64,000 nt of DNA from Opitutia bacterium. GTDB taxonomy: Bacteria; Verrucomicrobiota; Verrucomicrobiia; Opitutales; Opitutaceae. The notes beneath the pieces are model-generated. The model was not told the DNA's origin. It worked only from the letters and a program-made list of their open reading frames with translations, and did not search any database. Each line of letters opens with the position of its first letter. The first letter of the stretch is position 1. The position numbers and the translations under genes are program-made. Location: contig JACRHT010000012.1 of assembly GCA_016217545.1 (NCBI GenBank), forward strand, positions 372,001 through 436,000, in the 5' to 3' direction. Below are positions 1-64,000 of the stretch, in pieces.

Positions 1-615
1 TTCCGGCTGCCGGCGTTTCTCGTCACACTCGCGGGCATGTTCTTCATGCGCGGCGCGGCGTTCTGGATCAACACGGAGTCGGTCGGCATCGCGCATCCGT
101 GGTATGAAAAACTCGCCTCGTTCGAGCTGACACTCGGTCCAGCGGCGCTGCCGACAACGGTTTTGGTCGCCCTCACCGTCGTGCTGCTCGGCTACATCGT
201 GGCGCATCACACGCGGTTCGGTCGCACGCTGTTCGCCATCGGCGGCAGCGAGCATTCGGCGCTGCTGATGGGGTTGCCAGTCGGAAGCGCGCGCGTCGCG
301 GTTTACGCCATCAACGGCGGTTGCGCGGCGCTCGCGGGCATCGTTGCCTCGCTCTACACCGGCTCCGGCAATTCGAGCATGGGCGCCGGGCTCGAGCTCG
401 ACGCGATTGCGGTGGTCGTGATCGGCGGCACGCTGCTGCGCGGTGGCCGCGGCCACATCATGGGCACGGTGCTCGGCGTGCTGATCTACGGCACGATCCA
501 GGCGGCCATCTTGTTCGACGGCCGTCTGAGTTCGTGGTGGATGCGGATCGTCGTCGGCGCGCTGCTGCTGACGTTCGTCCTGCTGCAACGCGTGCGCCTG
601 CCACGAAGCAAGTAG
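1..615 (+). CDS. yjfF: Sugar ABC transporter permease, YjfF-like (5' partial)
   Basis: Inner-membrane permease subunit of a BPD_transp_2 (ribose/galactofuranose-type) sugar importer. The reading frame is open from base 1, so the gene starts upstream; the first visible residues (LPAFLVTLAGMFFMRG) are typical of the middle of such permeases. Several hydrophobic segments are visible, with the family signature region around IGGSEHSALLMGLPVG and the conserved GGTLLRGGRGHIMGTVLGV. The C-terminus, with FDGRLSSWWMRIVVG and LLLTFVLLQ, resembles YjfF more than RbsC. The partner permease, ATPase and binding protein presumably lie upstream, outside the window. It ends convergently with the delta-60 protein gene. 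The family call is firm; substrate specificity is inferred from similarity only. Confidence 0.85.
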   Translation, partial: FRLPAFLVTLAGMFFMRGAAFWINTESVGIAHPWYEKLASFELTLGPAALPTTVLVALTVVLLGYIVAHHTRFGRTLFAIGGSEHSALLMGLPVGSARVAVYAINGGCAALAGIVASLYTGSGNSSMGAGLELDAIAVVVIGGTLLRGGRGHIMGTVLGVLIYGTIQAAILFDGRLSSWWMRIVVGALLLTFVLLQRVRLPRSK

Positions 616-691
616 CCGCGGCCTCACGTCGGCGCGTGTGCGAGGAGTTTGGTGCTCAATGAGCAACAATGCCCGGGTGGCGCGGCGGACC

Positions 692-714
692 CGAGTAACC
701 TATTAGGTTACTCG
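692..714. repeat. 23-bp palindrome with TATTA/TAATA centre (site 1)
   Basis: Perfect palindrome: arms CGAGTAACCTA and TAGGTTACTCG around a single T (A on the minus strand). It lies between two convergent genes, 33 bp beyond the stop of the delta-60 gene. The architecture, 11-bp arms around a central TAATA, is the same as at 33.5, 56.1, 56.5 and 59.9 kb. The AACCT-N3-AGGTT core also resembles the box known for E. coli MqsA, but the convergent position makes a promoter operator unlikely here. Confidence 0.8.
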
Positions 715-746
715 AGCGGGGAACGGCGCGGCGGCGCACGGTGAAT

Positions 747-3700
747 TCACTTCCGCGGACGTCGCGCGTGCGCGCGCCAGAGCAGCGCGAGTGCGAGCAG
801 GCCGGCGGCCCACGGGGCGGGAGCGCCGCCACCACCCGAGCTGTTCGACGAGCTGTTGGTGTCGTTCGTCGTCGTGCCGGAAGTGCCGTTCGAGGAAGTC
901 CCGGTGGTGGCGGGCACCTCGTAGATTTCGAGCTCGGTGAAGCCGGCCGCCGAGCCGACGCCCGACACGCTCGCGGTGTAGCTGCCGGGGGCGAGCGAGA
1001 CGTAGATCGCCGCGTCCTTGCTGCCGGTCGCGAGCGCGGGCGCCCCAACGTTGGTCGCGACGGTGCTCAACTGCGTCGCGGTGGCGCCAGACGTGCCGGA
1101 CGTGGTCGTGGGGGTTTCCCAGTTGTCGTTCGTGGCAATAGTGGTGCCGGAGCTGTTTTGGATCTGGAGCGTCGGATCGCTGTTGCCGCCGCTGAGACTC
1201 TGCGCCGACAGCGCCGGCCCGAGGGCGCGGACGAGCACGCCCTGATTCGAGCTGCCCTTGATGGTGAACTCGACGGCCTGTGTGCCGGTGTTGGTGCTCT
1301 CGCCGCCGCGGCTGGAATACGCGACGAGCTTCGACGGCACGTTGCCGTCCGCTTCGAACAGCTCGGTCATCACCGCGCCGCCCGCGCCCGCGCCGTCCCA
1401 AACGGCGATGAGGTAGGAGCCCGGCGTGAGAGTGGTGACGAGCGCGCTGTCGGCGTCGCCGGAGGCGAGCGTGAGTGCGCCGAGAGAATTACCGAGCGCG
1501 ATCGTCGCGGCGTCGGTGACCGGCGTGGTGCCCGCGGCCCAGAAGGCACCGGTGCCGGTGTAGAGCTCGATCTTCGGCTTCGTCGCGTAGTCGGAAATTC
1601 CCATGCGCGAGAGGCCCGGCCCGGCGGCGCGGATGAACACGCGGCGCGAGTTGGCACCGGCGATGACGAAATTCACGAACTGCACCTCGCTGCCCTTCAG
1701 GCGCAGCAGCGCGCTGAAGTCCGCGAAATAACCCGTCGCGCCGGAGTTGGTGCTCGAGGCGTAGCGCGTGCCGGTCAGCGACACTGTGCCGCTGCTCGAG
1801 CCCGAGCTGCCGCCGCTCGAGCCGCTGCTGCCGGACGAACCGGAGCTGCCGCTCGAGCCGGAATAGACGCCGACGGTGACGGTGCCGGCTGCGGTCGTGT
1901 TGTAGAATTGCCAATAGGCCTCCGTGACGCCGGCCGCGCCGCCGCCGGCTCCCACGGTGATGGCGCGAGCGCGGAGCAGGTAGTTCGTGCCGGAAGGCAG
2001 CGCGGTCGAGCCAGACCACGCCCACGTCTTGCCGTCGGACGAGGGCGTGGCGGTCCCCAATGTCGTCCACAGATTGCTGTTGGTTGAATACGACAGCGTC
2101 ACCGAGACGAAATTCGCGGCCGAGCCGGAGAGCGTCCACGAGGCGGAGCGCAGGTCCGAGCCGACCGAGAAACTGTAGGCGCCGCTGGTGGCGCCGCTCG
2201 CGCGGCTGAACAGATAGTCCGCAGATCCGCCGAGCGTAGTGAACTCGCCGCCCACGAACGCGCGGCCGTCGAGCAAGCCGGTGAGCGCGTGCACCGCGGC
2301 ATTGGCGGTCGCGGCGAACGTGGTGTCGAGTGAGCCGTCGGCCTTGAGCAGCGCGAGCTTCGCGTGGCTCTGCCCCGCGATGTTCGTGAACGCGCCGCCG
2401 ACGAGCACCGTGCCGTCGACGCGCGCGGACAGCGCGTAGACGCCGCCGTCGGGCGCGGGGTTGAACGCGGTGTCGAGCGAGCCGTCGGCGTTCAGGCGCG
2501 CGAGGTTGTTGCGCGTCTGGCCGGCGACCGAGGTGAATTCGCCGCCGATCAGGATCCGGCCGTCGGGCAGAGCTGCGACGGCCCGAACCGGCCCATTGAT
2601 CGACGGCGAAAAGGATCCGTCCACCGCGCCCGACGAGGTCAGACGCGCGAGCCGGGAGCGGGCGGAGCCGGCGACGTTCGCGAAATCGCCGCCGATGACG
2701 ATAGCGCCCGACGGAGTGACCGCCAAGGCGCGCACCGTGCCGTCCACGGACGGCGCGAAGCTGCCATCGAGCGCGCCGCCGGAGGTAAAGCGCGCGAGGC
2801 GATTGCGCGTCGTGCCGGCGATCGAAGTGAAATCGCCGGCGACGAGCACGCCGCCGTCGGCCTGCGCCGCAAGCGCGCGGACGGCGCCGTTGGGAGACGG
2901 ACTAAAGCTGCCGTCCGGGCTGCCGTCGACGGTGAGGCGGGCGAGGCGCGGAAGGGAAACGCCGCCGACCGCGGAGAAGTCGCCGCCGAGATAGAGCAGC
3001 GCTTCGGAGCGCAGATCGCCGAACGCGCCGGCGATGATCAGCGAGCCGTCGGCGGGCAGCGCGATCGCGTAAACGTAGTTGTCCGCGGCCGGATTGAAGG
3101 ACGTGTCGATCGCGCCACTGCTCGTCAGCGCGGCGACGTAGCTGCGACCAACGCCGGCGTCGGTGTTTTTGGGATCGTAGCCGAGTTTCGAGAACGCGCC
3201 GCCGATGAAGATGCGGCCGTCGGCGTGCACGGCGATGGCCTGCACGTAGGCGTCGGGCTCGGGCTTGAAGGTCTTGTCGAGGGTGTAGTCGGCGTTGAGG
3301 CGCGCGAGGTTGTGGCGGTCGGCGTCGTCCGTCTTCGTATCGTCGCCGTCGTCATCGTCGCTCTCGCCGTCGTCGAGTTGCAACGTGGTGAAGTTGCCGC
3401 CGAAGAGAATTTTTCCGTCCGACTGGCGCGCGACGGCCATCACCGGGCCGTTAGGCGTGGGCGCGAGGCCGGTGTCGAGCGAGCCATCGGTATTGAGCAG
3501 CGCGAGGTAGGCGGCCGACGTCGACGAACCGCCATTGGGCGCGAAGGTCGTGAACGAGCCGCCGGCGAGAATCTTGCCGTCCGGCATCCGAAGGAGCGCC
3601 GCGACCGCACCGTTCGCCGTGGGGTTGTAGCTCGTGTCGAGCGTGCCGTCGGCCTTGAAACGCGCGATGTAGGTCCGGCCGGTGTCGTCGGTCTTGGTGC

Positions 3701-6700
3701 CGTCGCCGTCATCGTCGTCGTTCTGTCCGTCGTCCACTTCGACGCTGGTGAACGAACCGCCGACCACGATGGCGTTGTCTGATTGGACGACGAGCGTGGC
3801 GACGCTGCTGTTGAGCGCGGGCGGGGCGAAGGTCGTGTCGACGGACAGATCGGAGTTCAGCCGCGCGAGATACGTGCGGGTGTAGCCGCCGGCGGTGGTG
3901 AACGCGCCGCCGACCGCGATCTTGCCGTCCGTCTGCAGCGCGAGCGCGGCCACGCTGGCGTCGAGCGACAGGTCGAACGCGGTGTCGAGCGCGCCGCCGG
4001 CACGGAAGTGCGCGAGGTGCTTGATGCTGCTGCCGGTGATGGTGAACGCGCCGCCGACGAGGAGGGAGCCGTCGTTCAGGATGAGCACGGCGTTGATGCG
4101 GCCGGTGAGGTTCGAGATGTCGCCGCGGCCGAACGACGTGCGCACGGCGCCGCCGGATTCGAACCACGCGAGCGCGTTGGTCTTCGTGGCGGAGGAGGCG
4201 GTGACGGACTGCACGAGCAGGGCGTTGACCGTGCCGTCGGCGCTGGTGGTGAACGACGTGTCGCGCACGCCCGCGGCGGAGAAACGAGCGAGGTTGGTCG
4301 TGGTTTGTCCGCCGAGGTTGGTGAAGGAGCCGCCCACGAGCACGCGTCCGTCGGTTTGCGGCGCGATGGCGGCGACGTGCGCGCCATTGGGGTTCGAGGC
4401 GCTGACCGTCCAGGATGACTGGAACGTGCCGTCGCTCGCGAGGCGCAGGATGTGGTTGCTCGCCGCGAGGGTATCGCTCGTGCCGCTGCTGGCGGTGGTG
4501 AAGCGGCCCACGAAATAAAGCGTGCCGTTCGTCGCCTTCGTGACGGCATAGACGCGGTCGTTCGTCTGCGTGGTGAAGCTGCTGTCCGGCGTGCCCGTCG
4601 TGCCGATGGCGGCGAGGTATTTGCGGGCGAGGACGTCGCTCGGGCCGACGTGGGTGAAGTAGCCGCCGATCACGGCGCGTCCGTCGGCGAGCGTGGCGAT
4701 GGCGGTGACGGTCGAATCGGCGCCGGGGTTGTAGGTCTTGTCGAGCGAACCGTCGGCGTTGAGGCGCGCGAGATTGCGGCGGCCGGCGTCGTCGTTGGTG
4801 GTGCCATCCTCGTCGTCGTCGTCGCCTTCGCCGTCGTCGAGTTGGAGCGTGGTGAACGTGCCGCCGAAGAGGATCTTGCCGTCGGTCTGCACAGCGATGG
4901 CACGGACGCTGCCGTTGGGGGTGGGGTTGAGGGAAGAATCGACGGTGCCGTCGGTGCTGACGCGCGCGATCGCTTGGAGGGTCGTGCCTTTGATGGACGA
5001 AAACGCGCCGCCGAGCAGGAGCTTCCCGTCCGACTGCGGCGTGATCGTGTAGACCGAACTGTTCACCGTCCAATCGAGGCTCGTGACCTTGCCGCTGGAA
5101 TCGACTTCGGCGAGGTAGGCGCGGCTGACGTTGTCGGTGGTGTTGTCCGTCGTGGTGTCGCTGTCGTTCTCGGTATACCAGGTGGAGAAGTTGCCGCCGA
5201 CGAGGACGCTGCCGCTGCTCTTGAGGAACAGGGCGAACACCGCGCCATTCGGCCCGGGCGCGTAGGCGGTGTCGAGCGAGCCGTCGGTGTTGAGGCGGGC
5301 GAGGTAGGTGCGCGTGGTGCTGCCGACCTTGGTAAAGGAGCCGCCGATGACGATCTTGCCGTCGGTCTGCACGGCGATGGCGGAGACCGTGCCGTTGAGG
5401 ACCGGGTTGAAAGCCGGATCGATCGTGCCGTCGCTGAGGATGCGCGCGATATTTTGGCGCGTGAGGCCGCCGAGCGTGTTGAAGGTGCCACCCACGATGA
5501 TGCTGCCCGATGACTCGACGGCGGCGACGGAGATGCTGCCGTCCTCGGCGCCCACCAGCGAGCCGTCGAGGTCGCCGCTGGCGAGGAGACGCGCGGCGTG
5601 GTTGCGCAGAACGCCATCGGTGACACCGGCGGGCAAGAACCGCGTGAACAGGCCGCCGACCACGATGCGTCCGTCGGATTGCAACGCGAGCGAGCGCACG
5701 GCGGCGTTCGGCGTCGGCGCGAAGCTGGTGTCGACCGAGCCGTCAACGGCGAGGCGAGCGAGGTAGGCGCGCGAGGTGGTCGTGCCGGAATTGGCCGGCA
5801 GGAAGGAGGCGAAGTCGCCGCCGAGGAGAATTTTTCCATCCCGCTGCACGACGACGGTCGAGACGCTCCCATCGGGCCGCGGCTCGAAGCTGTCCAGCGT
5901 TCCGTCGCTGCGGAAGCGCGCGAGGAAACTGCGGGTCTGGTCGCCGCTGTCGGACGAACCGCGCACCTTGGTGAAATCGCCGCCGGCCAGAATCGAGCCG
6001 TCGGACTCGAGGGCAAGGGAGAGCACGCGGTTGTTGGCGAGGACGGCGAAACTGGCGTCGAGCGAGCCGTCGGTGTTGAGCCGGGCGAGACGCGTCGCTG
6101 TGACTGCGGCGGCGGCGCCGTTCTGCACCGTGGTGAAGCCACCGCCGACGAGGATCTTGCCGTCGGGCTGCACCGTGAGGGCGAAGACGAGGCTGTTGAA
6201 ATTCGGTGCGAAGCTGGTGTCGACCGCGCCGCCGCTCGTCAGGCGTGCAATGCGGCCGCGAGCGATCGTGGCGCCGCTGCCGCCCGGTTGGAGCGTGGTG
6301 AAGCTGCCGCCGATCAGGATGTTTCCGCTCGCGTCGAGCGCGAGGGTCGCGACCTGCGCGGTGGACAAGCTGCCGCCAGTGGGGCGCGGGTCGAAGCCGG
6401 TGTCGAGTGAGCCGTCGGCGTTGAGGCGCGCGAGGCCCGAGCGCGCCACGGCGCTGCTGCTGCCGGTGCCCTGCGCGGTGGTGAACTTGCCCGCGACGAC
6501 GATGCGCCCGTCGGATTGCACGAGCACGGCAACGACATCGCCGTCGAACACGGGACTGAACGACGCGTCGAGCGTGCCGTCGGCGTTGAAGCGCGCGAGG
6601 TGCTGGCGGGTCACGGGCGCGGCTTCGCTGGGCGGTTGCACGGCGGTGAAACCGCCGCCGAGGATGACCTTGCCGTCGCCCTGCACGGCGGTGGCGTAGA

Positions 6701-6785
6701 TGTTGCCGTTGGCGTTCGGATCGAACGCCCAGAGCAGCGCGGGCACGAGGCTCCCGAGGAGCGTGAGGAAGCGGAGGAGTTTCAT
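747..6785 (-). CDS. Giant secreted delta-60 repeat protein with C-terminal anchor-like tail
   Basis: 2012-residue surface or secreted protein of unknown role. A signal peptide (MKLLRFLTLLGSLVPALLWA) is followed by about 27 copies of the delta-60 repeat (DUF5122), each with the pattern GKILVGGxFT...LARLNxDGSLDxxFxPxxNG and probably forming a beta-propeller-like array. Four repeats carry Asp-rich inserts before the LARL strand. After the array come an Ig-like stretch, a Gly-Ser linker (about 1795-1860), and two copies of the verrucomicrobial domain with VFIRAAGPGLS / VLVRALGPALS and an NDNW motif. The C-terminus is APAPW, a hydrophobic helix and then RAHARRPRK, which looks like a divergent exosortase/PEP-CTERM-style sorting signal (inference). 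The ATG lies 4 bp after the stop of the upstream barrel gene, so the two are probably co-transcribed. Confidence 0.88.
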   Translation of the reverse strand: MKLLRFLTLLGSLVPALLWAFDPNANGNIYATAVQGDGKVILGGGFTAVQPPSEAAPVTRQHLARFNADGTLDASFSPVFDGDVVAVLVQSDGRIVVAGKFTTAQGTGSSSAVARSGLARLNADGSLDTGFDPRPTGGSLSTAQVATLALDASGNILIGGSFTTLQPGGSGATIARGRIARLTSGGAVDTSFAPNFNSLVFALTVQPDGKILVGGGFTTVQNGAAAAVTATRLARLNTDGSLDASFAVLANNRVLSLALESDGSILAGGDFTKVRGSSDSGDQTRSFLARFRSDGTLDSFEPRPDGSVSTVVVQRDGKILLGGDFASFLPANSGTTTSRAYLARLAVDGSVDTSFAPTPNAAVRSLALQSDGRIVVGGLFTRFLPAGVTDGVLRNHAARLLASGDLDGSLVGAEDGSISVAAVESSGSIIVGGTFNTLGGLTRQNIARILSDGTIDPAFNPVLNGTVSAIAVQTDGKIVIGGSFTKVGSTTRTYLARLNTDGSLDTAYAPGPNGAVFALFLKSSGSVLVGGNFSTWYTENDSDTTTDNTTDNVSRAYLAEVDSSGKVTSLDWTVNSSVYTITPQSDGKLLLGGAFSSIKGTTLQAIARVSTDGTVDSSLNPTPNGSVRAIAVQTDGKILFGGTFTTLQLDDGEGDDDDEDGTTNDDAGRRNLARLNADGSLDKTYNPGADSTVTAIATLADGRAVIGGYFTHVGPSDVLARKYLAAIGTTGTPDSSFTTQTNDRVYAVTKATNGTLYFVGRFTTASSGTSDTLAASNHILRLASDGTFQSSWTVSASNPNGAHVAAIAPQTDGRVLVGGSFTNLGGQTTTNLARFSAAGVRDTSFTTSADGTVNALLVQSVTASSATKTNALAWFESGGAVRTSFGRGDISNLTGRINAVLILNDGSLLVGGAFTITGSSIKHLAHFRAGGALDTAFDLSLDASVAALALQTDGKIAVGGAFTTAGGYTRTYLARLNSDLSVDTTFAPPALNSSVATLVVQSDNAIVVGGSFTSVEVDDGQNDDDDGDGTKTDDTGRTYIARFKADGTLDTSYNPTANGAVAALLRMPDGKILAGGSFTTFAPNGGSSTSAAYLALLNTDGSLDTGLAPTPNGPVMAVARQSDGKILFGGNFTTLQLDDGESDDDDGDDTKTDDADRHNLARLNADYTLDKTFKPEPDAYVQAIAVHADGRIFIGGAFSKLGYDPKNTDAGVGRSYVAALTSSGAIDTSFNPAADNYVYAIALPADGSLIIAGAFGDLRSEALLYLGGDFSAVGGVSLPRLARLTVDGSPDGSFSPSPNGAVRALAAQADGGVLVAGDFTSIAGTTRNRLARFTSGGALDGSFAPSVDGTVRALAVTPSGAIVIGGDFANVAGSARSRLARLTSSGAVDGSFSPSINGPVRAVAALPDGRILIGGEFTSVAGQTRNNLARLNADGSLDTAFNPAPDGGVYALSARVDGTVLVGGAFTNIAGQSHAKLALLKADGSLDTTFAATANAAVHALTGLLDGRAFVGGEFTTLGGSADYLFSRASGATSGAYSFSVGSDLRSASWTLSGSAANFVSVTLSYSTNSNLWTTLGTATPSSDGKTWAWSGSTALPSGTNYLLRARAITVGAGGGAAGVTEAYWQFYNTTAAGTVTVGVYSGSSGSSGSSGSSGSSGGSSGSSSGTVSLTGTRYASSTNSGATGYFADFSALLRLKGSEVQFVNFVIAGANSRRVFIRAAGPGLSRMGISDYATKPKIELYTGTGAFWAAGTTPVTDAATIALGNSLGALTLASGDADSALVTTLTPGSYLIAVWDGAGAGGAVMTELFEADGNVPSKLVAYSSRGGESTNTGTQAVEFTIKGSSNQGVLVRALGPALSAQSLSGGNSDPTLQIQNSSGTTIATNDNWETPTTTSGTSGATATQLSTVATNVGAPALATGSKDAAIYVSLAPGSYTASVSGVGSAAGFTELEIYEVPATTGTSSNGTSGTTTNDTNSSSNSSGGGGAPAPWAAGLLALALLWRAHARRPRK

Positions 6786-6789
6786 GCCG

Positions 6790-8019
6790 TCAGAATTTGA
6801 AGTTGAGGCCCGAGCGGATGCCGAGGCCCGTGGACATTTTCACGAGCGCGCTGCGGCCACCGAGGGTCAGGTCGCCCTCGCGATTCGAGATTTCGTAGGA
6901 GGCGCTGCCGAAGAAGCCGGTGCGCTCGCTGAACCACCACTCGGCGTCGACGCCGCTGAACACGCCGACTTGCGCCTGGGTGGAGGCGTTCGATTCGTCG
7001 CCTGCCTCGACGGCGGTGGTCAGGTTGTCCATGTCGAGCGTCTCGGCGTAACGCATGCGCAGGCCGACGACGCTCACCGTGCCGCCGAGGGCGAGGCGCA
7101 TGGAGAAACGCTCGTTCGGCTGCCAGCGGAGCCACGGGCCGGCGCGCACGCCGAAGTAGGCGCCCTTGACCTGCCAGAGTCCGTTCACCGTGCCGCCGTT
7201 GGGCGTGATGGTCTCAACGCGGCTCTCCGGCGTGCTGGCGAGATAGGTCGTGGTGTTGATCGTCTGGCTCGTGGTCGTGCCGTCGGCGTTGGTGACGGTT
7301 TGGGTCGTGGTCGACGGCGCGGTGTAGCCGGTGCTGTCCGAACTGGAGGGGTCGCCACCGGGAGGCGCGGCGCCGAGCAGCGAGTAGGAATCGGTGATGG
7401 TGTGGAGCGTCACGGAGATGGAGCCGGTGGTTTTGGCGTTGAGGGTGTTGAGGCCGACGCCGAGCTCGGCGCCGACGGTCCACACGCGGCGTCCCGGGCC
7501 GAGGTAGCGGCCGAAGCGCCAGAGTTCGCGCGAGCCCTCGACGTCGATGCCGATGGAGGGGCTGCTCTTCGCGCTCACCGACGTGCCCTGCCCGTCCGTC
7601 TCGTAGCGGTGGAGATTGATGCTCGAGAGATCGCTGCTGACCTGCGAGGCGGAGGCGTAGCTCCAATAGTTGGTCCGGCCGTCGCTGGCGGTGGGCGTGC
7701 CGTCGGAGTCCGTCGTGTTGCGGAGATTGACGAAGCCGTCGTTGTAGGTGCGGTTCGCCTCGGTGGTCGTGTCCTTGAGGTCGAGCGAGGAGGAGATCGT
7801 GCCCACGTTGCGGAATTTCGCCTTGAGCTGGCCGCCGAAGCGCAGGGAGAAGGCCATCTGGTTGCGCGGCACGGCGAGCTCGTCGATGGCGTTGAGGTCG
7901 CGGATCATCTCGTCCTCGGATTGTTCCGTGGCCGGAGCCGGGGGCAGCGATTGGGCGAGAAGGGGCGCGGTGGACAACACCAGCGCACCCGCCATCAGGA
8001 GGACGGGGCGGAAAACCAT
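6790..8019 (-). CDS. Probable outer-membrane beta-barrel protein
   Basis: 409 residues with a clear signal peptide (MVFRPVLLMAGALVLSTAPLLAQ). The body alternates Gly/aromatic strands such as MAFSLRFGGQLKAKF, TVGAELGVGLNTLN, AYFGVRAGPWLRW and MRLALGGTVSVVG, and ends SGLNFKF with a terminal Phe, as expected for a BamA-assembled barrel. No specific family is recognised. It lies directly upstream of the delta-60 protein on the same strand with a 4-bp gap, so it may be that protein's outer-membrane partner (inference from context). It diverges from the LytTR regulator gene at 8206. An alternative is a non-porin autotransporter-like or OmpW-like protein. Confidence 0.72.
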   Translation of the reverse strand: MVFRPVLLMAGALVLSTAPLLAQSLPPAPATEQSEDEMIRDLNAIDELAVPRNQMAFSLRFGGQLKAKFRNVGTISSSLDLKDTTTEANRTYNDGFVNLRNTTDSDGTPTASDGRTNYWSYASASQVSSDLSSINLHRYETDGQGTSVSAKSSPSIGIDVEGSRELWRFGRYLGPGRRVWTVGAELGVGLNTLNAKTTGSISVTLHTITDSYSLLGAAPPGGDPSSSDSTGYTAPSTTTQTVTNADGTTTSQTINTTTYLASTPESRVETITPNGGTVNGLWQVKGAYFGVRAGPWLRWQPNERFSMRLALGGTVSVVGLRMRYAETLDMDNLTTAVEAGDESNASTQAQVGVFSGVDAEWWFSERTGFFGSASYEISNREGDLTLGGRSALVKMSTGLGIRSGLNFKF

Positions 8020-8044
8020 TTGGCGGTTTTAGACAGCCGGAAAA

Positions 8045-8070
8045 ATTTCCCGCGACCACTTCGGGACCAA
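8045..8070. promoter_or_regulatory. Candidate shared site upstream of the LytTR genes (copy A)
   Basis: ATTTCCCG, a GAC, then CTTCG and a G/C-rich end. A similar string (ATTTCCCG, GAC, CTTCG, TCCCA) occurs at 10291-10313, upstream of the second LytTR gene. Noticed by eye only; it may be a regulator-binding site or coincidence. Confidence 0.25.
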
Positions 8071-8205
8071 CGTCGCCTCCGCAGGGACGAAACCGCGGCG
8101 AAACGATGCGGACTGGCCGCAGCGAGCGTGCCGTGGCGCATGGTTGTGTCATTTTCGGCTCCAACGCCATTGGTCGCGGTCCAACCCCCGCACACACCCA
8201 TCGAG

Positions 8206-8958
8206 ATGAAATTGAAAGCCCTCATTGCCGACGACGAGCCGCTCGCCCTCGACAAGCTCCGGCGCCTGCTCGCCGCGGAAACCGACGTTGAAATCGCAGC
8301 CACGGCCACCAACGGGGCCGACGCGCTCCGCCTCGCCCGGGAAATCCGGCCGGACATCCTCGTGCTCGACATCCAGATGCCGCCGCTCGACGGCCTCGAG
8401 GTGGCGCACGCGCTCGACGAAGGCGCGCGGGCGGTGATCTTCACCACCGCTTTTCCGCAACACGCCGTGGACGCGTTCGGCGCCAACGCGGTCGACTATC
8501 TCCTCAAGCCCTACAGCCGGGAGCAATTCAGCCGCGCCCTCGGCCGCGCGCGCTCCCGCCTCGCGGCCACGACCGACACGACGCGCGTGGGCCGCAGCGA
8601 CCGCCTGCTGGTGAAATCGCGCGACCGCTACGTCGTCGTGCACGTGAACGACATCGAGTGGATCGAGGCGGCGGCGAACTACGTCGTGCTCCACGCCTCG
8701 AGCGGCAACCACGTGTTGCGCGGCACCATGACCGACACGCTCGCCGAGATCGGCGAGGATCTCTTTTTCCGCACCGGCCGCTCCGCCGCGGTGAATCTCG
8801 ATCGCGTGAACGAGGTTCTCTTCGACGAACCGGGCGAGCACGTGCTGCTGCTCCGCAGCGGCGCGCGCGTGCGGCTGCAGCGCAATTTCCGCGAGCTCCA
8901 GGACCGCCTCGAGAAACGCACCGCCGCCCGCGCACGACGCGAAGGGACCGCCGCGTGA
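8206..8958 (+). CDS. LytTR-family response regulator
   Basis: 250-residue cytoplasmic response regulator. The receiver domain occupies residues 1-120 with the acidic pair D9/D10, phosphoacceptor D55 (LVLDIQMPPLDG), T80/T81 and K101 (YLLKPY). A LytTR DNA-binding domain follows from about 130 to 240 (LVKSRDRYVVVHVNDIEWIE, then FFRTGRSAAVNLDRV). The ATG at 8206 is chosen because the receiver begins there; the same frame is open far upstream, but that stretch is antisense to the barrel gene. The stop overlaps the start of the kinase gene by 4 bp, so the two form a translationally coupled LytS/LytT-type pair. Its targets are not visible from sequence; the adjacent TonB receptor or the divergent barrel operon are candidates. 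Confidence 0.93.
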   Translation: MKLKALIADDEPLALDKLRRLLAAETDVEIAATATNGADALRLAREIRPDILVLDIQMPPLDGLEVAHALDEGARAVIFTTAFPQHAVDAFGANAVDYLLKPYSREQFSRALGRARSRLAATTDTTRVGRSDRLLVKSRDRYVVVHVNDIEWIEAAANYVVLHASSGNHVLRGTMTDTLAEIGEDLFFRTGRSAAVNLDRVNEVLFDEPGEHVLLLRSGARVRLQRNFRELQDRLEKRTAARARREGTAA

Positions 8959-10265
8959 CGTATTCACCGTCGCCTTCGGAAACGGCCGGCGAAGCGCCGC
9001 CGCTGCTCACCTTTCGCCAGTGGTGGTGGCTGCCCACCGGCTGGATCGCGCTGGGCTTCCTGTTTTCGATCCAGCCGTGGCTGAGCGGATTCATGCCGTT
9101 CGGCGACAACATCCGGTTCGCCACCATGCGACTCGCCCCGTGGGCGCTCGTCGCCCCGGCGGCCGTCTGGCTTTGCCTGCGCTTTCCGATCGCGGGTCCG
9201 CATTGGCCGCGCGCGCTGGTGATCCACGCTTTCGCCACCGCGATCGCCGTGCTTTGCCTCGAGTCGCCCGGCGGCTTCATCTCCAGCCCGAGCCCGATAA
9301 CGACGCATTTCTCCTTCCATCGGAACGGGGCAGGAGCGCCCGGCGAGCAAACGGCGCTGCGGCCGGATTGGGCGTCGGGCCCGTCGGCACCGGGCGGCCA
9401 ACTCGTCGCCAGCGGCGAACATATCGCGGTGCCTCCCCCTCCGCCGGCCGGCCGCGCAGAACCGCGGGAGATTTTTTTCGAGCGCGGCGCCGGTAAAGGG
9501 TGGGTCCGCAGCGAAAACGGCGACATCACGCACTTCGGCATGAAGCCACCGCCGTGGTTCCTGCGTGGACGACAGTCTCTGCCGCTCTATTGGTGCCTCG
9601 TCGCAGTCGCGCACGTGCTCTATTTCCAACGCGCCGCCCGCCGCGCCGCCCAGATGGAGGCGCAGCTCTCGGTCGCCCGGCTCGCTGCGCTGCAACTGCA
9701 GTTGCAGCCGCACTTCCTCTTCAACTCGCTCAACGCGATCTCGTCGCTCGTGCGCAGCGATGCGGAAGCGGCCGACGAGATGATCTGCTCGCTCGGCGCG
9801 CTGCTGCACACCACGCTCAACAAAAGCGGCAACGCCGAGGTCCGCCTCACCGAGGAGATCGAGATGGCGAGCCACTACCTGAAGATTCAACAGGTGCGCT
9901 TCGGCGAAACGCTGCGGGTCGAGTTCCGCGTCGATCCCGCCGCCGCGCTCGCCGCCATTCCGACGCTGTCGATCCAGCCCCTGCTGGAAAACGCCGTGAT
10001 CCACGGCCTCAACGGCCGCGCCGGCGTCATCCGCCTGCACGCGTGGCGCAGCGGCGAGCGGCTGGTGGTCGAAGTGACCGACGAGCCCGCCGATCCGCAG
10101 GCGCCCGGCGGCGCGCCGAAACCATCCAGCGGCGTCGGCCTCGCTAACATCCGCGCGCGCCTCGCCACGTTGCACGGCGCGCGCGCGTCGCTCGACCTGA
10201 TCCGCAATCCCACCGGCGCTACGGCGCGGATGGAAGTGCCGTTCCGGGAAATCCCGGCCGGCTGA
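8955..10265 (+). CDS. LytS/YpdA-type sensor histidine kinase
   Basis: 436-residue membrane sensor kinase, partner of the preceding LytTR regulator. The start is a GTG inside the regulator's stop (GTGA overlap). Hydrophobic segments at about 27-45, 61-77 and 86-104, then a Pro-rich extracytoplasmic stretch, then another segment near 208-224 make up the sensor. The His_kinase domain has QPHFLFNSLNAI with phospho-acceptor H253, and a HATPase domain with QPLLENAVIHG (N346) and GVGLANIRARL. This architecture is that of the LytS group rather than classical HisKA kinases. The signal sensed is unknown; the loop at about 115-200 has no recognisable domain. Confidence 0.92.
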   Translation: MTYSPSPSETAGEAPPLLTFRQWWWLPTGWIALGFLFSIQPWLSGFMPFGDNIRFATMRLAPWALVAPAAVWLCLRFPIAGPHWPRALVIHAFATAIAVLCLESPGGFISSPSPITTHFSFHRNGAGAPGEQTALRPDWASGPSAPGGQLVASGEHIAVPPPPPAGRAEPREIFFERGAGKGWVRSENGDITHFGMKPPPWFLRGRQSLPLYWCLVAVAHVLYFQRAARRAAQMEAQLSVARLAALQLQLQPHFLFNSLNAISSLVRSDAEAADEMICSLGALLHTTLNKSGNAEVRLTEEIEMASHYLKIQQVRFGETLRVEFRVDPAAALAAIPTLSIQPLLENAVIHGLNGRAGVIRLHAWRSGERLVVEVTDEPADPQAPGGAPKPSSGVGLANIRARLATLHGARASLDLIRNPTGATARMEVPFREIPAG

Positions 10266-10290
10266 CCGCCGCGCAGGCGCGCGCGGCAAC

Positions 10291-10313
10291 ATTTCCCGGA
10301 CGCTTCGTCCCAT
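10291..10313. promoter_or_regulatory. Candidate shared site upstream of the LytTR genes (copy B)
   Basis: ATTTCCCGGACG followed by CTTCGTCCCA in the 141-bp gap before the second LytTR gene. It aligns with small gaps to 8045-8070. Low-confidence visual match. Confidence 0.25.
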
Positions 10314-10406
10314 AGAGCCGCACGGCGCGGAACTGCGCCGGCGTGCGCCTCGTCTCAGGCGGCGTGCCCCGGGCCGCGCCTCACCGCAGCCCGCGTCACG
10401 TCCACC

Positions 10407-11183
10407 ATGATCATGACGCAAGCCTTCGAGAACCTCTCGTCCGCCCTCCCGCCGCCGGCCGTGACGCCTGGCGTGCTTTTCCGCGCCTTGCTGGTCGATC
10501 CCGATCCTCTCGCGCAACGCGCGCTCGCCGACCAGCTGCCGTTCCACGCTGACTTCGAGCTGGCCACGACCTGCGGCACGTTCACCGACGCCGCCGCGCT
10601 GCTCTCCGCGCTCGCGCCCGAGCTCGTCATCATCGATTGGGAGACCATCGCCGATCCCGCGCGCTGGCATGCCCTGCCGCTGCGTCCGCGGGCGCTCATC
10701 GTCACGGCCGGCGATCCGCGGCATGCCGCCGCGGCCTTCGAGCTGGAAGCCGTGGATTTCCTGCTGAAACCCATCGCGCCCGCCCGCTTCGCCCTGGCCA
10801 TGGCCCGCGCGCGAGTGCAGCTGCGCGCCGCGCGGCTGTCCAGTGTCGCGCCCGCTTCCGCCGGCCGGCTCGTCCTGAAACGCGACGGCGAATTTCATTT
10901 CGTTTCGCCGCACGACATCGTGCGCGTCGAGGCGCAGGGCGACTACGTGAAGGTCCACACGCGCGCCGGCGTCCACCTCGTGCGCGCCACGCTCACGCAA
11001 TTCAGCACCCAGCTCGATCCGCAACTGTTTCTCCGCGTGCACCGCTCGCACGTGATCAACCGCGACCATGTCACCAAGGCCACGCTGCGGCCCGAGGGCG
11101 ACTACAGCCTCACGCTGGGCGCGAGCGGCACGGTGCCGGTGGCGCGCGCCCAAACCAGCGTGATTCGCCGGCTGCTGAGCTGA
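10407..11183 (+). CDS. Second LytTR-family response regulator
   Basis: 258 residues. A receiver-like domain occupies about 25-135; its N-terminal acid motif is LLVDPDP (D31, D33) rather than the usual adjacent acid pair. A phosphoacceptor candidate D77 (LVIIDWE), T100 and K121 (FLLKPI) are present. The LytTR domain (about 155-255) contains FHFVSPHDIVRVEAQGDYVKVH and LFLRVHRSHVINRDHV. No kinase follows, so it may be driven by the LytS-type kinase just upstream or act without phosphorylation. The ATG at 10413 (MTQAF) is an equally possible start. The next gene is a TonB receptor 148 bp downstream, so control of that receptor is plausible but unproven. Confidence 0.88.
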   Translation: MIMTQAFENLSSALPPPAVTPGVLFRALLVDPDPLAQRALADQLPFHADFELATTCGTFTDAAALLSALAPELVIIDWETIADPARWHALPLRPRALIVTAGDPRHAAAAFELEAVDFLLKPIAPARFALAMARARVQLRAARLSSVAPASAGRLVLKRDGEFHFVSPHDIVRVEAQGDYVKVHTRAGVHLVRATLTQFSTQLDPQLFLRVHRSHVINRDHVTKATLRPEGDYSLTLGASGTVPVARAQTSVIRRLLS

Positions 11184-11331
11184 CTTGGGCCGCACACCGG
11201 CGCGTGGCCGGCGCGTTTCGCGCCGCGGGCCCACCGCCGGTCGTGCGGCCTCCGCAGATCGCCGCGAAGCCGCCGCACGCCGTCGCTTCAGCGGAACGCC
11301 TCTTCCCGCGCGCGCGTCATCGGCCGCGCCT

Positions 11332-14127
11332 ATGTTCAAACACACCACACCAACACCCACTCGGAACGGCGCGCGCTGGCGCACGTCGCTCCTCTTCGCG
11401 CTCGCCTCGACCGGCGCGCTCGTCGCGCAGACGACGGCTCCGGAGAAAGACAAGGACGAGAAGGTCGTGAGTCTCGGCAAATACGAGGTCACCGGTTCCT
11501 ACATCCCCGTCTCCGCCGAGGCGTCCGCCGTGCCCGTGCAGACTATCACGGCCGACGACATCGCCAAGACCGGCGTCGCCACCAACGTCCTCGACGTCCT
11601 GCGCAAGGCGATGCCGATGTTCTCCGGCAACGCCAACCTCGGCGACACCAACGCCAACGTCTCCAGCGGTTCCACCGGCGGCGGCTCGCAGGTCGCGTTC
11701 CGCAACACGCAGACGCTCGTCCTGATCAACGGCCGGCGCGCCGCCTACGCGCCCGTGCTCGCCTCGGGCGGCAACCAGTTCGTCGACGTGAACCTCATCC
11801 CGATGTCCGCGATCGATCGCATCGACGTCCTCGCCGACGGCGCCTCCGCCACCTACGGCTCCGACGCCGTCGCGGGCGTGGTGAACATCGTGCTGAAAAA
11901 AGACTTCAAGGGCATGGAAGTCGGCGGCCACTACGGCATGTCCGACCAGTCCGGCCACTACTCCGAACGCAGCGCCTACGTGATCGGCGGCGTCGGCGAC
12001 GGCAAGACCTCGCTCACGCTCTCCGCCTCGTGGTCGAAGACCGATCCGCTGTTCCAATACGAGCGCAGCTACTCGAACCCGAGCTACGGCACCGGCACGT
12101 TCGCGGGCGTCATCAACGTCGGTTCGAACTACTACGTGCTCAACCCGAACCTCACCGCGCCGGCCACGAACACCGACCTCACGCTCGCGCAGCTGGTCGC
12201 CAACGGCACCTACGTCGGCCCGTTCACTTCGAGCGATCTGATCAACGGCACCGGCGCCGCCAGCGCCTACGCGTTCAACCTCGCCAACTACGTCACGCTG
12301 CTCCTCCGCAACGAGCGCAGCGCCGTCACCGCCGCCCTCGATCACCAGGTCAACGACCGCGTCTCTGTTTTCGGCGACGTGCTCTACACGCACACGGAGA
12401 CGTTCTCGCAGTTGAACGCCCAGCCGTTCAGCGCGTCCGTCGCCGCGAGCAACGCCTACAATCCGACCGACGTCACCGTCACCGCGCGCAACCGCCTCGT
12501 CGACTATCCGCGCCAGTATTACTACGACACCACGAGCATCCGCGCCGCCATCGGCGTCCGCGGCTCCATCAACGAGAACACGACGTGGGAAACCGCCGCG
12601 AACTACAACCGCGTCGCGCAGGACTACACGAACAAGAACCTCATCTCCACCGCCGCGCGCCAGGCCGCCGTGGCGTCGGGCTTGATCAACCTCTTCTCGC
12701 GCACGCAGGCCGACGGCGCCATCGAGGAATCCGGCATCCTCGGCACCGCCCTCGGCACCTCCATCAGCAAACTCGTGACCTACGACGCGCGCGTCAGCGG
12801 CGTGCTCACCACGCTCCCGGCCGGCGACCTGCAATACGCCGTCGGCGGCGACATCCGCCGCGAGACGCTCTCGCAGACCGCCGACCGCAACAGCCAGACC
12901 GCCACGTTTGGCTGGGACTCGGGCACCACGCTCGATCCGTTCTCCTCGGATCGCACCGTGAAGTCGGTCTTCGCCGAGTTGCGCATTCCGATCGTCAGCC
13001 GCCAGAACGCCGTCCCCGGCATCCACTCGCTCGATCTCGACATTGCCGCGCGCCACGAAAAATACTCCGACACCGACGACCCGACGGTGCCGAAATACTC
13101 CCTGCGCTGGCAGCCGTTCAACGAGAACCTCACCGTCCGCGCCACTTACGGCGAGTCGTTTGCCGCGCCGACGCTCTTCCAGCTTTTCGGCCCCGGCAGC
13201 GTCGGCTACACGTCCTCGCTCAGCCTCACCAGCCTCAGCGGCGGCAAGATCACCGGCCAAGCCAACTCGCGCTCCGGCTCGAACACCTCGCTGCTCCCGT
13301 CGACATCGAAGAACTTCACCGCCGGCTTCGTCTGGTCGCCCAAGGCGCTGAAGGGCTTCTCCGTCTCGGTGGACTATTTCCACATCGAGCAGAAGGACCT
13401 CATCTCCTCGATCGGCTCCGCCACGATTCTCCAGAGCGTCGAACTCCTCGGCACCGCCTCGCCCTACGCGAAATACGTCCGCATCGGCACGCCGGGTGAC
13501 ACGAGCATGTTCGACAGCGGCACCGCCATCACCGCCGCCGGCCAGATCAGCGGCAACGCCATCGACAGCATCTATGTCACCGACACGCTCGTGAACATCG
13601 CCGGCCAGAAACTCGACGGCTTCGACGTGAAGCTCGAGGACACCTTCGACGTGCGCGACCTCGGCCGCTTCAAGGCCACCTCGACGATCGGCATCTACAA
13701 TCACTACCGGATCAAGAATCTCCCCGACAGCGAGTGGTTCGAGACCGTCGGCTACGCCACCAACTCCAACGGCACCATCCCGAATTTCTCCGCCTACACC
13801 TCGCTCGACTGGACGAAGGGCAACTGGGGCGCGAACCTCGGCTGGCGCTACATCCCGCACGTCACCGACGTGAACGGTGATCCCGCCGGCGACGTCACGT
13901 CCGACACCTACGTCGAGGCCTATCACTCGATCGACGCCGCCGTGCGCTACACGTTCGGTCCCGACGCACGCTACCTGAAGGGCCTCACCGTCTCGCTCGG
14001 CGCGACGAATCTCTTCAACGAGACGCCGCCGTCCGCCGCGGGCACGTTCACCGAGGCCAACGCCGACACCGCCACCTACGGCGCCGTCGGTCGCCTGCTC
14101 TACGTCGACCTGAAATATCGATTCTGA
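11332..14127 (+). CDS. TonB-dependent outer-membrane receptor
   Basis: 931-residue receptor for TonB-energised uptake across the outer membrane. A signal peptide ends near LVAQ (about residue 33), followed by a short acidic linker and the plug domain: LGKYEVTGSYIP, VPVQTITADDIAKTG, RNTQTLVLINGRR, ASATYGSDAVAGVVNIVLKKDF. The C-terminal barrel ends in YVDLKYRF, with the terminal Phe typical of BamA substrates. The ATG at 11332 places the signal peptide correctly; the frame is open further upstream but without a signal sequence. The substrate is unknown; there is no neighbouring catabolic enzyme, and the upstream genes are LytTR regulators. A strong terminator follows. Confidence 0.93.
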   Translation: MFKHTTPTPTRNGARWRTSLLFALASTGALVAQTTAPEKDKDEKVVSLGKYEVTGSYIPVSAEASAVPVQTITADDIAKTGVATNVLDVLRKAMPMFSGNANLGDTNANVSSGSTGGGSQVAFRNTQTLVLINGRRAAYAPVLASGGNQFVDVNLIPMSAIDRIDVLADGASATYGSDAVAGVVNIVLKKDFKGMEVGGHYGMSDQSGHYSERSAYVIGGVGDGKTSLTLSASWSKTDPLFQYERSYSNPSYGTGTFAGVINVGSNYYVLNPNLTAPATNTDLTLAQLVANGTYVGPFTSSDLINGTGAASAYAFNLANYVTLLLRNERSAVTAALDHQVNDRVSVFGDVLYTHTETFSQLNAQPFSASVAASNAYNPTDVTVTARNRLVDYPRQYYYDTTSIRAAIGVRGSINENTTWETAANYNRVAQDYTNKNLISTAARQAAVASGLINLFSRTQADGAIEESGILGTALGTSISKLVTYDARVSGVLTTLPAGDLQYAVGGDIRRETLSQTADRNSQTATFGWDSGTTLDPFSSDRTVKSVFAELRIPIVSRQNAVPGIHSLDLDIAARHEKYSDTDDPTVPKYSLRWQPFNENLTVRATYGESFAAPTLFQLFGPGSVGYTSSLSLTSLSGGKITGQANSRSGSNTSLLPSTSKNFTAGFVWSPKALKGFSVSVDYFHIEQKDLISSIGSATILQSVELLGTASPYAKYVRIGTPGDTSMFDSGTAITAAGQISGNAIDSIYVTDTLVNIAGQKLDGFDVKLEDTFDVRDLGRFKATSTIGIYNHYRIKNLPDSEWFETVGYATNSNGTIPNFSAYTSLDWTKGNWGANLGWRYIPHVTDVNGDPAGDVTSDTYVEAYHSIDAAVRYTFGPDARYLKGLTVSLGATNLFNETPPSAAGTFTEANADTATYGAVGRLLYVDLKYRF

Positions 14128-14132
14128 AACTT

Positions 14133-14166
14133 GATCCGTCCCGGCGTAGGTTCAGCGGGACGGATC
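14133..14166. terminator. Inverted repeat after TonB receptor gene
   Basis: Perfect 11-bp stem (GATCCGTCCCG / CGGGACGGATC) with a 12-nt loop, 6 bp after the receptor stop. It has no T-run of its own, and probably works together with the next hairpin. Confidence 0.6.
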
Positions 14167-14175
14167 GTGTTGTGC

Positions 14176-14214
14176 AAAGCGGCGCTCCTTGGGGGGGGGC
14201 GCCGCTTTTCTTTT
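14176..14214 (+). terminator. Rho-independent terminator
   Basis: 10-bp stem AAAGCGGCGC / GCGCCGCTTT with a 13-nt loop containing a G9 tract, followed by TTCTTTT. It sits between the TonB receptor gene and the convergent EF-hand gene, and terminates the plus-strand transcript. Confidence 0.85.
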
Positions 14215-14221
14215 CCGGCGC

Positions 14222-14935
14222 TCAGGCAGTCGTTGAGAGATTGTCGCCCACCGCACCTTCATAGCTCGGCTCACCGTCGGTGCGGTAACCGGAGCGCTCC
14301 CCGTGGTGCGGGCCGCGCACGCGCTGGAAAAGCGTCGTGAGTTCCGCCTCGGTGATGCTGCCGTCGCCATCGCTGTCGATCGCCGCGAACGCCTTCTCGA
14401 AGTCCGCATCAGTCGGCGCGGCTGCGCTCGCGTCGGCGCTTTTGCCCGCCGCCTCCGCGCGTTCCTCGGCCTTCTTCTTCAGCGCGGCGAGCAGCTCCTC
14501 GGCCGAGACCTTGCCGTCCTTATCGGTGTCCATCGCGTCGAACACCTGCTGCGCGTCCTCCGACGCCGATGCGTCATCGCCGCCGCTCGGCGGCGGTCCC
14601 GGCGGCGGGCCACCCGCCCCGCGCGCGCCGCCGGGGCCGCCCTGGCTGCCGCCGGCACGCATGGATTCCATCGCGGTCTTGAACTCGCTGACGTTGATGC
14701 CGCCGTCGCCGTCGCTGTCCATTTTCTGGAAGACCGCGGCGGCGTCCGGCCGGTCGCCGCCCGCAGCCTCGCTCGAGCCGAAGCGCTTCGCCATCGCGGC
14801 GGTGAATTCATCCTGCGTGACCTTGCCGTCGCTGTCGCCATCGAGGCGCGCGAACATTTTCTGGAGAAACTCGCTGGAGTCGGGCCGGGTGGCGCCCGCG
14901 AGCGAGGAAGTGGAGCTGACAGAGGAGATGCTCAT
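14222..14935 (-). CDS. Four-EF-hand calcium-binding protein
   Basis: 237 residues with four canonical EF-hand loops: DGDSDGKVTQDE, DSDGDGGINVSE, DTDKDGKVSAEE and DSDGDGSITEAE. A Gly/Pro-rich linker separates the two pairs, so it looks like a two-lobed calmodulin-like arrangement. The start at MSISSVSSTSS is preferred because the longer frame runs through low-complexity sequence. No signal peptide is visible from this start, so it may be cytoplasmic. It probably buffers or senses calcium; the target is unknown. The upstream hydrolase gene on the same strand ends 125 bp away, and co-transcription is possible. Confidence 0.88.
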   Translation of the reverse strand: MSISSVSSTSSLAGATRPDSSEFLQKMFARLDGDSDGKVTQDEFTAAMAKRFGSSEAAGGDRPDAAAVFQKMDSDGDGGINVSEFKTAMESMRAGGSQGGPGGARGAGGPPPGPPPSGGDDASASEDAQQVFDAMDTDKDGKVSAEELLAALKKKAEERAEAAGKSADASAAAPTDADFEKAFAAIDSDGDGSITEAELTTLFQRVRGPHHGERSGYRTDGEPSYEGAVGDNLSTTA

Positions 14936-15060
14936 TGTCGTAGTGGTGGTTGATTCGCACCCGTGAACATCGGCACCGCGCGGCATCCGGTGGAGCCGCC
15001 TCGTTGCGTAATCCCGCGCGCCCATCCCGTTTGGGCGGGCCTTGAGCCCAGTGGGCGTTT

Positions 15061-15927
15061 TCAGCGCCGCTCCGTCGCCAGCTGCGCGCGAATCCAGTCC
15101 GCCATCCGCGCGTCCCAATCGGGCAGCGACTCCTTCCACTTCAGCAAACCGTGACCGGCGCCGGGCAGCACGATCAGATCGCAGGTGTTGCCGGCCGCGC
15201 GCAGTTTTTCCTGGAAGGCTCGCGACATCGCGATCGGGACCGTCTTGTCCGCGTCGCCGTGCAGCAGCAAAAACGCTGGCAATCCCGCACGCACGTGCTC
15301 GCTCGGCGAAACCGCCGCGAGACGCGCGCGCGTCTCCGGCGTGAATTCCTTGGCGATGTCGAACAAGGCCTGCAGCGACGTGCTCGCGCCGCCGCGGTTC
15401 ACCGTATCGGTCACGAGATCGGTCACCGGCGCGAAGCCGATCACGGCTTGCACGCGCGCGGACTCATCGCCGAGCACGCCCGCAAGGCACGCGAGGTGTC
15501 CGCCCGCCGAGTGGCCGACGACCACGATGCGCCGTGGCTCGCCGCCGAACTCCGCCGCATGCGCTTTCACCCAACGGATGGCCGTGAGCGTGTCCTCGAA
15601 GCCCGCGGGCCAGCGGTGCGCGGGCGCGAGCCGGTAATCGATCGAGAACCACACGCAGCCCGCCGCGGTGAACGCGTTGAACCACGGCGTGATGTCGGCG
15701 CCGTTGCCAGGTTTGTCGCTGCCGGATTTGCTCCCGCCGCTCCAGCCGCCGCCATGCACGAGGATCGCGACCGGAAACGGCCCGTCGCCCGCCGGCACGC
15801 CGACATCGAGTTTCAAGGTTACGCCTGCGGCTTCGCCGTAGATGACGTCGCGAACGATGCGCGCCTCCGCCGCGCGCGTCGCGCCGGCCAGGAGGAGAAA
15901 AGCGACCCAGACGAGTATCGGTTTCAT
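15061..15927 (-). CDS. Secreted alpha/beta hydrolase (esterase, BD-FAE/HSL-like)
   Basis: 288-residue alpha/beta-hydrolase with a signal peptide (MKPILVWVAFLLLAGATRAA). The oxyanion-hole motif HGGGW is at 58-62, the nucleophile elbow GHSAGG has S140, the acid is D227 in HGDADKTVP, and the base is H259 in GAGHG, so the catalytic triad is complete. The layout matches carbohydrate or acetyl/feruloyl esterases of the BD-FAE and lipase/esterase families; the natural substrate is not deducible. The ATG at 15927 gives the signal peptide; a longer frame upstream is antisense noise. It starts 10 bp downstream of the TPR membrane gene's stop, so the two are likely co-transcribed. Confidence 0.88.
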   Translation of the reverse strand: MKPILVWVAFLLLAGATRAAEARIVRDVIYGEAAGVTLKLDVGVPAGDGPFPVAILVHGGGWSGGSKSGSDKPGNGADITPWFNAFTAAGCVWFSIDYRLAPAHRWPAGFEDTLTAIRWVKAHAAEFGGEPRRIVVVGHSAGGHLACLAGVLGDESARVQAVIGFAPVTDLVTDTVNRGGASTSLQALFDIAKEFTPETRARLAAVSPSEHVRAGLPAFLLLHGDADKTVPIAMSRAFQEKLRAAGNTCDLIVLPGAGHGLLKWKESLPDWDARMADWIRAQLATERR

Positions 15928-15937
15928 GGGAAAGCAG

Positions 15938-17851
15938 TCAGCGAGGTCGCGAAGCATCGATCTCATCGGCGGCACGCTCGTGCTCCGCGGCTTCCGCGCT
16001 GCGGCCGAGTGAACGCAGGGCGCGTGCGAGCTGCCGGTGCGCGAGCGCGTGCTCGGGGTCGAGTTCGAGGGCGCGCTCCAGCTGCGGCACGGCTTCCGCG
16101 GGACGGCGGAGCTCGACGAGCGTCGCGCCGACGAGGAAAGCCGCTTGGGCGTTCTCGGGATCGATCTCGGCCGCGCGCGTGAAATGCGTGAGCGCCTCCG
16201 CCGGCCGTCGGCGCGACATGGCGGCGACACCGCGATTGCACCAGGCATTCACGAAGCGCGGATCGAGCTGCACCGCCGCCGTGAAATCGCGCTCCGCCGC
16301 CACGGCATCACCGAGCGCGAGCGCGGCGCGCCCGCGGGTGTTGAGCGCCGCCGGGAATTTCGACAGCAGCGCCAGCGCGCGCTCGGCGAGCGGCTTCGCC
16401 TCGGCGGCGCGCCCCGCGTCGACGAGCTGGCCGGCGAGATTGTTCAGGCCTTCGGGAAAATCCGGGCGCAGGCGCAACGCGGTTTCGAGATGCGCCACGG
16501 CGTCCGCGCGTTCGCCGTCGGCAGCGAGCACGAGCGCGAGGTTGTTGTGCGCGAGCCAGCTGTCGGGATTCCGCGCGAGCGTGGCGCGCCAGAGCGTGGC
16601 CTCGTCGCGATAGATGCCCGCCTGGCTCCAGGTCAGCGCGAAGAGCCCACCGAGCACCGCGAGGAACGTGCCGAGCGTCGCGCCGCGTCCGAAGCGGGCG
16701 ACCGCGAGCGCCACACCTGCGCCGGCGAGGGCGAAGAGCGCGGGGTTGGCAAGGTAGGCGAAATGATCCGCGACGAATGAAAACAGGAACGGGTAGACGT
16801 TCACGAAACCGAGCACCGGAAACAGCGTGCCGCCGAAGAGCAGCGCCGCCGCGAGCCATCCGCGGTGGCCGAGCCGCGCGCGCCACGCGGCGCCGCCGAG
16901 GGCGCCGAGCGTCGCAAGCGGGAAAAGCCATTGCCACCATACGGACGCATCGACGCTCCAGCGCGGATAGATGAAGGTCAGGTCGAGCGGCCAGACGAGC
17001 GAAGCGACGTAGTGCCACGGCACGCGGGCGGCGAGCAGCAGGCGCGCGCCGGCGCCGAGTTCGAACGCGCTGCCCTTCGCGCCGATGAGTTCGCTTTCGA
17101 AATGCGCCGTGAGCAAGCCCATCGCCGCGCCGGCGACGAACCACGGCAGCAGCGGCAGGACGTCGCGCCGCCACTCGAGCCGGCCGCGCCGCCACCAAGC
17201 GACGACCAGCAGCGCGGCGGGAAGCGAGGCGGTGACGGTCTTCGTGAGCAGCGCGAGGGCGAAGAGCGCGCTCGCGAGGGCGTAGGAACGCGCACGGCGA
17301 TCGTCGTCGAAACGCAGCCACGCCAGCGCGGCGGAGAGATAGAACAGCGCGGAGAGCGTGTTCTTTTGCTCCGAGATCCACGCGACGGACTCGACGCACA
17401 CCGGGTGCAGCGCGAAGAGCAGCGCGGCGAACCACGCGCCCGGCACGGCGAGGCGGCGCAGCACGAACGCGAAGAGGCAGGCGTTCGCGGCGTGTTGGGG
17501 AAGGTTGACGAGATGGTAGCCGAGCGGAGCGTCGCCCCAGAGTCGGTGCTCGAGCCAGAACGCGGAATGGAGGACCGGGTAGTATTGCTGCGTCGCGCCG
17601 ACTTCGAACCAGATGCGGAGCAAGCCGCCGAGCGAGCGGAGGTCGGCGCGCGTGACGTGGCCGTCGTCGTCCCAGAGGAACTGGCCGCGGAGCGCCGGCA
17701 GATAGGCGGCGAAGACTGCGAGCGCGAGGAGCGCGCACCACCAAAACGTGGGCGAGCCGAGCGGCGCGGCGGCGGGCGCGGAGGTTGTTCGTGAAGGACG
17801 AGACACGGCGCACGAAAAACGTAGGGCGCGCGGCGCGTGGCGCGATAGCAA
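15938..17851 (-). CDS. TMTC-like polytopic membrane protein with C-terminal TPR repeats
   Basis: 637 residues. About ten hydrophobic segments (residues about 35-430) carry the pattern of glycosyltransferase-39/TMTC-like proteins: FLWDDDGHVTRAD in the first loop (acidic DDD) and ALHPVCVESVAWISEQKN. Five or six TPR units follow (for example DSWLAHNNLALVLAADGE and PENAQAAFLVGATLVELRRP). Likely function is a membrane glycosyltransferase or a protein-interaction platform in the envelope; the donor is unknown. The annotated ATG leaves only 18 bp to the divergent gene at 17870, so a GTG at 17806 (start VSRPSRT) may be the real start. It is followed closely by the esterase gene. Confidence 0.8.
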   Translation of the reverse strand: MLSRHAPRALRFSCAVSRPSRTTSAPAAAPLGSPTFWWCALLALAVFAAYLPALRGQFLWDDDGHVTRADLRSLGGLLRIWFEVGATQQYYPVLHSAFWLEHRLWGDAPLGYHLVNLPQHAANACLFAFVLRRLAVPGAWFAALLFALHPVCVESVAWISEQKNTLSALFYLSAALAWLRFDDDRRARSYALASALFALALLTKTVTASLPAALLVVAWWRRGRLEWRRDVLPLLPWFVAGAAMGLLTAHFESELIGAKGSAFELGAGARLLLAARVPWHYVASLVWPLDLTFIYPRWSVDASVWWQWLFPLATLGALGGAAWRARLGHRGWLAAALLFGGTLFPVLGFVNVYPFLFSFVADHFAYLANPALFALAGAGVALAVARFGRGATLGTFLAVLGGLFALTWSQAGIYRDEATLWRATLARNPDSWLAHNNLALVLAADGERADAVAHLETALRLRPDFPEGLNNLAGQLVDAGRAAEAKPLAERALALLSKFPAALNTRGRAALALGDAVAAERDFTAAVQLDPRFVNAWCNRGVAAMSRRRPAEALTHFTRAAEIDPENAQAAFLVGATLVELRRPAEAVPQLERALELDPEHALAHRQLARALRSLGRSAEAAEHERAADEIDASRPR

Positions 17852-17869
17852 ACACGCCCGCGACGAGCA

Positions 17870-19387
17870 TTGCTGTTGCCGGTGGCGGTGGTGCCCGGCA
17901 ATTTTCGGCGCAGCGTGGAACGTTTACCCCAGAAAGTTCGTTCGGGCCTGCTGGCGCTCGGCTGTCTCGCGGTGTTGTTCGTTTTTTTCAGTCCGCCGTT
18001 CGCGGCGTGGCGGGCGTGGGCGCGGGCGCCGGAGATCGGTTTTCTGCCGGAGACGCGGCGCGGCGTTGCGGTGCTCGAGCAGGTGAAGGCGCTCGGCGCG
18101 CCGGTGGTCGATCCGTTGCACAGCGCGATCCAGTGGCGGCTGCTTTTTCCGGCGGTGGCGCGCGGGCTGGATTTGCCGGCGTGGGCGCTGTTCGGATTCG
18201 CGCACTTGGGTGCGTTGTTCGCGCTGTGGTTTTTGATCGAGCACGCGAAGGCGCGTGGGGCGGCGTGGGGCGAGGCGGCGCTCGTCGCGTTGCTGGCGGG
18301 CGCGGGCGCGTGGTTCTTCGCGGCGACGGGCTGGCTCGGTTACTACGACTCGTGGGTCGTGCTCGGGTTGCTCGCGGTGGCGTTCGCCGCGCGCCGGGAA
18401 TTCGGCTGGCTCGCGTGTCTGGCGGTGCCGTGGATCGATGAGCGCTTCGTGCTCGCGGTGCCGCTGGCGCTGTTGTGCCGGCAACTCGACGGCGACGAGG
18501 CGCGACGCGGGAACTGGAAAAGCGAGTGGGGCGTGCCGCTGGCGCTGTGCGCTGGGTTTGTCGTCGTGCGGCTGGCTGTGCTGCGCGGCAGCGTCGCGAA
18601 CGCGACGGTGGGCGGCTATCTCGCGTGGCTGGATTTTTCGAAGACGCCGTGGACGCAGTTCGTGTGGGGCGCGTGGGAAGGCTGGCGCGCGGGCTGGGTG
18701 CTGATTGCGGTCGCGGTGTGGGCGGTGGTGCAACGGCGCGGCGCCACCGCGGCACTGGCGGTGGGCGCGGCGGGTGCGGCGGTGTTGCTCGTCGGTTTGC
18801 TGACAGCGCAGGATTTCGGACGCTCGATGATGTTGCTCGCCCCGCTCGTCGGGCTGGGCGTCGGCGCGTGGAGCACCGTGCCTTGGCCGGGCAGGAAGCG
18901 CGCGTTGGTCGCGCTCGCCGGGGCGGCGCTGATTTTGCCGGCGCATCAGGTGATGAGCGACGCGGCGACGCCGGTGATGACGCTGAACCACGAACTCGGC
19001 GCGCGGCGCGAGCCGCCGCCAAGGCTGTCGCCGGCGGCCTACGAATTGAGCGGCGTCGTCGAGATGGAGCGCGGGAATCCGCAGAAGGCGGAGATCGCGC
19101 TGACGATCGCGATCAAGCTGGACGAGCGGCCGACGAGCGCGTGCAAGCACCGCGGCCTGCTCTACGCCAGCGCGCAGCGGTGGAGCGACGCGTTGAAGGA
19201 TTTCCGGACGTGGGCGGAGAACGACGCGCGCGACCCGGATGCGTGGCTGTTGGTCGCGCAGGCGGAAGCGGCGCTCGGCAACACGGCGCAGGCGCGGACG
19301 GAGTTGCAGCGCGCGCTCGGGCTCGCGTCGAAGGAATGGGCGGCGCGGCCGGACGTGGCGCGGTTTCGGACGCGGCTGGGAATGTGA
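17870..19387 (+). CDS. Membrane protein with C-terminal TPR-like region
   Basis: 505 residues. About nine hydrophobic segments (roughly 27-365) are followed by a soluble C-terminal region with two or three TPR-like helices (AYELSGVVEMERGNPQKAEIAL, SACKHRGLLYASAQRW, DAWLLVAQAEAALGNTAQA). It is the divergent neighbour of the TMTC-like gene and shares its membrane-plus-TPR plan, so they may be distant paralogues or work together. No catalytic motif is recognised. The ATG start sits 18 bp from the divergent start; GTG at 17915 (VERLPQKV) is a more spacious alternative. Codon usage is strongly GC3-rich, like the neighbours. Confidence 0.75.
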   Translation: MLLPVAVVPGNFRRSVERLPQKVRSGLLALGCLAVLFVFFSPPFAAWRAWARAPEIGFLPETRRGVAVLEQVKALGAPVVDPLHSAIQWRLLFPAVARGLDLPAWALFGFAHLGALFALWFLIEHAKARGAAWGEAALVALLAGAGAWFFAATGWLGYYDSWVVLGLLAVAFAARREFGWLACLAVPWIDERFVLAVPLALLCRQLDGDEARRGNWKSEWGVPLALCAGFVVVRLAVLRGSVANATVGGYLAWLDFSKTPWTQFVWGAWEGWRAGWVLIAVAVWAVVQRRGATAALAVGAAGAAVLLVGLLTAQDFGRSMMLLAPLVGLGVGAWSTVPWPGRKRALVALAGAALILPAHQVMSDAATPVMTLNHELGARREPPPRLSPAAYELSGVVEMERGNPQKAEIALTIAIKLDERPTSACKHRGLLYASAQRWSDALKDFRTWAENDARDPDAWLLVAQAEAALGNTAQARTELQRALGLASKEWAARPDVARFRTRLGM

Positions 19388-19472
19388 TGGGCAGCGGCGG
19401 TGCCACGCTCGCGGCCTCCGTCCAGTCGCCGCCGGGACGTCGGCGACCACCGCAGTTGCGGGCGGAAGATTC

Positions 19473-19511
19473 CGGGGAAAAGAAAATCGCCACCGGTTGC
19501 CCGGTGGCGAT
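19473..19511 (-). terminator. Rho-independent terminator of the TonB receptor gene
   Basis: Perfect 11-bp stem ATCGCCACCGG / CCGGTGGCGAT (19486-19496 / 19501-19511) with a 4-nt loop. On the minus strand it is followed by TTTTCTTTTCC. It lies 33 bp after the receptor stop. Confidence 0.9.
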
Positions 19512-19543
19512 CGTTGGGAGGTGAACCCGATCCGAGGCGGACG

Positions 19544-22500
19544 CTAGAGATCGAACGTCGCGCTGAGGATGAATTGTCGCGGGTCGACGATGCGGAACGC
19601 GTTGGGCGTGCCGTCGGGGAACGCGCCGATGGGCTGGAGGCGTCCGTCTTCCTGGATGTTGCGGACGTTCAGCTGGAAGGTGGCGCCGACTTTGCTGCCC
19701 CAGAGTTTGGTGCGGTAGGAGACGAAGGCGTCGAAGTAGGCGTGGGCCTTGTCGTAGACCGGGTTGTTGGCGTCGAGCTCGGTGATCGGCTGGTTGGCGG
19801 CGAGGAGCGCTTGGTAGTTCTTGCCGTAGTAACCGATGGCGCCGCGATCTTCCCAGCGGACGGAGCCGCCGACCTTGAAGCCCTTGAGGATCTTGTTGTC
19901 GGTGATGGCGGCGAGCTGGAGGCTGGAGCTGAGCTTGAACGCGTATTTGCGGACGCTCGGCTTGGATTTGCCTTCCTGCTGCTTGATGACCGAGTAGGGC
20001 GCGGTGACGAAGACCTGGTGGTTCGCCTGCGGCGTGCTGGAGCCGTAGGTGGAGGTCCACCAGAGCGCGTTGCTCTTGGTCGGGTCGGTGATGGTGGTCC
20101 ACACGGGCGTGCGGAGGTCGATGTATTCCTGGATGGCGCTGGAGATGTTCGTGCTGGTCGACTCGGTTTCGGTCGCGGAGCCGGCGACGGTCCAGAACTT
20201 GGTCGGGTTGTAGTTCAGCTCGATCTCGGTGCCCTTGGCTTCGATGTCGTTGGTCGCGGCGAGCGTGCCGGCTTGGAAGGCGGCGGCGAGCGCTTGCGCG
20301 GTGGCGGTCGGGATCTTGGTGACCGCCTCGATCTGCGCGTCGAGTGCGGCGCCGGAGAGGCCCGGATACCAGTTGTCGCGGATGAGCGTCGGGAGGTTCC
20401 ACGCGTCGAGCGTGCCGCCGCCGTAGAGGATGTCCTTGCGGAGGACGCGCTGGGCGACGGTGTTGGCGTCGCCGTCGCGGGCGTTGTATTGGTTGGTCTT
20501 CCACTTGTTGAAGCGGAGGACGAACTTGTCGTTCAGCGGGAGCCAGAAGCCGTAGTCGGTGCCCTTGCCGGTGACGTTCGGGAGCGGCTTGAGGAAGAGG
20601 TCGATCGCGGGCGGCTGCGGGATGAAGTTGTCCGACTTGTTGTAGGTGAGCGAGAGGCTGCGCGCGACGTTGGCAACGTAGCCGAGGACGCCGCTGTCGG
20701 TGTCGGCGGTGTGGTTGAGCGACTGGATATCGCGCAGCGGGCGGGCGACGACGGAGAGCGTCTTGGTGCGGCCCTTGTTGGTGCGGTAGTCGCCGGAGAC
20801 CCAGCTGTTGTCGCGGGTGAAGTCGTGTTCGGTGTTGTTGTTCACCAAGCCGGGAGCGGTGCCGGCCTTCGAGTAGACGGTGTCCTCGCGGTAACCGACA
20901 ACGGTGACGAGCTTGTTGTCGAGGAACTGGCTTTGGAGAACGGCGCCGGGGGTCTTGATGATTTGCTTGAGGTTGTTGGCGCCGCCGGTGCTGTCGGTGG
21001 TGGCGATGAGGTCGAGTTTCTCCGGGTCGCGGAAGAACGTGCCGCTGTTCGTGGGGAGGTTGCCCGAGACGGTGTAGCCGCCCCAAGTGAACGGATAGGT
21101 GCCGAACGCGAAGTCGCTCGGGGCGCGCTCAACGACACCGTTCATGTTACCGCCGACGTAATAGCGGATGTATTGGCGGAGGATGTTCGGGCCGGCCGCG
21201 GGGCCGCCGGTGACGGAGCCTTGGTTGGCGCGTCCGTAGTTGGCGGTGGTGACGGCGCCGAGCCATGCGGGGCTGGAGGTCATCGCCTCGCGGTAGGAGA
21301 AGACGCGGCTGACGCGGTATTTGTATTCGTCGTAGGCGGAGAATTGCTGCACGCCGAGCCACTTGAGGAGGCTGGTCTCGTTGCGGAGGTCGAGGCGGTA
21401 GGCCATCTGCGCGCGGTAGGTGTCCCACTTGGAGGGCATCCACTTGGTGAGCGGCTCGGTGGCGGCGAGGTAGGTCTTGCCGAAGAAGGGATTCGGCGTG
21501 CCGTCGAGGTTCTTCTCGTTGATGTCGACGAAGAGCTGGCCGCTTTGGCCGGAGGTGCCGGAGTTGCCGAGCGGGGTGCGGGCGTAGCGCTCGTTGTCTT
21601 CGCGGAGAGCGCCGAGCTGCACGGCGAGCATCTGGCGCGGCGTATCGAGGATGATCTGGTCGAGCTGGGCGTTGTAGACCTGCGTGCGATCCATCAGGCG
21701 GTTGACGGAGGAGACGTTGATCTCGGACCAATCGTAGATGGACTTGTTGGAAACGGTCGGCGTGGTGGTCCAGAGCGGCTGGTTGGTGTAGCGGCCCGGC
21801 GAGGCGGTGGCGGTGCCGAGGTTCACGCTGGATTGCATGAGGCGGATCGTCTGGTTGTTCGCCGTGGGCGTGGGGATCGCGACCGCGAGGTTGTTGGTGT
21901 TCGGCGCGGTCCAGTAAACGACGCCGCGCTCATCGACAAAGAGGTTGGCGCGGGTCTGCATCGTGCCGGCGCGGGAGAGGCCGAAGCCGTTGAGCGTGCT
22001 GTCGAAGGAGAGCGTGTCGGAGGTGAAGGGCCCGAGGGTGCGGCCGCCGAGGTGGATGACCTGGGCGATGGGATCCCACGTGGCCTTGCCGCCCGCGATC
22101 CAGTCGCTGACGTAGTCGCGCGGCGGGGTGTAGTTCGGGCGGTTGCCGTTCATGCGGTAGTCGAGATACCCGGCAGTGATGGTCGTATTCTTGAACGGCT
22201 TGTATTTGATGAACGCGTCGTAGCGGCGGGTGTTCACGCCGGAGGGCTTGCGGACGAAGCCTTCGTGCTGGAAGCCGCCGTTCACGCGGACGGCGAGCTT
22301 GTCCTTGATGAGGACGCGATTGAGGTCGAGCGTCGTGCGGAAGCCGTCCCAGTTGTCGGCGCGGAGTTCGACGCGCGAGATCTGGCGCGAGAGGTTGGCG
22401 GTGGTCGCGACCTGATTGACGGTGCCGGAGGCGTTGCCGAGGCCGAACACGCTGGCGTTGGGGCCGCGGGTGATCTCGATGCCTTCGACGAGGAGCGGGT

Positions 22501-23053
22501 CGATCGGCATGCGCCCGGACATCTCGTAGTTGTTGTAGGAGATGTTGGCCGAGCTGATGCCGCGCAGGCGGTTGGCCTGCGTGGGGTTCATCTGCACGTT
22601 GTCGGTGAGCTGGCCGTTGCGGTCGACGCTGTAGTCGGTGAACGTGCCCGTGCCCTCGGCGCCGGCGGTGTAGAGGAACACGTCGTTGATATCGAGCATC
22701 GCGAAGTCGGCCATCTGCTCCTTCGTCATGACGGAGATGGAGGAGCCGAGGTCCTCGAGCTTCGTGTTGAAGCGCGTGCCGGACATCGTGTTCGAAGAGT
22801 AGTAGCCCTTGGTGTCGGACTTCACTTCGAAGGGCGAAAGCAGGACGACATCCTCGGGTGCCGGCGTCGGCGCGGCGGCCGCGACGGCGGTGTTGGCGTC
22901 GGTGAGTTTGGAGCGCGGCTCCTCGGCGGGCGCGGGCGTCGTGCCGGCGGTGGCTGGCGCCGATTGCGCGAACGCCGAGCCGGTCCAGGCGGCGAGAGCC
23001 ACCAGTGCCAGGCAAAGGCGTGGTGACGTGTGCAGTCGATGGCGGATGTTCAT
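19544..23053 (-). CDS. TonB-dependent receptor of the pectin/uronate locus
   Basis: 1169 residues, large and SusC-like in size. A signal peptide (ending GSAFAQ) and a Pro/Ala linker precede the plug: VLLSPFEVKSDTKGYYSSNTMSGTRFNTKLEDLGSS in pieces, LVEGIEITRGPNASVFGLGNASGTVNQV. The barrel ends in FILSATFDL. The plug sequence with GYYSSNTMSGTR is typical of the expanded verrucomicrobial receptor family. The gene lies 40 bp downstream of the GH28 gene on the same strand, so the two probably form one transcript, and import of pectin-derived oligosaccharides is a reasonable inference. The ATG at 23053 is selected because it gives a proper signal peptide; the open frame continues upstream into GH28 sequence. 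Confidence 0.92.
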   Translation of the reverse strand: MNIRHRLHTSPRLCLALVALAAWTGSAFAQSAPATAGTTPAPAEEPRSKLTDANTAVAAAAPTPAPEDVVLLSPFEVKSDTKGYYSSNTMSGTRFNTKLEDLGSSISVMTKEQMADFAMLDINDVFLYTAGAEGTGTFTDYSVDRNGQLTDNVQMNPTQANRLRGISSANISYNNYEMSGRMPIDPLLVEGIEITRGPNASVFGLGNASGTVNQVATTANLSRQISRVELRADNWDGFRTTLDLNRVLIKDKLAVRVNGGFQHEGFVRKPSGVNTRRYDAFIKYKPFKNTTITAGYLDYRMNGNRPNYTPPRDYVSDWIAGGKATWDPIAQVIHLGGRTLGPFTSDTLSFDSTLNGFGLSRAGTMQTRANLFVDERGVVYWTAPNTNNLAVAIPTPTANNQTIRLMQSSVNLGTATASPGRYTNQPLWTTTPTVSNKSIYDWSEINVSSVNRLMDRTQVYNAQLDQIILDTPRQMLAVQLGALREDNERYARTPLGNSGTSGQSGQLFVDINEKNLDGTPNPFFGKTYLAATEPLTKWMPSKWDTYRAQMAYRLDLRNETSLLKWLGVQQFSAYDEYKYRVSRVFSYREAMTSSPAWLGAVTTANYGRANQGSVTGGPAAGPNILRQYIRYYVGGNMNGVVERAPSDFAFGTYPFTWGGYTVSGNLPTNSGTFFRDPEKLDLIATTDSTGGANNLKQIIKTPGAVLQSQFLDNKLVTVVGYREDTVYSKAGTAPGLVNNNTEHDFTRDNSWVSGDYRTNKGRTKTLSVVARPLRDIQSLNHTADTDSGVLGYVANVARSLSLTYNKSDNFIPQPPAIDLFLKPLPNVTGKGTDYGFWLPLNDKFVLRFNKWKTNQYNARDGDANTVAQRVLRKDILYGGGTLDAWNLPTLIRDNWYPGLSGAALDAQIEAVTKIPTATAQALAAAFQAGTLAATNDIEAKGTEIELNYNPTKFWTVAGSATETESTSTNISSAIQEYIDLRTPVWTTITDPTKSNALWWTSTYGSSTPQANHQVFVTAPYSVIKQQEGKSKPSVRKYAFKLSSSLQLAAITDNKILKGFKVGGSVRWEDRGAIGYYGKNYQALLAANQPITELDANNPVYDKAHAYFDAFVSYRTKLWGSKVGATFQLNVRNIQEDGRLQPIGAFPDGTPNAFRIVDPRQFILSATFDL

Positions 23054-23093
23054 GGGGGTGGTTGGGTTTGCTGTCGGGTTGAGAAAAGTGCGC

Positions 23094-24521
23094 TCACCGC
23101 TGGCGCGGCGCGGAAGCGATCGGCTGGCCGTCGACCGTGGCACCGGTGACGGCGTCGAAGACGAACGGCCCGCCCTTGGCGGGAGAAAGCGCGCAGCGGC
23201 GGAATGCGAGGTCGCGCGCGTGGGTGGCGAGGACGCCGCGCTCGGAGACGATCGCGCAGTCCTCGAAAACGACATTCTGCACCGGCGAGGCGGGCATGCC
23301 CGTGATGCGCACGGCGACGGGCACGCCGGTGGCGGCGACCTTGCGCACGGTGATGTTGCGGAAAAGCGGAGGGCGTTGCTGCGCGACGGCGCTCGGGTCG
23401 GCCGAGTAATCCATGTTGAGGATCGCGACCTCATATTTCAGGTCGCGGGCGGTGACGTTCTCGACCCAGACGTTCTCCACGATGCCGCCGCGGTCGGGGC
23501 GGGATTTGATGCGGAGCACGCGGTCGGTGCCCTCGAAATCGCAGTCGTGCGCGTAGACGTTGCGCACGTCGCCGGACATCTCGCTGCCGATGACGATGCC
23601 GCCGTGGCCGCGCCGGCTGGTGCAATGGCGCATGACGACGTTCTCGGTCGGGCGCGCGACGCGCCAGCCGTCCTCGTTGTAGCCGGACTTCAACACGACG
23701 CAGTCGTCGCCGGTGGAGAACGTGCAGTATTCGACGAGGACGTTGCGGCAGGAGTCGGGATCGAGGCCGTCGTTGTTCGGGCCGTCGGTGTCGACGGTCA
23801 CGCGGCGGACGATGACGTTCTCGCAATAGACGGGGTGGAGCGTCCAATTCGGGCCGCTGCCGATGGTGAAGCCCTCGAGCAGCACGTTGCGGCATTCGAC
23901 GAACGACACGAAGCTCGGCCGGATCGCCGCCTCGCGCGTGCCGAAGACGCGCTGCTCGACCGGCACGCCTTTGGCCGCGAGCGCGGGCAGGCCGCTCTTC
24001 TCGGATTTTTTCCACGGCCACCACGCCGCGCCGTTGCCGTCGAGGCGACCGGGACCGGTGATGGCGATGTTCTCGCAGCCGCGCGCGTAGATCAGCGGGG
24101 AGTAGTTGAAGCACTCGATGCCGCCGACGCGCACGAAGACCGGCGGCAGGTAATCCTCGAACACATCGCTGAACACCACGACCGCGCCCGCGGCGAGGTG
24201 CAGGTCGATGTTGCTGCGGAGATGAATCGGTCCCGTCAGCCAGCGCCCGGCGGGAATCACGACGCGACCGCCGCCGGCTTGCGCAACGACTTCGATCGCG
24301 CGTGCGATGGCGACGGTGTTCTTCGTGGCGCCGCCCTCGACCGCGCCGTGCTCGACGATGCTCACGCTGCGCGCGGGAAACTTCGGCCGCTGCAACTGCG
24401 GCATCGGAAACGGCGCCTGAATGGGCGCGATCGGCTCCGCTGGATCGTAGGCCGCCAGCGCGGCGCCGGCCGCGCACGCGATCACGCTCGCCAGACAAAG
24501 TCGGCGGACGACGCGCGACAT
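23094..24521 (-). CDS. GH28 family glycoside hydrolase (polygalacturonase-like)
   Basis: 475 residues, exported (signal peptide about 1-24). The right-handed beta-helix fold is indicated by repeated NVxVxxxT units. GH28 catalytic motifs are present: NNDGLDPD (249-256, in place of NTDG), GDD (271-273), GHG (305-307) and RIK (337-339). Known family activity is hydrolysis of alpha-1,4-galacturonic or rhamnogalacturonan linkages; exo versus endo mode cannot be read here. It is the first gene of a GH28-TonB receptor transcript, divergent from an ExuT-like transporter and GH43 gene. The ATG at 24521 gives the signal peptide. The NN for NT change is common in bacterial GH28 members. Confidence 0.93.
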   Translation of the reverse strand: MSRVVRRLCLASVIACAAGAALAAYDPAEPIAPIQAPFPMPQLQRPKFPARSVSIVEHGAVEGGATKNTVAIARAIEVVAQAGGGRVVIPAGRWLTGPIHLRSNIDLHLAAGAVVVFSDVFEDYLPPVFVRVGGIECFNYSPLIYARGCENIAITGPGRLDGNGAAWWPWKKSEKSGLPALAAKGVPVEQRVFGTREAAIRPSFVSFVECRNVLLEGFTIGSGPNWTLHPVYCENVIVRRVTVDTDGPNNDGLDPDSCRNVLVEYCTFSTGDDCVVLKSGYNEDGWRVARPTENVVMRHCTSRRGHGGIVIGSEMSGDVRNVYAHDCDFEGTDRVLRIKSRPDRGGIVENVWVENVTARDLKYEVAILNMDYSADPSAVAQQRPPLFRNITVRKVAATGVPVAVRITGMPASPVQNVVFEDCAIVSERGVLATHARDLAFRRCALSPAKGGPFVFDAVTGATVDGQPIASAPRQR

Positions 24522-24911
24522 GGCGCGCCCGGACGGGCGGGAAGCGGAAAACAACCCGGAGGGTTGCATGCGAATCGGACAACCGACTCGGCGCGATCGC
24601 TGCGGAGCATCGACCGGAACGCCGATCGGGTGGGGAATAAACGGGGTGGGTGTTGGTAGACGAAACCCGTCGGCGTCGCGTGCTGTCGCACGCTTTTCCG
24701 ACGTGAAGAAATTTTGCGCCGCGAAAATTCCGCGAGCAACGGGCGGCCCGTTCGCATCGTTGAACAAATTCCCCGGTCGCGCGCGCGGGCGAATCAACGA
24801 TGCGCACTTGCGTCGCGTTGCGCCGCGCGTGCCGCGTGCTTCGCTCGGGAAATTCTCCGGGGCGGCACGTCCGCCTCGTCTTCCCCACCCCGTTTCCCCG
24901 CGCGTCTCGCC
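24522..24911. promoter_or_regulatory. 390-bp divergent control region of the GH28/MFS locus
   Basis: No gene is visible here. It must hold promoters for both the GH28-TonB transcript (-) and the MFS-GH43 transcript (+), and is the natural place for the LacI-type operator. Short symmetric elements seen: CAACCC-GGA-GGGTTG (24552-24566), GCGTGC-TGTC-GCACGC followed by TTTT (24678-24697), and AATTTT-N8-AAAATT (24710-24729). None is clearly the operator; there is no textbook LacI box with a CG centre. Confidence 0.5.
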
Positions 24912-26291
24912 ATGAGCACCGCTTCCTCTTCTCCGGCGCCGTCCCGCGGCCAAGCCGGCCAGTTTCGCTGGGCGATCTGCGGCCTGCTCTTCTTCTCCGT
25001 CGCGATCAATTACGTCGACCGCAACATCATCGGCATCCTGAAGGGGCCGCTGAGCCAGGAACTCGGCTGGAGCGAGACCGACTACGCGCACATCGCCTCG
25101 GCCTTCCAGTTCGCCTACGCGTTCGGCTATCTGCTGGGCGGGCGTCTGATGGACAAGATCGGCATCCGCCGCGGCCTGCCGCTGGCGGTGGCGGTGTGGA
25201 GCGTCGCGGCCGCGGCGCACGGCCTGTGCGCGCTGCTGCCGCTCGGCGAATCGTTCACGCTCAGCCTGCCGTGGAAGAGCGCGGGCGTCGCGGCGTCGCT
25301 CGTGCTGCCGTTCACCGTGCTCGGCTTCATGAGCGCGCGCGTCGTGCTCGGCCTCGCGGAGGGCGGCAATTTTCCCGGCGCGATCAAGGCCGTCGCGGAG
25401 TGGTTTCCGCAACGCGAGCGCGCACTGGCGACGGGGCTCTTCAACGCCGGCTCGAACATCGGCGCGATCATCTGCCCGTTCGCCGTGCCGCGCATGTATG
25501 CGGCGTGGGGCTGGCCAATCACGTTCTACGTCACCGGTGCGCTGGGCTTCGTCTGGTTGATCGCGTGGTGGTGGCTCTACGAAAACCCCGAGACGCACCC
25601 GCGGCTCTCCGAGGCGGAGCGCGCCTATATTCGCGATGGGCAACCGGCCGAACCGGTCGCCATCGCGACGCAAGCACCGGAGAAGATCGGCTGGCTCGCC
25701 CTGCTCCGCCATCGCGCCACGTGGGCCTACATCGCGATGAGCATCCTCGCCGGACCGGTCTGGACGATCTACATGTTCTTCCTGCCGGACTTCCTGCAAA
25801 AGCGCTACCAGCTGCCGCTGGTGGCGGTCGGCAACTGGACGGCGGTGTTCTATTTCGTGGCGTCGTTCGGCGGCATCGCCGGCGGCTGGCTCGCCGGGCA
25901 CTTCCTCGCTCGCGGCTGGACCGTGAACGCCGCACGCAAGGTCGCGATGCTGCTCTGCGCCGTGGCGGTGCTTCCCATCTACCTCGCGCCGTATGTCTCG
26001 AGCGTGTGGCTGACCGTGCTCATCGTCGGCCTTGCCGGCTCGGCGCACCAAGGCTGGTCGGCCAACCAGTTCAGCTTCGCCTCGGACACGATGCCGAAGG
26101 CGGCCGTCAGCTCGCTCGTCGGCCTCGGCGGCTTCATCGCGTATTTCACCGGCGGCTTTACCGCCGAGATCATCGGCGTCGTGCTGAAACACACCGGCAG
26201 CTACGCGTCGATCTTCGCCGTCGCTTCGGTGATGTATGTGTCCGCGCTGCTCGTGATGCACTTGCTCGTGCCGCGCATCGGACAAAAGTGA
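24912..26291 (+). CDS. MFS transporter, ACS family (hexuronate ExuT-like)
   Basis: 459-residue inner-membrane transporter with 12 predicted membrane segments. Family signatures are VAINYVDRNIIGILKGPLSQELGWSETDY at the first helix (in pieces), GGRLMDKIGIRRG after TM2 and EGGNFPGAIKAVAEWFPQRERALATG near TM4, all characteristic of the anion:cation symporter group that includes ExuT. Probable substrate is galacturonate/glucuronate released from pectin, consistent with the divergent GH28 gene. The ATG at 24912 starts just before the first charged segment. The stop TGA overlaps the ATG of the GH43 gene by one base (TGATG), so translation is coupled. Confidence 0.9.
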   Translation: MSTASSSPAPSRGQAGQFRWAICGLLFFSVAINYVDRNIIGILKGPLSQELGWSETDYAHIASAFQFAYAFGYLLGGRLMDKIGIRRGLPLAVAVWSVAAAAHGLCALLPLGESFTLSLPWKSAGVAASLVLPFTVLGFMSARVVLGLAEGGNFPGAIKAVAEWFPQRERALATGLFNAGSNIGAIICPFAVPRMYAAWGWPITFYVTGALGFVWLIAWWWLYENPETHPRLSEAERAYIRDGQPAEPVAIATQAPEKIGWLALLRHRATWAYIAMSILAGPVWTIYMFFLPDFLQKRYQLPLVAVGNWTAVFYFVASFGGIAGGWLAGHFLARGWTVNAARKVAMLLCAVAVLPIYLAPYVSSVWLTVLIVGLAGSAHQGWSANQFSFASDTMPKAAVSSLVGLGGFIAYFTGGFTAEIIGVVLKHTGSYASIFAVASVMYVSALLVMHLLVPRIGQK

Positions 26292-27922
26292 TGACCGTGC
26301 TTTCCGCGCTCGTCGTTCCGCTCCTCATGACGCTCACCCCGGCCCCTTCCCCGTCCGCCCCGGCCGCCGCAATCGCGCCGTGGTCCGCCGACCGCCGTGA
26401 CGGCACCTACCAGAATCCCGTGCTCTACGCGGACTACTCGGACCCCGACGCGATTCGTGTCGGCGACGACTATTGGATGACCTCGTCGAGCTTCGGCCAC
26501 GTGCCCGGCCTGCCGATCCTCCACTCGCGCGACCTGGTCAACTGGACACTCGTCAACCACGCGCTCCCCGCGCTCGTGCCGCGCGAGCACTTCGCCACGC
26601 CGCGCCACGGTGCCGGAGTTTGGGCGCCCGCGCTGCGGTTTCACGACGGCAAGTTCTGGATCTTTTATCCCGACCCGGACTTCGGTCTCTACGTCATCAC
26701 CGCCGAGGATCCGCGCGGCGCGTGGTCCGAACCGATTCTCGTCAAAGCCGGCAAAGGCCTCATCGACCCGTGCCCGCTGTGGGACGACGATGGCCAAGCT
26801 TACCTGATCCATGGCTGGGCGAAGAGCCGCGCCGGCATCAACAACCAACTCACGCTCCACCGCCTCGCGCCCGATGGCACGCGCGTGCTCGACGACGGCA
26901 AGGTCATCATCGACGCCAACCAGCTCCCCGGCTGGCGCACGCTTGAAGGCCCCAAACTCTACAAGCGCGACGGCACCTACTACGTCTTCGCGCCCGCCGG
27001 CGGCGTCACCGAAGGCTACCAAGCCGTCTTCCGCGCCAAGAATATCTGGGGACCCTACGAAAACCGCATCGCGCTCGAGCAAGGCGCCACGCCCGTCAAC
27101 GGCCCGCACCAAGGCGCTTGGGTCGACACGCCGCAAGGCGAGCACTGGTTCTTCCATTTTCAAGAGCTGCCCGCCTACGGCCGCGTCGTGCACTTGCAGC
27201 CGATGCGCTGGCGCGCGGACGGCTGGCCCGCGATGGGCGAAGCGGCCGACAGCGATCACGGCAAGAGCCAGCCCGTGCTCCACCACGCCAAACCCACGCT
27301 CCCGCCGCAGCCGCTCGCCGTGCCGCCGACGTCCGACGACTTCGCCGCGCCCGCGCTCGGCCTCCAATGGCAATGGCAGGCCAATCCGCGCTCCGAGTGG
27401 TTCTCGCTCACCGCACAGCCGGGCTCGCTGCGCCTGCGCTGCATCGCGACGCCGAGCGCCGACTCGCACTGGCAGACGTCGCAGCTGCTGCTACAGAAAT
27501 TTCCCGCGCCGGATTTCACCGCGACGACCGTCCTCCGCATCTTGACCAAGGAAGAGGGCGATTGCGCCGGCCTGATGGTTTTCGGCTACGACTACGCCTG
27601 GCTCGGCCGCGTCCGCCGCGGAAAATCCAGCGTGCTCGTGCTGCGCGAATGCCACGGCGCGCAAAAAGGCGGACGCGAGACTGAGATCGCCAGCGCGGAT
27701 CCCGAAACCACGCCCGTCTGGCTGCGCGTCACCATCGCGCCCGGCGCACGTTGCCAATTTTCCTACAGCGTGGACGGCGAAAAATTCACGCCGATCGGCG
27801 GCGAGTTCCAGGCGTCCTCGAGCCAATGGGTCGGTGCGAAAGTCGGCCTCTTCGCCGCCGCGCGCCCGGGCGTGACGAGCAAGGGTTTCGCGGAATTCGA
27901 CTCGTTCACCGTCTCGCGCTGA
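26291..27922 (+). CDS. GH43 family glycoside hydrolase (xylosidase/arabinosidase type)
   Basis: 543 residues. A short hydrophobic N-terminus suggests export. The five-bladed propeller has the three GH43 acids: general base D in YSDPDAIRVGDDYW, pKa-modulator D in LIDPCPLWDDDG, and acid E in LEGPKLYKRDG. A C-terminal beta-sandwich (about 350-543; GH43_C2-like) contains DDFAAPALGLQWQWQ and EEGDCAGLMVFGYDYAWL. Expected activity is beta-xylosidase, alpha-arabinofuranosidase or a related exo-hydrolase. Co-translated with the MFS transporter (1-bp overlap), so it likely trims side chains from imported or exported pectic/hemicellulosic oligomers. Confidence 0.92.
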   Translation: MTVLSALVVPLLMTLTPAPSPSAPAAAIAPWSADRRDGTYQNPVLYADYSDPDAIRVGDDYWMTSSSFGHVPGLPILHSRDLVNWTLVNHALPALVPREHFATPRHGAGVWAPALRFHDGKFWIFYPDPDFGLYVITAEDPRGAWSEPILVKAGKGLIDPCPLWDDDGQAYLIHGWAKSRAGINNQLTLHRLAPDGTRVLDDGKVIIDANQLPGWRTLEGPKLYKRDGTYYVFAPAGGVTEGYQAVFRAKNIWGPYENRIALEQGATPVNGPHQGAWVDTPQGEHWFFHFQELPAYGRVVHLQPMRWRADGWPAMGEAADSDHGKSQPVLHHAKPTLPPQPLAVPPTSDDFAAPALGLQWQWQANPRSEWFSLTAQPGSLRLRCIATPSADSHWQTSQLLLQKFPAPDFTATTVLRILTKEEGDCAGLMVFGYDYAWLGRVRRGKSSVLVLRECHGAQKGGRETEIASADPETTPVWLRVTIAPGARCQFSYSVDGEKFTPIGGEFQASSSQWVGAKVGLFAAARPGVTSKGFAEFDSFTVSR

Positions 27923-27932
27923 CGCGACGAGA

Positions 27933-27958
27933 GGGCGCTTGAGGGCAAGCGCCCCTAC
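27933..27958 (-). repeat. GTAG-headed hairpin, REP-like (variant)
   Basis: Read on the minus strand: GTAG, then GGGCGCTTG, CCCT, CAAGCGCCC, a perfect 9-bp stem with a 4-nt loop. It sits 11 bp after the GH43 stop, before the LacI gene. It has the GTAG head of the other REP-like elements in the window but a different loop. Confidence 0.65.
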
Positions 27959-28068
27959 CGCACTTTGCGGGCCCGCGGATTGCACGCCGAGATTGCGGGC
28001 TTGAACGCGCGCGCCTGCGGCGTGAACTTGCCTCGCGTTTCCGCCCTGTCGGATACGTCTGCGTTCCC

Positions 28069-29109
28069 ATGCCTCCGGAAGCCACCTTGGAAGACGTCGC
28101 CCAACGCGCGGGAGTCCACCGCTCGACGGTCTCCCTCGCGCTGCGCAACAGCCCGCGCATCCGCCCCGAGGTCCGCGCGCGCATCCAGGCCATCGCGAAG
28201 GAAATCGGCTACCGCGTGAACCCGCTCGTCGCGACGCTCATGCGCTCGCGCCGCTCCGGCCATGCGATCAAGCACGTCTGCCTCGCCTACGTGACGAACT
28301 ATCCCACGCGTTACGGCTGGCGGCCGGAGCACCACGATCGCCCGGACTTTTTTCCCGGCGCGCAGCAACGCGCGGAGGAACTCGGCTACAAGCTCGAACA
28401 CTTCTGGCTCGCCGAGCCGGGCATGACGCCGGCGCGCATGAGCGACATCCTCAGCCGCCGCGCCATCACCGGCGTGCTGCTCGGCCGCTTACCACCGGGA
28501 CAGTCGACGCTCGAATTGTGCTGGGACCGCTTTTCCGCCGTGGCGCTCGGTTACACGTTGCGCTCGCCGGAGCTGCATCACGTGGCCGAGGACCCGTTTT
28601 CCGGCATCACGCAAATCGTCGAGCAATGCCTCGCGCGCGGCTACGAGCGTCTCGGGTTCGCCGTGGTCGACGTCGACGACAGCCCGAGCTGGGGCGACCG
28701 TCTCGTCGGCGCATTCCTGCGCGCGCAATCCCGATTGCCGCGCGCGAACCACATCCCGCCGTGCGACTTCGATCCCGGCCCGGCGTTTCGCGAGAAGTTC
28801 CTCGCGTGGGTGAAGAAATGGAAACCCGACGCGATCGTGAGCACGCGCGGCCAGCCGACGTTCAACTGGCTGCGCGAAGCCGGCTACTCCGTGCCGCGCG
28901 ACGTCGGCTTGGCGACGATGATCAACAACCATCCCGAGCACGGCATTTCCGGCATCTACAACGACCCGCGCAACCTCGGCGCGCTCGCGACCGAGATGGT
29001 GGTCGGCATGCTGCACCGCGGTGAAACGGGTCTGCCCGCCGAACCGCACTTCGTGCTGTCGCCCGGCCGCTGGCTCGACGCCGGCACGTTGCGCGCGCCG
29101 GTGAAGTGA
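28069..29109 (+). CDS. LacI-family transcriptional regulator
   Basis: 346 residues. The N-terminal helix-turn-helix TLEDVAQRAGVHRSTVSLALRN (about 6-27) and hinge region (VRARIQAIAKEIGYRVNPLVATLM) are classical LacI/GalR. The C-terminal periplasmic-binding-protein-like effector domain ends FVLSPGRWLDAGT. It probably represses the pectin/hemicellulose genes upstream and is released by a sugar or uronate; this is inferred from position. The GH43 gene ends 146 bp upstream, with a REP-like hairpin between, so it may have its own promoter. Confidence 0.92.
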   Translation: MPPEATLEDVAQRAGVHRSTVSLALRNSPRIRPEVRARIQAIAKEIGYRVNPLVATLMRSRRSGHAIKHVCLAYVTNYPTRYGWRPEHHDRPDFFPGAQQRAEELGYKLEHFWLAEPGMTPARMSDILSRRAITGVLLGRLPPGQSTLELCWDRFSAVALGYTLRSPELHHVAEDPFSGITQIVEQCLARGYERLGFAVVDVDDSPSWGDRLVGAFLRAQSRLPRANHIPPCDFDPGPAFREKFLAWVKKWKPDAIVSTRGQPTFNWLREAGYSVPRDVGLATMINNHPEHGISGIYNDPRNLGALATEMVVGMLHRGETGLPAEPHFVLSPGRWLDAGTLRAPVK

Positions 29110-29251
29110 GCGCGGCGCGCGCCGCACCTAAATTCAGGCGCTTTCGCCGTTCGCGCGATGGACGCGGCGCCGCTAGGCTGCGGGCGTGTCTCCCGGACGG
29201 CGCAGGAGACGCGCACACCTTCCACGCGCCGCAACCCACGTCCCCACGTCC

Positions 29252-29605
29252 ATGCCCCCCAAAGCCAAGTCCGCCAAAGCCACGCCCAAAGCCAAAGCCG
29301 CCGCCAAGCCGGCAAAAGCGAAAGCCTCCAGCCTCGCCGTCGCCGCCGCCGGCTTCCCCGTCAACCAGTCCGTCATCATCCCGGGTGCGGGCAACGGCAA
29401 CATCGGCCTGTATTTCTACAGCGGCACGACGCTCTCGATCAACTACCAGCCCAACGGAAACAGCCAGGTGTTCTTCGGCCAGAACTACATCACGCCCACC
29501 ACGCCGCTGCCGGCGGGCGTGTCGACCTTCCCGGCCCAACCCGGTTTCAACATGACTTGGTCCTCCTCGGGCGGCGGATTCAAATTGGTCTGGGGCGTCA
29601 GCTGA
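29252..29605 (+). CDS. Small protein with histone-H1-like Lys/Ala tail and beta-rich domain
   Basis: 117 residues. Residues 1-27 are almost entirely Lys, Ala, Pro, Thr and Ser (MPPKAKSAKATPKAKAAAKP, then AKAKAS), like the C-terminal tail of eukaryotic H1 or bacterial Hc1 proteins. The rest (about 35-117) is Gly/Asn/aromatic-rich and predicted beta: GNIGLYFYSGTTLSINYQPNG, with the end GGGFKLVWGVS. No known domain recognised. The ATG at 29252 is preferred because the tail begins there. A strong terminator follows. It may bind DNA or polyanions through the tail (inference); it is not a standard nucleoid protein. Confidence 0.65.
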   Translation: MPPKAKSAKATPKAKAAAKPAKAKASSLAVAAAGFPVNQSVIIPGAGNGNIGLYFYSGTTLSINYQPNGNSQVFFGQNYITPTTPLPAGVSTFPAQPGFNMTWSSSGGGFKLVWGVS

Positions 29606-29638
29606 GGCCGCGCGCCCGCCGCCGCTTCATGGCCCATC

Positions 29639-29670
29639 GCCCGCGCCTCTTCGGCGCGGGCTTTTCGTTT
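29639..29670 (+). terminator. Rho-independent terminator
   Basis: 9-bp stem GCCCGCGCC / GGCGCGGGC, 5-nt loop, followed by TTTTCGTTT. It terminates the small lysine-tailed gene, and its T-run touches the stop codon of the convergent FG-GAP gene. Confidence 0.88.
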
Positions 29671-31628
29671 CAGGGGTTGACCGTCACGCGCAGCGTCGCG
29701 GCGACGCGACCTTTGTCGTCCTTCGCGTTGATGCGGAATTCGTAGGTGCGGCCGCGGGGCAGCGTGACCTCGATCGACCACTGCTGCTCGCTGTCGCGGT
29801 GCACCATCGCGGGAATTTCCTGCGTGGGCGCGTCCGCCGAGTCGTAGCGACAAATGGCCTCGAGCGTCTCGATGACGGCGTTGTCGGCCAGCGCGGCGAC
29901 TTCGAGAACGATGCGGTAGCGCCACTGCCCGTAGGGCTCGGCGCGGCTCGCGAGGTGGCGCAGCACCGGCGCGCCCTCGGGCATGTCCGAGCGGGGACCA
30001 TCGATCTTCGTCACCGTCGTGCTCGCCTGCGCGACCATGCGCTCCTTCAGCGGCGCGGGCACGTGCACGCCCTCGGGGCGGAGCGGCGTGGCGTTGTAGA
30101 CGAGGTTGTAGCCGGTCGCGAAAACGGGCGTGTAGCCGAGGAGGTCGGCCGCGCCATCGCCGTCGAAATCGCCGGCGAGGAACACGCGTTGCTCGGGAAA
30201 ATCGTTGCCGGTCGCGAGGCGGGGCCAAACCGGATTCCGGCTGAAGCGCCGGTAGTCCGCGCCGAGATAAGTGCGCAGGCCGTTGCGGCCGCCGATGCCG
30301 ATGTCGAGGCGGCCATCGTGGTTGAAATCCGCCACCACCACCGACGCCGTGCCGAGTCCGAGGCCGAACTCGCTAGCGACGAGCTCCCACGGATCCTCCC
30401 AGCCCGCGCGGCCCGAGGCGCCGAAAACCACGCGGATGCGGTCGCCGCGCTCGACGTCGTTGTCGGTCAGGATCAGGTCGTCGCGCCCGTCGCGGTCGAG
30501 ATCGGCCACGATCACGTCGCGCGCGAAGTCGTCACGGCCGCCGACCGGCCAGAGGAACGGTTTGGTCGCGCCGTGTTGGTTAAAGAACATCCACGCGCCG
30601 GTGCAGCGGCCTTTGTCCTCGGTGGTCACCGCGATGTCGGCGAAACCGTCCCCGTCGAAATCGCCGGCAGCGAGCCGCGTGATGCGGTCGAACTTCACGG
30701 TGTAGGCGTCGCCCATCGGCGTGACGCCGCTCTGCGCGACTTGGAGGAGGCGGAAGCGGTTGTAGCCCTCGACCACGGCCACGCCCCAGCCGAGCGCGCC
30801 GGTGAAGAAGCGGCCGGTGGCGGCGGCGCGCAGCGGCTCCGTGGAGCGATAGGGTTTGAGCGCGGGCACGAAACTGCCGTTGGCCGAGCCGAAAAACACC
30901 TGGAGAATCGGGCCGGCGGCGACGACGAGGTCGCTCTCGCCGTCGTGGTTGAGATCGCCGGCGACCAGCACCTCGGGCGTGAAGCCGTCGAGGCTGGATA
31001 GGTCGAGCGTGGCCGTGGACTTGAAGCCCTTCAGGTTGTCGCGGCCGTAGAGCACGATGCCGTTCTCGATCGCGGCGAAACCGCGGACGCGATTGCCGGA
31101 GTGCAGCAGCACCGCGCGCACGGGCGGCTGCGCGGTGGCGATGCCCGCGGTGGGGCCGAAGGCGAATTGCGGCACCGGCAGCGTCGCGGTGTTGAAGCGC
31201 ACGGGCGCGTCCGGCGCGGTGCGGGGCAGTTGCTCGAGCCACGCGGTGGCGACGACGGCGTCGCGCGCCGGGCGCGGCAACTCGAGCGCGCGCGGCAACG
31301 GCTCCGGGAGCGGCGTGGCGGCGGTTTCAGCCGTTTCCGGCGCGGCCTTTTCCGGCTCGTTCTTCGGTGGCTCGACGCGAGGACGCGCGCTGCGGATGCG
31401 GTCGTTTTCCACCCACTCGTCGAACGCCTCGTCGGCGCCTTCGTAAGCCACGAATGCCCGCGACGGCTCGGCCCGCAACACCACGGCGCGGTGGCCGGCG
31501 CCAGCCTTGTCGACAATGACGCGGGTGCCGGCTTGCCAGAGCGCCTCGGCGGCGACGGCGGCGGAATGGGCGACGAGCGCGGAAATCGCGGCGAGCAGAA
31601 GACGCGACGTGGGGACGCGGGGAATCAT
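29670..31628 (-). CDS. Secreted FG-GAP/VCBS repeat protein with Tudor-like N-terminal segment
   Basis: 652 residues. A signal peptide (to about residue 27) is followed by a 50-residue segment, WQAGTRVIVDKAGAGHRAV, then FVAYEGADEAFDEWVENDRI, that matches the pattern of Tudor-knot/chromo-barrel domains (YEG-x-D-x-x-DEWV). A Pro/Glu linker leads into FG-GAP/VCBS repeats with calcium-type loops: DLNHDGESDL, DFDGDGFADI, DLDRDGRDDL, DFNHDGRLDI and DFDGDGAADL, consistent with a seven-bladed propeller. The C-terminal part (about 545-652) is a beta-sandwich with RGRTYEFRINAKDDKG. Function is unknown; surface carbohydrate or protein binding is likely. It converges with the upstream small gene and shares its terminator region. 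Confidence 0.82.
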   Translation of the reverse strand: MIPRVPTSRLLLAAISALVAHSAAVAAEALWQAGTRVIVDKAGAGHRAVVLRAEPSRAFVAYEGADEAFDEWVENDRIRSARPRVEPPKNEPEKAAPETAETAATPLPEPLPRALELPRPARDAVVATAWLEQLPRTAPDAPVRFNTATLPVPQFAFGPTAGIATAQPPVRAVLLHSGNRVRGFAAIENGIVLYGRDNLKGFKSTATLDLSSLDGFTPEVLVAGDLNHDGESDLVVAAGPILQVFFGSANGSFVPALKPYRSTEPLRAAATGRFFTGALGWGVAVVEGYNRFRLLQVAQSGVTPMGDAYTVKFDRITRLAAGDFDGDGFADIAVTTEDKGRCTGAWMFFNQHGATKPFLWPVGGRDDFARDVIVADLDRDGRDDLILTDNDVERGDRIRVVFGASGRAGWEDPWELVASEFGLGLGTASVVVADFNHDGRLDIGIGGRNGLRTYLGADYRRFSRNPVWPRLATGNDFPEQRVFLAGDFDGDGAADLLGYTPVFATGYNLVYNATPLRPEGVHVPAPLKERMVAQASTTVTKIDGPRSDMPEGAPVLRHLASRAEPYGQWRYRIVLEVAALADNAVIETLEAICRYDSADAPTQEIPAMVHRDSEQQWSIEVTLPRGRTYEFRINAKDDKGRVAATLRVTVNP

Positions 31629-31786
31629 CGCGGGCGACTGTGTGCTTTGGCCAAACCGGGGGCGACGAAAAACTAAGGGAAAACCCCTGTTTTTGACCGG
31701 GACCGATCAGGCACCGGCGCGCACCGCGCGAAATTCTCCCAGGCCATTTCCGGAATCCGTCTTCAACCACTCGCCGCGTCGCGCCC

Positions 31787-32452
31787 ATGTCTTTGCTCCG
31801 ACTGATCCGCCTCTGTCTTCTTTTCGCCACCCTCGCCGCCAGCGCCCGCGCCCAGGTGGTGCTTTCGGATTTCGAAACCGGTTTGGACGGCTGGCTCCCT
31901 TACACGGCCGGCACCCACGACGCCGCCGTATCGGTCTCCTGGAACGCCACCACGGGCGTCGGTGGCAGCGGGGCGTTGGTGCTGAACGATCCGGGCACGG
32001 GTGCGGACGACTACTTCGTCGCGCCCGTCAAATTCCTCGGCGACAAATCCAGCTACTACGGCGGCACGCTCAGCTTCGCCTTGGAGCTCACGCTGTCGGC
32101 AGTGAGCGGTCTGCCGGAAAATCTCCTGCTGACGGGCGGCGGACTGACGATCGCGGCGGCGCTCTCGCCCACACCGACCACCGGCGGCTTCACCTCCTAC
32201 AGCCTTTCGCTCGTCGAAACCTCCGGCTGGCACCTCGCCGGCACCGCAACCGCACCGACCCAAATCCAGATGCAGTCCATCCTGGGCAATCTGACCGAAT
32301 TCTGCCTGCTCGGCGATTGGGGCAACGGCGCCGAGGCTGCGCGGCTCGACAACGTCCGCCTCGCGGCCGTGCCGGAACCGAGCACGCTGCTGCTCCTCGC
32401 CGCCGGTGGCGCGTTGATCGGGCTCGTGCGCCGGCGGCAATCGCGCGCGTAG
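31787..32452 (+). CDS. PEP-CTERM sorted secreted protein
   Basis: 221 residues. A signal peptide ends at SARAQ (about residue 23); a beta-sandwich ectodomain begins VVLSDFETGLDGWLPYT, with a laminin-B-like DYFVAPVKFLGDKSSYYGG. The C-terminus is a textbook PEP-CTERM signal: AVPEPS, a hydrophobic helix (TLLLLAAGGALIGLV) and RRRQSRA. Such proteins are cleaved and exported by an exosortase/EpsH system, which is not in this window. It probably ends up in the exopolysaccharide or on the surface. It diverges from the FG-GAP gene; the 158-bp gap holds their promoters. Confidence 0.92.
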   Translation: MSLLRLIRLCLLFATLAASARAQVVLSDFETGLDGWLPYTAGTHDAAVSVSWNATTGVGGSGALVLNDPGTGADDYFVAPVKFLGDKSSYYGGTLSFALELTLSAVSGLPENLLLTGGGLTIAAALSPTPTTGGFTSYSLSLVETSGWHLAGTATAPTQIQMQSILGNLTEFCLLGDWGNGAEAARLDNVRLAAVPEPSTLLLLAAGGALIGLVRRRQSRA

Positions 32453-32467
32453 GGCACCGACGCGGCG

Positions 32468-33421
32468 TCACGCTCCGGTCAACTCGTCGTAGATCGTCCC
32501 GAGATTGCCGGGCAAGCGGCTGTTTTGCGCGGCGTGGTAGTCGGGGAAAGCATCGAGGTTTTGCCGCGTGACGATCTCGGCCTTCGATTTGCCCGCTTTG
32601 ATTTCGGCCGCAACGTGCGCGATCAGCGCATCGAGGAAAGCGGCCATCGCGAGCACGTCGGCCTTCGTGCCGGTGACGCCGAACTTCGGGTTGCCATGCC
32701 CGAAGATGTAGATCGCGTCGGCCGGATAATGCGCGGCGAGCTGCGGCAACACGTCGCGCCAGTGCTGCATCTTGCAGCCATCGACCTTCGGCGTGACGGG
32801 ATAGAGGCGGTTGAAGACGAGGTCGCCGGTGTGCACGACATTGGCCTTCTCGAAATAGACCGCGATGTCGCCGCCGGTGTGCGACGGGCCGAAGAACTTC
32901 GCGCTCACGACCTCGTCGCCCACGTTCATGCGCCACGTGTCCGCGAAGAGCGTATCGGGAATCGTCGGCTCGCCCATCTGCGGGCTGCGTGCCGCGGCGG
33001 CTTTCTGGAGCGCGGGCACGGCTTCGTGCGCGACGAGTTTCTTCGCGGCGGGGCGCAGCGTGGCATTGCCGCCGGTGTGATCCCAGTGGTGGTGCGTGTC
33101 GACGACCGCGTCGAGCATGCGGCCGTTGCGGGCGGGCAGACCTTCGAGGAATTTCGCCGCCGTCTCCGCGAACTGCGTGTCGACCGCGACCAGCGCGTCC
33201 TTGTTGGAGAGCCAGCCGATCGTGCCGCCGCGACCGGTGAAGGTGCCGACGCCGCGGCGCAGGTCCTTGAATTCCACCTTCACGGGCGGCGGCGGCGCGG
33301 CGGGTTGCGGCGCGGGTGCCGGAGTCGCAGGGGTGGCGGTCTGTCCAAACAGCGAGCCTCTCGCGAGAAAGCCGAGCGAGACGGCCGCGGAAGTCGTGAC
33401 AAGGAAGTCGCGGCGATTCAT
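32468..33421 (-). CDS. Tat-exported metallo-beta-lactamase-fold hydrolase
   Basis: 317 residues. The N-terminus MNRRDFLVTTSAAVSLG is a twin-arginine signal, followed by a Pro/Ala linker. The metallo-beta-lactamase fold has H110-H112-D114-H115 (THHHWDHTGG), a later metal His in GPSHTGG, Asp in VVHTGDLVFNR and His in IFGHGNPKFG. It resembles the broad group of periplasmic MBL-fold hydrolases related to quinoprotein relay proteins rather than true beta-lactamases. The substrate is unknown. The ATG at 33421 fits the Tat signal. It converges tightly with the PEP-CTERM gene (15 bp) and diverges from the sigma factor gene. Confidence 0.88.
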   Translation of the reverse strand: MNRRDFLVTTSAAVSLGFLARGSLFGQTATPATPAPAPQPAAPPPPVKVEFKDLRRGVGTFTGRGGTIGWLSNKDALVAVDTQFAETAAKFLEGLPARNGRMLDAVVDTHHHWDHTGGNATLRPAAKKLVAHEAVPALQKAAAARSPQMGEPTIPDTLFADTWRMNVGDEVVSAKFFGPSHTGGDIAVYFEKANVVHTGDLVFNRLYPVTPKVDGCKMQHWRDVLPQLAAHYPADAIYIFGHGNPKFGVTGTKADVLAMAAFLDALIAHVAAEIKAGKSKAEIVTRQNLDAFPDYHAAQNSRLPGNLGTIYDELTGA

Positions 33422-33504
33422 GGGCCGGAACTTAGCCGTGCTGCGTTCTCGCGCCAGTCCGTTCTCCCGTTCCGGCCGGCGCCTTGATCGCGCCCCGCGA
33501 CCCA

Positions 33505-33525
33505 ATTTGCCGTAATACGGTAAAT
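33505..33525. repeat. TAATA-centred palindrome (site 2)
   Basis: Arms ATTTGCCGTA and TACGGTAAAT around one A, with one mismatch in 10 bp. It lies in the 257-bp divergent gap between the Tat hydrolase and sigma factor genes. Same centre as sites 1 and 3-6. Confidence 0.7.
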
Positions 33526-33542
33526 CGCCGCCGCCTCGTCCG

Positions 33543-33607
33543 GCCCCTGGCCCCCGGCCCTCCCCGACCCCTGGCCCTAAGCTCCCCGCTCCCATCTCCC
33601 CGCCCCT
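33543..33607. other. C-rich tract, G-quadruplex potential on the minus strand
   Basis: About ten runs of three to five C on the plus strand (G-runs on the minus strand), including two direct copies of CCCCTGGCCC (33544-33553, 33568-33577). It is in the 5' region of the sigma factor gene, with no coding potential. Confidence 0.6.
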
Positions 33608-33678
33608 GAACTTTCCTGTAACCTCCGCCGCCGCGCGCGGTATTCCCCGCTGCACACCTGCCATGCCTACGCCACCCG

Positions 33679-34314
33679 ATGCCCGTTCCCGCCACAACCG
33701 CCGAAATCCAGGTTCCCTCCGACGCGACCATCGTTAGTTTCGCCGCCCACGTGGAAGCCTCCGATCACGAACTCATGATTGCCGTTCGCGCGGGCGACGT
33801 CGCGCAACTCGGGCAGCTCTTTGAACGCTACCAACAGCGGCTCTACGCCTTCTTCGTGCGCATGACGAACCAGCCGGCCGTCAGCGAGGACCTCGTCCAA
33901 GTCGTCTTCTACCGCATCCTGAAATACCGCCACACCTACCGCGACGAAGGCAAATTCACCGCCTGGATCTACCACCTCGCGCGCAAGGTCGCCGCCGATC
34001 ACTTCCGCAAGCACGCCAAGGCCGCCACCGCCACCGACCCGGCCGATCTCCACGAGCATCCGGACGACGACGCCGTCTCGCCCGACCTCTCCGCCGCGAC
34101 GAGCGACGACCTTGCCATCCTCCGCACCGCCCTCGCCCGCCTGCCGCTCGAACACCGCGAAGTCCTCGTCCTCTCCCGCCTCCAAAACGTCGAACACAAG
34201 GAGATCGCCCGCCTCTGCGACTGCTCCGTCGGCGCCGTCAAGGTCCGCGTCCACCGCGCGCTCAAGGAGCTGCGCGACGTCTACTTCAAACTCCGCCGCG
34301 ACCAGGCCGCCTGA
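33679..34314 (+). CDS. ECF RNA polymerase sigma factor
   Basis: 211 residues. Region 2 (about 47-112) contains LFERYQQRLYAFFVRM, the DLVQVVFYRIL core-binding motif and FTAWIYHLARKVAADHFR. An acidic linker follows, then region 4 (about 148-200): LPLEHREVLVLSRLQNVEHKEIARLCDCSVGAVKVRVHRALKEL (in pieces), a typical sigma-70 region 4 helix-turn-helix. The first 28 residues are a non-conserved extension. The gene starts a sigma, anti-sigma, DUF4097 operon, so it is probably released by the anti-sigma in response to an envelope signal. Autoregulation is usual in such systems, but no ECF promoter is recognised. Confidence 0.93.
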   Translation: MPVPATTAEIQVPSDATIVSFAAHVEASDHELMIAVRAGDVAQLGQLFERYQQRLYAFFVRMTNQPAVSEDLVQVVFYRILKYRHTYRDEGKFTAWIYHLARKVAADHFRKHAKAATATDPADLHEHPDDDAVSPDLSAATSDDLAILRTALARLPLEHREVLVLSRLQNVEHKEIARLCDCSVGAVKVRVHRALKELRDVYFKLRRDQAA

Positions 34315-34331
34315 CCGCCCAACCGCTGACC

Positions 34332-34363
34332 GACTCTCAACTCTCAGCTCCCGACTCTCAACT
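34332..34363. repeat. Short CTCTCAACT repeats between sigma and anti-sigma genes
   Basis: Two exact copies of GACTCTCAACT (34332-34342, 34353-34363) with a degenerate third unit (CTCTCAGCTC) between them. The 66-bp gap otherwise holds nothing recognisable. Confidence 0.6.
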
Positions 34364-34380
34364 TTTCCGTTCCGCCCGCC

Positions 34381-35289
34381 ATGAACTGCTCCCGCGTCAC
34401 CGAACTCTTCATCGACTACCAGGACGGCTCGCTGCCGCCCGATGAAGCGGCGCAGATGCGCGCCCACCTCGCCTCCTGCCCCACCTGCCAGCGCGAATGG
34501 TCCGCCCTCCAGGAAATCACCCGCAAGCTCGACCAACTCCCGCAACCCGAGCCCTCCGCCCGCCTCCGCGAGAATTTCTACGCCATGCTCGAGACGCACC
34601 AGCGCGACGCCGATGCGCCGAGTCCGTTCGCCCTCGCGAAGAGCCGCCTCGACCGCTTCTTCGAAGCCATCCTCCCCGCGCAACCCGCGCTGCAATTCGC
34701 CTTCGCCCTCGCGCTGCTCGCCACCGGCATCTTCGCCGGCGCCCGCTGGCTGCAAAAGCCCGCCGTCGTCATCCCCGCGACCGACGAAGCCGCGAAACGC
34801 GAGATCGCCGACCTCCGCAAACAGGTCGACGGCATGGGCAAACTCGTCGCCGCCTCGCTCCTCCAGCAAAAATCCACCAGCGACCGCCTCCAAACCGTCC
34901 TCGCGACGATGGACCTCAAGTCGCCCGACCGCAAAGTCCTCACCGACCTCGTCGGCGCGCTCGCGTTCGACCCCTCCGTCAACGTCCGCCTCTCCGCCGT
35001 CGAAGCCCTCGCCCCGCACGCCGAGGACGATGTCGTGCGCGCCGGCCTCCTCGCCGCCCTCCCGCGCGAGAACGCCCCGCTCGTCCAGCTCGCGATGATC
35101 GAGCTCCTCGCCAACGTCCGCGAACCCGAGGCCGCGCCGCTCTTCGACCGCCTCGCGCGCGACGAAACCGCCGACAAGAACGTGCGCGACGCCGCCAAGC
35201 GCGGCCTCGCCTCCCTGCGCACGCCCGCCACTCCCGCTGACAACAAACCCAACGCTCAAACCTCCGCGCCCGCCGGAAAAACCGTCTGA
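34381..35289 (+). CDS. Zinc-finger anti-sigma factor with periplasmic HEAT-like domain
   Basis: 302 residues. The cytoplasmic N-terminal zinc-binding anti-sigma domain carries H29-x3-C33-x2-C36 (MRAHLASCPTCQREW). A single membrane helix spans about 102-121. The extracytoplasmic part (about 130-302) has a short coiled-coil stretch and alpha-helical HEAT-like repeats (DPSVNVRLSAVEALAPHAEDDVVRAGLL, LVQLAMIELLANVREPEAAPLF in pieces), followed by an Ala/Pro tail. It sits between its presumed sigma partner and a DUF4097 protein. The HEAT-like sensor region is a less common addition; it probably senses a protein ligand (inference). Confidence 0.88.
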   Translation: MNCSRVTELFIDYQDGSLPPDEAAQMRAHLASCPTCQREWSALQEITRKLDQLPQPEPSARLRENFYAMLETHQRDADAPSPFALAKSRLDRFFEAILPAQPALQFAFALALLATGIFAGARWLQKPAVVIPATDEAAKREIADLRKQVDGMGKLVAASLLQQKSTSDRLQTVLATMDLKSPDRKVLTDLVGALAFDPSVNVRLSAVEALAPHAEDDVVRAGLLAALPRENAPLVQLAMIELLANVREPEAAPLFDRLARDETADKNVRDAAKRGLASLRTPATPADNKPNAQTSAPAGKTV

Positions 35290-35317
35290 ACGGCGCGCCT
35301 CAGCAACCCTCGCAAAA

Positions 35318-36493
35318 ATGAAGAACCCACTCCACCTCCTCCGCTTCGGCGCCGCCTGCGCCGCGCTGGCCCTCTCGGCCGCCGCGCTGCCCGCCGCCGA
35401 CAACAACACCGACCAAAACACCGTCCGCTCCAAATTCAGCGACCCGGCGAAACCCGGCACCCTCAAAGTCGCGCTGCCTTGGGCCGAGGTCCAAGTCTCC
35501 GGCACCGACGGCAGCGAAATCGTCGTCACCTCCTCGCTCGAGCAAAAGGGCAAGAAGGAGGTCGACCAGGACGGCTTCCGCCGCCTCGACGAAGACGTCA
35601 CCTTCGAGATCACCGAGAAGAACAACGTCGCGACCATCGTCATGACCGGCGAAAATCCCTGGTCCGCCCAAGGCGCCGAGTTCCACGTCCAAGTCCCGCG
35701 CAACACCAACCTCGTCCTCCGCACCGAAGCCGGCGGCGACATCAAGGTCGAGAACATCGACGGCGACATCGACATCAACTCGATGAATGGCGAGGTCGCG
35801 CTCCTCGACATCGGCGCCTCCGCCGTCGTGAACACCATGAACGGCGAAGTCACCGCCACCTTCAAAAGGGCCCCCGCCAAACCCGTTTCCATCACCTCGA
35901 TGAACGGCGAAGTCGACGTCCGCCTCCCGGGCGACACCAAGGCGAACCTCCGCATGCGCACGCACAACGGCACCATCCGGACCAACTTCCCCGACAGCAT
36001 CCTCCAAACCAAAACCGAGAAGACCGCCAGCAAGGGCTACGCCTATGGCTTCGGCCCGACGCGCGAGCAGGCGCGTGAACTCGCCCGCAACGCCGAGCGC
36101 CTCGCCCGCGAACAAGCCAAGCTCGCTCGCGCCGCCGCCGGAGTGCAGGAGTCGGACGACGACGACAAGGAAGCCCCGGAAGCTCCGGCCGCCCCCGCCG
36201 CCGTGGCCGCGGCCACACCGGCCGCCGCGCCTGAAGCGCCGACGCCGCACGACAAACATCAGTCCTACAAGGCGCACTCCACGCAGCTCAAAGATCTCCC
36301 GCCCGAAGAGCAGGCCCGCGTCCGCTCCGAGATCGATCGCGCCATGCGCGCCGTCGCCGCCATCCCGACATCGGTCTTCAACGGCGCCACCGGCCCCGTC
36401 GGCAAGTCCATCGTCGGCACGCTCAACGGAGGCGGCGTCGACATCCAGCTCTCCACCATGAACGGCACGATCACGCTCCGGCAGTCCAAGTGA
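35318..36493 (+). CDS. Exported DUF4097-type protein of the sigma operon
   Basis: 391 residues. A signal peptide (to about residue 27) precedes a parallel beta-helix of DUF4097/DUF2154 (toast-rack-like) type, with the repeating pattern INSMNGEVALLDIG, VVNTMNGEVTATF, ITSMNGEVDVRLPG and MRTHNGTIRTNF. A charged helical insert (THREQARELARNAERLAREQ-like) and an Ala/Pro linker follow, then a last strand pair ending STMNGTITLRQSK. It is downstream of sigma and anti-sigma genes in the same operon, and proteins of this fold are often linked to envelope-stress regulators. It could be a ligand or target of the anti-sigma factor. A strong terminator follows. Confidence 0.85.
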   Translation: MKNPLHLLRFGAACAALALSAAALPAADNNTDQNTVRSKFSDPAKPGTLKVALPWAEVQVSGTDGSEIVVTSSLEQKGKKEVDQDGFRRLDEDVTFEITEKNNVATIVMTGENPWSAQGAEFHVQVPRNTNLVLRTEAGGDIKVENIDGDIDINSMNGEVALLDIGASAVVNTMNGEVTATFKRAPAKPVSITSMNGEVDVRLPGDTKANLRMRTHNGTIRTNFPDSILQTKTEKTASKGYAYGFGPTREQARELARNAERLAREQAKLARAAAGVQESDDDDKEAPEAPAAPAAVAAATPAAAPEAPTPHDKHQSYKAHSTQLKDLPPEEQARVRSEIDRAMRAVAAIPTSVFNGATGPVGKSIVGTLNGGGVDIQLSTMNGTITLRQSK

Positions 36494-36521
36494 GCGTCTG
36501 ACATCGGGTAATTTCCTACCC

Positions 36522-36560
36522 AAGAACCGGGGACGTCCGCGTCCCCGGTTCTTTGTTTTG
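36522..36560 (+). terminator. Rho-independent terminator of the sigma operon
   Basis: 13-bp perfect stem AAGAACCGGGGAC / GTCCCCGGTTCTT (36522-36534 / 36541-36553), 6-nt loop, followed by TGTTTTG. It is 29 bp after the DUF4097 stop. Confidence 0.9.
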
Positions 36561-36654
36561 GTTGGTCGCGAAGCGTGGCGCTTCGCATCCTCGCGACCGC
36601 GTTGCACGGGCCGCTGACGCCTGCTCCCATCCGCGATTCCGGGAGAAAAACCTG

Positions 36655-38808
36655 ATGCATCTGACCCTCGAACGAAAGATCGCGGCCGGTTTTGCCGTCG
36701 CGCTGGGGCTGCTGTCGGTCGTCGGGGTCGCGACATGGAGCAGCCTGACCCGCTTCGAGCGTGCCTTCGGCATGGTGGAGCACACGCACCTCGTCCTCAA
36801 CCGCCTCGAGCAGATCCAGGTGCAGGCCCTCGAGATGCAGACCAGCTCCCGCGGCTTCGCCCTGAGCGGCGAACCCGCGTTCCTCGGCCCATTCGACACC
36901 GCGATCGCAAAAGCCCGGGAGAACGTCGCGGCCGTCCGCGAACTCACGCGCGACAACCCCGCGCAACAACTCCGCCTCGAACGCCTGCAAGCCCTCGTCG
37001 AGCGGGAGATCGCGTCCATGTCGCGCCGCAACGCCGACCGCCGCACGCAGGCCGCCGCCGCCGCGCCCGATCCCGCCGCTCTGCGCGAAGGCGAGCTCGT
37101 CATGGACGAGTTGCGCGCGCTCATCCGCGAGATGGAGGAAACCGAAAGCGCCCTGCTCGCCGACCGCGCCATCGCGGCCCGCCACAACGCCAGCCACAGC
37201 CGCACCGCGCTGCTTCTCGCCGTCGCGTCCATGTTCGTGCTCGCCCTCGCGGCCGGCACGCGCGTCCAACAGGAATTGGCCGCCCGCAAACGCGCCGACG
37301 AGGCGCTCCACCGCTCGCGCGCGCTGTTCGAGACGTTTTTCGAACAATCGACCGACGCCATCGTCGTGGTCGGCGCTGCCGGCCTCATCCTCCGGGTCAA
37401 CCGTCGCAGCGAAGATCTCTTCGGCTACCCGCGCACCGAGTTGGTCGGCCAACCGCTCGAGGTGCTCATGCCCGACCGGTTCCGGGAGCGCCATCTCGCG
37501 CACGTGCAGGGCTTCCAGGCCGCGCCGAAATTCCGCGCGATGGGCGCGGGCCTCGAACTGCTCGCCGCACGCAAGGACGGCACCGAGTTCCCGGTCGACA
37601 TCATGCTCAACCCGCTCGAAACCGACGACGGCCGCGTCGTGCTCGCCGCCATCCGCGACATCACCGAACGCAAGGCCGCCGCCGCCGAGCTCCAGCGCTC
37701 CACCGAGCGCATCCGCGATCTCTACAACCGCGCTCCCTGCGGCTACCACTCGCTCGACGCCGAGGGGATCATCGTCGAGATCAACGACACCGAGCTGGAC
37801 TGGATCGGCTACACGCGCGACGAGGTCGTCCGCCGGCTGCGGTTCCGCGATCTGCTCTCCCCCGCTGACCAGGAAAAATTCGCGGAAACGTTCCCGCGCT
37901 TCAAGGCCACCGGCACGGCCAGCGACATCGAGTTCCAGCTCCGTCGCCGCGACGGCTCGATGTTTCACGTCTCCATCAGCGCCACCGCGCTCTACGACGC
38001 GGACGGCCGCTACCTCTCCAGCCGCAGCATCGTCCACAACATCGACGCGCGGCGCGCCGCCGAACAGCGCCTCGCCGCGCTCCATCGCGAACTCCGGGAA
38101 CACAGCGCCCGGGTCGAGGACGCCAACCGCGAACTCGAAGCCTTCTCCTACTCCGTCTCGCACGATCTCCGCGCCCCGCTGCGCCACCTCGCCGGTTTTT
38201 CCACGCTGCTGCTCGAGCGCGAAGGCAGCCGCCTCGACCCCGAGAGTCTCCGCTACGTGCGGACCATCATCGCCTCGGCCCAGCGCATGGGCGAGCTGAT
38301 CGACGCGCTCCTCGATTTTTCGCGGCTCGTCCGCCTGCCCGTGCAGCGCATGCGCGTGGATTCCCAAGCCCTCGTCGCCGACGTGCTCGCCGAAAAACAC
38401 TTCGAGGCCGCCGCCGATACCGAGTGGCGCATCGATCCGCTCCCCGCCGTCGAGGCCGACGCCGCGCTCCTGCGCCAAGTGTGGATCAACCTCCTCGGCA
38501 ACGCGGCCAAATACTCCGCGCCCCGCCGTCCGCCACGCATCCACGTCTCCGCGGAAATCTCGCGCGACGGCCGCGAGGCGATCTTCACGGTGCGCGACAA
38601 CGGCGTCGGCTTCGATCCGCGCTACGCGGACAAGCTCTTCAAGGTTTTCAGCCGCCTGCACGGCGAGCGCGAGTTTCGCGGCACCGGCATCGGTCTCGCC
38701 CTCGTGCAGCGCATCGTCGCGCGCCACGGCGGCCGCGTCTGGGCGGAAAGCGCGCCCGACGCCGGCGCCGCGTTCTTCTTCACCCTGCCCGCCGCTCCCA
38801 CCCCATGA
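36655..38808 (+). CDS. CHASE3-PAS-PAS sensor histidine kinase
   Basis: 717 residues. TM1 is about 9-29 and TM2 about 184-202; the periplasmic helical region between them (LEMQTSSRGFALSGEPAFLGPF) is a CHASE3 domain. Two PAS domains (about 222-340 and 348-470) carry PAC-type ends (VLAAIRDITERK). The HisKA domain has SYSVSHDLRAPLRHL with H503, and the HATPase has WINLLGNAAKYS, DNGVGFDPRYADKLF and FRGTGIGLALVQRI, as in cyanobacterial-phytochrome-like kinases. A Shine-Dalgarno-like GGGAG precedes the ATG. It overlaps the next gene by 4 bp (ATGA). Confidence 0.93.
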   Translation: MHLTLERKIAAGFAVALGLLSVVGVATWSSLTRFERAFGMVEHTHLVLNRLEQIQVQALEMQTSSRGFALSGEPAFLGPFDTAIAKARENVAAVRELTRDNPAQQLRLERLQALVEREIASMSRRNADRRTQAAAAAPDPAALREGELVMDELRALIREMEETESALLADRAIAARHNASHSRTALLLAVASMFVLALAAGTRVQQELAARKRADEALHRSRALFETFFEQSTDAIVVVGAAGLILRVNRRSEDLFGYPRTELVGQPLEVLMPDRFRERHLAHVQGFQAAPKFRAMGAGLELLAARKDGTEFPVDIMLNPLETDDGRVVLAAIRDITERKAAAAELQRSTERIRDLYNRAPCGYHSLDAEGIIVEINDTELDWIGYTRDEVVRRLRFRDLLSPADQEKFAETFPRFKATGTASDIEFQLRRRDGSMFHVSISATALYDADGRYLSSRSIVHNIDARRAAEQRLAALHRELREHSARVEDANRELEAFSYSVSHDLRAPLRHLAGFSTLLLEREGSRLDPESLRYVRTIIASAQRMGELIDALLDFSRLVRLPVQRMRVDSQALVADVLAEKHFEAAADTEWRIDPLPAVEADAALLRQVWINLLGNAAKYSAPRRPPRIHVSAEISRDGREAIFTVRDNGVGFDPRYADKLFKVFSRLHGEREFRGTGIGLALVQRIVARHGGRVWAESAPDAGAAFFFTLPAAPTP

Positions 38809-40709
38809 GAATCCTGCATCTCGACGACGATCCCCTCGACCACGAACTCGTGAAAGTGCTGCTCCAGGCTGAGTGTCCCGAGTGCGAGGTCGTCACCGCG
38901 GCCAACCGCACCGAATTCCTCGCCCTGCTCGCCCTGGAGAAATTCGACGTCATCCTCGCCGACTACACCCTGCCGGGCTTCGACGGACTCGAGGCGCTTG
39001 AACTCTCGCAGGAGCGCACGCCGGGCACGCCCTTCGTCTTTTTCTCCGGCAGCATCGGCGAAGATCAAGCCATCGCCGCCGTGCGCGCCGGCGCCGCGGA
39101 CTATGTGATCAAGGACCGCTACCAACGCCTCCCGATGGCGCTGCGCCGCGCCGTCCTCGAAAGCCGCGAGCGCCAGCAGCACCGCGAGACGGAACACTCG
39201 CTCCACGCCACGCGCGAGCGCCACCAGCGCTTCATCGAGGACGCGCGCGACGCCATCTTTTCGCTCTCCGATGCCGGCGTGATCACCTCGCTCAACCCTG
39301 CCTTCGAAGTCATCACCGGTTGGAAACGCCGCGAGTGGATCGGCCAGCATTTCATCCGCCTCGTCGATCCGCTCGACGTCGAGCGCGCGCGGCGCCGCTT
39401 CGCCGAATTGTTGGCCGGCGACCAACCGGGCCTGTTCGAGCTGCGCCTGCGCAAGCCCGAGGGCACCGCCGACGTCGAGTTCACCGTCAACCGCGCGCCC
39501 ACGCCGGACGGCAGCTTCGAACTCATGGGCATCGGCCGCGACATCACGGAAAAAAAGCGCCTGCAGGAGCAATTTCTCCGCGCCCAGCGCATGGAGAATC
39601 TCGGCATGCTCGCCGCCGGCATCGCGCATGATTTCAACAACATCCTCACGCCAATGCTGATGGTTTCGCAGCTGCTGCGCGCGCAATCGACGCCCCAGAA
39701 CCAGCGGCTGTTCGACACCCTCGAGCAAAGCGCCTCCCGTGGCGCCGCGCTCGTGAAACAGATCCTCTCCTTCGTCCAGGGCGGCACCGACGAGCTGCGC
39801 GTCGTGCAACTCAAGCACGTGGCCCGCGACATCGCCGCGATGATCGAGGAGACCTTTCCCCGCCACTTGCGCTTCGAACACACCATCCCGAGCGACCTGT
39901 GGCCGGTGCGGGCCCACCCGTCGCAGATGCACCAGATCGTCCTCAACCTGTGCGTCAACGCGCGCGACGCCATGCCCGACGGCGGCATCCTTTCGCTGCG
40001 CCTCGCGAACCGGCAGCTCGATGCCGCCGCCGCCAACGCGATGCCCGGCGCGCGGCCCGGCGCATTTCTCGTCATCGAGGTCAGCGACACCGGCACCGGC
40101 ATCCCGCCCGAAATCCTTCCGCGCATCTGGGAGCCGTTCTTCACCACCAAGGGCCCCGGGCGCGGCACCGGTTTGGGACTCTCCACCGTGCGCGGCATCA
40201 TCGCGGCGCATCAGGGTTTCTGCACCGTGCACAGCACGCCCGGCCGCGGCACCACGTTCTGCATTTTCCTCCCCGCGGAAATCGCCTCCGCCAACGAGGA
40301 GCGCGAAATCGACGTCGCGGACATCCCGCGCGGCAAAGGCGAGGCGATCCTCGTCATCGAGGACGAACTCGAGGTTCGCCAGATCGTCGACACGGTCCTC
40401 TCGCAACACGGCTACCGGGTCACCCTGGCGACGGATGGCGCGGAAGCGCTGGCGCTGCTCGCCAGCTCCGCCGCCCCCGCCAATCTGCGGCTGATCGTCA
40501 CCGACCTGATGATGCCGCGCCTCGGTGGCCGACAGCTCATCGAGTTGATCCGGCGCACCCATCCCGGCGTGCGCGTGCTGGTCATGAGCGGCCTCGCCAG
40601 CGGCGAACCCGACCGCGTCGAAGCCGGCGACGCCTTTCTGCTCAAGCCGTTTCGGCCCGAGACGTTGTTGCAGGAAGTGCACGCCTTGCTGATGCGCACC
40701 CCGCCGTAA
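38805..40709 (+). CDS. REC-PAS-histidine kinase-REC hybrid
   Basis: 634 residues, soluble. The N-terminal receiver (1-120) has DDD at 7-9 and phosphoacceptor D53. A PAS domain spans about 138-255. The HisKA domain has GIAHDFNNILTPM with H275, and the HATPase domain has LNLCVNARDAM, DTGTGIPPEILPRIWEPFFTTK and GTGLGLSTVRGII. The C-terminal receiver (about 514-632) has D567 (VTDLMMPRLGG) and K (LLKPF). The order REC-PAS-kinase-REC allows input from the upstream kinase and a phosphorelay onward. The start overlaps the upstream kinase stop by 4 bp, and a stand-alone receiver follows. No output domain is seen in this cluster. Confidence 0.93.
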   Translation: MRILHLDDDPLDHELVKVLLQAECPECEVVTAANRTEFLALLALEKFDVILADYTLPGFDGLEALELSQERTPGTPFVFFSGSIGEDQAIAAVRAGAADYVIKDRYQRLPMALRRAVLESRERQQHRETEHSLHATRERHQRFIEDARDAIFSLSDAGVITSLNPAFEVITGWKRREWIGQHFIRLVDPLDVERARRRFAELLAGDQPGLFELRLRKPEGTADVEFTVNRAPTPDGSFELMGIGRDITEKKRLQEQFLRAQRMENLGMLAAGIAHDFNNILTPMLMVSQLLRAQSTPQNQRLFDTLEQSASRGAALVKQILSFVQGGTDELRVVQLKHVARDIAAMIEETFPRHLRFEHTIPSDLWPVRAHPSQMHQIVLNLCVNARDAMPDGGILSLRLANRQLDAAAANAMPGARPGAFLVIEVSDTGTGIPPEILPRIWEPFFTTKGPGRGTGLGLSTVRGIIAAHQGFCTVHSTPGRGTTFCIFLPAEIASANEEREIDVADIPRGKGEAILVIEDELEVRQIVDTVLSQHGYRVTLATDGAEALALLASSAAPANLRLIVTDLMMPRLGGRQLIELIRRTHPGVRVLVMSGLASGEPDRVEAGDAFLLKPFRPETLLQEVHALLMRTPP

Positions 40710-40775
40710 GCGCGCACTTTCTTCGCGTCGGCCTTGCGTAAAAGCAACACGCTGCCTAACTCTCCTCCCGACTCC

Positions 40776-41144
40776 ATGGCCGATATCCTGATCATCGACG
40801 ACGACGACGTCTTTCGCGACGTCCTCGCCAGCGCGCTCGAGCACTCGGGCCATGTCGTCCGCCAGGCCATCAACGGCGTGGAAGGGCTGCAGAAATTCCA
40901 TCAGCAACCCGCCGAACTCGTCATCACCGACATCGTGATGCCCGAGAAGGAGGGGCTGGACACCATCCGCGACCTCCGCCGCGAATTCCCGAAGGCGCGC
41001 ATCATCGCCATGTCGGGCGGCCTCGCGCACGATCCGAAACTCTACCTGCACATGGCGGAGAAATTCGGCGCCCAAGCCGTCCTCGCCAAGCCGTTCGCCC
41101 TCGCCGACCTCAAGAAAGTCGTCGACACCGCGCTCGCCAGCTGA
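40776..41144 (+). CDS. Single-domain response regulator (CheY-like)
   Basis: 122 residues, one receiver domain with DDDD at 8-11, phosphoacceptor D52 (VITDIVMPEKEG), S (AMSGG) and K (LAKPF). There is no output domain, so it acts by protein interaction or as a phosphorelay intermediate. It lies 66 bp after the hybrid kinase gene and is presumably phosphorylated by it. The ATG at 40776 is chosen because the receiver begins immediately; an upstream in-frame codon would add 14 unstructured residues. Confidence 0.9.
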   Translation: MADILIIDDDDVFRDVLASALEHSGHVVRQAINGVEGLQKFHQQPAELVITDIVMPEKEGLDTIRDLRREFPKARIIAMSGGLAHDPKLYLHMAEKFGAQAVLAKPFALADLKKVVDTALAS

Positions 41145-41156
41145 GCGGAGCGCGCC

Positions 41157-41369
41157 CTAGGCGCGGAACATCGCGATGAGTTGCAGGCGGCGCTTCAGGC
41201 CGAGTTTGCGATAAACCGCGGTCAGTTGGTTCTTCACCGTCAGGTCGGACTTTCGCAACGCGCGCGCGATTTCCTTGTTCGTCAGTCCGCGCACGACGTG
41301 CGACACGACCGCCGCCTCGGCAGGCGTGAGTTTCACCACACCCTCGCCGTCGTGATGCGGATGGCGCAT
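41157..41369 (-). CDS. HTH-only LuxR-type miniprotein (second of a tandem pair)
   Basis: 70 residues, just a GerE/LuxR helix-turn-helix: LTPAEAAVVSHVVRGLTNKEIARALRKSDLTVKNQLTAVYRKLG (in pieces) ending AMFRA. There is no receiver or ligand domain. It starts 2 bp after the stop of a similar gene upstream, so both are made from one transcript. The recognition helix has TVKNQ where most LuxR proteins have TVKxH. It converges with the CheY-like gene (12-bp gap). It may dimerise with its neighbour on DNA (inference). Confidence 0.8.
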   Translation of the reverse strand: MRHPHHDGEGVVKLTPAEAAVVSHVVRGLTNKEIARALRKSDLTVKNQLTAVYRKLGLKRRLQLIAMFRA

Positions 41370-41371
41370 GG

Positions 41372-41623
41372 TCAACGCAGGGCGGCGATCAACCGCGCAC
41401 GCGTCGGCTGACCGAGTTTGTGGAGGATGGAGGCAACCTGGTTTTTCACCGTCGGCTCCGCTTTGCCGAGCATGGCCGCGATCTCCTTGTTGCTGTAGCC
41501 GGCGCCGAGCAACGCGAGCACGCGACCCTCGGCCTCGGTGAGCAGCAGCGCGGGCTCCGCGGGGAAAAGCTGCCGGTGATTCGTCACCGGCTCCGGCAGC
41601 AGGCAATAGCGTTCGGCAACCAT
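41372..41623 (-). CDS. HTH-only LuxR-type miniprotein (first of a tandem pair)
   Basis: 83 residues: a 25-residue leader and a GerE-type helix-turn-helix (LLTEAEGRVLALLGAGYSNKEIAAMLGKAEPTVKNQ in pieces, then LHKLGQPTRARLIAALR). No sensory domain. It shares the NKEIA core and TVKNQ recognition helix with the next gene, and the NKEIAA core with the larger LuxR regulator at 45973, so the three look like a local paralogous set. Its promoter region contains the 30-bp inverted repeat of 41654-41754. Confidence 0.82.
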   Translation of the reverse strand: MVAERYCLLPEPVTNHRQLFPAEPALLLTEAEGRVLALLGAGYSNKEIAAMLGKAEPTVKNQVASILHKLGQPTRARLIAALR

Positions 41624-41653
41624 GGCTCAGCAGGCAAAAGCCGTAGTGGGCTG

Positions 41654-41754
41654 AACCGCGAATGGACACGAATGCACACGAATAAAAGGCCGGCTCAGCG
41701 CACCGCGCGGCGTCTCGTTCAGACATTCGTGTTCATTCGTGTCCATTCGTGGTT
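41654..41754. repeat. Large inverted repeat of CGAATG/ACACGAATG units
   Basis: Left arm 41654-41683 and right arm 41725-41754 are reverse complements over 30 bp with two mismatches. Each arm is built from iterated units (CGAATGGACACGAATG, then CACACGAAT on the left; AACACGAAT on the right). The spacer is 41 bp. It lies between the tlpA-like stop (41774) and the start of the HTH miniprotein (41623), so it could act as a terminator, an operator or a mobile intergenic repeat. Confidence 0.88.
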
Positions 41755-41773
41755 TCATTTCAGTGGTTGTCGC

Positions 41774-43012
41774 TCAAAGCCCGAGCAGGCGTTTGACCTC
41801 GGCCTCTAGTTTTTCGCCGCGCGCCTCGGTCGCCGCGATCTTGCCGTCCTTGCCGAGGAGGAACATCGCGGGAATCGCGTTGATGCCGAATTTCACCGCG
41901 TAGTCATTCTTCCACCACTTGCCGTCGAAATACTGCGGCCAGGGCATCTCGTTCTTCGCGGTGAACTCGAGCATCTTCTTCTTCGCGGCCTCGAGCTTCG
42001 CGGCGGTCTGCTGCGGCGTGTCGCTCGGACGCGCATTGGGATTTTCCAGCGTGATGCCGACGACCTCGAAGCCCTTGTCGTGATAGGCAGCGTAGACCTT
42101 CTTCACGTTCGGCAGCTCGGCGATGCACGGTCCGCACCACGTCGCCCAGAAATCCACGAGCACGACCTTGCCCTTGAGTTTCGCGACGTCGACCTCGCGT
42201 CCGTCGGCAGCGGTGAACTTCACGGAGCCGATCTCGGCGGCGGCGACTTTCTGCGCGGCGTCGCGCTTTTCCGCCTCGGCCTTGCGCGCGGTCTCCGCCT
42301 TCGCGAGCGCGGCGGCGATCACGGGATTGCCCGCGAGACTCGCCTCAAATTCGGCGGCCGCGGCGGGAAGATTGTAGCGGAGGCGACCGGTATACATCTC
42401 GACGATCGGGACGACGCGCTCGTCGGGAAATTTCGCCACCAACCGCTCCACGAGCGGACGGAACGAGGTGACGTCGAATTTTTCGCCCTTCAGGCGCGCG
42501 ACGGTGCCGGCGTCCGTCAGGAGCGCGTTGAACGCTCCAGCGCGCTGCCGCGGCGTGGCGTCGTCGGCTTCGACCACTTGCTGGAGCAGGCGGACCTGTT
42601 CGCTCCGGAACGCGAGGACCTTGGCGTCATCGACGATCAGGTTCGCCCAGTTCGGCTTCTCCGCGAACTCCGGTTTGAAATCCACGATGAACGACGGACC
42701 CGTGTAGCTCGCCTGCACCCAGCCTTCGTAGCGGCGCGGATCGGTCGGATATTTTTCACCGAACGCGCGCACCGCGGCGGCGAAATCCTGAAAACTCCTG
42801 TCCTGCCAACGGAAGAATTCCTTCGACGGGTGCTCGACGCCCGCCGGCGGATCCGCGCGATAGAGTGTCCACACCGCTTCATAGTCGAGATCGGCGGGCG
42901 ATTTCGCGACGGCGGGTGCGGCGCTCTCGGTCGCCTGCGCCCGCGCCAGCGGCACGAGCGAGGCACAACCAAGAACACTGACTGCAACAAGACAAAGGGC
43001 GTGGAGTTTCAT
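41774..43012 (-). CDS. TlpA-like thioredoxin-fold protein with N-terminal helical region
   Basis: 412 residues, exported (signal peptide to about residue 26; LGCAS could alternatively be a lipobox, with C16). Residues 27-260 are helical, with a coiled-coil-like end rich in Ala/Lys/Glu. The TlpA/ResA redox domain (about 262-412) has the active site WCGPC at 292-296, VLVDFWATW before it and the cis-Pro loop NAIPAMFLL. A role in extracytoplasmic thiol-disulfide exchange is expected. The gene starts 15 bp after the TonB receptor stop and is probably co-transcribed with it, an arrangement often seen for TlpA proteins in receptor operons. Confidence 0.9.
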   Translation of the reverse strand: MKLHALCLVAVSVLGCASLVPLARAQATESAAPAVAKSPADLDYEAVWTLYRADPPAGVEHPSKEFFRWQDRSFQDFAAAVRAFGEKYPTDPRRYEGWVQASYTGPSFIVDFKPEFAEKPNWANLIVDDAKVLAFRSEQVRLLQQVVEADDATPRQRAGAFNALLTDAGTVARLKGEKFDVTSFRPLVERLVAKFPDERVVPIVEMYTGRLRYNLPAAAAEFEASLAGNPVIAAALAKAETARKAEAEKRDAAQKVAAAEIGSVKFTAADGREVDVAKLKGKVVLVDFWATWCGPCIAELPNVKKVYAAYHDKGFEVVGITLENPNARPSDTPQQTAAKLEAAKKKMLEFTAKNEMPWPQYFDGKWWKNDYAVKFGINAIPAMFLLGKDGKIAATEARGEKLEAEVKRLLGL

Positions 43013-43027
43013 GGAATCGAACGGCGG

Positions 43028-45829
43028 TTAGAATTTCTTCGTCAGCGAGAGGATGTAACGGCGCAGGCGCGGATCGCCCACGTAGCGCGGCACACCATTC
43101 GTGACCTCCGCGTCCTCATTGAAGGCGTTCTTGATCGTCACGGTGATTTTCGAGCCGCTGAACGCGCGCTCCCACCAGATCTTCGAGCTGGCGGAGAAGC
43201 GGTCGCCGTAACCGAAGTTATAGGAGACCTGCGGGTTCACCTCGGTGTATTCGGGATAGGGAATGCTGCCGATGCCCTGGATGTAATAGGCCGCTTGCTG
43301 ATTCACGGTCACGCCAGCGTCCCACGGCCCGCGGCCCCAGAACGCCGTGAGCGTGGTCTTGCGCGGCTGGTGGCCAAACGCGGACGTCGGCGTCGCCGCC
43401 GGCGTGGCCTTCTCCCACGTCACGTTCGGATCGGAGAGCGAGGCGCTGATCGACAAGCGACCGAAGTCGAAGGTGCGGTCGTAGCTCACGCGGTAGTCCC
43501 AGCCCTTGGTCGTGACGCCGGCGAGGTTGATGTTGCTGGCGTCCCAGCCGAGCTCGCCCTGGGCGGCGGTCTTGATCGTGCCGCCGGTGTAACCCAGCGC
43601 GCGATCCGCATCGGTGAGCGGATTGCGGAAAACGCGTTCCGGGAAGTAGTGCAGCAGCGTTTGCAGGCTCGTGGAACCGGAGCGCTCCGTGAAGCTGAAG
43701 TCGTAGTAGTCGACCGACACCGAGAGGCCCTTGAACCATTGGCCGGGCACATCGATCACGATGCCGACGTTGCGCGAAACGGATTCTTCGGGATGCAACG
43801 CCGGATTGCCGCCGCTGCGCGTGAGATAATCGGTGCGAGGAATGAGCGTGTTGCCGCGCGCGGGATCCACGGTCGTGCTGGTGCTGCGGACGGTCGTCGG
43901 GAGTTCAGTAACGGGCGCCAGCAGGTCGTAGAGGCGGACGGGTTTGAAGCCTTCGGAGCGCGACGCGCGGATCGCGATCCATTTCACCGGCCGGTAGAAA
44001 GCGCGATAGGTCGGCGTGACCGCGGAACCGATGTCCGAATAATCCGACGCGCGCCACGCGCCGCCGATTTCGAGGCGGTCGACGAGCAGGAGGTGCTGCG
44101 CGTCGGAGAGGAGCGGGATGCTCACTTCGCCGAAGGCGGCGGTGAGGTCGCGCTTGAAGGGCTTCGTCAGCACATAGGTGGGCGTCGAGGCGTTTTGCTC
44201 GCGCCAGAATTTCACTTTCTCGGTGCTGGCCTCCGCGCCAACGGCGATGTGCCACTCGCCCGCCCAGCCTTTCCAGACGGGACCGTCGGCCATGACGCTA
44301 TATTGATAGTTGTCGGACGTGTCCTTGTGGTCGTTGACCGGCAACAACGCCTCGAGCACGCCGGCCGCGTTCGGGTTGGCGACCTTGGAGCTGTCGTAGG
44401 CGAGGACCGGCTTGTTGGCGCTGGCCATCGCGGCGCTGAGGAGTCCGAAATTGAAACCCGAAGCGGTGAGCGCGTCGTCCGACACGATGTTGCGGGCAAA
44501 GGACGCGCTGGCGTCGTAGCGCCAGTTCTCGAGGAAGCTGCCGCGGACGCCGAGCGTGAGGGCTTGGTTCTCCTGCGCGGAGATCGTGCGCGAACGCGGC
44601 AGATCGACGAAGACCTTCTGAAGATAGAGCGCCTGGTTGAACGGATTGCCGGGATATCCCGCCGGCAACTGCGTCGTCAGAGTCGGGTAACCGCCGATGT
44701 AATCGTAGCGGAACTTGCTCGCGCGGCCCTCGAAGTAGAGGTTCGCCCAGGAGGTGAGTTCATAGTCGGCCTTGAACACGGCGCTCAGGCGCGTGTTGGT
44801 GCCGATCGTGTAGGCCGACGGACCCGCATCGAAGGGCGCCGGAATGGTCGTCGTGTAGGCGGCATTGGCAGCCGTCGTGCCGGTGGAACCGGCCGGGATC
44901 GCGACCACGTGCGTGTTCAAGCCGGTGATGAACGGACTGCTCGCGGTGTATTGCCACCACTGGGTCGAGAGCGTGCCCGGTCCGCTGGCGGGATTGAACA
45001 GGAAGTTGGAGTTCGCGTCGCCGAACTTGCGCGTGTCGTAGGTGCTGGTCCACCAGCGGTCCTGCCCCAGCAGCGCATTCTGGTCCTCGGCGGACAGCGT
45101 GATGAAGGTGCTGAGCTTCCCCGTGCGATAGCCGGCGGTGAGGCTGACGATCGTGTTGGCCGCGTCGGTGCTGAACGTGTTGTCGTAAGTCACCCGCAGC
45201 TCCGCGCCGCGGAAATTTTTCTTCAGGATGACGTTCACGACGCCCGCGATGGCCTCGGCGCCGTAGATCGCGCCCGCACCCTGGGGCAGCACCTCGATGC
45301 GCTCGATGGCGGAGATCGGAATGCCATCGACGGAAAAGTCCTCGCGGCCGCCGGCGCCGCCGGGGGCTTCCTGGCCGGTGTGCGGAATGCGCCGACCGTC
45401 GACGAGCACGAGCGTCGAATTGCCGCCGACACCGCGCAAGTTGAACGACGTGCCGACCGTCTGCGCGGGCGACGTGCCGCTGTTCTGCATGTTGTCGTTG
45501 TAGCCGATCGAGCCGCCGAGTTGCGGCACCGCCCAACGAATGTCGGCGAGTCGCGTCACGCCGCGACGCTCGAGTTCGATTTGCGGGATCGAAAGCACGG
45601 GCAAGGCGCCCTGCTCCTGACCGAGAGTGCGGATGCGCGTGCCGGTGACCTCGAACTCTTGCAGCTGGAACGTCTTCGAGTCATCGTCCGCGGTCTTCTT
45701 TTCTTCGACGGGAATCTTCTTCGCCGGCTCTTCCGCGGGTCCGGATTTTGGCGCGGTTTGGGCGAAAGCAAACACGGGCAGCGCCAACCAGCAGAGCGCC
45801 CGGGTGAAACGAGAGGTGTGTAGGTTCAT
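43028..45829 (-). CDS. TonB-dependent outer-membrane receptor
   Basis: 933 residues. A signal peptide (ending VFAFAQ, about residue 24) and a Lys/Glu/Pro linker lead to the plug: QLQEFEVTGTRIRTL, NLRGVGGNSTLVLVDGRRIPHTG (in pieces), IERIEVLPQGAGAIYGAEAIAGVVNVILKKNF. The barrel ends RRYILSLTKKF with terminal Phe. The GTRI plug type is common among receptors for saccharides or peptides in Proteobacteria and Verrucomicrobiota. It heads an operon with the TlpA gene and is divergent from a LuxR-type regulator, which is a likely controller. The substrate is unknown. Confidence 0.93.
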   Translation of the reverse strand: MNLHTSRFTRALCWLALPVFAFAQTAPKSGPAEEPAKKIPVEEKKTADDDSKTFQLQEFEVTGTRIRTLGQEQGALPVLSIPQIELERRGVTRLADIRWAVPQLGGSIGYNDNMQNSGTSPAQTVGTSFNLRGVGGNSTLVLVDGRRIPHTGQEAPGGAGGREDFSVDGIPISAIERIEVLPQGAGAIYGAEAIAGVVNVILKKNFRGAELRVTYDNTFSTDAANTIVSLTAGYRTGKLSTFITLSAEDQNALLGQDRWWTSTYDTRKFGDANSNFLFNPASGPGTLSTQWWQYTASSPFITGLNTHVVAIPAGSTGTTAANAAYTTTIPAPFDAGPSAYTIGTNTRLSAVFKADYELTSWANLYFEGRASKFRYDYIGGYPTLTTQLPAGYPGNPFNQALYLQKVFVDLPRSRTISAQENQALTLGVRGSFLENWRYDASASFARNIVSDDALTASGFNFGLLSAAMASANKPVLAYDSSKVANPNAAGVLEALLPVNDHKDTSDNYQYSVMADGPVWKGWAGEWHIAVGAEASTEKVKFWREQNASTPTYVLTKPFKRDLTAAFGEVSIPLLSDAQHLLLVDRLEIGGAWRASDYSDIGSAVTPTYRAFYRPVKWIAIRASRSEGFKPVRLYDLLAPVTELPTTVRSTSTTVDPARGNTLIPRTDYLTRSGGNPALHPEESVSRNVGIVIDVPGQWFKGLSVSVDYYDFSFTERSGSTSLQTLLHYFPERVFRNPLTDADRALGYTGGTIKTAAQGELGWDASNINLAGVTTKGWDYRVSYDRTFDFGRLSISASLSDPNVTWEKATPAATPTSAFGHQPRKTTLTAFWGRGPWDAGVTVNQQAAYYIQGIGSIPYPEYTEVNPQVSYNFGYGDRFSASSKIWWERAFSGSKITVTIKNAFNEDAEVTNGVPRYVGDPRLRRYILSLTKKF

Positions 45830-45972
45830 AGTGTGTGAGCGACGGGGTGCGGCGACCTTTCAGCCGCCTGCGTGCCCGCACAAACTAACTTAGGTTAATA
45901 AACGTCCGCCTCTCGTCATACGTCGGGATTGAGACTCGCCGCGCTGGCCCGGCCCGTGCTCCGCTGCGCGCG

Positions 45973-47157
45973 TTGAGTCACGCCTCTTCCAGTCATAATC
46001 TCGGCCTCCTTCCTGCCGGCGCCGGCCAGGGCGCATTGCTCAATCTGCATCGCGCGCTCGAATTCAACGAATTGTGGAGCGCCCTGCAGGGACTGCTCGA
46101 GGAACTCGTCCCGCACGACACGCTCGTGATGTCGGTCAACTACCTCGACTGGAAGAAGGAGACCTCGACCAAGCGCTTCTCCTCCGCGCGCTCCCGCTTC
46201 CCGCACGACGAGCACGCCAACCAGCTCGTCGCCGCGGAGGGTCGCGCTTTCTTCCAGCCGTTTCTCGATCTCAACCACGGCATCGCCGCCTACCAGCACA
46301 GCCAGCTCGTCGCCGATCCGCGCCAAATCGATCGCACACCTTACTACCGGCGCTACATGTCGACCTACGACTGGCGCTACTCGGCGCACCTGCTCTTCTG
46401 GCACGGCCGCGGCGTCGAGACGTCGTTCGCCCTGCGCCGCCGGGCGGACCAAGGCGATTTCACACCGCATGAGATGGGTGTGCTGAACGCGGTGCATCCG
46501 CATATCAAGGTCGCCTTCGACCGCATGAAGATCTTCGAACAGGAGCGCCAGCGCCGGCGTCTGCTCGAAGGCTTCTATCGCGCCAAGCCCGACGCGGTCC
46601 TCTTCCTCGACTGGAATCTCGAGCCGATCTACGTCTCGCAGGACGCTCTCGCCCTTTGCGCCGTCTGGAATCTCGGCCACGAGCGCGCCCGCAACTACAC
46701 GCCGCAGGCCGTGTTCGCGATCCCCGAGGAAATCCGCGCCGCGTGCGACGAGCTCCGGCGCGAATGGCAGACGCGACCGGGTGGATCGCTGCCCGTCGAG
46801 GGCAACGCGCCCACCCGCCACATTCTCTCCCATCAGCCCGGACACGAGGCATTGATCGCGTTGCGTCCGGAAAAAAACGGCACGCTCACCAAACCCGTCT
46901 TCGTCGTGCGCCTGCGGATGAGCGAGGCGGTCGCCGCCACCAGCACCCTGCCGGCGTCCTCGTCCGACCGCCTGCTGCACCAGCTTTCCCCGAGCGAACG
47001 CGAACTCGCCCAGCTCGTCTGCGCCGGCCTGACCAACAAGGAAATCGCCGCCCAACTCAAGAAGACCGAAGGCAGCGTGAAGGTGCAGCTCAGCGGCGTG
47101 TTCCAGAAGCTGCGCGTCAACAGCCGCGCCAAGCTCATCATCGCGCTCCGCGGCTGA
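45973..47157 (+). CDS. LuxR-family transcriptional regulator
   Basis: 394 residues starting at TTG. Residues 20-210 form a GAF-like sensor region (LNLHRALEFNELWSALQGLLEELVPHD in pieces; FTPHEMGVLNAVHPHIKVAFDRM). A PAS-like section spans about 210-320 (LEGFYRAKPDAVLFLDWNLEPIYVS). The C-terminal GerE domain (about 332-392) has LSPSERELAQLVCAGLTNKEIAAQL, with recognition helix SVKVQLSGVFQKL. It is divergent from the TonB receptor/TlpA operon with a 143-bp gap and is probably its regulator. The effector is unknown. A GTG or ATG start further in is possible but would shorten the sensor. Confidence 0.85.
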   Translation: MSHASSSHNLGLLPAGAGQGALLNLHRALEFNELWSALQGLLEELVPHDTLVMSVNYLDWKKETSTKRFSSARSRFPHDEHANQLVAAEGRAFFQPFLDLNHGIAAYQHSQLVADPRQIDRTPYYRRYMSTYDWRYSAHLLFWHGRGVETSFALRRRADQGDFTPHEMGVLNAVHPHIKVAFDRMKIFEQERQRRRLLEGFYRAKPDAVLFLDWNLEPIYVSQDALALCAVWNLGHERARNYTPQAVFAIPEEIRAACDELRREWQTRPGGSLPVEGNAPTRHILSHQPGHEALIALRPEKNGTLTKPVFVVRLRMSEAVAATSTLPASSSDRLLHQLSPSERELAQLVCAGLTNKEIAAQLKKTEGSVKVQLSGVFQKLRVNSRAKLIIALRG

Positions 47158-47216
47158 GCGCCACGGCCGACTGCTGCGGAGTTGCGCACCCCGGGGGCGT
47201 TTGCTCCACTCCGCGC

Positions 47217-48383
47217 GTGTCCATTGAACCGACCCTGCCGGACGGCGATCCCGTCGCCGACACCGTAGCCGCCGACCAACTCGCCGCGCATGCCGCCGAG
47301 CCGCGCGGCCATGCGCACGGCCCGATCCACACGCATTGCGAAAACTGCGGCACCGAGCTCAAGGGCCCCTTCTGCCACGCCTGCGGCCAGCACGACTTCG
47401 AATTTCATCGCTCGTTCGGGCACGTGTTCCTCGAGGCATTGGAGAACTTCCTCCATTTCGACGCGAAATTCTTCCGCAACATCATCACGCTGCTCTTCCG
47501 CCCCGGCCAGCTCACTGCGGACTTCAATGCCGGCAAGCGCGCGTCGCAGATGCCGCCGTTCCGGCTCTATCTGTTCACCGCGTTCGTATTTTTCATCCTG
47601 CTCTTCGCGACGAGCGGCAAGGACTTCGATGCCGTGAGCGTCGGCCCGGGAGATGGAAGACCCCAAGGCCTCACCTTCTCCGGCGCGCCGCCCAAGCTGG
47701 CCGGCTTGACCGTCGACGGCAAGCCCGCCACCGCCGCGCAAGCTTTCGACGCGATCGCCGAGAGCCAAGCCAAACAGGCCGCGGAGAAACACAACGCGAA
47801 CAAGCCCCGCGAAGGCGCCACCGATCCCGTGCCAGAGGCGAGCGCCCGCAAGCCGGAGGTTAAAGCCAAGGAGCCGAATCGCCCGCACCTCAGCGTCGTG
47901 AGCATCGACAAGCCCGAGAAGGACAAAAACGTCTTCGAACGCTTCATCGAGCACCAGGGCCAGCGCGCACTCGAACCCGAATTCCGCAAGGAGATGAGCC
48001 ACTCCTTCCTCGCCGCGCTGCCCAAGATGCTCCTCTTCTGCCTGCCGCTCTTCGCGCTCTACACTCGCGTGCTCTTCCGCAAATCGGGCCAAGTCTACCT
48101 CCAGCACCTCGTCGGCGCGATCCACTACCACACCTTCATCTATCTCTGGGTGATGTTCCGCGACGGCTGGGCTTTTCTGGGACAGTTCGCGCACGTGGGC
48201 GGCCTCATCGCCTTCGCCGCCAACCTCTGGCTCATACTCTATCCGTTCTTCATGCTGCGGCGCCTCTACGGCAATTCGTGGAAGCTCACGATTTTCAAGA
48301 CGGCGCTCCTCTCGCTCGCCTATCTGCTCACGATCGCCGTCGGCTTCTTCACCACCGCCGTCGTGCTGTTCCTCATGCTCTGA
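47217..48383 (+). CDS. DUF3667 membrane protein with N-terminal zinc ribbon
   Basis: 388 residues starting at GTG. An N-terminal zinc ribbon CENCGTELKGPFCHACGQ (about 42-59) and the family motif FHRSFGHVFLEALENF are followed by FRNIITLLFRPGQLTADFNAGKRASQMPPFRLYLF (in pieces). TM1 lies near 122-138; a large Ala/Lys/Glu-rich hydrophilic insert (about 150-260) separates it from three or four C-terminal helices. This is DUF3667, a family of unknown function. The insert is longer than in most members I know of. There are no operon partners; the LuxR gene ends 59 bp upstream. Confidence 0.85.
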   Translation: MSIEPTLPDGDPVADTVAADQLAAHAAEPRGHAHGPIHTHCENCGTELKGPFCHACGQHDFEFHRSFGHVFLEALENFLHFDAKFFRNIITLLFRPGQLTADFNAGKRASQMPPFRLYLFTAFVFFILLFATSGKDFDAVSVGPGDGRPQGLTFSGAPPKLAGLTVDGKPATAAQAFDAIAESQAKQAAEKHNANKPREGATDPVPEASARKPEVKAKEPNRPHLSVVSIDKPEKDKNVFERFIEHQGQRALEPEFRKEMSHSFLAALPKMLLFCLPLFALYTRVLFRKSGQVYLQHLVGAIHYHTFIYLWVMFRDGWAFLGQFAHVGGLIAFAANLWLILYPFFMLRRLYGNSWKLTIFKTALLSLAYLLTIAVGFFTTAVVLFLML

Positions 48384-48521
48384 ACGGCGCCGGCGGCCTG
48401 AAGCGAGGCGCGACCGCAATCCGCCGCGTCCATCGCCTCTCCCGCGCCGTTCGCCGTGTCGCCTGCGTCGCGCCACCGCGCAGTTGCCTCGCCCGCCGCG
48501 CTCGCGAAACTGGCCGCGCCG

Positions 48522-49556
48522 ATGAAAGCCCTCCGACTCGTCGCCCCGCATCGCCCGGTCGAACTCCACGACGTCTCCCCGCCCACGCCCGGCCCCGACG
48601 ACGTGCTGATCCGCGTCCACGCCGCCGGCATCTGCCACTCCGACGCGCACTATCGGAACGGCATCGCCAATTTCGACGGCCTCCTGCCGCTCACCCTCGG
48701 CCACGAAGTCGCCGGCACCGTCGCCGAACTCGGCGCCAACATCCGCTCGCTCGCTCGCGGCCAGCGCGTCTGCGTGCACTACCTCGCCACCTGCGGCACG
48801 TGCGCGTGGTGCGCGGGCGGACACGAGCAATTCTGCGGCACCGGCAAAATGATCGGCCGCCACCGCGACGGCGGCATGGCGGAATTCATCGTCATGCCCG
48901 CCGCGAGCGTGTTTCCGTTGCCCGACGAAATCTCCTTCGCTCACGGCGCCGTGATGATGTGCTCGTCGGCCACCGCGCTCCACGCGCTGCGCAAGGCCCG
49001 CCTCGCGCCCGGCGAGACCGTGGCGATCTTCGGCATCGGCGGTCTCGGAGCCTCCGCCGTGCAACTCGCGCGCGCCCTCGGCGCCGGCCGCGTCTTCGCC
49101 GTCGACCTCAACGCCGACAAACTCGCCCTCGCCGAACGCTTCGGCGCCACGCCCGTGAGCGCCCGCACGAGCGACCCCGTCGCCGAGATCCGCCGCGCCA
49201 CCGGCGGCCGCGGCGTCGACGTCGCGCTCGAACTCGTCGGCCTGCCGCAAACCATCCAGCAATCCGTCCGCGTCCTCGGCAAACTCGGCCGCGCCGCGCT
49301 CGCCGGCCTCACGCGCGCTCCGCTTGGCGTCGACCCTTACCACGAGGTTATCAATCAGGAGGCCGAGATCATCGGCGTCTCCGATCACCTCGCCACGGAA
49401 ATCCCCGACCTGCTCCGCTTCGCCGCCGATGGCCGCCTGCAACTCGACCCCATCGTCACGCGTCGCGTCGCGCTCGACGCCGCCGCCATCAACTCCGTCC
49501 TCGACGACCTCGACCGTTTCGGCAGCGCCGCGCGCACCGTCATCGAGATCGCCTGA
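48522..49556 (+). CDS. Zinc-dependent alcohol dehydrogenase (MDR superfamily)
   Basis: 344-residue cytoplasmic NAD(P)-dependent dehydrogenase. Catalytic zinc ligands are C38 (GICHSD) and H61/E62 (LGHEVAG). The structural zinc lobe has C91, C94, C97 and C105 (CGTCAWCAGGHEQFC). The Rossmann motif is GIGGLGASAVQLA, followed by a nucleotide-binding acid in VFAVDLNADK, which favours NAD. It oxidises an alcohol or reduces an aldehyde; specificity is not readable. The ATG at 48522 gives the standard N-terminus. REP-like hairpins start right after its stop. Confidence 0.92.
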   Translation: MKALRLVAPHRPVELHDVSPPTPGPDDVLIRVHAAGICHSDAHYRNGIANFDGLLPLTLGHEVAGTVAELGANIRSLARGQRVCVHYLATCGTCAWCAGGHEQFCGTGKMIGRHRDGGMAEFIVMPAASVFPLPDEISFAHGAVMMCSSATALHALRKARLAPGETVAIFGIGGLGASAVQLARALGAGRVFAVDLNADKLALAERFGATPVSARTSDPVAEIRRATGGRGVDVALELVGLPQTIQQSVRVLGKLGRAALAGLTRAPLGVDPYHEVINQEAEIIGVSDHLATEIPDLLRFAADGRLQLDPIVTRRVALDAAAINSVLDDLDRFGSAARTVIEIA

Positions 49557-49559
49557 CGT

Positions 49560-49590
49560 GTAGCCAGCGCGCGACCTCCGGGCGCGGGTC
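49560..49590 (+). repeat. REP-like GTAG hairpin (degenerate copy)
   Basis: GTAG head followed by a stem of only CGCG / CGCG around the loop ACCTCCGGG; flanking bases are partly complementary. It starts 4 bp after the alcohol dehydrogenase stop. The loop fits the ACC-N-C-N-GGG pattern of the other copies. Confidence 0.55.
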
Positions 49591-49645
49591 ACTTCTGCTC
49601 ACGAATACCATCCGCATTCGCCCGCCGTCTGGCGCGGCAACGCCG

Positions 49646-49670
49646 GTAGGGTCGGACCGCTGGGCCGACC
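49646..49670 (+). repeat. REP-like GTAG hairpin (plus orientation)
   Basis: GTAG, then a 6-bp stem GGTCGG / CCGACC around the loop ACCGCTGGG. It faces an inverted partner at 49685-49709, 14 bp away, giving a BIME-like pair between the dehydrogenase and malQ genes. Confidence 0.8.
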
Positions 49671-49684
49671 GCGAACGTCTCCAC

Positions 49685-49709
49685 GGCGCGCCCAGCGGTC
49701 GCGCCCTAC
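49685..49709 (-). repeat. REP-like GTAG hairpin (minus orientation)
   Basis: On the minus strand: GTAG, stem GGCGCG / CGCGCC, loop ACCGCTGGG. Same head and loop as the copy at 49646-49670 but a different, still fully paired, stem. Confidence 0.8.
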
Positions 49710-49790
49710 CTCGATCCAAACCGCTCGAACCATCGGCCCTGTAGCGGCAACCTATCCCGCCTGCGCCGACGCACAGTTTGACCGCCGCGC

Positions 49791-51419
49791 GTGTCCCGCT
49801 ACCGTCGCACTCCCTCTTTCCCTCGCGTGAAAAAATCCTCCGCCCACACCGCCACGAAGTCCGCTCCGCCCGCCGCCGCTCCCGCCGGCAACGCCACCGC
49901 GCCGCTCCCGCTCTTCAACTGGCTGCGCTCCCGCGGCGCCGGCGTGCTCCTCCACCCGACCGCGCTGCCCGGCGCCCAAGGCGTCGGCGTGTTCGACGCC
50001 CACGCGCTGCGCTTCCTCGATTTTCTCCAGCAAGCCGGCGTGAAATACTGGCAGCTCTGCCCGCTCGGCCCGACCGGCTACGGCGACTCGCCCTACGCCT
50101 GCTTTTCCGCCTTCGCCGGCAATCCGCACCTCATCGACCTCGCCGCGCTCGTGCCGCACGACCTGCTCGACGAGGCCGACCTCGCGCCGCTGCGCACGTT
50201 GCCGACCGACCGCGTCGATTTCGGCGCGCTGCATGAGAAGAAGCGTCCGCTGCTCGCACGCGCCTATCGTAATTTCATGGAGCGCGAAGTCGCCGCGCCC
50301 TACGGCGAGTTCGAGGCCTTCAAGCACCGCCACGCCTCCTGGCTGATGCCCTACGCTTACTTCACCGCGCTGAAGGACCACTTCAACGGCGCGTCGTGGA
50401 CCGAGTGGCCCGTCGAGCTGCGCGACTACGCCTCCGCGCAAAAATCCGACCTGCGCGCGCTGCTCGAGGAGCCGATCGAGCGCTGCTGCTTCGCCCAATA
50501 CCTCTTCTTCGGTCAATGGCACCTCATCCGCACCGAGGCGCGCGCGCGCGGCATCGAGATCGTCGGCGACCTGCCGATCTTCGTCGCGCTCGACTCCTCC
50601 GACGCGTGGTCGAACCCGGGCCTCTTCGAACTCGATCCGCAAACCAAGCGCCCGATCGCCGTCGCCGGCGTGCCGCCGGATTATTTCTCCGCCGACGGAC
50701 AGCTCTGGGGCAATCCGCTCTACCGCTGGGAAGCGCACCGCGCGGAAAATTACCGCTGGTGGATTGAGCGCATGCGCGCCGCGTTCGAGCTCTACGACAT
50801 CGTGCGCATCGATCACTTCCGCGGCTTCGACACCTACTGGCGCATCCCGCTGCCCGCGACGAACGCGCGCGTCGGCGAGTGGCGCCAGGGCCCCGGCCTC
50901 GAGCTCTTCCGTGCGTTTCACCGCGAATTTCCCGACGCGCGCATCATCGCCGAGGATCTCGGCGACCTCACGCCCAGCGTGCGCGACCTCCTCGCGCAGA
51001 CCGGCCTGCCCGGCATGCTCGTGCTGCAATTCGCCTTCGGCGGCGACGCGACCAACAGCTACCTGCCGCACAACGCGACGCCGAACAGCGTCATCTATCC
51101 CGGCACGCACGACAACGACACCACGCTCGGCTGGTATCGCACCGCAAGCGAGCACGAGCGCGACTACGTGCGCCGCTACTTCCGCGTTTCCGGCCAGGAA
51201 GTCGCGTGGGATTTCCTCCGCGCCGCCTACGCGAGCGCGTCGCGCCTCGCCGTGATTCCACTGCAGGACGTGCTCTCGCTCGAAAGCGCCGCGCGCTTCA
51301 ACACGCCCGGAAAACCTGAGGGCAACTGGCAGTGGCGCTACCGCGCGGCCGATCTCGAAAAACTTTTTGGCGGCACCACGAACTATCTGCGCGACCTCGC
51401 GCAGCTCTACGGACGCTGA
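49791..51419 (+). CDS. malQ: 4-alpha-glucanotransferase (amylomaltase)
   Basis: 542 residues from GTG 49791; GTG 49827 is an alternative that would remove a 12-residue leader. GH77 enzyme that transfers alpha-1,4-glucan chains in maltodextrin/glycogen metabolism. Family features are GVLLHPTALPGAQGVGVF at the barrel start, WQLCPLGPTGYGDSPYACFSAFAGNP (in pieces), nucleophile D in YDIVRIDHFRGF, acid E in RIIAEDLGDL and third D in YPGTHDNDTTLGW. The Ala/Pro/Lys-rich N-terminal 40 residues are non-conserved. It appears to stand alone; no glycogen genes are adjacent. Confidence 0.93.
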   Translation: MSRYRRTPSFPRVKKSSAHTATKSAPPAAAPAGNATAPLPLFNWLRSRGAGVLLHPTALPGAQGVGVFDAHALRFLDFLQQAGVKYWQLCPLGPTGYGDSPYACFSAFAGNPHLIDLAALVPHDLLDEADLAPLRTLPTDRVDFGALHEKKRPLLARAYRNFMEREVAAPYGEFEAFKHRHASWLMPYAYFTALKDHFNGASWTEWPVELRDYASAQKSDLRALLEEPIERCCFAQYLFFGQWHLIRTEARARGIEIVGDLPIFVALDSSDAWSNPGLFELDPQTKRPIAVAGVPPDYFSADGQLWGNPLYRWEAHRAENYRWWIERMRAAFELYDIVRIDHFRGFDTYWRIPLPATNARVGEWRQGPGLELFRAFHREFPDARIIAEDLGDLTPSVRDLLAQTGLPGMLVLQFAFGGDATNSYLPHNATPNSVIYPGTHDNDTTLGWYRTASEHERDYVRRYFRVSGQEVAWDFLRAAYASASRLAVIPLQDVLSLESAARFNTPGKPEGNWQWRYRAADLEKLFGGTTNYLRDLAQLYGR

Positions 51420-51515
51420 TTTTTTCGCGCGGAGAAATTTTCACGCCGCGTCGCACCGCGCGTCACACGGAATATTTTCCGTGCATCTTGCGCGCGCGCT
51501 CGTTAGGAATTTTCC

Positions 51516-51575
51516 ATGGCAAAGAAAAAAGCGGCCAAAAAGGCCACCAAGAAAGCCGGCAAAAAGAAGAAGTAA
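51516..51575 (+). CDS. 19-residue lysine/alanine microprotein
   Basis: Translates to MAKKKAAKKATKKAGKKKK, with eleven Lys in 19 residues, ending TAA. A good ribosome-binding sequence (AGGA at 51505-51508) sits 7 bp before the ATG, and a strong terminator follows 30 bp downstream, so it forms a complete small transcription unit. It resembles histone H1 or bacterial Hc1 tails, and similar tiny Lys-rich proteins are known to me from Verrucomicrobiota. Probably binds DNA or RNA non-specifically. It is below normal gene-finder length limits. Confidence 0.7.
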   Translation: MAKKKAAKKATKKAGKKKK

Positions 51576-51605
51576 CGCCCGTCGTTGCATCTTGCTACCC
51601 CAAGC

Positions 51606-51637
51606 CGCCGGCTCTTCGGAGCCGGCGTTTTGTTTTT
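51606..51637 (+). terminator. Rho-independent terminator (UUCG loop)
   Basis: 9-bp stem CGCCGGCTC / GAGCCGGCG closed by a TTCG tetraloop, followed by TTTTGTTTTTC. It terminates the lysine microprotein unit. Confidence 0.93.
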
Positions 51638-51679
51638 CTCAGAGGGAAAATCGCGGAGCGAGCCGCGCGCGAGACCCAG

Positions 51680-52588
51680 TCACTTGATCTGCTCGGGCCG
51701 GAATTTCCGCCAGTAGCGCGCGAGGCCGCCGACACTCATCGCCGCCGGGTCCGCCTGCTCGTAGGTATCGAGCATCTCGTCGCTCAAGCCCGCCATTTTC
51801 AATTCGGCGCGCACGCGCTGCTCGAACAGCGGCACGATTTTTTCCTCGGGCATGCCGATCTTCAGCTCCTCGGCGATCCACTCCGCCCAGTCGAGCAGAC
51901 GCTCGACCAGCTCGTTGAGGCGCTTCGCCGGATCGTCGATCTCGCCGAAATGAGTGAAGAACACGCGCGCCGGCTGGAGCTTCATGATCCGCTGCAGCGA
52001 ACCGAGCCACTGCTCGATGTTGATGTCGGGCGGCGGACACGGCGGCAGGCACGGCCCGCCGTCGATCACCACGCCCATCACGTCGCCGGAAAACAGCGTC
52101 CGCTCCCGCTCGAGCCACCACGCGTGGTGGTGTTGCGCGTGACCGGGCGTGTCGAGCGCGGTGAAAATCGTGCCGCCCGCCTCGACGGTCTCGTTGTCCT
52201 GCACGACGCGGAGCTTGTCCGCCCGCACCGGGCGCATGTCGCCCCAGAGATAGTTCATCTGGTCGCCGAAGATCTTCGTCGCACTCGCGAGCAGCTTCGC
52301 CGGATCGGCGAGGTGCGGCGCGCCCTTCGGGTGCACGCAGACCGTCGCGCCGTATTCCTCGGCCCACCGCCACGCCGCGCCCGCGTGGTCGAAATGGATG
52401 TGCGTCACGAACACATGCGTGACGTTCTCCGGTCGCAGACCCGCGTGCAGGAGGCCCGCGACGGTGTTGTTGAAGATCGACTCCGGCCCGCAGTCGACGA
52501 GCGCAAGCTTCTCGTCGCCCACGACACCGGTGCCAATGACCTTCGGCCGGCCGAGATGCAGGCCGTCGACGAAACGGATCGCGCTCAC
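51680..52588 (-). CDS. MBL-fold metallohydrolase, coupled to yebC
   Basis: 302 residues from a GTG start that overlaps the YebC stop by 4 bp (GTGA). The metallo-beta-lactamase motif is H63-H65-D67-H68 (VTHIHFDHAGA), with later metal ligands in TPGHAQHHHAW, FSGDVMG and FFTHFGE. It is a glyoxalase-II/lactonase-like hydrolase with an extended C-terminal helical region (about 225-302). The substrate is unknown. Tight coupling to YebC suggests co-expression rather than a shared pathway. A terminator-like hairpin (51606-51627) lies just beyond its stop but faces the other strand. Confidence 0.88.
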   Translation of the reverse strand: MSAIRFVDGLHLGRPKVIGTGVVGDEKLALVDCGPESIFNNTVAGLLHAGLRPENVTHVFVTHIHFDHAGAAWRWAEEYGATVCVHPKGAPHLADPAKLLASATKIFGDQMNYLWGDMRPVRADKLRVVQDNETVEAGGTIFTALDTPGHAQHHHAWWLERERTLFSGDVMGVVIDGGPCLPPCPPPDINIEQWLGSLQRIMKLQPARVFFTHFGEIDDPAKRLNELVERLLDWAEWIAEELKIGMPEEKIVPLFEQRVRAELKMAGLSDEMLDTYEQADPAAMSVGGLARYWRKFRPEQIK

Positions 52589-53316
52589 TTCACCGCCGCC
52601 CACACGCGCTGCACGTCGTCGTGATCCTCGAGTTCCTGGAGGAACTCGCCAACCTCGGCGCGCTGCGCGTCGTTCAACTCGGGAAACTGCTTCGCCACGT
52701 AGCCGATTTCCGCGGTGATGACGCTCCAGCCGTTGCTCTTCAGCCAGGTCGCGACAGTGTGCACCGCGGTGCGGTCGCACAGGAAACGCGCGCCGGAGGC
52801 GCCTTCGGGGATGTCGTCGTTCTCCGCATGCGTGAGCGGCGCGAAGTCGTTCGCGCCCGCCTCGATGCCGGCGGCCTCGAGATCGGCGCCCGCCGCGGCG
52901 GTGTGCGCCTCGACGATGCCGGTGTGGTCGAAGAGAAACTTGTTCGAGCCCGCCTGGCCGAGCACACCCTTCTTGAAGAGCACGCGGATTTCCGGCGCGG
53001 TGCGCTGGACGTTGTCGGTCATGCACTCGACGATCACCGGCACCTTGTGCGGGGCGTAGCCTTCAAAGGCGACATGGTCCAGGCTGGCCTTTTCGCCGCC
53101 CGTGCCGGCGCCCTTCGCGATGGCGCGCTCGATCACGTCGCGCGTCACGCTGGCCTTCTTGGCCTTTTCGACCGCGGCGAAGAGCCGGGCGTTGGCGGTG
53201 ATGTCGCCGCCGCCGAGTTTCGCGGCGACCGTGATTTCCTTCACGAGTTTGCCGACGACCTGACCCTTCTTGAGGTTAACGATCGCGCGTTTCGCGTGCA
53301 GCCATTGACGTCCCAT
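52585..53316 (-). CDS. yebC: YebC/PmpR-family regulatory protein
   Basis: 243 residues, usual length for the family. N-terminus MGRQWLHAKRAIVNLKKGQ (the YeeN-like form of the YebC start), LVKEITVAAKLGGGD, then NARLFAAVEKAKKASVTRDVIERAIAKG (in pieces), the acidic-patch region GPEIRVLFKKG-like and the C-terminal DHDDVQRVWAAVK. Family members act as transcription factors or, as shown for some, as translation factors that resolve proline-rich stalls. Co-translated with the downstream MBL hydrolase gene; divergent from a lipoprotein gene with 96 bp between. Confidence 0.94.
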   Translation of the reverse strand: MGRQWLHAKRAIVNLKKGQVVGKLVKEITVAAKLGGGDITANARLFAAVEKAKKASVTRDVIERAIAKGAGTGGEKASLDHVAFEGYAPHKVPVIVECMTDNVQRTAPEIRVLFKKGVLGQAGSNKFLFDHTGIVEAHTAAAGADLEAAGIEAGANDFAPLTHAENDDIPEGASGARFLCDRTAVHTVATWLKSNGWSVITAEIGYVAKQFPELNDAQRAEVGEFLQELEDHDDVQRVWAAVK

Positions 53317-53412
53317 AAGGCGGACAAAGTAGGCGGTCCGCCGCGCCCGCCGCAAGTGCCGAAACCTCGGGAGTTGCGAACCAACGGCGGAAGTGCCTGT
53401 CTCCGGGCGTCC

Positions 53413-53841
53413 ATGAAGATTCTGGCCTGGCTCCTCCTCGGTTTCGCCGCGCTCGCCGCGGGTTGTGCCTCGCTCACCACCGAGGGGCGCGTCGACCTCG
53501 GCAAGCGGCGCCACGTCTGGGTCGAGCAACGCCTCAACGACAACCTCGGGGTCGGTCGCAAGCTCGTGGGCGAACTCCAGGCGCTCGGCTACGACGCCGC
53601 CGTCGGCCCGCTCACGATGATGCCGGACAACACGGAGCTGATCGTGACCTACGACGCGCGCGAGGAATGGGATTTTCGCGCCTACCTCATCGAGCTCAAC
53701 GTCGCCGTGCGCCCCGCCAAGGACTACAACGTCATCATGTCCACCGCGCGCTATTTTCACCCCGGCGTGACGAAGAAATCGCCGGACAAAATGATCCACG
53801 AGCTGATGACGAAACTCTTCCCGCGCTGCCACGCGAAGTGA
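53413..53841 (+). CDS. Putative lipoprotein of unknown function
   Basis: 142 residues. MKILAWLLLGFAALAAGC is a lipoprotein signal with Cys 18 in the lipobox (LAAGC). The mature part contains RRHVWVEQRLNDNLGVGRKLVGELQ, AREEWDFRAYLIELNVAVRP and YHPGVTKKSPDKMIHELMTKLFP-like segments, suggesting a mixed alpha/beta fold similar to small envelope proteins that bind DNA- or peptide-like ligands; no family is recognised with confidence. Divergent from yebC and convergent with the OPT gene across a REP-like hairpin. Confidence 0.75.
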   Translation: MKILAWLLLGFAALAAGCASLTTEGRVDLGKRRHVWVEQRLNDNLGVGRKLVGELQALGYDAAVGPLTMMPDNTELIVTYDAREEWDFRAYLIELNVAVRPAKDYNVIMSTARYFHPGVTKKSPDKMIHELMTKLFPRCHAK

Positions 53842-53872
53842 GCGGCGCGGCACGCTGCGAGTGCGGCGATCG

Positions 53873-53897
53873 GTAGCCCGCGACCCCCGGGCGCGGG
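53873..53897 (+). repeat. REP-like GTAG hairpin
   Basis: GTAG, stem CCCGCG / CGCGGG, loop ACCCCCGGG. It lies between the convergent lipoprotein and OPT transporter genes, with the same plan as the copies at 49.6 and 57.5 kb. Confidence 0.78.
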
Positions 53898-53928
53898 TTT
53901 GCCACCAACGCGCCATCCGCGCGCGGGA

Positions 53929-55929
53929 TCACCCGAGCAGCACGTTCATGATGGCGTTGCCGATGCCGACCAGCGCGGAACCCGAAATCAGGCCGGCGCA
54001 GATCGATTCGTAGCCTTCGACCCATAAGTCGTGGCCCTTCGTGCCGGGTGTCGGATTCTGCCGGCCCTTCCACCAGAAGATCATCGCGCCGACCCACATC
54101 ATGAAACACGACGCCGGTGGCAGCACCACGCCGAGACCGACCGACACCGCAGAGATGGGGAAGCGGCCCTTGGTCTTGATGCGCAAAATCTCGAACGTCG
54201 CCGCCGCCACCGCCGCGACGATCATCGAGATGATCGCGGACGTCGGCAGGCTGTGCACGCCTTTGGCGATGATGTCGGCGACGCCCTTCCATTGCATCGC
54301 GGCGGGCATGGGAAACTGCTCCGAGATGATCGTCGTCGTCGAGCGCACGCCTTCCTTGTTCGCCGGCGCGAAGAGCAGGAAGAACAGCGGCGTCACCGCG
54401 AGCGCGCCGGAGAAGATGCCGATCATGTGACCGATCGCCTGCTGCCGCGGCTTCGCGCCGAGCATGTAGCCGGGCTTGATGTCCGAGAGCAGGCTCGCGG
54501 CGTTGGAGGAAATCTCCGCCGTCATGCCGGCGGGCAGAATGTTGCTCGCGGGATTCGAGCGGTCGATCGCGCCCATCGTGAACTGCGTGATCTTCGCCAG
54601 CGAACCGGTCGGCATCCACGACGTGAGCGCCATGGAGTTGGTGCAGATGACCGCGAGCACGACGATCAGCGGCAGCGAGAGGAACGACAACAGCCACGGC
54701 ACGCCGAAGAACGCATGGTTCACCCACGCTCCGAGCACGCCGAGGATCGGCACGCCGACAAATGACAGCCACAACGGCAGCTCGATGTCGCGCAACACGT
54801 CCTTCTCGGGTGCAGCGCCCGCCACCGGCGCGGCCTTCTTGCGGAAAATCGTCGCGAACGCGCGCGTGAACAGCTCCGGCTTGCCGAAGAGGCCGACCAA
54901 CGCGCCGACGACCATCATCACCACGCCCCACCACAGCGCCCACTGGTTCACGATCTCGCCGCGCGAGATGTTCACCAGCGCACCGCTCGGCGCCACGTAG
55001 CTCTTGATCTCGCCGCGCTGGATCATGATCGGCGCCAACACCGCGTAGTTCAGGACCGCCCCGAGCACGCAGCTCGTGGCCACGCGGATGCCCATGAGGC
55101 CGCCGACGCCGAGCATCGCCGCGTCGAGCGTGAGCCGCAGGCCCAGCTGGCGTATGTCGGTGCCGAGGATCTTCGGGATCCACCAAGAATACTTCGCCGC
55201 CGCGCCGTAATAGTAGACGTCGACGGTTTCCTGGAAATTCCACGGCTCCTTCAGGCCCGCCCACTGGTGCATGCGCAGCACCGTGAATTGCAGAAAGCGC
55301 ATCCAACCATCGCTGATGATGAATTGCCAGAGACCCGTCACGAGCGTCGTCACCGCGAGCAGTTTCGCCTTAAAAAGTCCCGCCGCCTCCTGCCCGGTGT
55401 AGAGCGCATCGAGCACGACGCCGGCCGCGCGACCCTCGGGAAACGGCAGCTGGTCCTCGTTCACGAAGCGCCGCTTCATCGGGAACGCCACCAGCACGCC
55501 GAGCGTGGCCACGACCGCCATCCACACGATCATCTGCCACCATTCGAGAATGTGGCCCGTGATCACCATGTAGGCCGCGAGGCTCGTGGTCAGCGGCGTC
55601 ACCATGTAACCCGCCGCCGAAGCGATCGATTGCGTGGCGTTGTTTTCCAGAATGGTGAAATCCTGCGCGATGCCCGCCTTCGCCATCATCCGGAACATGG
55701 CGAACGCCACGATCACGGAGGTGAGGTTGACGCCGATCGAGATGCCGGTCTTCGCCGCGATGTAGAGCGCCGTCGCCGCCAGCACGAAGCCGATCGCGAA
55801 ACCTGTCAGCCCCGAGCGCAGCGTCAGCTGCGGCATCTCGCCGCGATAGACATTCTCGAACCACCACCGGTCTTTTTGCGCGCGGGTCCACGTCCGCGTC
55901 TGCTCATCCGTCAATTGCTGGAGGGCCAT
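53929..55929 (-). CDS. OPT-superfamily oligopeptide transporter
   Basis: 666-residue inner-membrane protein with about 15 hydrophobic segments. OPT signatures include the N-terminal LTLRSGLTGFAIGFVLAATALYIAAKTGISIGVNLTSVI (in pieces), NEDQLPFPEGRAAGVVLDALY (the conserved PxG region), VGIRVATSCVLGAVLNY and the C-terminal GLISGSALVGIGNAIMNVLLG. Family members import oligopeptides or metal-chelate/peptide conjugates driven by proton symport. The start at MALQQLTDEQTRTWTRAQ is preferred over a longer frame that runs into the upstream palindrome region. It appears to be a single-gene unit. Confidence 0.9.
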   Translation of the reverse strand: MALQQLTDEQTRTWTRAQKDRWWFENVYRGEMPQLTLRSGLTGFAIGFVLAATALYIAAKTGISIGVNLTSVIVAFAMFRMMAKAGIAQDFTILENNATQSIASAAGYMVTPLTTSLAAYMVITGHILEWWQMIVWMAVVATLGVLVAFPMKRRFVNEDQLPFPEGRAAGVVLDALYTGQEAAGLFKAKLLAVTTLVTGLWQFIISDGWMRFLQFTVLRMHQWAGLKEPWNFQETVDVYYYGAAAKYSWWIPKILGTDIRQLGLRLTLDAAMLGVGGLMGIRVATSCVLGAVLNYAVLAPIMIQRGEIKSYVAPSGALVNISRGEIVNQWALWWGVVMMVVGALVGLFGKPELFTRAFATIFRKKAAPVAGAAPEKDVLRDIELPLWLSFVGVPILGVLGAWVNHAFFGVPWLLSFLSLPLIVVLAVICTNSMALTSWMPTGSLAKITQFTMGAIDRSNPASNILPAGMTAEISSNAASLLSDIKPGYMLGAKPRQQAIGHMIGIFSGALAVTPLFFLLFAPANKEGVRSTTTIISEQFPMPAAMQWKGVADIIAKGVHSLPTSAIISMIVAAVAAATFEILRIKTKGRFPISAVSVGLGVVLPPASCFMMWVGAMIFWWKGRQNPTPGTKGHDLWVEGYESICAGLISGSALVGIGNAIMNVLLG

Positions 55930-56096
55930 AGAGAGGTAACGCGCGGAACCCTGCACAGCCCCACGGCGATGGCGAGAGCGCAGTTGCCGAGCACCCTGCA
56001 CTGACCAGCAACACTCGCCCACCGCACGCTTCCATTCGCTCCGCACGCTTCCTCCCATCTCAACGCCCGCTCTGTCGCCTGCTTGCGCTCCCGGAC

Positions 56097-56119
56097 TATT
56101 TTGCGTAATACGCAAAATA
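56097..56119. repeat. TAATA-centred palindrome overlapping a start codon (site 3)
   Basis: Perfect palindrome: arms TATTTTGCGTA and TACGCAAAATA around one A. Its last base is the A of the ATG at 56119, so no Shine-Dalgarno can lie between them. The inner arms (TTTTGCGTA) are the same as at 56494-56516. Confidence 0.88.
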
Positions 56120-56481
56120 TGGAAACACTGCCTTCCGCCCGTCTCAACCGGACGCTCGCCCTCGCCTCGCTACTGGAAATCCCTGCCACGGCACTGGCGC
56201 GTGAACTCCGACGGCGCCTAAAACCGGCGCCCCAACCGCGCGGCGCCACGCTGCGTCCCGGAGGCGAAACTCCGCTCTGGCTCGCGCTGGTCGACGCGGC
56301 CCGCCCGTATCTGCGTCAACGCGGCGCCAAGTCCCGCCTCGCCCGCGTCCTCGGTCTCGATCCATCTCGCATCCATGAATTTTTCGAGGCCCGCAGCGCC
56401 ATGCCTGATGCGGAGCGGACGATCTTCCTCCTCCTGTGGCTGGAACAACAACAACGCCTCGGTCGTGAGAAAGGCCAGTAA
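56119..56481 (+). CDS. Small XRE-like helix-turn-helix protein flanked by palindromes
   Basis: 120 residues. The C-terminal half, GAKSRLARVLGLDPSRIHEF, then FEARSAMPDAERTIFLLLWL, fits the Cro/C1 (XRE) helix-turn-helix pattern; the N-terminal half is another short helical segment (LNRTLALASLLEIPATALAREL). No toxin or second gene accompanies it. A palindrome with GCGTAATACGC ends on its start codon and a second copy with the same inner arms follows 12 bp after its stop, which suggests autoregulation or a self-contained mobile unit. An in-frame TTG at 56083 could also start translation and would place the palindrome inside the coding region. The DNA-binding role is inferred. Confidence 0.68.
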   Translation: METLPSARLNRTLALASLLEIPATALARELRRRLKPAPQPRGATLRPGGETPLWLALVDAARPYLRQRGAKSRLARVLGLDPSRIHEFFEARSAMPDAERTIFLLLWLEQQQRLGREKGQ

Positions 56482-56493
56482 CCCTCTTCCGGC

Positions 56494-56516
56494 AATTTTG
56501 CGTAATACGCAAAATT
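56494..56516. repeat. TAATA-centred palindrome downstream of the XRE-like gene (site 4)
   Basis: Perfect palindrome: arms AATTTTGCGTA and TACGCAAAATT around one A, 12 bp after the XRE-like stop and 133 bp before the tag gene. Direct-orientation partner of site 3. Confidence 0.88.
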
Positions 56517-56649
56517 TCCGTGCGGAACCGGCCAGCGGACTTGACCGTTGGCGGGACACGTTGCGGCGCTTCGCGTGCCCGAGCGTCGCGCCATTCCGCG
56601 CTTCGCTGCTGACATAACGCTGTCGCACGGCTGCGCTACGCTCGCACCG

Positions 56650-57219
56650 ATGAAAAACCGCTGCCCCTGGGCTGAAGCTGAAGTCCATCACCACTACCAC
56701 GACACCGAGTGGGGCGTGCCCTCGCACGACGACCGCCACCTCTTCGAAATGCTCATCCTCGAAGGCGCGCAGGCCGGCCTGAGCTGGACCACGATTCTCC
56801 AGAAGCGCGAAAACTACCGCCGCGCGTTCGCCGGCTTCGACCCGGAGAAGGTCGTTCGCTTCGACGCGAAGAAACAGGCCGCGCTCCTCGCCGACCCCGG
56901 CATCGTCCGCAACCGCCTCAAAGTCGCGTCCGCCGTGCTCAACGCCCGCGCCTTCCTCACCGTGCAGGAGGAATTCGGCACCTTCGACCGCTACATCTGG
57001 ACCTTCGTCGGCGGCGCACCGCTCCAGCCAAAACTGAAAACCCGCGACAAAATTCCGGCCACCACACCCGTCTCCGACGCGATGAGCCGCGACCTGCTGA
57101 AGCGCGGCTTCAAGTTCGTCGGCTCGACCATCTGCTACGCCTTCATGCAGGCCACGGGCATGACCAACGACCACCTCGTCACCTGCCCGTGTCACCGCGA
57201 CTGCGCGCGGCTGGCCTGA
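56650..57219 (+). CDS. tag: DNA-3-methyladenine glycosylase I
   Basis: 189-residue base-excision repair enzyme removing 3-methyladenine. It aligns with E. coli Tag: zinc ligands C5 and H17 at the N-terminus (MKNRCPWAEAEVHHHYHDTEWG in pieces), catalytic E38 in LEGAQAGLSWTTILQKRENYR (in pieces), a helix-hairpin-helix region (DPGIVRNRLKVASAVLNA), FVGSTICYAFMQATGMTNDH and a C-terminal CPCHRDC with the last zinc ligands. The ATG at 56650 gives the standard start. It abuts the convergent small membrane gene with no gap. Confidence 0.95.
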   Translation: MKNRCPWAEAEVHHHYHDTEWGVPSHDDRHLFEMLILEGAQAGLSWTTILQKRENYRRAFAGFDPEKVVRFDAKKQAALLADPGIVRNRLKVASAVLNARAFLTVQEEFGTFDRYIWTFVGGAPLQPKLKTRDKIPATTPVSDAMSRDLLKRGFKFVGSTICYAFMQATGMTNDHLVTCPCHRDCARLA

Positions 57220-57375
57220 TCACGGACGACCCACGCCGCCGCGGAAACGCTCCACGAGCAGCATCACGCCCGCGATCAACGCGAGCGCGCCGAGGATCCA
57301 CACCGGCAAACCGAGCCCGAGCAGGGCGTTGATGCCGAAGACGAGGAGAAACAGCGCGACAAAAAGATGGGCCAT
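57220..57375 (-). CDS. Small two-helix membrane protein
   Basis: 51 residues: MAHLFVALFLLVFGINALLG, then LGLPVWILGALALIAGVMLLVERF (in pieces), with a positively charged C-terminus (RFRGGVGRP). Two membrane helices. No family recognised; such tiny proteins are often annotated hypothetical. Its stop directly abuts the convergent tag stop. Confidence 0.6.
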   Translation of the reverse strand: MAHLFVALFLLVFGINALLGLGLPVWILGALALIAGVMLLVERFRGGVGRP

Positions 57376-57485
57376 GGCGGTAGAGGAGGTTGGCCGCAGC
57401 TTACCTCGCCACGTCGCGCTCGTCTCGCGAAGCAAACCCGGCCGCGCGCTACGGGGAAATGCCGGAGGACGTCTCATGAGGTGGG

Positions 57486-57505
57486 CGCCGCTGTCCCCAG
57501 CGGCG
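57486..57505. repeat. Palindrome paired with a REP-like element
   Basis: CGCCGCTG / CAGCGGCG, 8-bp stem with a TCCC loop, preceded by GGTGGG rather than GTAGGG. It faces the REP-like copy at 57537-57561 and may be its degenerate partner. Confidence 0.5.
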
Positions 57506-57536
57506 ACAAGCGCCGGGAACATCACGCCACCTCCGC

Positions 57537-57561
57537 GGCGGGCCCAGCGGTCCCGCCCTAC
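57537..57561 (-). repeat. REP-like GTAG hairpin (minus orientation)
   Basis: On the minus strand: GTAG, stem GGCGGG / CCCGCC, loop ACCGCTGGG. Head and loop are identical to the pair at 49.6 kb; the stem differs in compensatory fashion. Confidence 0.78.
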
Positions 57562-57656
57562 CTCACGCAATCACGCTTCCTCGGGGCGCGCGCCAGCGCG
57601 CTGGCCCACCTCCCTTGGCATGATCTCGCCTGGGTTCGCCCGATCTACGCTGCCAC

Positions 57657-58934
57657 TCACCGCGTCAACCGGTAGATCAGCACCGCGGTCCGCTTCACCA
57701 TCTCCGGCATGTTGGCGAGGTCCATGTATTCGCCCGGCGCGTGCGCGCCGCGACCGCTCGCACCCATGCCGTCGAGCGTCGGCAACGGTGGCGACACGAA
57801 CGACGCATCACCCGCACCGCGCGACTTCGGATCGTAGGCCTTGACCTCGCCATAACCGAGATCGCGACTCACCGCATCGAGCTGCCGCAGGAGCGCCTGG
57901 TTCTCCGCCGTCGCCTCCATCGCCGGGTAACTGTCGCCGAGAAACCGCAACTCCGCCGACGTGCGCGGCAGGTGCTTCGCGACGATCGCCTGCATTTTCG
58001 CCTGCGCCTCCTCCTTCTGCGCGCGACTCATGAACCGCAGATCGCCGTTCACCAGCGCGCGCTGCGCGATGATGTTGCCCTTGCCCGTCGCCTGGCCGCC
58101 GGTCCGCTCGAGCGCGACGTCCGTGCCGCCGACGACCAGCGCCGGGTTGCAGGTGATGCCGTCCATCTTCCGCAACTCCGTGTGAAACTCGGCCAGGATG
58201 CGCGCCATCTCGAACACCGCGCCGCTGCCCACGTGGTCGGCGAAAATCCCCGACGAGTGTCCCGTCGCGCCCTGCACCTCGAGTTCCCAGCTGACGATGC
58301 CGCGGCGCGCGATCGTCGCCGTGTGGCCGATGGCGCCCTCGAACGCCAGCGCGACGTCGCTGCGCTTGGCCGCTTCCCACAGATCTTTGCGGCTGAGCAC
58401 GAGCGGCTGGCCGGGCGCTTCCTCGTCGCCGGTCATCACCACGATGAGCTGCGTGTCATCGAGCGCGCCGGCGGCGTGCAGCGCCTTCAACGCGTAAATC
58501 ATCACGAGATCGCCGCCCTTGATGTCGCTCGCGCCGGCGCCGTAAGTCTTGTCGCCTTCGAGGCGAAACGTGCCGCCCGGCAACACGCTGTCGAGGTGGC
58601 CGATCAGCAGCACGCGCTTGCCCCGGCCGCCCTTGCGCTCGGCCACGAGATGGCCCGCGCGTTTCGTTTCCGCCGGCAGCGGCACGAACCGCGCGTCAAA
58701 GCCGAGTTCGCGCAGCTGCGCGCCGAAGAAATCGCTCATCGCGCGCACGCCGACGAAGTTCTCCGTCGCACTGTCGATCTTCACGGCGGCTTCGAGGTCG
58801 CGCACGAAATTCTCCCGCTGTCCGTCGATGAAGGCGGCGATCTTCGCCTCCTCCGGCGAAAGCTCCGCTCGCAACACGAGCGGCGAAACCAGCGACACGA
58901 CAACGGCCAGCGACAGACGGAAGCGCGAGGACAT
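57657..58934 (-). CDS. Exported M20-family zinc peptidase
   Basis: 425 residues with a signal peptide (to about residue 23). M20/ArgE/CPG2-type di-zinc hydrolase: first zinc His in LIGHLDSVLP, bridging Asp in GAGASDIKGG, catalytic Glu pair in TGDEEAPG, later metal acid in ALAFEGA and His near the C-terminus (GRGAHAPGEY). A dimerisation domain lies in the middle (GHSSGIFADHVGSG). Probably a periplasmic glutamate carboxypeptidase-like aminoacylase; exact substrate unknown. It diverges from the GNAT gene with about 100 bp between starts. Confidence 0.9.
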   Translation of the reverse strand: MSSRFRLSLAVVVSLVSPLVLRAELSPEEAKIAAFIDGQRENFVRDLEAAVKIDSATENFVGVRAMSDFFGAQLRELGFDARFVPLPAETKRAGHLVAERKGGRGKRVLLIGHLDSVLPGGTFRLEGDKTYGAGASDIKGGDLVMIYALKALHAAGALDDTQLIVVMTGDEEAPGQPLVLSRKDLWEAAKRSDVALAFEGAIGHTATIARRGIVSWELEVQGATGHSSGIFADHVGSGAVFEMARILAEFHTELRKMDGITCNPALVVGGTDVALERTGGQATGKGNIIAQRALVNGDLRFMSRAQKEEAQAKMQAIVAKHLPRTSAELRFLGDSYPAMEATAENQALLRQLDAVSRDLGYGEVKAYDPKSRGAGDASFVSPPLPTLDGMGASGRGAHAPGEYMDLANMPEMVKRTAVLIYRLTR

Positions 58935-59036
58935 GCCGCGTTGCTACACATTCCGCCGCGCGGGTCCAGTCGCGGCGCGTGCAGCATTCGTCGCAGCGCG
59001 GTTGCGGCGGTGCGCTGCGGGAGACTATCTCGCGGC

Positions 59037-59867
59037 ATGGCGTTCACCTTCCCGAGCATTTTCGACTTCGGTCTCGAACCGGCGGCGCAAGTCCTCGCGC
59101 GCGGCTTTTCCGACTATTTTGTCTCGATCCCCGCCACGCCCGCCATGCTGCTCGCCATGGTGCGCGGCGACAGCGTCGATCTCACCGCGAGCCGCGTCGC
59201 CGTGCGCGACGGGCAACCGGTGGGCGCGGCACTGATCGCCCGACGCGGCTGGACATCGCGGCTGGCCGGCATGGCCATCGTGCCCGAGGCGCGGCGCACC
59301 GGCGTCGGCCGCGCCCTCATGGACCAACTCCTCACCGAAGCCCGCGCCCGCAGCGAACGCGCGATGGTGCTGGAGGTCATCGAGCAAAACGCGCCCGCCG
59401 TGCAGCTCTACGAAGTCTGCGGCTTCCAGAAAATCCGCCGCCTCACCGGCCACGCGGGCCGACCGGCTGCATCGGCGGAAGCCGGTGATTCCGCGCTCGA
59501 GGAAATCGATCCGCGCACGCTCGCCGCGCTCGTCGCGGAGCACGGCCTGCCCGATCTTCCGTGGCAAATTTCCGCCGAAACCATCGCACAAGCCACGCCG
59601 CCCGCGCTCGCGTTTCGCCTCGGGCCGTCGGCGCTGCTCATCTCGTCGCCCGCCGCCGACACGATCGGCATCCGCGCGATCGTCACGGAGCGCACTCATC
59701 GCGGCCGCGGCCATTCGCTCGCGTTGCTGCGGGCGGTAATCGCGGAATTTCCCGGCAAGGAGTGGCGCGCATCCGCTATCTTCCCCGAAGAAATGGGCGA
59801 GACATTCACCGCGGCCGGCCTCGCGCGCACGCCGCTCTCGCAGTGGCAGATGAGCCGCGCGCTCTGA
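59037..59867 (+). CDS. Tandem-GNAT N-acetyltransferase
   Basis: 276 residues. The first GNAT domain has the acetyl-CoA loop MAIVPEARRTGVGRALMDQLL and LYEVCGFQKIRRL. A second, more divergent domain (about 150-276) has IRAIVTERTHRGRGHSLALLRAVIAEF and GLARTPLSQWQMSRAL. The acceptor is unknown. The ATG at 59037 is chosen because the first helix begins there; the same frame is open far upstream, antisense to the peptidase gene. Palindrome sites 5 and 6 follow downstream. Confidence 0.88.
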   Translation: MAFTFPSIFDFGLEPAAQVLARGFSDYFVSIPATPAMLLAMVRGDSVDLTASRVAVRDGQPVGAALIARRGWTSRLAGMAIVPEARRTGVGRALMDQLLTEARARSERAMVLEVIEQNAPAVQLYEVCGFQKIRRLTGHAGRPAASAEAGDSALEEIDPRTLAALVAEHGLPDLPWQISAETIAQATPPALAFRLGPSALLISSPAADTIGIRAIVTERTHRGRGHSLALLRAVIAEFPGKEWRASAIFPEEMGETFTAAGLARTPLSQWQMSRAL

Positions 59868-59911
59868 CCGCCGCTCCCGCCCGCCGCCGCCCCTCGTCCG
59901 CCGCAAACCAC

Positions 59912-59934
59912 GAATGTTCGTAATACGAACATTC
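59912..59934. repeat. TAATA-centred palindrome (site 5)
   Basis: Perfect palindrome: arms GAATGTTCGTA and TACGAACATTC around one A, 45 bp after the GNAT stop. Confidence 0.88.
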
Positions 59935-59976
59935 CTCCACCTGAGCGGCGTCACCTACGGGGGAAGCAAGCGAACA

Positions 59977-59997
59977 AATGTTCGTATTACGAACATT
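59977..59997. repeat. TAATA-centred palindrome, inverted orientation (site 6)
   Basis: Perfect palindrome: arms AATGTTCGTA and TACGAACATT around a T, so its centre reads TAATA on the minus strand. Same arms as site 5, 42 bp away, opposite orientation. Confidence 0.87.
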
Positions 59998-60111
59998 GGC
60001 GGGACGCGCCGCGTCGTGCGGGGACGAGGCATGGCCGCGAGGATCGGGGCAAAGGCGCGGCGCGCCACCTTCGCGGTTGCAATCCGGGCGCGCTGAGTAG
60101 CTTGGTGCCGC

Positions 60112-60396
60112 ATGCTGACCGGCCTCACGCAATGGCTCGCCCGCCGTCCCGCCACAAGCGGCGCGTATGCGGATGCGTTCGTGCGCGGCGTCGCTGTCGA
60201 GGAGCCGCGCACGCCGCGCGATCCGCGACTCATGCGTTTCATCCTGATCTGCTGGCTGCTGATCGCCGTGAAGCACGTCGCCGTGATCTGGGCCGTGCAT
60301 CACTACCACATGCCGTTTCACCAGCTCATCGTGAATTTTCCCACTTGGTTGATCGGCACCGTGGCGACGACGCTCTACCTGCAGCGCACGCGTTGA
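60112..60396 (+). CDS. Small membrane protein
   Basis: 94 residues with two hydrophobic segments (about 42-63, ILICWLLIAVKHVAVIWAV, and about 73-88, FPTWLIGTVATTLYL). The start at 60112 is an ATG shortly after palindrome sites 5 and 6. No family is recognised. Its end is convergent with the decayed TPR gene. Confidence 0.6.
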   Translation: MLTGLTQWLARRPATSGAYADAFVRGVAVEEPRTPRDPRLMRFILICWLLIAVKHVAVIWAVHHYHMPFHQLIVNFPTWLIGTVATTLYLQRTR

Positions 60397-60421
60397 GCGC
60401 GCACCGCAGGCGCGCAGCCGG

Positions 60422-61581
60422 TCAAACGCCGGGCTGGCAGAGGCAGGAGGATTTCAGCTCGAGATCGGCACGGGTTCACGCGGCCTTGAACTGCTTTTCC
60501 ACCGCAGCCGCCCCGTCGTCGCGGTGCTGGAGCTTCAACGCACGCGCACTTCCAGCGGCATCGCGTAATAGAAATCGACCACCGGCACCCACTCGGCACG
60601 GAAATCCTCCGGCCATTCGGCCACCATGTCGTCGATGTGCCGAAGCGCGAGCGCGCTGCGACCGCTCATCATCGCCGCAAAAGCCAGCATGTGCCGGTTG
60701 TGCGCGTTTTAGAGCCAGATGAAACCCTTCACCACGCCGCCTTGCGCGCGGTAGGCGATGTCGGCCGCGATGGCTTTTTCGTTGGCCACGACCGCGTCGT
60801 CCCAGCGGCCAAGCAGCACGTCGATGTGCGAGGGCATGTGCACCATGTGGCCGACGCCGGGCATGAGCTCCCGCAGGCGGTCGGAGGCGGCGCGGGCTCG
60901 GGCCGGCTCAAGCGAGGCCTCCATCGTGTGAATGTAGAGGTGCAACGCCTGCGGATGCGTGGGAGCGAGCGCGAGAACACGTTCCAGCGTGGCGATGATT
61001 TCCGGCGTGCCGGGCTGTGGCGTGGCGCCGTCGGCCGACCACAGGTCCCACGGGCGAAGGTCCATCATCGCCTCGGCAAAGAGTGCGCCCACGTCGGCAT
61101 CCTCCGGAAATTTGCCCCAGACCTCCCGCATCGCCGCCGCGTAAGCTTGATAGAGCGGCGCGCGGTCCGCCACGGGTGGCGCGGCGTAGCGGCGGGCGGC
61201 AGCGGCGATCAGCGCCTGCTCCACGGGCGAAGCGCCCGCGGCGTGTTGCTGCGCCTGTTGCAGCGCCTGCCAAGCGAGCTGCGCGCGCGGCTCGGGCACG
61301 AAGGGGAAATTGATGCGCGGGCCCGCCGCCGTAGCGATGCCCCACCACGCCATCGCGCAGGCGGGATCGATTTGCGTGGCGGCCTCGAACGAGCGGATCG
61401 CCTCGTCGAGGTTGAACGCGTAGAGAAACGCGAGGCCCTGGTCGAAGTAGCGCTGCGCTTCCGGCGAGCGCGTCGTAATCGCGCGGCGACAATCGCCCGC
61501 GCCGCGAAAGAGCGGCACCGCAGGTGCGGCGGCGAAAGCGGACGCGGCGAACAGACAGCAGAGAACAACGATTCGATTCAT
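60422..61581 (-). pseudogene. Decayed TPR-repeat protein gene
   Basis: The intact part (61581 down to 60709, 290 residues) has a signal peptide and TPR motifs: FDQGLAFLYAFNLDEAIRSFEAATQIDPACAMAWWGIA (in pieces) and PTHPQALHLYIHTMEASLEPARA, then PSHIDVLLGRWDDAV. It stops at an in-frame TAA (60709-60711), but the same frame continues with convincing family sequence (AHNRHMLAFAAMMSGRSALALRHIDDM in pieces, DFRAEWVPVVDFYYAMPLEVRVR) to a TGA at 60535. In the next frame a further piece, LKLQHRDDGAAAVEKQFKAA, a TGA where Trp is expected, then TRADLELKSSCLCQPGV, completes the typical C-terminus. So there are at least two nonsense changes and one frameshift or internal deletion. Confidence 0.85.
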
Positions 61582-61636
61582 GGCGCGGAGGAGACGGCGA
61601 GGTTAACGGCGGGAATTGCGCGCTACAACGGGCCAT

Positions 61637-61654
61637 ACGACTCGCACGAGTCGT
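61637..61654. promoter_or_regulatory. Palindrome in the divergent promoter region
   Basis: ACGACTCG / CGAGTCGT, 8-bp arms with a 2-bp centre (CA), in the 139-bp gap between the TPR pseudogene and the penicillin acylase gene. A possible operator; it lacks the TAATA centre of the other palindromes. Confidence 0.45.
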
Positions 61655-61720
61655 CGGACGCCTGAGTTTCCGGCTGGCGTCGCCGTGTGGGCTGAGAAAT
61701 CCTCCCGCCGCTCAACGGCC

Positions 61721-64000
61721 ATGACCTCTCCCCTCGTCAAGCGGCTCCAAATTCTCCTGTCAGTGCTCAGCGTGCTGGTCGTCCTCGCCCTCGCTGCCGC
61801 CGGCTGGGTTTACTACCAACTGCACGGCAGCCTGCCTCAACTCGACGGCTCGCAACACCTCGCCGGCCTCTCGGCGCCAGTGAAGATCGAGCGCGACGCG
61901 CAAGGCGTGCCACGCCTCACCGGCGCCACGCGCGCCGACGTCGCGCGCGCCCTCGGCTTCGTGCACGCGCAGGATCGATTCTTCCAAATGGACCTGTTGC
62001 GCCGCCGCGCGGCCGGTGAGCTCGCCGAACTGTTCGGCAAGGCCGCTCTCCCGGTCGACCGCCGCTCGCGCCTGCACGGCTTCCGCGCTACGTCGGCCAA
62101 GATAGTCGCCGCGCTGTCGCCGGAAGACCGCGCGATGCTCGACGCCTACGTCGCCGGCGCCAACGCCGGCCTCGCCGCGCTCGGCAAGACCCCGTGGGAA
62201 TACCAGGTGCTCCGCGTGACGCCGCGCGCGTGGACCGCCGAGGATTCCATCCTCGCCGTCTACGCGATGTGGTTCGACCTGCAGGACAGCACCGGCAACG
62301 AAGACCTGGCCCGCCGCGCGCTGCAGACCGCCTACGGCGCGAGCGGGCTCGCGTTCTTCGATCCACGCGGCAGCTCGAGCGACGCCGCGCTCGACGGGAC
62401 GACGTTCCCCGCGCCCGATTTGCCCGCCCTGCGTCTCAAGGCGCCGGAGGAAAAACCCACCGCGGCGCTCGCGCCGGATTTCTACGAACCCGCGCTGCTG
62501 CCCGGCAGCAACAGCTTCGCCGTCGACGGCGCGCACACCACCACGGGCGCCGCGCTGCTCGCGAACGACATGCACCTCGGCCTCAGCGTCCCGCACGTCT
62601 GGTATCGCGCCGAGATGAACTGGACCGATGCTGCCGGCACCGCCCGCCGCGTGGTCGGCGTGACGTTCCCCGGCACGCCCACGATGGCCGCCGGCAGCAA
62701 CGGCTCCATCGCGTGGGGCTTCACCAACTCTTACATCGACACCACCGACGTCGTCGTGGTCGATCCTTACGCTGACCTCCAATATCGCGCACCCGGCGGC
62801 TGGAAGGACATCGAGGAGCGCACCGAGACCATCAAGGTCAAGGGCGAGCCCGACGTGTCGCTCACCGTGCGCTGGACTGAGTGGGGGCCGATCATCGGGC
62901 CCGCCGACGAAGGCCGCTACTACGTCGTCCGCTGGACCGCCCATTCGCCCGAGGCGATGAACCTCAACCTCACGCGCCTCGAGACCGCCGCCACCGTCGA
63001 GGAAGGCATCGCCCTCGCCCATCGCGTCGGCATGCCGAATCAAAACATCCTCCTCGCCGACCGCGCCGGCCGTATCGCTTGGACGCTCACCGGCAAAATT
63101 CCGAAGCGCGCCGGCTTCGACGGCCGCGTGCCCGTGAACTGGGGTTACGGCGACCGCCGCTGGGACGGCTGGCTCCCGGAAAACGAAGTCCCCGTCGTCT
63201 CCACCGCCCCGCTCGGCCTGCCCGGCGAGATCGTCGTCAAGGAAGGCGCGCTCTGGACCGCGAACAACCGCATCGTCGGCGGCGCGGCCCTCGCGAAGAT
63301 CGGCGACGGCGGCTACGACAACGGCCACCGCGCCGCCGCCATCCGCGACGACTTGCGCGAACTCGTGGCGAAGAAGAAAGCCGAACCGACCGACCTGCTC
63401 GCCATCCAACTCGACGACCGCGGCCGCTACCTCGAGCGCTGGCAGAAACTCTTCCTCGAGGTCGTCACCGACGAAGCCGTCGCGCAGAAAAAAGCCCGCG
63501 GCGAAATGCGCGACCTCGTGCGCGCCTGGAACGGCCGCGCCTCCACCGACTCCGCCGCCTACCGCATCCTGCGCACCTTCCGCGCCAAGGTCAGCGAGCG
63601 CACGCTCGCCCCGTTCCTCGACAAGCCGCAGCGCAGCTACGAGGCGTTTCGCTGGGGCACCATGACCGAGGACGCCGTGTGGCGCCTCGTCAGCGAGAAG
63701 CCCGCGCGCCTCCTCAACCCCGAGCACCGCTCGTGGGAGTCGCTGCTCCTCGCGGCCGCAGACGACGTCCTCGCCGATGCCGACCAGTCCGGCACCACGC
63801 TCGCGAAATACACCTGGGGCGCCCGCAACACGCTCAAGATGCAGCATCCGCTCGCCCGCGTGATGCCCGCGTGGCTCGCGCGTTTCGTGAGCATGCCCGC
63901 CGAGCAACTACCCGGCGACAGCAACCTGCCGCGCGTGCAGGGCATCAGCTTCGGCGCCTCCGAGCGGCTCGTCGTCTCGCCCGGCCACGAGGACGAGGCG
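61721..64000 (+). CDS. Penicillin acylase family N-terminal-nucleophile hydrolase (3' partial)
   Basis: At least 760 residues; the frame is open to the window end. An N-terminal signal/anchor (about 8-30) precedes the alpha chain: KIERDAQGVPRLTGATRADVARALGFVHAQDRFFQMDLLRRRAAGEL (in pieces). The autocatalytic cleavage site and nucleophile is S263 in LLPGSNSFAV, as in penicillin/cephalosporin/AHL acylases. Beta-chain motifs follow: HTTTGAALLANDMHLGL, SNGSIAWGFTNSYID, WTEWGPII and ALWTANNRIVGG. Known relatives hydrolyse amides such as acyl-homoserine lactones or phenylacetyl amides; the substrate here is unknown. A minus-strand open frame across the gene is a shadow. Confidence 0.93.
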   Translation, partial: MTSPLVKRLQILLSVLSVLVVLALAAAGWVYYQLHGSLPQLDGSQHLAGLSAPVKIERDAQGVPRLTGATRADVARALGFVHAQDRFFQMDLLRRRAAGELAELFGKAALPVDRRSRLHGFRATSAKIVAALSPEDRAMLDAYVAGANAGLAALGKTPWEYQVLRVTPRAWTAEDSILAVYAMWFDLQDSTGNEDLARRALQTAYGASGLAFFDPRGSSSDAALDGTTFPAPDLPALRLKAPEEKPTAALAPDFYEPALLPGSNSFAVDGAHTTTGAALLANDMHLGLSVPHVWYRAEMNWTDAAGTARRVVGVTFPGTPTMAAGSNGSIAWGFTNSYIDTTDVVVVDPYADLQYRAPGGWKDIEERTETIKVKGEPDVSLTVRWTEWGPIIGPADEGRYYVVRWTAHSPEAMNLNLTRLETAATVEEGIALAHRVGMPNQNILLADRAGRIAWTLTGKIPKRAGFDGRVPVNWGYGDRRWDGWLPENEVPVVSTAPLGLPGEIVVKEGALWTANNRIVGGAALAKIGDGGYDNGHRAAAIRDDLRELVAKKKAEPTDLLAIQLDDRGRYLERWQKLFLEVVTDEAVAQKKARGEMRDLVRAWNGRASTDSAAYRILRTFRAKVSERTLAPFLDKPQRSYEAFRWGTMTEDAVWRLVSEKPARLLNPEHRSWESLLLAAADDVLADADQSGTTLAKYTWGARNTLKMQHPLARVMPAWLARFVSMPAEQLPGDSNLPRVQGISFGASERLVVSPGHEDEA

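Follow-up and report, generated by a model that had tools for sequence, protein, structure and literature searches.

The closest described counterparts of the peptide reported here are the lysine-rich tails of bacterial H1-like proteins. HC2 and its relatives (PF07382; NF038053 and NF038052) have an acid-free AKKA composition rich in Lys and Ala, and the HC2 profile comprises 194 positions. The KPAA-repeat tails of AlgP and PhaF from Pseudomonas are disordered and rich in Lys, Ala and Pro, and the AlgP tail is attached to an N-terminal domain. KPAA-repeat peptides from AlgP are reported to bind DNA in vitro, and AlgP, an H1-like protein, to associate with polyphosphate granules (PMC9239181). 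In a 64,000-nt stretch of an Opitutaceae genome (contig JACRHT010000012.1; hereafter the window), we find a microgene whose predicted product has a similar composition, with little or nothing beyond the tail. No paper on this microgene was among the matches listed in a search of the open-access literature. Judged by its sequence, this miniature, free-standing form of H1-like AKKA tails, with its unusual stop-codon hairpin, appears to be new.

The micro-ORF, MAKKKAAKKATKKAGKKKK, lies on the forward strand at 51516–51575, with the ATG at 51516, and comprises 19 codons and a TAA stop. Direct reading gives 19 residues, of which 11 are Lys and none is acidic, confirming the 20-codon frame with eleven Lys reported in the preliminary description; orthologues and a synonymous bias further support the frame. 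It is the only ATG-initiated ORF of 10–45 aa with at least 30% Lys on either strand of the window, and 50 first-order Markov windows of equal composition contained none. An intrinsic terminator is located at 51606–51637 (+), evident both from direct reading and from a terminator scan. It consists of a GC-rich stem-loop with the UUCG loop already recognized in the preliminary description (CGCCGGCTC-TTCG-GAGCCGGCG, 51606–51627), followed by a T tract (tail TTTTGTTTTT). Within 51516–51637 there is a second hairpin, absent from that description, which is positioned at 51565–51596 (+) and carries the stop codon in its 5′ arm. Specifically, the inner stem pairs 51572–51577 with 51583–51588 and holds the TAA, while the outer pairs reach into the last Lys codons. 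Scans of the entire window for Rfam families, at the gathering score, and for tRNAs found neither.

The micro-ORF is flanked upstream by malQ on the same strand, which ends at 51419 (PF02446; NCBIfam 4-alpha-glucanotransferase), and downstream by a convergent metallo-beta-lactamase-fold hydrolase and then YebC/TACO1, both identified by Pfam. Among 52 member loci examined from all searches, 30, from genera g1, g28, g38 and g47, have malQ and the micro-ORF in the same order and orientation. The convergent metallo-hydrolase and/or YebC comes next in 29 of these 30 malQ-linked loci, and the next gene is unidentified in one. At the six non-syntenic loci looked at, comprising ten ORFs, the neighbours are genes other than malQ, the metallo-hydrolase and YebC.

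We surveyed the region downstream of malQ in two sets of loci that overlap in species, using no model of the microgene. In the family survey, which covered 90 malQ loci, one per genome, from 95 matching genomes of 100 searched, 900 nt downstream were inspected (at least 600 nt were available in 85 of the 90 loci); a K-rich micro-ORF follows malQ in nine loci and is absent there in 81. In the named public collection, 1000 nt downstream were inspected at the best 80 of 469 malQ relatives (less than 600 nt at four loci), revealing a K-rich micro-ORF at 16 of these best 80 and none there at 64, with no K-rich micro-ORF on the antisense strand of the same 80 loci. Carriers in the named survey include Lacunisphaera, Candidatus Didemnitutus, Oleiharenicola and Opitutus MAGs. 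The peptides in the malQ surveys range from MAKKKAAKKKK (11 aa, L023) to MAKKKAAKKPAKKAAKAGKKKK (22 aa, L211). A covariance model, the first version of which was seeded from three sequences, spans the final codons together with the 3′ structures but not the start; it gave 42 matches with E ≤1e-7 (hereafter strong matches) in 252 family genomes, and 4 of 13 genomes of the window's own genus had no match to it. Weak matches (about E 1e-4 to 1e-2) mostly correspond to different genes whose 3′ ends carry Lys codons ahead of a terminator, and the model tallies of 93/252, 113/252 and 105/384 are thus not gene counts. Reading loci individually, we count at least 62 of the 252 family genomes, in 12 genera, with a stand-alone K-rich micro-ORF; this is a lower bound, with many weak matches unread, and it includes several members with a longer in-frame start upstream. 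An additional upstream in-frame start of this kind is present in, for example, L035, L036, L067, L187, L191 and L193, making the true N-terminus of those members uncertain. Querying plasmids with the intergenic region returned no match, and a search of the window's own genome with a 41-aa relative also returned no match, an empty answer that is uninformative because that search had no positive control.

The preliminary description had named conservation of the frame and of its synonymous-site pattern in relatives as a check on the gene, and a hairpin kept with the frame lost as the outcome that would count against it. A complete ATG ORF is present in 41 of the 42 strong matches, and the last is truncated by the end of its contig, so that the adverse outcome did not occur. 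The 41 ORFs encode 11–41 aa from an ATG-GCN start, a few of them with a short extra upstream in-frame start. Codon changes in 15 pairs of relatives comprise 27 synonymous and 5 non-synonymous changes, against a synonymous fraction of about 0.28 expected in the absence of selection (p 5.5e-11), and the Lys codons of these pairs show 13 silent changes versus one other; the pairs were hand-picked, partly from gapped protein alignments, which favours a synonymous excess, and Lys has two codons only. In particular, two gapped g41 pairs supply 16 of the 27 silent changes, and excluding them leaves 11 versus 3 (p 1.3e-4). The nine ungapped pairs of equal length give 6 synonymous versus 2 non-synonymous changes (p 0.008). 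Together, the synteny, the frame, the synonymous bias and the conserved 5′ and 3′ elements support the presence of a conserved microprotein gene, as judged from comparative sequence analysis.

Upstream of the frame, a GTGC box is positioned at 51481–51484 (+), 31 nt before the ATG. Among the 41 complete strong matches, each of the 31 from g1, g2, g19, g25, g28 and g38 carries GTGC at 30–32 nt upstream of the ATG, and none of the ten from g16 and g41 has it in the 50 nt immediately preceding the ATG. The GTGC columns are invariant in an alignment of 19 sequences, and carriers of the box include members located away from malQ (L045, L046, L049 and L055). The box probably marks the promoter or start-site region. 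A scan of 51380–51720 for a sigma-70-like promoter found none; the complete transcription unit claimed in the preliminary description is therefore borne out at the terminator but not at the 5′ end, although the conserved GTGC box is located there. The AGGA described there as a ribosome-binding sequence is present at 51505–51508 (+), 7 nt before the ATG, and is kept in the closest relative, L002, but is absent from most of the window's group. An SD-like word occurs in 6 of 39 members, four of the six belonging to g16, and among the 35 members outside g16 it is found only in the window's species and L002. AGGA is thus a possible Shine-Dalgarno word and a weak argument for ribosome binding. In g16, g22, g40, g41 and g45, AGGA or GGAG is present in 17 of the 18 leaders inspected, as counted by eye.

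A hairpin of the pattern GAAGUAAC-loop-GUUACUUC includes the stop codon in its 5′ arm, and this arrangement is conserved. The stop is fully paired in 8 of the 9 members from the family survey versus 16 of 90 in-frame malQ stops (Fisher p 3.3e-5), and in 13 of the 16 members from the named survey versus 12 of 80 malQ stops (p 4.7e-7), both member sets having been found without any model and overlapping in species. Three of the 16 depart from this pattern: two of the stop bases are paired in L214 and one in L211, and in L219 the hairpin begins only after the stop, immediately 3′ of it. Among 30 long ORFs of the window, two have a paired stop. By itself, the stop hairpin of the window is modestly stable (−9.3 kcal/mol, z −1.67), and the 81-nt 3′ end containing both hairpins has a z of −4.15. 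Across 39 members, partly selected by the model, the mean z of the stop hairpin is −2.69, with values below −2 in 27; because the hairpin is part of the model by which some of these sequences were chosen, the count of 31/39 paired stops in this set is biased. In an alignment whose 46 rows are all distinct, and which leans towards the model structure because it was fitted to it, 95.7% of cells are paired; changes on both sides occur in 3 of 6 stop-hairpin pairs and in 9 of 9 pairs of the main terminator helix, and for the whole structure all five measures lie above those of all 500 shuffles and all slid versions. In L010 the hairpin lies just 3′ of the stop, and the hairpin is therefore kept there without the stop codon. 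A hairpin over the stop is also present in other Lys-ending genes, such as L105, L107, L190 and L196, which were picked by the hairpin-containing model, and the feature may therefore not be unique to the microgene. The stop hairpin and the adjacent terminator most likely protect the 3′ end of the mRNA, and a regulatory role for the stop hairpin is possible. L049 and L059 have a TAG stop immediately before an in-frame TAA within the hairpin, forming tandem stops.

K-rich peptides also recur outside the conserved arrangement. In g16, g22, g40 and g45, K/A-rich peptides of 15–34 aa have different leaders and their own terminators, as do those of 23–61 aa in g41, and similar stand-alone peptides of 26, 37 and 69 aa occur outside the family (L116, L120 and L125). 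With sequence of such low complexity, recurrent shrinking or growth of AKKA tails and descent of all the K-rich relatives from a single gene are equally possible. In five of the g41 loci (L069, L094, L106, L186 and L187), the leader of the longer K-rich gene contains a palindrome, GGCGCATAGTGCGCC, as well as another inverted repeat, about 50–80 nt before the ATG.

The preliminary description had called the peptide histone-tail-like, and its composition and the longer AKKA relatives fit that reading, but the HC2 profile does not recognize the 41-aa relative at its cutoff. From the MA start, the window peptide and its relatives have the acid-free composition rich in Lys and Ala (and Pro) that characterizes HC2. 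The 19-aa window peptide is too short for a profile scan, and the comparison with HC2 is accordingly one of relatives: the 41-aa relative scores 12.6 bits against PF07382 (cutoff 40, E 0.15) and gives E 0.2 and 0.52 against H1-like models, and two 22-aa relatives have no Pfam or NCBIfam match. Membership in HC2 was rejected on the score of 12.6 versus 40 bits, and the micro-ORF peptides, at 11–61 aa, are far below the cutoff of the 194-position profile. Assignment to the AlgP/PhaF type was likewise rejected; unlike AlgP, the peptides have no N-terminal domain, the window frame starting with MAKKK and encoding 19 aa and the 41 strong matches encoding 11–41 aa. Proteins of g20 and g48 in the same family (L111, L118, L200 and L204) resemble the microgene in having a C-terminal Lys/Ala run that ends in at least four Lys and is followed by a terminator, but differ in being about 200–280 aa long with an additional N-terminal part. 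The echo that the preliminary description heard in the protein at 29252–29605 (+) does not hold as a shared tail. In that protein the Lys/Ala/Pro stretch (MPPKAKSAKATPKAKAAAKPAKAKASS...) is N-terminal and precedes a globular-looking part, and there is no Pfam match at E 0.01; the resemblance is thus one of composition only.

The gene, the frame and the hairpin are conserved and silent changes are in excess, and the most probable explanation, in view of the comparative evidence, is a genuine Opitutaceae microprotein gene that expresses a miniature H1-tail-like polycation binding nucleic acid. The microgene is probably transcribed on its own, with a predicted layout of a GTGC box at the promoter or start site, about 30 nt, the ATG, a frame of 11–22 codons that would be translated, the stop hairpin and the intrinsic terminator. 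Its product would be a disordered polycation, a free-standing miniature of bacterial histone H1-like AKKA tails, that most likely acts by charge, binding nucleic acid (RNA, or DNA of the nucleoid) or a different polyanion and neutralizing or condensing it, while the stop hairpin together with the terminator would protect the 3′ end of the message. What is kept despite the drift in length is mainly the Lys density and the MA...KK ends. We infer a charge-acting polycation from this pattern and from the H1-like composition of the longer relatives; action by charge would in turn leave the length free to drift, over 11–22 residues and up to 61 in another genus.

A serious rival, overlapping this explanation and differing from it in target only, is that the peptide binds ribosomes or RNA, much as the basic tails of ribosomal proteins do, or else polyphosphate, instead of condensing DNA. 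Polycations bind any polyanion, and AlgP is reported to associate with polyphosphate granules (PMC9239181); the neighbours, however, are malQ, the metallo-hydrolase and YebC, none of them linked to ribosomes or polyphosphate, nor are those at the six non-syntenic loci, and we regard this target as possible but doubtful. Another reading makes the transcript mainly a structured small RNA, composed of the GTGC box, the stop hairpin and the terminator, with the peptide as a second or minor product. The RNA elements are indeed widely conserved beside the frame, as seen in the stop hairpin (13/16 and 8/9) and its covariation, the distance from GTGC to ATG is near-constant, and L010 keeps the hairpin with no stop codon inside. 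Yet none of the 42 strong matches has the hairpin without the frame, bar the one cut by its contig end, the frame shows synonymous bias, and g16, g22, g40, g41 and g45 keep a K-rich frame under unrelated leaders. The window has no Rfam match, which also led us to reject a known structured RNA family, and we consider a mainly RNA-based function unlikely.

Gene order weighs most heavily on the proposal that the frame is a leader peptide or attenuator for a downstream gene. A short frame rich in Lys, with hairpins and a terminator behind it, has the look of such an element, but no co-directional downstream gene was identified, the next identified gene being convergent in 29 of the 30 malQ-linked loci, and the proposal, largely refuted in this way, is very improbable. 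That the frame is a chance ORF within the malQ terminator region is hardly credible at all; it is intergenic and precedes a terminator that might likewise act on malQ, but it is conserved, has its own upstream box, and has members away from malQ in other genera, and the idea is refuted by this conservation.

If the H1-tail-like polycation is translated, it would provide a natural test of the minimal sequence needed for histone-tail-like function, and a lysine peptide of 11–22 residues would be, to our knowledge, among the smallest conserved proteins. Frames of this size are far below the usual annotation cutoffs. A more far-reaching reading, which we put forward as speculation and rate as rather improbable, is an undescribed class of near-minimal genes, down to the 11 residues of MAKKKAAKKKK, in which a free-standing histone-tail peptide is combined with a stop codon built into a conserved mRNA hairpin that could couple termination after poly-lysine to mRNA stability, or to feedback of the polycation on its own message. 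One transcript would then yield both a peptide and a regulatory RNA. The stop codon within a conserved hairpin is in any case a concrete and testable oddity of mRNA design.

Two further features were observed. The proteins of L111, L118, L200 and L204 share a similar N-terminal part (LTFDLKADLI.VLDKYQ...GVSKSEII), which may be ribbon-helix-helix-like, and have very long AKKA tails; by sequence they look like tail-bearing regulators. In addition, a hydrophobic antisense ORF of 49 aa at 51441–51590 (−) overlaps the microgene, and may be a simple consequence of the complement of Lys codons, which encodes Phe and Leu.
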